Shown: piece after piece, positions 1-12,597 of the stretch
Position numbering within the stretch: the stretch's first letter is position 1
Layout of the letters: every line of letters starts with the position of its first letter
DNA from: Chloroflexota bacterium
GTDB lineage: Bacteria > Chloroflexota > Ktedonobacteria > Ktedonobacterales > Ktedonobacteraceae
DNA length: 12,597 bases
Direction: 5' to 3'
NCBI GenBank assembly: GCA_005881495.1
Contig: VBHI01000048.1
Span: 1-12,597, forward strand
The notes under the pieces: model-generated
Databases searched by the model: none
The model's input: the letters and a program-made list of their open reading frames with translations, nothing else
What the model was told of the DNA's origin: nothing
Program-made: the position numbers and the translations under genes

Positions 1-18
1 TGTCAAACTCGTTACCCA

Positions 19-1809
19 CTAAGTCCACACTTTCGCATTGCTAAACACTACCTCGGTTGGATTATTCAGATCTGATGCAAAAACGCCTATTTGGCCCCCG
101 CTGTAACTACTGTTGCTCACGCTATCGATGTGGTGATTATTCATATACAGTTCGATGGTACTGCCTTTGGCTACAACTGCCACCAGGTTGGACTGATTCA
201 GACCAGTGTTGATGGCAGTATCTTCAGCAGCCTTTAACTTGTGATCCGCACAATTGTTACCAGGACAATTGTTGTAGATCCCGAATTCATATGTCCCATT
301 CTGGCCAATGAAGAAGTAGTAACCGTTCCCCTTCCCATCGTCACGGAAGAAAAGGCCTCCTCCATCACCTTTGACAATTGTCATCTGTACTTGATAGGCA
401 AAATCACTGAAGTTGGTGTCAGGCCCCACGCAGCCTTTTACTGTATTGGGTTGAATCTCCTTCGCGTGATACGCTCCTCCCGTGAATACACAAGTACCAG
501 GACCAGTATCCTCAAAGTACCAGTTGTTACCATGGGTTCTATCGCTCAAGGAGTCATCGAGTGCGAGCGTTGCATAGGGCGGATAGGGATTCTGCTGATT
601 GGTACTCGTTGCAGTGGGCGATGGATGATTTTGCTGATTGCTCCTCGTGAAATAGAAGAAGCCAACGCTGCTCCCCCCTACAACGAGTAACGCCAATCCG
701 ACCAGCAGAATCATTCTACCCTTGGAGAGACCATGACGGCGGTTAATGGTCTCTATGCTCCCGGTGGCGCGGGATGGAGGAGCAAGTTTCCCTTCACCTT
801 TGGAGTCGGATATGGAGCCACTGTCGATGACCGTCGCATCACCATTTTCGTCGGACAGGAAAGCCTGCTCTTCTAGGGGGACAATTGTAATTTCGCGAAC
901 CTCGCCGCTCACACTACTGCTCTCCGGCTGCCTTTGAGGAATATCGCCTTTTGCTGGTAAAGCCTGCTGTAGTGCTCGTGCAAACTCAGAGATAGTCGGA
1001 TAACGATTTTCGGGTTTTTTATCCAGGGCACGCAGGAGCACGTGATCAATGGCTCTAGGAAGACCTGGGTTGAGCATACTTGGTGGCTGTGGTTGGTCTT
1101 CCATATGCTGGCGTATCACTACAGGTGGAGGACCCTCAAATGGCGGGTGGCCCACCAGGAGTTCATACGCCATGATGGCAAGTGCATACTGGTCGCTGGC
1201 ATAGGTAGGCCGCCCATTCAACTGTTCAGGTGGCATGTATGTCAGGGTCCCCAGGCTTTGGGTGCTACTGGCAGTAGTCGCCATGGCGAACTTCGAAATG
1301 CCAAAATCAGCCAGCAGCAAGTTCGGCCGGTTCGGGTCTTCACCGGTATCGATGAGGAAATTAGAGGGCTTGACATCCCGGTGAATGACCTGTTGGTTAT
1401 GCGCGTATTGGAGAGCGTCAGCAGCTTGCTGCACAAAATACACCACATCCTCCATTGGCAATAAGTCGGAACCACGTCGTCGCAGCCAACTGGCAAATGA
1501 TCCCTCTTTGTAATAGGGGATGACCAGGTAGGTAATGGCCGCTTCATCAATGCTTGTCTCGTTGTAGTCATAGAGAGGGACAATGTGTGGGTGTCTCAAA
1601 TTTGCAATAGCACTGGCCTCACGCCGGAAGCGTTCCGCTTCACGAGCCACATTCGTCGTAGGATAAGCTGACGGTTCAGCTTGCAAGACCTTCACAGCTA
1701 CTTGCTGTTGGATGCGTGGATCTATAGCAAGGTATACTTCACCCATACCGCCTCTTCCAATGAGCTGTTCAAAACGATAGCGGCCAATTTGCTTTCCTTC
1801 AAAATGCAT
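19..1809 (-). CDS. Transmembrane Ser/Thr protein kinase with C-terminal extracellular-type domain
   Basis: A 596-residue Hanks-type (PknB-like) kinase. Visible in the sequence are the glycine loop GRGGMGEVY (residues 18-26), the ATP-binding Lys in VAVK (Lys40), the catalytic loop HRDVKPSN (143-150), DFG (168-170), and PPEQ in place of APE (193-196). The kinase domain ends near residue 285. A low-complexity linker follows, then one hydrophobic helix (about 366-388) and a Pro/Ser/Thr-rich stalk. The last 180 residues or so resemble the concanavalin-like/DUF1080-type jelly-roll modules common on Ktedonobacterial kinases. Predicted topology is kinase inside, C-terminus outside, so it may sense a surface ligand. 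The ATG is preceded by AAAGGTGG at a suitable distance. It lies 182 bp downstream of the WD40 gene on the same strand and may be co-transcribed or have its own promoter. The kinase assignment is secure; the ectodomain family is inferred and its ligand unknown. Confidence 0.93.
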   Translation of the reverse strand: MHFEGKQIGRYRFEQLIGRGGMGEVYLAIDPRIQQQVAVKVLQAEPSAYPTTNVAREAERFRREASAIANLRHPHIVPLYDYNETSIDEAAITYLVIPYYKEGSFASWLRRRGSDLLPMEDVVYFVQQAADALQYAHNQQVIHRDVKPSNFLIDTGEDPNRPNLLLADFGISKFAMATTASSTQSLGTLTYMPPEQLNGRPTYASDQYALAIMAYELLVGHPPFEGPPPVVIRQHMEDQPQPPSMLNPGLPRAIDHVLLRALDKKPENRYPTISEFARALQQALPAKGDIPQRQPESSSVSGEVREITIVPLEEQAFLSDENGDATVIDSGSISDSKGEGKLAPPSRATGSIETINRRHGLSKGRMILLVGLALLVVGGSSVGFFYFTRSNQQNHPSPTATSTNQQNPYPPYATLALDDSLSDRTHGNNWYFEDTGPGTCVFTGGAYHAKEIQPNTVKGCVGPDTNFSDFAYQVQMTIVKGDGGGLFFRDDGKGNGYYFFIGQNGTYEFGIYNNCPGNNCADHKLKAAEDTAINTGLNQSNLVAVVAKGSTIELYMNNHHIDSVSNSSYSGGQIGVFASDLNNPTEVVFSNAKVWT

Positions 1810-1869
1810 CTTTTGCCACCTTTTCTTTGTTTCATATCAAACCCACTTAATCACTATTCAAACGCTAAG

Positions 1870-1890
1870 CATATGAACTTTTCTCATATG
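1870..1890. promoter_or_regulatory. 7-7-7 dyad upstream of the kinase gene
   Basis: A perfect inverted repeat, CATATGA, 7-bp spacer, TCATATG, lies about 60 bp upstream of the kinase start. On the minus strand it is followed by a weak promoter-like pair: TTGAAT at 1856-1861, 17 bp, then GATATG, which matches the -10 consensus poorly. Size and position suit a dimeric repressor or activator site. The binding protein is unknown, and the promoter itself is uncertain. Confidence 0.35.
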
Positions 1891-1991
1891 GATTTCTTTC
1901 ATTCATTTGTGCTGATTGTAATCATAACGATAGAAGCGGATTTGATCTCAGCCACTACAAGTAACTACATACGTACACCCACTGTATAAGC

Positions 1992-3920
1992 CTATTCTGG
2001 CAAGTTCGGACAGGTCTTGCGATATGGCTCCTCGCCAAGGTACTGCTGCCATTCTGCTGGTGTGAGGTTGCGGGTCAGGCGCGCTTGAGCTTCTATGAGC
2101 AAGTCTTCCGACCGCCAGAGCCATAATCGTGCGATGCCATCCATGCTTGCCGTAGCCAGGTATTTCCCATCGGGACTGAAGGCCACGCCATTCACGCTAT
2201 CCCTGTGAGGCAGGTAAGCGCATTGGCGACCACTGGCAATCTCCCATACTCCTGTAGTATGGTCATCACTTGCTGTGGCTAGATACTTGCCGTCGGGACT
2301 GAATGCAATAGCGCTTACACTCTCATCATGAGTGAAGCGAGCAATTTGTTTACCGCTGCTCGTCTCCCAGACTCTGGCAGTATGGTCTTTGCTTGCGGTG
2401 GCTACGAGGGTATCCGTAGGCGATATCCCCGCGGGGCTGAATGCTACGGACCACACTTTACTCTTATGGGGCAGGCGGAAGAGTTCGCGACCGCTGCTCG
2501 TCTCCCATATTTTGGCAGTATGGTCCCAGCTTGCGGTGGCAAGGTAGTGCCCATCAGGACTGAAGACTACCTTGTTCACGATCAGCTTGTGGGGCAGATA
2601 AGCCATGTGGCGACCAGTGGCCGTCTCCCACAAACAGGCATTCGTATCGTTGCTAGCCGTAGCGAGGTAACGCCCATCGGGACAGAATGCTACAGCATTC
2701 ACCGTATCATTGTGAGATAGGCTGAAAAGTAACCGGCCACTTGCAGTTTCCCAGACCTTGGCGGTCTTGTCGTTGCTGGCCGTAGCGAGATAGCGCCCAT
2801 CGGGACTGAAGGCCAGGTCATTCACATTCCTTTTATGAGCCATGCGAACGGATTGGCTACCGGCTACTGTCTCCCATAATCCTACCATGCCGTCCCCGCT
2901 TCCTGTAGCGAGGTAGCGCCCATCGGGGCTGAATGCGGCTGCCCATACTCTACTCCCGCAGGAGAGCTGAAGGTGGCGATAACCACCCTTCACCTCCCAG
3001 ATGCCTGCGGTACCATCCTCACTTCCCGTAGCCAGGTAGCTCCCGTCGGAGCTGAATGCGACTGTGCTTACTCTCCTCTTGTGAGTCAGTCGGCCAGAAA
3101 TGATCTCCCACATGCCAGTGCTGCCATTCTCACTTGCAGTTGCCAGGTAGCGCCCATCCGGACTGAACGCGATATTACGTAGGTAGTCCCCATCCTTGTA
3201 GTCGACGTCTTTATGCGGCAGGCAAATGAGCTGGTAACCGCTCTCTGTCTCCCAGACGCCCACCGTACGGTCAGCGCTGGTTGTTGCCAGGTAGCGCCCA
3301 TCTGAGCTGAAGACAATGGCATTCACGCTCCCCTGGTGATTCATACGTGTGACCTGCCGACCACTGCTTGTCTCCCATACGCGAGCAGTATGATCCTGGC
3401 TTGCGGTGGCAATAGAGCTGCCATCTGGATGAAAGGTCAGAGCGTTCACAGGGTACTCGTGAGGGAGCAAAGTGGGCTGTGAGCTACTATCTGGCCTCCA
3501 CAGCCATAGTCGTACATAACAGTCGTCGCTTGCCGTAGCCAGGTAATATCCATCTGGACTGAACGCTAAAGCAGACACACTTCTCTCGTGATTCAAGCGG
3601 GCGACCTGGCGCGCGCTTATCGTTTCCCACACGCGAGCAGTGCCATCCACACTTGCCGTGGCAAGGTAACGGCCATCTGAACTGAAGGTAACGGCTCGTA
3701 TCAGGCCTTCGTGAGCCAGCCGACCAAGGGCGCGATTCGTGACTACTTCCCAGGCCCACGCGATACCCTCTGCACTGCCACCACTCGTCGTAACGAGATA
3801 ATGTGCGTCTCGACTGAGCAGAACGCTCTTCACGTTACTGCCATTGAACAGGCGAGCGACCTGGCGACCACTACTGGTTTCCCATACGCGAACGGTTGAA
3901 TACGTCCCATATCTCCACAT
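1992..3920 (-). CDS. WD40-repeat array, out-of-frame C-terminal part of the trypsin-nSTAND1-WD40 protein
   Basis: A 642-residue reading frame made almost entirely of WD40 repeats. I count 14 units of about 42 residues (residues 28-602), each of the form V.A.AFSPDGRYLATAS-D-VWE. The first is degenerate, and the twelfth carries a five-residue insertion (residues 496-506). That is enough for two seven-bladed propellers. The tail (about 608-640) has the LTRNLT...EEPYRKTCPNLP signature I associate with the C-terminus of nSTAND1-WD40 proteins. The frame opens at an ATG inside the upstream protease-NTPase gene, with only a weak purine-rich stretch (GAGAGA) before it and a 50-nt overlap. Its first residues (STVRVWETSSGRQ) are the second half of a WD40 repeat whose first half ends the upstream frame. 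It is therefore most simply the downstream part of one frameshifted gene. Translational coupling as a separate subunit remains possible. Confidence 0.85.
   Translation of the reverse strand: MWRYGTYSTVRVWETSSGRQVARLFNGSNVKSVLLSRDAHYLVTTSGGSAEGIAWAWEVVTNRALGRLAHEGLIRAVTFSSDGRYLATASVDGTARVWETISARQVARLNHERSVSALAFSPDGYYLATASDDCYVRLWLWRPDSSSQPTLLPHEYPVNALTFHPDGSSIATASQDHTARVWETSSGRQVTRMNHQGSVNAIVFSSDGRYLATTSADRTVGVWETESGYQLICLPHKDVDYKDGDYLRNIAFSPDGRYLATASENGSTGMWEIISGRLTHKRRVSTVAFSSDGSYLATGSEDGTAGIWEVKGGYRHLQLSCGSRVWAAAFSPDGRYLATGSGDGMVGLWETVAGSQSVRMAHKRNVNDLAFSPDGRYLATASNDKTAKVWETASGRLLFSLSHNDTVNAVAFCPDGRYLATASNDTNACLWETATGRHMAYLPHKLIVNKVVFSPDGHYLATASWDHTAKIWETSSGRELFRLPHKSKVWSVAFSPAGISPTDTLVATASKDHTARVWETSSGKQIARFTHDESVSAIAFSPDGKYLATASDDHTTGVWEIASGRQCAYLPHRDSVNGVAFSPDGKYLATASMDGIARLWLWRSEDLLIEAQARLTRNLTPAEWQQYLGEEPYRKTCPNLPE
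2100..3900 (-). repeat. Tandem WD40-coding repeats, about 126-bp period
   Basis: The DNA encoding the WD40 units is itself repetitive. Blocks such as GTAGCGAGGTAGCGCCCATC recur with few changes (for example near 2660, 2784 and 2908). The similarity at nucleotide level goes beyond what the protein motif requires, which suggests recent duplication or gene conversion between units. Confidence 0.7.
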
Positions 3921-6267
3921 TGCTGTCTCTCGTTGCTATAACCAGGTAGCGTCCATCCGAACTAAGAGCTAGAGCAGTCAGATCTCCCCTCGGAGCCAGG
4001 CGGGTGATGGGAAGAGGCAACAGACTTAAACCGGAACGCAGAGCCTGGTCCGCTTCCAGGGAAGACGATCGTTGTAGAGCTTCTATGGCGAGCAACACAC
4101 TTCTCTGGAGCAGATGGCCCTGCTGGCCTCGCAGCAGCTCTGCTTGCGCAGTCAACTGGCGAGCTAAAGCGATACGCCGCTGCCGCTCAGCCTCTGCACG
4201 CTGTTTCTCGGCTTCTTCACGCTGTCGTATGGCCTCCTGCCGTTGCTTCTCAGCTTCTTCACGTTGGCGAACGGCTTCCTGGCGCTGTTGCTCCACCTTT
4301 TCGTAGAGCGCTTTCCAGCGCAAATCCTCTCGGTTCTGCTGCTCTCGGCTCGTCTTGATGAATTTTTGCTCCACCTCGCTCAAATCGGCGGCTCGCAGAT
4401 CCATCCAGCCTTCGGACTCTGAGAGACTGCTCCTCCGGAGTAAACTATCGATATAGCGGGTTTCATTCGGATTAGTCTCTACCCATGCCTGGGCGCGTCT
4501 CTCAAGCTCTTGATGCCAGCGCAGGAAAGGTTCATCTCTTTTCAACCACCACTTCAGCAATCCCCATTCGCGCAGCAGTGCATCATGGATGATCTCTACA
4601 GTCACTTCGTTGCTCGATGGGTCATAACTCGTCACAAGCAAACGGGCATCCACCAATCGTCGTACCAGCTTATACATGTCTTCCCGTTCGTCTTCATTGG
4701 GGTAGAGCGACTTCAAGGTCCTCCGTCTACGAGTATCGGGAAGGTCTTCGTTCTCATTGCCCAGGTAGACCAGGTTGCTAAAAATGCGGGATGCAAGCTG
4801 CTTTTTGAACTCATCTTCCAGGCTATTGAATGTTTGATCGGCCCATTGTCTCAGCCCACCTGTCACCCCACCGACTTTCTCGTAAGCTTTAAAGGTTAAT
4901 ACTCCATCTTCCCGCCGTTCGCAAAGCTCGGTCAGGGCAAACTCAAGCAGAGGCAGAATGGCGCAACGTCCAACTCGTCCTCCCTCATCAGAGGTTTCCC
5001 TTTCTATTGAATCTTCAACAATCTCCTCGGCCAGGCCTTCCTCAAAACGCAGTCCAACGACTCTGGCAGGTTCCTGCACGATGGTAACCAGTTCATCCCA
5101 TTGTAGTGTCGGAGATACATGTATCAGGCCACCATTCTGCTCTAGGCGTTGCGCCAACTTCACATGCTGTGCGAAGTGCGTGTAGAAATCGTCACGCATG
5201 ATCGCGATCGCTGTGATCGGCAAATTGGCATCCAGTAACGCTGTCAACTGCGCCAGAAAATCCTGGCTCATTTCTTCAGGACAATTCACCAGCAGTTCCT
5301 CGAACTGATCGAGAATGAGGACGATCTGTGGGTGCTCTGGATGCTGGTTCAGCCATTCGCGTACGGCTTGGGTCAGATTGTTTGATTCGGTTGCCAATCC
5401 TTGTACTGCTAGTTGTTGGAAAGGATTATCAGCCGGGCGAGTGAGCATTATTTGCCAGCGATCACTACCCGGCAGTACCCCATTGCGTAGCTGGGTAATA
5501 AGTCCGGCTTGCACAATAGATGACTTACCACTACCCGATGGCCCCAGTATCAGCAGGAAGCGAGGATCGAGTCGAAGTTTATTCACCAGCCTGTCCACTT
5601 CCTGCTTGCGACCAAAGAAGAACTTCGCCTGGGCCTCGGTAAATGGATTCAGACCATGATAGGGATTAATATCGGGTATTTGCAGATCAGTGCAAACTCT
5701 CTGCAAGGTTTCCGTAGGGGTAGCAAAGGCGGTCTCTCCCATTTTCCCACTGGCGTCGGGTGTGGCAACCATCACGGCCATGCCTATGACCCGCCGTCGC
5801 AACTCGTCCCACACAGGAGCGCCACTAAAGCCTTTGGTGATTTCACTTGAGCGTATCTGGAGTAGGGGTTGTCCTGCCTTGGTTTGTGACCCTCGCCCAA
5901 GTACCTTGCCATACCCAGCTATACCTTCCACTTCGCCTGCACTGGGAAATCCAAAAGTGCTGACCTTGTGGCCGCTTACTCCTGTAGAGGAACCCAGGGG
6001 AAGTGATCTCACCCCTTGAGGCAGGCCACCTGGTACCCGCAGGATAGCCAAATCTTCAGCCTCTACATCTCGCCACCACTGCATTTCTACGGTAGCTTCG
6101 CGCTGCTCATTGGTAGCAAGGAAAATAACGCTTACCCTCTCAGGACAAGGCCTGCCCAGAACGTGAGCGCACGTAACTAACAAGCCATCGTCGGAAACCA
6201 CAAAGCCAGTTCCAACCGACCTACCACTCAGGATACGGACGATGCCAGCATTTAAATCTTCAGACAA
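3871..6267 (-). CDS. Trypsin-like protease / nSTAND1 NTPase fusion (WD40 part out of frame)
   Basis: A 798-residue multidomain protein. Residues 1-195 are a trypsin-like serine protease with His35 (TCAHV), Asp72 (DLAIL) and Ser148 (GFSGAP), so the triad is complete. Residues 207-570 are an nSTAND1-type P-loop NTPase: the entry motif NPF...FFGR, Walker A GPSGSGKSS (242-250) and Walker B VLILDQFEE (316-324), followed by a helical/winged-helix section. Residues 636-705 form a Gln/Arg/Glu-rich coiled coil, and a first WD40 repeat begins at about 762. The frame then stops 10 residues after IWD, and the remaining WD40 array continues in another frame. The start is a TTG five bases after GGAGGT. There is no signal peptide or membrane segment, so it is probably cytoplasmic. 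Related proteins are thought to act as NTP-gated sensors that release a protease effector in biological conflict. That role is inferred here. Confidence 0.9.
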   Translation of the reverse strand: MSEDLNAGIVRILSGRSVGTGFVVSDDGLLVTCAHVLGRPCPERVSVIFLATNEQREATVEMQWWRDVEAEDLAILRVPGGLPQGVRSLPLGSSTGVSGHKVSTFGFPSAGEVEGIAGYGKVLGRGSQTKAGQPLLQIRSSEITKGFSGAPVWDELRRRVIGMAVMVATPDASGKMGETAFATPTETLQRVCTDLQIPDINPYHGLNPFTEAQAKFFFGRKQEVDRLVNKLRLDPRFLLILGPSGSGKSSIVQAGLITQLRNGVLPGSDRWQIMLTRPADNPFQQLAVQGLATESNNLTQAVREWLNQHPEHPQIVLILDQFEELLVNCPEEMSQDFLAQLTALLDANLPITAIAIMRDDFYTHFAQHVKLAQRLEQNGGLIHVSPTLQWDELVTIVQEPARVVGLRFEEGLAEEIVEDSIERETSDEGGRVGRCAILPLLEFALTELCERREDGVLTFKAYEKVGGVTGGLRQWADQTFNSLEDEFKKQLASRIFSNLVYLGNENEDLPDTRRRRTLKSLYPNEDEREDMYKLVRRLVDARLLVTSYDPSSNEVTVEIIHDALLREWGLLKWWLKRDEPFLRWHQELERRAQAWVETNPNETRYIDSLLRRSSLSESEGWMDLRAADLSEVEQKFIKTSREQQNREDLRWKALYEKVEQQRQEAVRQREEAEKQRQEAIRQREEAEKQRAEAERQRRIALARQLTAQAELLRGQQGHLLQRSVLLAIEALQRSSSLEADQALRSGLSLLPLPITRLAPRGDLTALALSSDGRYLVIATRDSNVEIWDVFNRSRMGNQ
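3880..3911 (-). repeat. TATGGGA direct repeat, 25-bp offset, at the frame break
   Basis: Two identical 7-bp copies (minus-strand TATGGGA) lie at 3905-3911 and 3880-3886, exactly 25 bp apart. Each falls on a WD40 Trp codon: IWD in the upstream frame and VWE in the downstream frame. Collapsing one 25-bp unit would join the two frames as VEIWETSSGRQ, a normal repeat. Confidence 0.75.
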
Positions 6268-6349
6268 GGCGCACCTCCGGGCTTTGCAGCGCTCTCCTCA
6301 GCGTTTAGAGGTAGCGAAGGAAGGCCCACTCCTACAGGTACGTGATACA

Positions 6350-6676
6350 TTACTGTTTCGCTGGTTGCCATTTTAAGGTTACTTTGTAGTTGGCCTCAGC
6401 CATGACTTTAGCTATTACCGCACCGAATTCCCCACTCATGTTAAATCCGAACTCCATTTCGATCTCGTCAGGTCGATGGGTCAGGGCTTGCAGTTTAGTA
6501 ATGACGCTTTCAGTTGAAGTTCTAATTGTGTCTAGAGACTGCTCGAAGGTCTGCTTTGCTTCATCTACCATGTCATCAGAGCGGGAGACACGAACAGTGC
6601 CACTCGTCTCCGGTTCGTCTACCTCTACTACGATGAAGTTGCCATCTGCTAACGGGAATTTCACCAGGCGTTTCAT
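6350..6676 (-). CDS. Trypsin-co-occurring domain 1 (Trypco1 / CU044_2847 family) protein
   Basis: A 108-residue protein recognised as the Trypco1/CU044_2847 family. It has an N-terminal beta section (GNFIVVEVDE, 12-21), a central helix (about 36-64), and the characteristic C-terminal block with EFGFNMSGEFGAVIAK (75-90) and a final VTLKW (99-103). This family is named for lying next to trypsin-like protease genes in predicted NTP-dependent conflict systems. Here it sits 82 bp upstream of the trypsin-nSTAND1 gene on the same strand. It may be a substrate, inhibitor or adaptor of the protease; its biochemical role is not known. The ATG is preceded by AAGGAGGT with a five-base spacer, and a promoter lies directly upstream. 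It is probably the first gene of the operon. Confidence 0.85.
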   Translation of the reverse strand: MKRLVKFPLADGNFIVVEVDEPETSGTVRVSRSDDMVDEAKQTFEQSLDTIRTSTESVITKLQALTHRPDEIEMEFGFNMSGEFGAVIAKVMAEANYKVTLKWQPAKQ

Positions 6677-6703
6677 AGCTGACCTCCTTGCAGGTTTTTC
6701 TCA

Positions 6704-6733
6704 ATTATACAAGCGGAAGCATGATGAAAGCAA
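6704..6733 (-). promoter_or_regulatory. Sigma70-type promoter of the Trypco1-nSTAND1 operon
   Basis: On the minus strand TTGCTT (6733-6728), an 18-bp spacer and a perfect TATAAT (6709-6704) precede the Trypco1 gene. The predicted transcript starts about 20 nt before the ATG, which leaves just room for the AAGGAGGT ribosome site. Confidence 0.55.
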
Positions 6734-6816
6734 TTTCAGTGCATGAGATACTTGTTTTGGAGAATTGATTGATCTTCTGAGTCTACCATATCCTGCGTAT
6801 TTGTACCACTCCCCGA

Positions 6817-6850
6817 GAAAGGAAAAGGGCCGGAGCGCAAGCACCGACCC
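6817..6850 (-). terminator. Intrinsic terminator of the PadR-phasin unit
   Basis: Read on the minus strand, a 10-bp stem (arms 6850-6841 and 6836-6827, one T:T mismatch and one wobble) closes a TTGC tetraloop and is followed directly by TTTTCCTTT. It lies 25 bp after the phasin stop codon and separates this unit from the Trypco1 promoter. Confidence 0.85.
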
Positions 6851-6874
6851 CAGACTAATTCACGGGATGCTCTC

Positions 6875-7465
6875 TTAGTTTGTTTGTGCCTCAGCAGCAT
6901 GCTGGGTCTGGCGGGTCGCCTTCTGCGCTGCTGCTACGCTCTCTCGCGCGCTATTTTGCACGAACTCTCCTCCTCGCCTCGCTGCCGCTGTGACAGCCTC
7001 TAACGTCTCCTGGTAGTAGGAAAAGGGGGCTGTCAGGAAGTCGACGTACGCGGTGAAGGACCCACTCACCAGTGCCTGGAAAGCTTCTTGCTGCTTGCGC
7101 GACTGCTCAACCAGGGTTTGCACCAGGTCCCGCGTGCCCTCTGCATGGGCCTTGAGCACGTCGGACCCGTTCTGAAGAATGCTCTGAGCATACTTCACAT
7201 TCCGCTCCTGGGCTGCAAGAGCCGTGTTGACCACCGTCTGAAAAGCTGCTTGCAGTTGCTGAGGCTGCTCTGCCAGCTCTTGTGTCAGATGCCGGCTGTC
7301 TTCGGCATAGCTTTTGAGGACCTCAATGCCGTTCTCCAGCGTACTCTGGGCGAACTGCATATTCCGCTCCTGGACCGCAGTTGCACTCTTGACGATGGCC
7401 TGGTTCGCCTCTTGAACGGATGTTGTCAGACGCTGTGTCGCCTCATTTACGGTATTTTTCGCCAC
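6875..7465 (-). CDS. Phasin-like helical protein with three 54-residue repeats
   Basis: A 196-residue, Ala/Gln-rich protein predicted to be nearly all helix, with no signal peptide or membrane segment. It consists of three related units offset by 54 residues. QERN recurs at 32-35 and 86-89, each followed by a (Y/F)AQS and NG..VLK pattern. The third unit (from AFQ at 128) is divergent and more hydrophobic, with LTAPFSYYQETLEAV (144-158), reminiscent of phasin_2-type proteins. Its place just downstream of a PhaQ-like repressor matches the phaP-phaQ pairing of Bacillus, so I infer a PHA granule-coat protein. Another amphipathic coiled-coil protein is possible. The start is a GTG eight bases after AGAAGG. 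The gene ends in a clear terminator. Confidence 0.7.
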   Translation of the reverse strand: MAKNTVNEATQRLTTSVQEANQAIVKSATAVQERNMQFAQSTLENGIEVLKSYAEDSRHLTQELAEQPQQLQAAFQTVVNTALAAQERNVKYAQSILQNGSDVLKAHAEGTRDLVQTLVEQSRKQQEAFQALVSGSFTAYVDFLTAPFSYYQETLEAVTAAARRGGEFVQNSARESVAAAQKATRQTQHAAEAQTN

Positions 7466-7485
7466 TATTTTTTCCTTCTCTTTCT

Positions 7486-7499
7486 TGCAATGAATTGCA
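7486..7499. promoter_or_regulatory. Palindrome in the phasin leader
   Basis: TGCAAT, two bases, ATTGCA forms a perfect 6-bp dyad about 20 bp upstream of the phasin GTG, next to the ribosome site. It could be an operator or an mRNA hairpin. A second small dyad (CTCGT-N4-ACGAG) lies at 7528-7541. Confidence 0.3.
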
Positions 7500-7577
7500 C
7501 CTTTTGACTTTTCGATACGTTACCCACTCGTATGCACGAGCCTGCTCGCAATGGAGATGCTTTTTCCTGACTTCCTC

Positions 7578-7970
7578 CTACTGATCCTGATTGTCCTTCT
7601 TGGAGGATTGACCTGTATACAGCTGGAAGAATGTGTCCATCATCTTCTGGTAGTGATCCTGAGATTGTGCCCAGAACTGCAGATAAGCTTCGCCCGCTTC
7701 AGTGATAGAGTAGATACGCCGGGCTGGTCCTGCCTCCGAGGTGTCCCACCTGGAATGCACCATCCCGTTTTTCTCCATCTGTCGCAGCGTCCGGTAGAAT
7801 GTGCCCGGGTTCATTGCAGCTAATCCGAATGTCGCCATCTTCTCCATCAATTCATAGCCGTAGGAACTCCACTCCCGCAGCATCAAGAGAACAATGGGAA
7901 CGAGCCAGTTCCTGGACCTTGCGTCAGTTGCCACATTGCGTGGCTCTTTCACTCTATTTTGCTCAGCCAT
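7578..7970 (-). CDS. phaQ: PadR-family repressor, PhaQ-like (PHB-responsive)
   Basis: A 130-residue DNA-binding protein. The PadR winged helix runs from about 21 to 95: NWLVPIVLLMLREW, then SSYGYELMEK, the recognition-helix region NPGTFYRTLRQMEKNGM (54-70), and the wing with GPARRIYSIT (81-90). The C-terminal dimerisation helix includes WAQSQDHYQKMMDTFFQLY (100-118). The WSSYGYEL and DTS..GPA.RIYSIT features match my memory of PhaQ, the poly-beta-hydroxybutyrate-responsive PadR repressor of Bacillus. It lies 112 bp upstream of a phasin-like gene, the same neighbourhood as phaQ-phaP. PhaQ represses phasin expression until PHA is present. Its own promoter carries tandem copies of a 14-bp motif, so autoregulation is likely. 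The ATG follows AGGTG at a five-base distance. Confidence 0.82.
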   Translation of the reverse strand: MAEQNRVKEPRNVATDARSRNWLVPIVLLMLREWSSYGYELMEKMATFGLAAMNPGTFYRTLRQMEKNGMVHSRWDTSEAGPARRIYSITEAGEAYLQFWAQSQDHYQKMMDTFFQLYTGQSSKKDNQDQ

Positions 7971-7973
7971 ATC

Positions 7974-8067
7974 GCACCTATATGCATCTAGTTACGTATC
8001 TGCTTACTATCTTTTGAATTAGAAAAGCATCTATATGCATATTACACTTATATGCAATGTTTGTCAA
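7974..8067 (-). promoter_or_regulatory. Promoter and tandem operators of the PadR gene
   Basis: On the minus strand, a perfect -35 TTGACA (8067-8062), a 17-bp spacer and TAATAT (8044-8039) precede the PadR gene. Three copies of a 14-bp motif (minus strand WTGCATATARRTGY) lie at 8057-8044, 8040-8027 and 7987-7974. The first two are 17 bp apart and overlap the spacer and -10. The third lies close to the ribosome site. The first pair also contains a perfect dyad, TGCATAT-N7-ATATGCA. Confidence 0.7.
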
Positions 8068-8090
8068 GGGCTTTTCTAACATTTCCTCCC

Positions 8091-8120
8091 AATTGGGGGA
8101 AATCGATAAAAATTGGGGGA
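8091..8120. repeat. Paired AATTGGGGGA direct repeats
   Basis: Two identical 10-bp copies begin 20 bp apart (8091-8100 and 8111-8120), directly after the ANTAR regulator stop codon. The first copy also forms a CCCAATTGGG palindrome. No T-run follows on the minus strand, so this is not a clear intrinsic terminator. Confidence 0.45.
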
Positions 8121-8125
8121 CTTCC

Positions 8126-8707
8126 TCAACTTGCTGACATATCGTTGGCCAGCAGGATTGCCTCCGCTACTACTCGCATAGACTTGCGACTGTCCATGCT
8201 CGCCTTGCGGATCTTACGAAAGGCTTCCTGCTCGGTAAGGCCTCTCTCGATGAGAAGACCCTTGGCACGCTCAATGATCTTGCGGCTTTCCAGTTGTTCG
8301 GTGAGGCTCTCTACTTGCTCCTCCAGGGTACGTAACGCCTGGTAGCGTGCCAGAGTCACCTCAATTGCCGGAATAACCTCACATTCACGCAGTGGCTTGA
8401 TCAGATAGTTGACAACGCCTGCAGCTTTGACGCCTGCAACGAGAGGCGGGTCGACGAATGCCGTGAGCATCACTACTGGTGCAATCTTCTCCTGCATCAG
8501 GGCTTCAGCAATGGCTATGCTATCCCCATCGGGCAATTGCATGTCCATTAAGACCAGATCTGGTCGTATCTGACGGGCAAGATTGAGAGCAGTGCGTCCA
8601 TCCCCTGCCTCACCAACGACGAGATACCCCTTTTTGGTCAGACTCGCTTTTTCGTTGATGCGCTGAACAGCATCGTTATCCACAAGAAGGATACGCGTGG
8701 GCATCAT
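8126..8707 (-). CDS. Response regulator with ANTAR RNA-binding output domain
   Basis: A 193-residue protein. Residues 4-120 are a CheY-like receiver with the acidic pocket (Asp10, Asp12), phosphoacceptor Asp55 in LVLMDMQLPD, Thr82 and Lys104. A short coiled coil (about 123-142) leads into an ANTAR domain (about 135-187), with the ERAKGLLIERGLTEQEAF (146-163) signature and SM..VAEAIL near the end. ANTAR proteins bind paired hexaloop hairpins in nascent RNA and prevent termination. No histidine kinase gene lies in the window, so it is an orphan here. I chose the ATG at 8707, which follows AGGAGG with a four-base spacer; a second ATG comes directly after. An in-frame start 45 bases upstream has no ribosome site. 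The gene lies 88 bp after the 62-residue gene and probably shares its promoter. Confidence 0.92.
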   Translation of the reverse strand: MMPTRILLVDNDAVQRINEKASLTKKGYLVVGEAGDGRTALNLARQIRPDLVLMDMQLPDGDSIAIAEALMQEKIAPVVMLTAFVDPPLVAGVKAAGVVNYLIKPLRECEVIPAIEVTLARYQALRTLEEQVESLTEQLESRKIIERAKGLLIERGLTEQEAFRKIRKASMDSRKSMRVVAEAILLANDMSAS

Positions 8708-8795
8708 ATCACCTCCTACGGTTGGTCTACCCTGGCAGGCCTCGAGTATCATTGCGTGTAGAGGACCCGCTTCACAGATATGTAATGTGGGTTGC

Positions 8796-8984
8796 TTAAG
8801 CTGTCTGCTCGGTCAGCTTCCCGGTCGACACAAGCCAACGCACAAACTCAAGGCGACGATAGGTTTCAGACATGTGACTATACTTGTTTTCAGCGTAATC
8901 TTGCCGGAGTCTCTCTAAGCGCTCAATTTCTGACGCGGTGAACCCGGCCTTGTATAACATCTCATAGGTTTCTATGTGATCCAT
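8796..8984 (-). CDS. Uncharacterised 62-residue protein
   Basis: A small, charged, helical protein that I do not recognise. It begins MDHIETYEMLYKAGFT, continues with an Arg/Glu/Leu-rich helix (SEIERLERLRQDY, about 18-30) and ends with RLEFVRWLVSTGKLTEQ. There is no signal peptide, membrane segment or cysteine. The start is well supported: the ATG at 8984 follows AGGAGG with a five-base spacer. A longer in-frame version beginning at 9035 lacks a ribosome site. It is the first gene after a strong promoter carrying the same tandem motif as the PadR promoter, and it precedes the ANTAR regulator. It may belong to the PHA regulon. A partner or modulator role is speculation. Confidence 0.72.
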   Translation of the reverse strand: MDHIETYEMLYKAGFTASEIERLERLRQDYAENKYSHMSETYRRLEFVRWLVSTGKLTEQTA

Positions 8985-9053
8985 GGTATCCTCCTGTTTG
9001 GCACCGGAGCCATATATGTCACTGCACCTTTGCATGCTGTTTATTTTGAATAA

Positions 9054-9094
9054 GCACCTATATACATTTTACATCTATATGCAATATTTGTCAA
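9054..9094 (-). promoter_or_regulatory. Promoter and tandem operators of the 62-residue protein / ANTAR unit
   Basis: On the minus strand, a perfect -35 TTGACA (9094-9089), a 17-bp spacer and TAAAAT (9071-9066) give a strong promoter about 75 nt before the start codon. Two copies of the same 14-bp motif seen at the PadR promoter (9084-9071 and 9067-9054) are again 17 bp apart, overlapping the spacer and -10. The whole block is nearly superimposable on 8027-8067. Confidence 0.7.
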
Positions 9095-9104
9095 GAGGCA
9101 TGCT

Positions 9105-9264
9105 GGTTGTCACCCTTGCAGCTGCCCCGGTTGTCACCCTGAGCGTAGCGAAGGGTCTCTCTCCTTGGGCAGTGAGATGCTTCGCGGAGTTGACACTGAG
9201 CGGAGCGAATGTGCTCAGCATGACAGGAGGGCACTCAGCATGACAGGACTTCGCTCAGTATGAA
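9105..9264. repeat. Interspersed CTGAGCG/CTCAGCATGACA repeat cluster
   Basis: This non-coding stretch holds GGTTGTCACCCT twice (9105-9116, 9129-9140) and CTCAGCATGACAGGA twice (9214-9228, 9234-9248). It also has several CTGAGCG.AGCGAA cores and their reverse (TTCGCTCAG near 9250). CTGAGC (9196-9201) can pair with GCTCAG (9213-9218). The pattern resembles intergenic repeat families seen in Chloroflexota and other bacteria. I see no gene or further structure from 9265 to about 9400. Confidence 0.65.
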
Positions 9265-9401
9265 ATATTTTGGCTGTCACACCAGGGGATGTAATCTAAA
9301 GGGAACACCGCTCCGAGGAGGACTGACTGGTAGTAAAGGGCAATGGTGGCGATGATTGGGAGAAGAAAAGGACTGATGCTGCGCGATTCCGAATGTGCTG
9401 G

Positions 9402-9465
9402 AAAAATCTATACAGTGTGCGCCGACCCCTGCAAGCCGCGAGCAACTTGCAGAGGTCGGCGCACA
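9402..9465 (-). terminator. Long hairpin after the reductase gene, probable terminator
   Basis: Arms 9465-9446 and 9435-9416 (minus-strand order) pair over 20 bp with a single G:T position and enclose a 10-nt loop. A five-base T run (9406-9402) follows after nine bases. It lies 22 bp past the reductase stop codon. The stem is longer than a usual terminator and the T run is displaced, so it could also be an RNA-stability or repeat element. Confidence 0.6.
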
Positions 9466-9487
9466 GCTGTACCTCCTGAAGAGGCCG

Positions 9488-10234
9488 TTAGATGTATACC
9501 CCACCATTGATACTGATCGCTTGCGCCGTCATGTAGTCCCCTTCCGTGACAATATAGCGAACACACGTGGCAATTTCTTCAGGCTTGCCAAAGCGACCCA
9601 TGGGGATTTTATCAAGAATGCGCTGACGGATCTTCTCTGGTACTTCCTGAAGCATGTCAGTTTCGGTGAAGCCTGGGCAAACTGCGTTCACAGTAATGCC
9701 ATGACGTGAGACTTCGAGCGCGATTGAATTCGTAAAGCCGATGATGCCTGCTTTGGTCGCGGCATAGTTCGATTGCCCGACGTTGCCGGCCATGGCCACA
9801 AATGAACTAATGTTCACGACCCTGCCATACTTACGATCTAACATGTAGGGGAGTACTAGCTTTGTACAGTTGAAGAGACTACCAAGGTTGACATTGACTA
9901 CTTCGTCCCAGTGATCCTTGGTCATGTTTTTGAGTGTCTTGTCACGAGTAATGCCTGCATTGTTGACTAAAATATCGATCTGTCCAAAAGTCACGATGGT
10001 CTTCTTGACCATCTCAGCCACCTGATCATACTCGGTAACATCAGCCTGAACTATCAGAGCCCTTGGCCCAAGTTCCGTGATCTCATCCGCTAGTTCCCGG
10101 GCAGCTTCCGCGCTCGTGATGTAATTGATGACGATGTTGGCACCTGTTGCCGCTAGTTCTTTGGCAATAGCTCGACCAATACCACGCCCCGCTCCAGTGA
10201 CGATTGCTGTCTGGCCATCTAGTCGCTTACTCAA
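9488..10234 (-). CDS. Short-chain reductase, acetoacetyl-CoA/3-oxoacyl-ACP reductase (PhaB/FabG-like)
   Basis: A 248-residue classical short-chain dehydrogenase/reductase. It has the cofactor motif TGAGRGIG (13-20), NNAG (91-94), Asn116, catalytic Ser144, and Tyr157 with Lys161 in YAATK. The C-terminus INGGVYI resembles PhaB/FabG proteins, and the length is typical. The expected reaction is NADPH-dependent reduction of a 3-oxoacyl thioester to the (R)-3-hydroxyacyl form, which would supply PHA synthesis or fatty-acid synthesis. The PHA-type neighbours favour PhaB, but the sequence alone does not settle it. I chose the TTG at 10234, eight bases after AAGGAG. The ATG at 10267 has no ribosome site and would add 11 atypical residues. 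It has its own promoter, a long leader and a strong hairpin after the stop, so it is probably monocistronic. Confidence 0.88.
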   Translation of the reverse strand: MSKRLDGQTAIVTGAGRGIGRAIAKELAATGANIVINYITSAEAARELADEITELGPRALIVQADVTEYDQVAEMVKKTIVTFGQIDILVNNAGITRDKTLKNMTKDHWDEVVNVNLGSLFNCTKLVLPYMLDRKYGRVVNISSFVAMAGNVGQSNYAATKAGIIGFTNSIALEVSRHGITVNAVCPGFTETDMLQEVPEKIRQRILDKIPMGRFGKPEEIATCVRYIVTEGDYMTAQAISINGGVYI

Positions 10235-10322
10235 TTGTCGATCTCCTTTCAATAGTTGCCAGGGCATGAACTACAATATTCAACTGCGTACAATTCCTTA
10301 CTACTTTGTTTTCAATGTTGAG

Positions 10323-10370
10323 GCGTCTCAAAGCGGCGAGTTAAGCTGGTCCTCGAAGGCGATGAGACGC
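10323..10370 (-). other. Inverted repeat in the reductase leader, possible structured RNA
   Basis: GCGTCTCA (10323-10330) and TGAGACGC (10363-10370) are perfect 8-bp complements 32 nt apart. They lie inside the roughly 165-nt leader predicted between the promoter and the TTG start. A cis-acting RNA structure is possible; I recognise no known riboswitch class. Confidence 0.35.
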
Positions 10371-10404
10371 GCACCACGCTTGAATGTCACGTATTGCTAC
10401 AGCT

Positions 10405-10433
10405 ATTGTACCACAACCATAATGCGGTTCCAA
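10405..10433 (-). promoter_or_regulatory. Promoter of the reductase gene
   Basis: On the minus strand TTGGAA (10433-10428), a 17-bp spacer and TACAAT (10410-10405) with an upstream TGG form an extended -10 promoter. Predicted start is near 10398. Confidence 0.55.
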
Positions 10434-10519
10434 AAGTCGATCCGGCTCCACTTTGCTAGTTACAAGTATAGCTCTCAAAAACGCACGGGTTTTAGTAAAC
10501 ACTTGGATTATTATCCACC

Positions 10520-12130
10520 CTACGGCGCGCCCTTCTCCGTCTCTGCGAGCGAGGCGTAGGTGTCGCGCAGTTCACGCTTGAGGATCTTCCCACTCGCATT
10601 CTTTGGGAGCTTGTCGACAATCACGACGTATTTAGGCGTCTTGTAGCCGGCGAGCCGCTCCCGGCAGAAAGCGATGAGTTCTTCTTCGGTGGCGGTTTGC
10701 CCTGTGCGAAGTATCACGGCGGCGACCGCCGCTTCGACCCACCGCTGGTGCGGCACGCCGAAGACCGCAACCTCGGCGACCGCGGGGTGGGCGTAGAAGG
10801 CCTCTTCCACCTCGCGGCTGGCCACATTCTCCCCGCCGGTCTTGATCATGTCTTTCTTGCGGTCAACCACGTAGAGGTAGCCCTCTTCGTCGATGACTCC
10901 GAGGTCACCGGAATGGAACCAGCCGTTCCGAAACGCCTCCGCAGTCTTCTCCGGGTCGTTCCAGTAGCCGAGCATGATGTGCGGGCTACGGTGCACGATC
11001 TCGCCCTCTGTGCCTGGGGGGACGGGGCGGTCGTCGTTGTCGACGATGATCGTCTCGACGTTGACGCCCGGCCGCCCGGCCGACCCGGGTTTGCGGGCCT
11101 GGTCCTCGGGTGCAAGCACGGTCGCCACAGGCGCCATCTCGGTCTGGCCGTAAAAGTTGAACAGCCGCACGTTGGGCAGCCGGCGGCTCATCTCCTTGAG
11201 CACCTCCACCGGCATCACCGACGCACCGTAGTAGCCCTTAGCAAGCGAGGACAGGTCGCGGGCGTCGAAGTCGGGGTGGCGCAGCAGCCCGATCCACACG
11301 GTTGGAGGGCAGAACAGCTTGGTCGCTCGCTCCTTCTCGATGGCGGCAAGGATCGCCGCGGGATCGGGGCCGGGCAGGGTGATGTTGGTGGCGCCGAGAT
11401 AGATGCCGGGGGTAAGGAAACAGTGCAGTTGGGCACTGTGGTACAACGGCATGGAGTGGATCTCGACGTCGTTGACGCTCATCTGCCCATCGACGATGCA
11501 GCTGACGTACTGCGCGATCAGGCTGCGGCCGGACAGTATAGCGCCCTTCGGCCGAGTCTCGGTGCCGCTGGTGTAGAGCAACTGCAGCGGGTCGTCGTCG
11601 GCGAGCGTGACATCGGGGGCGGTGGCGTCAGGGTGCTCCATCCAGGTCTGCAGCGATTCCCAGCCGCCAGGGGTGCCGGTGCCGTGCTCGCCGATCACTC
11701 CGCGCACCCGCACTGATCGTTCAGCGCCAGCGGCCTCGATCGTCAACTTGGCTGTTGTCAGCAGCGTGTCCTCGACGATCATCCCAGTTGCGCCAGCGTG
11801 GCCCAGGATGTAGGCGACTTCGGTGGGGCCCAACATGAAGTTGATTGGCACCGAGATCGCACCGAGCCGGGCGAGCGCGAAGTACGCGACGACGAAACTG
11901 TGGTTGTTGTGTGACAGCAACGCTATGCGATCACCCTTTTGCACGCCGCGTTCGGTGAGCGCATTGGCCGTCCGGTTGACGAGCTTGTCGAGCTCGGCGT
12001 AGGTTTGCCGCAGTTGCCCGTAGACGATCGCGGTCTTGCTGGGGAAGCGGGCTGCGGTGCGCCACAGCAGGTCACCAATGTTGTGGCGGCGGGTGCGAGC
12101 GATGGTGGCAATGAGTGCGTTGTCGTACAT
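10520..12130 (-). CDS. AMP-forming acyl-CoA synthetase (FadD-like, ANL superfamily)
   Basis: A 536-residue adenylate-forming enzyme that would activate a carboxylic acid with ATP and then load CoA. Seen motifs: P-loop YTSGTETRPKG (186-196; the usual TGxPKG is changed to ETRPKG), YGQTE (327-331), SGDLG with Asp409, DRKKD with Arg423, TGGENV (431-436), and the C-terminal catalytic Lys515 in NASGK. Length and motifs match medium/long-chain acyl-CoA ligases; the substrate cannot be told from sequence. The ATG at 12130 is preceded by AAGGAGGAG, whereas the 118 residues possible upstream are low-complexity and read into repeats. GC content and codon use are visibly higher than in neighbouring genes, suggesting acquisition, perhaps from an actinobacterium (inference). 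It may feed acyl-CoA to the adjacent reductase, but a separate promoter for the reductase argues against one operon. Confidence 0.92.
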   Translation of the reverse strand: MYDNALIATIARTRRHNIGDLLWRTAARFPSKTAIVYGQLRQTYAELDKLVNRTANALTERGVQKGDRIALLSHNNHSFVVAYFALARLGAISVPINFMLGPTEVAYILGHAGATGMIVEDTLLTTAKLTIEAAGAERSVRVRGVIGEHGTGTPGGWESLQTWMEHPDATAPDVTLADDDPLQLLYTSGTETRPKGAILSGRSLIAQYVSCIVDGQMSVNDVEIHSMPLYHSAQLHCFLTPGIYLGATNITLPGPDPAAILAAIEKERATKLFCPPTVWIGLLRHPDFDARDLSSLAKGYYGASVMPVEVLKEMSRRLPNVRLFNFYGQTEMAPVATVLAPEDQARKPGSAGRPGVNVETIIVDNDDRPVPPGTEGEIVHRSPHIMLGYWNDPEKTAEAFRNGWFHSGDLGVIDEEGYLYVVDRKKDMIKTGGENVASREVEEAFYAHPAVAEVAVFGVPHQRWVEAAVAAVILRTGQTATEEELIAFCRERLAGYKTPKYVVIVDKLPKNASGKILKRELRDTYASLAETEKGAP

Positions 12131-12227
12131 GATACTGTTCTCCTCCTTCGTTCTTTTCCCTTGTGAACATATACGTTTCGTTCTCACCTCGCGCATTGAC
12201 GAGCTTTTCACTCGTTGCGTAATTAAA

Positions 12228-12256
12228 ATTCTACTACGCTCCGGCGGCTTCTTCAA
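12228..12256 (-). promoter_or_regulatory. Promoter of the acyl-CoA synthetase gene
   Basis: On the minus strand TTGAAG (12256-12251), a 17-bp spacer and TAGAAT (12233-12228) lie about 90 nt upstream of the ATG. The match is five of six at -10 and four of six at -35. Confidence 0.45.
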
Positions 12257-12308
12257 GTGCAGCCAGCAGCATTCATAATGCCAGCAAGGGCACATATTAC
12301 TCCGACTG

Positions 12309-12558
12309 GCCCTGTGGGTCCTCTCAAGGGTAGGTATTTTGTGAAACGAGCAGGGAAGCGGCTTCGCCTCGTAGGGGCGGAGGTGGCAGGGAAGTAGGGT
12401 GGGGACCCTTGGGTCGCCCTGCGTCCTGTTCCCCTGCCGCTTCGCCCCTGCCCCCCATGGGCGACGCAAGCGTCCCCACTCCACTGCGCCCCTCTCCCGC
12501 CCCTACGATTGTGACGATCTGCCCCAAAAAAACCTACTGTTGAAAGCCCTGTGGGTCC
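12309..12558. repeat. Nested inverted-repeat element (MITE-like), non-coding
   Basis: The 13-bp sequence GCCCTGTGGGTCC occurs at both edges (12309-12321 and 12546-12558). Inside are CGTAGGGGCGG (12370-12380) and its exact complement (12497-12507), plus 21-bp inner arms (12399-12419 and 12459-12479) that pair at 19 positions. A looser TAGGT/ACCTA pair lies outside the 11-bp arms. The short reading frames here are GC-rich artefacts. This fills most of the gene-free stretch upstream of the acyl-CoA synthetase; I see nothing further from 12559 to 12597. Confidence 0.6.
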
Positions 12559-12597
12559 CCGGCCTGAGGGTCTTCGGGAACCACGGCAGGCGCGCCT

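Follow-up and report, generated by a model that had tools for sequence, protein, structure and literature searches.

A dyad operator at the promoters of a PhaQ-type PadR repressor gene and of a small-protein gene suggests a PhaQ regulon with a new target in Ktedonobacterales

A PhaQ-type PadR repressor encoded in a 12,597-nucleotide stretch of a Chloroflexota genome (family Ktedonobacteraceae, contig VBHI01000048.1; hereafter, the window) very likely controls two promoters, its own and that of a gene for a 62-residue protein, through a dyad that covers the spacer, the -10 element, and the start region of both. We assign this reading, which is based on sequence comparison, a probability of about 0.83. 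It is drawn from the presence of the dyad at the phaQ promoters of relatives and of Priestia and from the co-occurrence of the dyad with PhaQ. The sequence-only reading of the window had proposed a small regulon under one regulator, and the sites in relatives together with the co-occurrence uphold this idea, with PadR/PhaQ itself most likely the regulator of the repressor gene, a phasin gene, and an extra unit. The most fitting description of the circuit is that of a PhaQ regulon that includes a small-protein target, with the ANTAR regulator encoded behind the small protein apparently added in this lineage; the module is a known one, of the PhaQ kind, with a new target. The relevant features of the window are as follows.

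6875..7465, minus strand: phasin, 196 aa, second gene of the phaQ unit (PF09361)
7578..7970, minus strand: PadR-family repressor of the PhaQ type, 130 aa (PF03551, TIGR02719)
7974..7987, minus strand: solitary half-site overlapping the AGGTG Shine-Dalgarno sequence of padR, read from the sequence, without a second arm at the right spacing
8027..8055, minus strand: putative operator 1, of the phaQ-phasin promoter, 29 bp, core dyad 8032-8050, with aligned sites in six other phaQ promoters
8039..8067, minus strand: predicted sigma-70-type promoter of padR/phaQ (TTGACA 8067-8062, 17 bp, TAATAT 8044-8039)
8126..8707, minus strand: response regulator with receiver and ANTAR domains, 193 aa from an ATG behind GGAGG (PF00072, PF03861)
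8796..8984, minus strand: small protein of 62 aa, with an AGGAGG ribosome-binding site
9054..9082, minus strand: putative operator 2, of the 62-residue/ANTAR promoter, 29 bp, core dyad 9059-9077, with counterparts in genomes G046 and G047
9066..9094, minus strand: predicted sigma-70-type promoter of the 62-residue gene (TTGACA 9094-9089, 17 bp, TAAAAT 9071-9066)
9488..10267, minus strand: acetoacetyl-CoA/3-oxoacyl reductase (PhaB/FabG-like), 81% identical to the reductase beside phaC in genome G022
10520..12484, minus strand: acyl-CoA synthetase

Transcription of the minus strand runs from the acyl-CoA synthetase gene through those of the PhaB/FabG-type reductase, the 62-residue ORF, the ANTAR response regulator, and PadR to the phasin gene. 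The PadR protein scored 69 bits against PF03551, well over the Pfam gathering score of 27, and 138.9 bits against the PhaQ equivalog model TIGR02719, 0.45 bit short of the curated cutoff of 139.35; it is classed here as PhaQ type rather than as a certified member of the equivalog. The cutoff is exceeded by the relatives of the protein in G022 (76% identical; 142.8 bits) and G047 (72%; 145.8 bits). In named genome contigs, two PadR relatives were found, both from Ktedonobacterales. The phasin barely passed PF09361 (Phasin_2; 25 bits versus a cutoff of 24.9), and both domains of the ANTAR regulator lay above their cutoffs (PF00072, 69.8 bits; PF03861, 72 bits); the start of its gene at 8707 is the probable one, judging from the sequence and from relatives of 193 aa. 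The PadR gene adjoins the phasin gene and shares the window with the PhaB/FabG-like reductase gene, which is a sign of a PHA locus. Around the PhaQ orthologue of G022, phaC and phasin genes are present, and a PhaE-like ORF there scores only below the cutoff. In the phylogenetic tree, the window PadR grouped with the PhaQ proteins of G001, G002, G022, and G047 at 100/98; the deeper forks were weak with long branches, and Priestia PhaQ was not set apart from PadR paralogues by a strongly supported split. Elsewhere in the window, positions 1992-6676 of the minus strand encode a Trypco1 (trypsin-co-occurring domain) protein followed by a trypsin-like/nSTAND1 protein, the WD40 part of which runs on in another frame (ORF 3871-6267 overlaps ORF 1992-3920); this locus resembles a conflict-system gene split by an apparent frameshift.

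The earlier claim of five copies of a 14-bp motif was correct in the number of sites, but only four of them, all on the minus strand, are exact copies of WTGCATATARRTGY (7974-7987, 8027-8040, 8044-8057, and 9071-9084), the remaining one being ATGTATATAGGTGC with one mismatch at 9054-9067. The 17-bp distance within each pair, the equal placement of the pairs over the spacer and -10 element of both promoters, extending to the start region, and the perfect TTGACA at both were confirmed by the motif positions and by inspection of the promoters. A copy near the PadR start codon is likewise present, at 7974; it is an isolated half-site, and a role for it is not supported. In the whole window, the 14-mer WTGCATATARRTGY was not enriched at three mismatches (10 found versus 7.3 expected). 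The two promoter blocks, 8025-8068 and 9052-9095, agree in 38 of 44 bases (86%), and the five other best same-strand 44-mer pairs listed all fell within the WD40-repeat ORF 1992-3920. Just upstream of the 62-residue promoter, at 9100-9265, lies an interspersed repeat of the GTCACCCTGAGCG.AGCGAAGGGTCTC type. When up to two mismatches are allowed, it has 17 copies in G046, 6 in G047, and none in G022, G001, and G002; a similar-looking palindrome is found in the phaQ leader of G047.

The conserved unit across relatives, as far as aligned sequences tell, is one inverted repeat, TANRTGYA-N3-TRCAYNTA, within an operator of 29 bp, and not the 14-bp direct repeat that had been suggested as the operator. 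In the window alone, both symmetries score about alike (inverted, 8/11 and 7/11; direct, 9/12 at both sites), and the direct-repeat appearance arises because each half holds a near-palindromic ATGCAT. The direct-repeat model was rejected, the inverted symmetry being kept in distant PhaQ loci. Sixteen operators from the window and from G001, G002, G011, G014, G017, G022, G046, and G047 were aligned; they share the 29 bp, and almost all have a TTGACW and a -10 element resembling TAAAAT (the exceptions are G014, with TAGACA, and G017, in its -10 element). Conservation is best in the right half, TGTAAAATGCATATAGATG. A phasin site in G022 forms a perfect inverted repeat, its 11-bp arms separated by 7 bp. 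Sites from more distant Chloroflexota have diverged in the flanks but still contain the core TANRTGYA-N3-TRCAYNTA, e.g., as TATGTGTA-ACT-TACACATA in G303 and as TAGGTGTA-ATC-TACACCTA in G291. Within the window, the dyad TANRTGYANNNTRCAYNTA is exact at 8032-8050 and has one mismatch at 9059-9077; a scan at up to two mismatches gave two sites versus 0.27 expected, a number reached by 5 of 200 shuffles. A PadR dimer is expected to bind such a dyad.

The PhaQ-phaP system of Bacillus (Priestia) megaterium, reportedly described by Lee et al. in 2004, offers a direct comparison. Both phaRBC and the divergently oriented phaQ and phaP lie on a plasmid of Priestia megaterium; in the phaQ promoter there, TTGACA is followed by TAGGTGTAAATTACACATA, and the site after TTGACA, CATCTAGGTGTAAATTACACATATAG, fits the dyad exactly, so that an operator at the own promoter is common to Priestia phaQ and the window PadR gene. 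Both systems have a gene for a PadR-type repressor followed by a phasin gene on one strand, a PHA locus, and the dyad over the phaQ promoter. Unlike Priestia, the window, which belongs to a different phylum, has a second operator before the genes for the 62-residue protein and the ANTAR regulator, and several Chloroflexota genomes give the phasin gene its own copy of the operator instead of a place behind phaQ. Two reviews (PMC9049629, PMC8390425) describe PhaQ of P. megaterium as a negative regulator of phaQ and phaP, which share a single transcript, and as interacting with PHB. Outside Lee et al. 2004, weak literature searches, one of which misses most PHA papers, listed neither a PhaQ operator nor a PhaQ-ANTAR link.

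Close relatives of the PadR/PhaQ protein are encoded in 7 of the 47 genomes of the class, and when up to one mismatch was allowed, the paired site was present in 6 of these 7 versus none of the 40 others (p = 6.5e-7). At two mismatches, it also appeared in G014, which has PhaQ, at two sites in G046, which lacks a PhaQ match, and once each in four other genomes of the non-PhaQ group. The site stands upstream of the PhaQ-type gene in all seven PhaQ-bearing class genomes, in G047 cut by the contig end. In a phylum set of 400 genomes that includes the 47, PhaQ was defined as a match to TIGR02719 at E ≤1e-25, which 19 genomes contained (over the curated cutoff in 6). The exact dyad occurred in 13 of these 19 versus 16 of the 381 without PhaQ (p = 1.6e-12), and the association was seen both outside the class (7 of 12 versus 7 of 341; p = 1.9e-8) and inside it (6 of 7 versus 9 of 40; p = 0.003). 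The reversed pattern, used as a control, was found in 22 of the 400 genomes, one of them with PhaQ, and showed no link (p = 1). Phasin homologues occur in 9 of the 47 class genomes, namely, the seven with PhaQ as well as G045 and G046, the latter of which has three exact dyads and no PhaQ match.

An upstream survey covered 23 PhaQ-like loci, i.e., the window, 21 loci from Chloroflexota, and Priestia. Fifteen of them have an upstream dyad that deviates from the consensus in no more than one of 14 positions, and 0 or 1 of 200 shuffles did as well; since the consensus was drawn after these loci had been viewed, this count is not blind, and the phylum-wide scan is less exposed to that effect. G047, whose contig ends inside the matching site, is the sixteenth locus. 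No dyad within one mismatch was found upstream of the other seven (G134a, G134b, G169a, G169b, G239, G262, and G344), of which G134b, G169b, G262, and G344 rank with the weakest family matches. G169a is over the family cutoff, yet it has only a three-mismatch site, and in G134 the dyad lies at a neighbouring PHA promoter. In four genomes (G253, G291, G303, and G353), the TTGAC-like element near the dyad is directed not at phaQ but at the gene on the far side, which is where G353 has a weak phasin match.

The genes preceded by the operator were surveyed in the 19 PhaQ-bearing genomes and in G046 (20 genomes, 25 exact dyads), with neighbours partly read by eye. Eleven dyads lie upstream of phaQ and five at phasin genes, and operators at phasin promoters were found in five genomes. 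Two dyads precede the 62-residue gene and two precede rsfS, in both cases in G046 and G047. A further one, in G134, lies between a sub-threshold phasin/PhaE-like ORF preceding phaC and a phasin-like ORF; another, in G353, between a second PadR-like ORF and a phasin-like ORF, as read by eye, the latter without a significant Pfam match; and a third, in G022, before a MaoC-type hydratase gene. To the last two dyads, in G300 and G022, no neighbour was assigned. A motif scattered genome-wide, which the sequence-only reading had named as evidence against its model, is not what the relatives contain: each of the 20 genomes has 0 to 4 exact dyads, and 21 of the 25 stand beside phaQ, phasin, other PHA genes, or the 62-residue gene. 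The rsfS dyads (ribosome silencing factor; L166 3377-3395 and L167 3394-3412) are exact, of the PhaQ type, and ~35-40 bp before the gene in G046 and G047, and they may mark an additional target or else be a chance site passed on by descent. In G022 (L072 6012-7041), the operator lies between a granule-protein-like ORF, recognized by eye, and the gene for the MaoC-type hydratase, which is possibly a PhaJ under PhaQ control.

Two other explanations of the shared promoter architecture were considered. A recent duplication of a strong promoter, or a particular sigma-factor type, could account for the similarity with no repressor behind it, and in fact the -35 and -10 elements belong to the conserved block and the sites sit exactly over the promoters. 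This origin is nevertheless very improbable, as the conservation passes the -10 element into the inverted repeat, the dyad core recurs in distant genomes with differing flanks, four of which have the -35-like element on the other side, and the exact dyads, of which each of the 20 genomes has 0 to 4, follow the occurrence of PhaQ in the phylum. Hardly more credible is the view that the operator is that of a different regulator, with its gene close to PHA genes, and that PhaQ is one of its targets. Against it stand the co-occurrence with PhaQ itself, the site upstream of phaQ in 7 of 7 class genomes having PhaQ, and the same dyad at phaQ of Priestia, which is described as autoregulated in the review PMC9049629; in favor of this view, PadR paralogues exist (10 PadR-family matches in G022), G046 has sites without a PhaQ match, and binding and repression by the window PadR at both operators are predictions. 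Control of both promoters by the PhaQ-type repressor is the preferred reading.

The extra target common to the window and two other genomes, as judged from their loci, is the 62-residue protein and not the ANTAR regulator. In all three (the window, G046, and G047), the operator stands before its gene, and a leader of some 55 to 60 bases is common to them. The first 26 residues of the homologue in G046 differ, and in G047 the coding start is about 210 bp from the operator; the unit is thus evolving. Downstream of the gene, G046 has a fructose-bisphosphatase gene, and in G047 the next annotated neighbour, on the opposite strand, encodes an integrase. The protein belongs to no known family: DUF896/YnzC, the name that one source gives to some relatives, was not borne out, PF05979 being matched by 1 of 33 members of the 62-residue family with an E value of 0.05. 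Its predicted structure consists of helices 2-12 and 17-53 (mean pLDDT, 80.6; pTM, 0.40), and the top hit by sequence in the PDB, which covers 23 residues with an E value of 0.018, was taken as chance. Elsewhere in the class, homologues have receiver-domain genes within about 1.5 kb in 25 of 30 loci (neighbours were grouped by single linkage and Pfam was checked on a few examples), which makes a working tie between the 62-residue protein and response regulators plausible. In 17 of the 30 loci (L015-L040), a gene grouped with ECF sigma factors is also nearby, and the three genes apparently form a widespread, unnamed signalling cassette of the class. An ANTAR-bound RNA leader before the 62-residue gene was considered and rejected; the leader is conserved in three loci, with folding not clearly better than that of shuffles (z scores of -1.0, +1.5, and -0.1). 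No Rfam family matches the window, and neither a scan of viral-contig proteins for further 62-residue relatives nor a promoter-pattern scan for other contigs with the gene gave any hit.

As the linked partner of PhaQ, the ANTAR regulator did not hold up beyond the window: in G046 and G047, the operator precedes the 62-residue gene, and no ANTAR gene is present in the 9 to 12 kb read. By the loci compared, the ANTAR part of the circuit is a lineage-specific addition that follows the 62-residue gene only in the window; among 30 ANTAR loci (about 3.5 kb each) taken from 46 genomes with a match, none contains a 62-residue homologue. The protein resembles NasT, AmiR, and PdtaR in combining receiver and ANTAR domains. 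Unlike that set, it is a copy only 64 to 69% identical to 29 class orthologues, which average about 90% identity among themselves, and it therefore looks like a second, divergent copy. Among the matches listed, none in the 47 class genomes exceeds 69% identity, and 26 of 120 database proteins are 70 to 97% identical over at least 96% of the length. A relative of the 62-residue protein (P0016) and one of the ANTAR copy (P0058) each stem from a 1995-base contig of the same source; this could be the same gene pair elsewhere, and the agreement could also be due to chance.

Whether the second promoter serves only the 62-residue protein, with the ANTAR gene as an unrelated neighbour under its own control, has to be weighed separately; we consider this a substantial possibility but lean against it. 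The genomes in which the operator precedes the 62-residue gene without ANTAR, the 88 bp between the two genes in the window, and the lack of a class match above 69% among those listed speak for such independence. The two genes are, however, on the same strand, no promoter-like or terminator-like site was found between them, and the proximity of 62-residue homologues to receiver-domain genes in 25 of 30 loci makes a functional tie plausible. Joint transcription of the ANTAR gene with the 62-residue gene under the PhaQ-type repressor is thus inferred for the window from its gene layout.

In the proposed mechanism, a dimer of the PhaQ-type PadR protein (7578-7970) would bind the dyad TANRTGYA-N3-TRCAYNTA, extended to 29 bp, and because the dyad spans the spacer, the -10 element, and the start region, the bound repressor should shut RNA polymerase out. 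At operator 1, this would result in autoregulation of PhaQ and control of the co-directional phasin gene, and at operator 2 the 62-residue protein, plus the ANTAR regulator behind it in this lineage, would come under the same PhaQ control. When PHA granules form, PhaQ would be titrated onto the polymer, and both units would be switched on. PHA is the presumed signal of the window PadR by analogy with its family, and the titration is carried over from Priestia by homology. The phenolic-acid PadR operator is ATGT-N8-ACAT; the window system shares with it the PadR family and a dyad operator but differs in the half-site spacing, here RTGY-N5-RCAY, and in the signal. PhaR of Cupriavidus (AniA type) is a PHB/granule-binding repressor of phasin genes, and the logic of a granule-binding phasin repressor would be the same here. 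PhaR and PhaQ differ in amino acid sequence and cis-acting element, as stated in the review PMC9049629.

The PHA granule state, read by PhaQ, might be passed on to RNA-level control via the 62-residue protein and the second copy of an ANTAR antiterminator, a tentative idea that we regard as somewhat doubtful; if true, transcripts would be retuned by the storage polymer, with an RNA-binding regulator and the small protein as its partner in between. The dyad provides a concrete cis element for PhaQ-type repressors that is common to Chloroflexota and Priestia, which makes PhaQ regulons predictable by sequence. In three related genomes, it names an uncharacterised 62-residue protein as a putative target beside the phasin, and this protein is a new candidate component of bioplastic storage or of the signalling connected with it.
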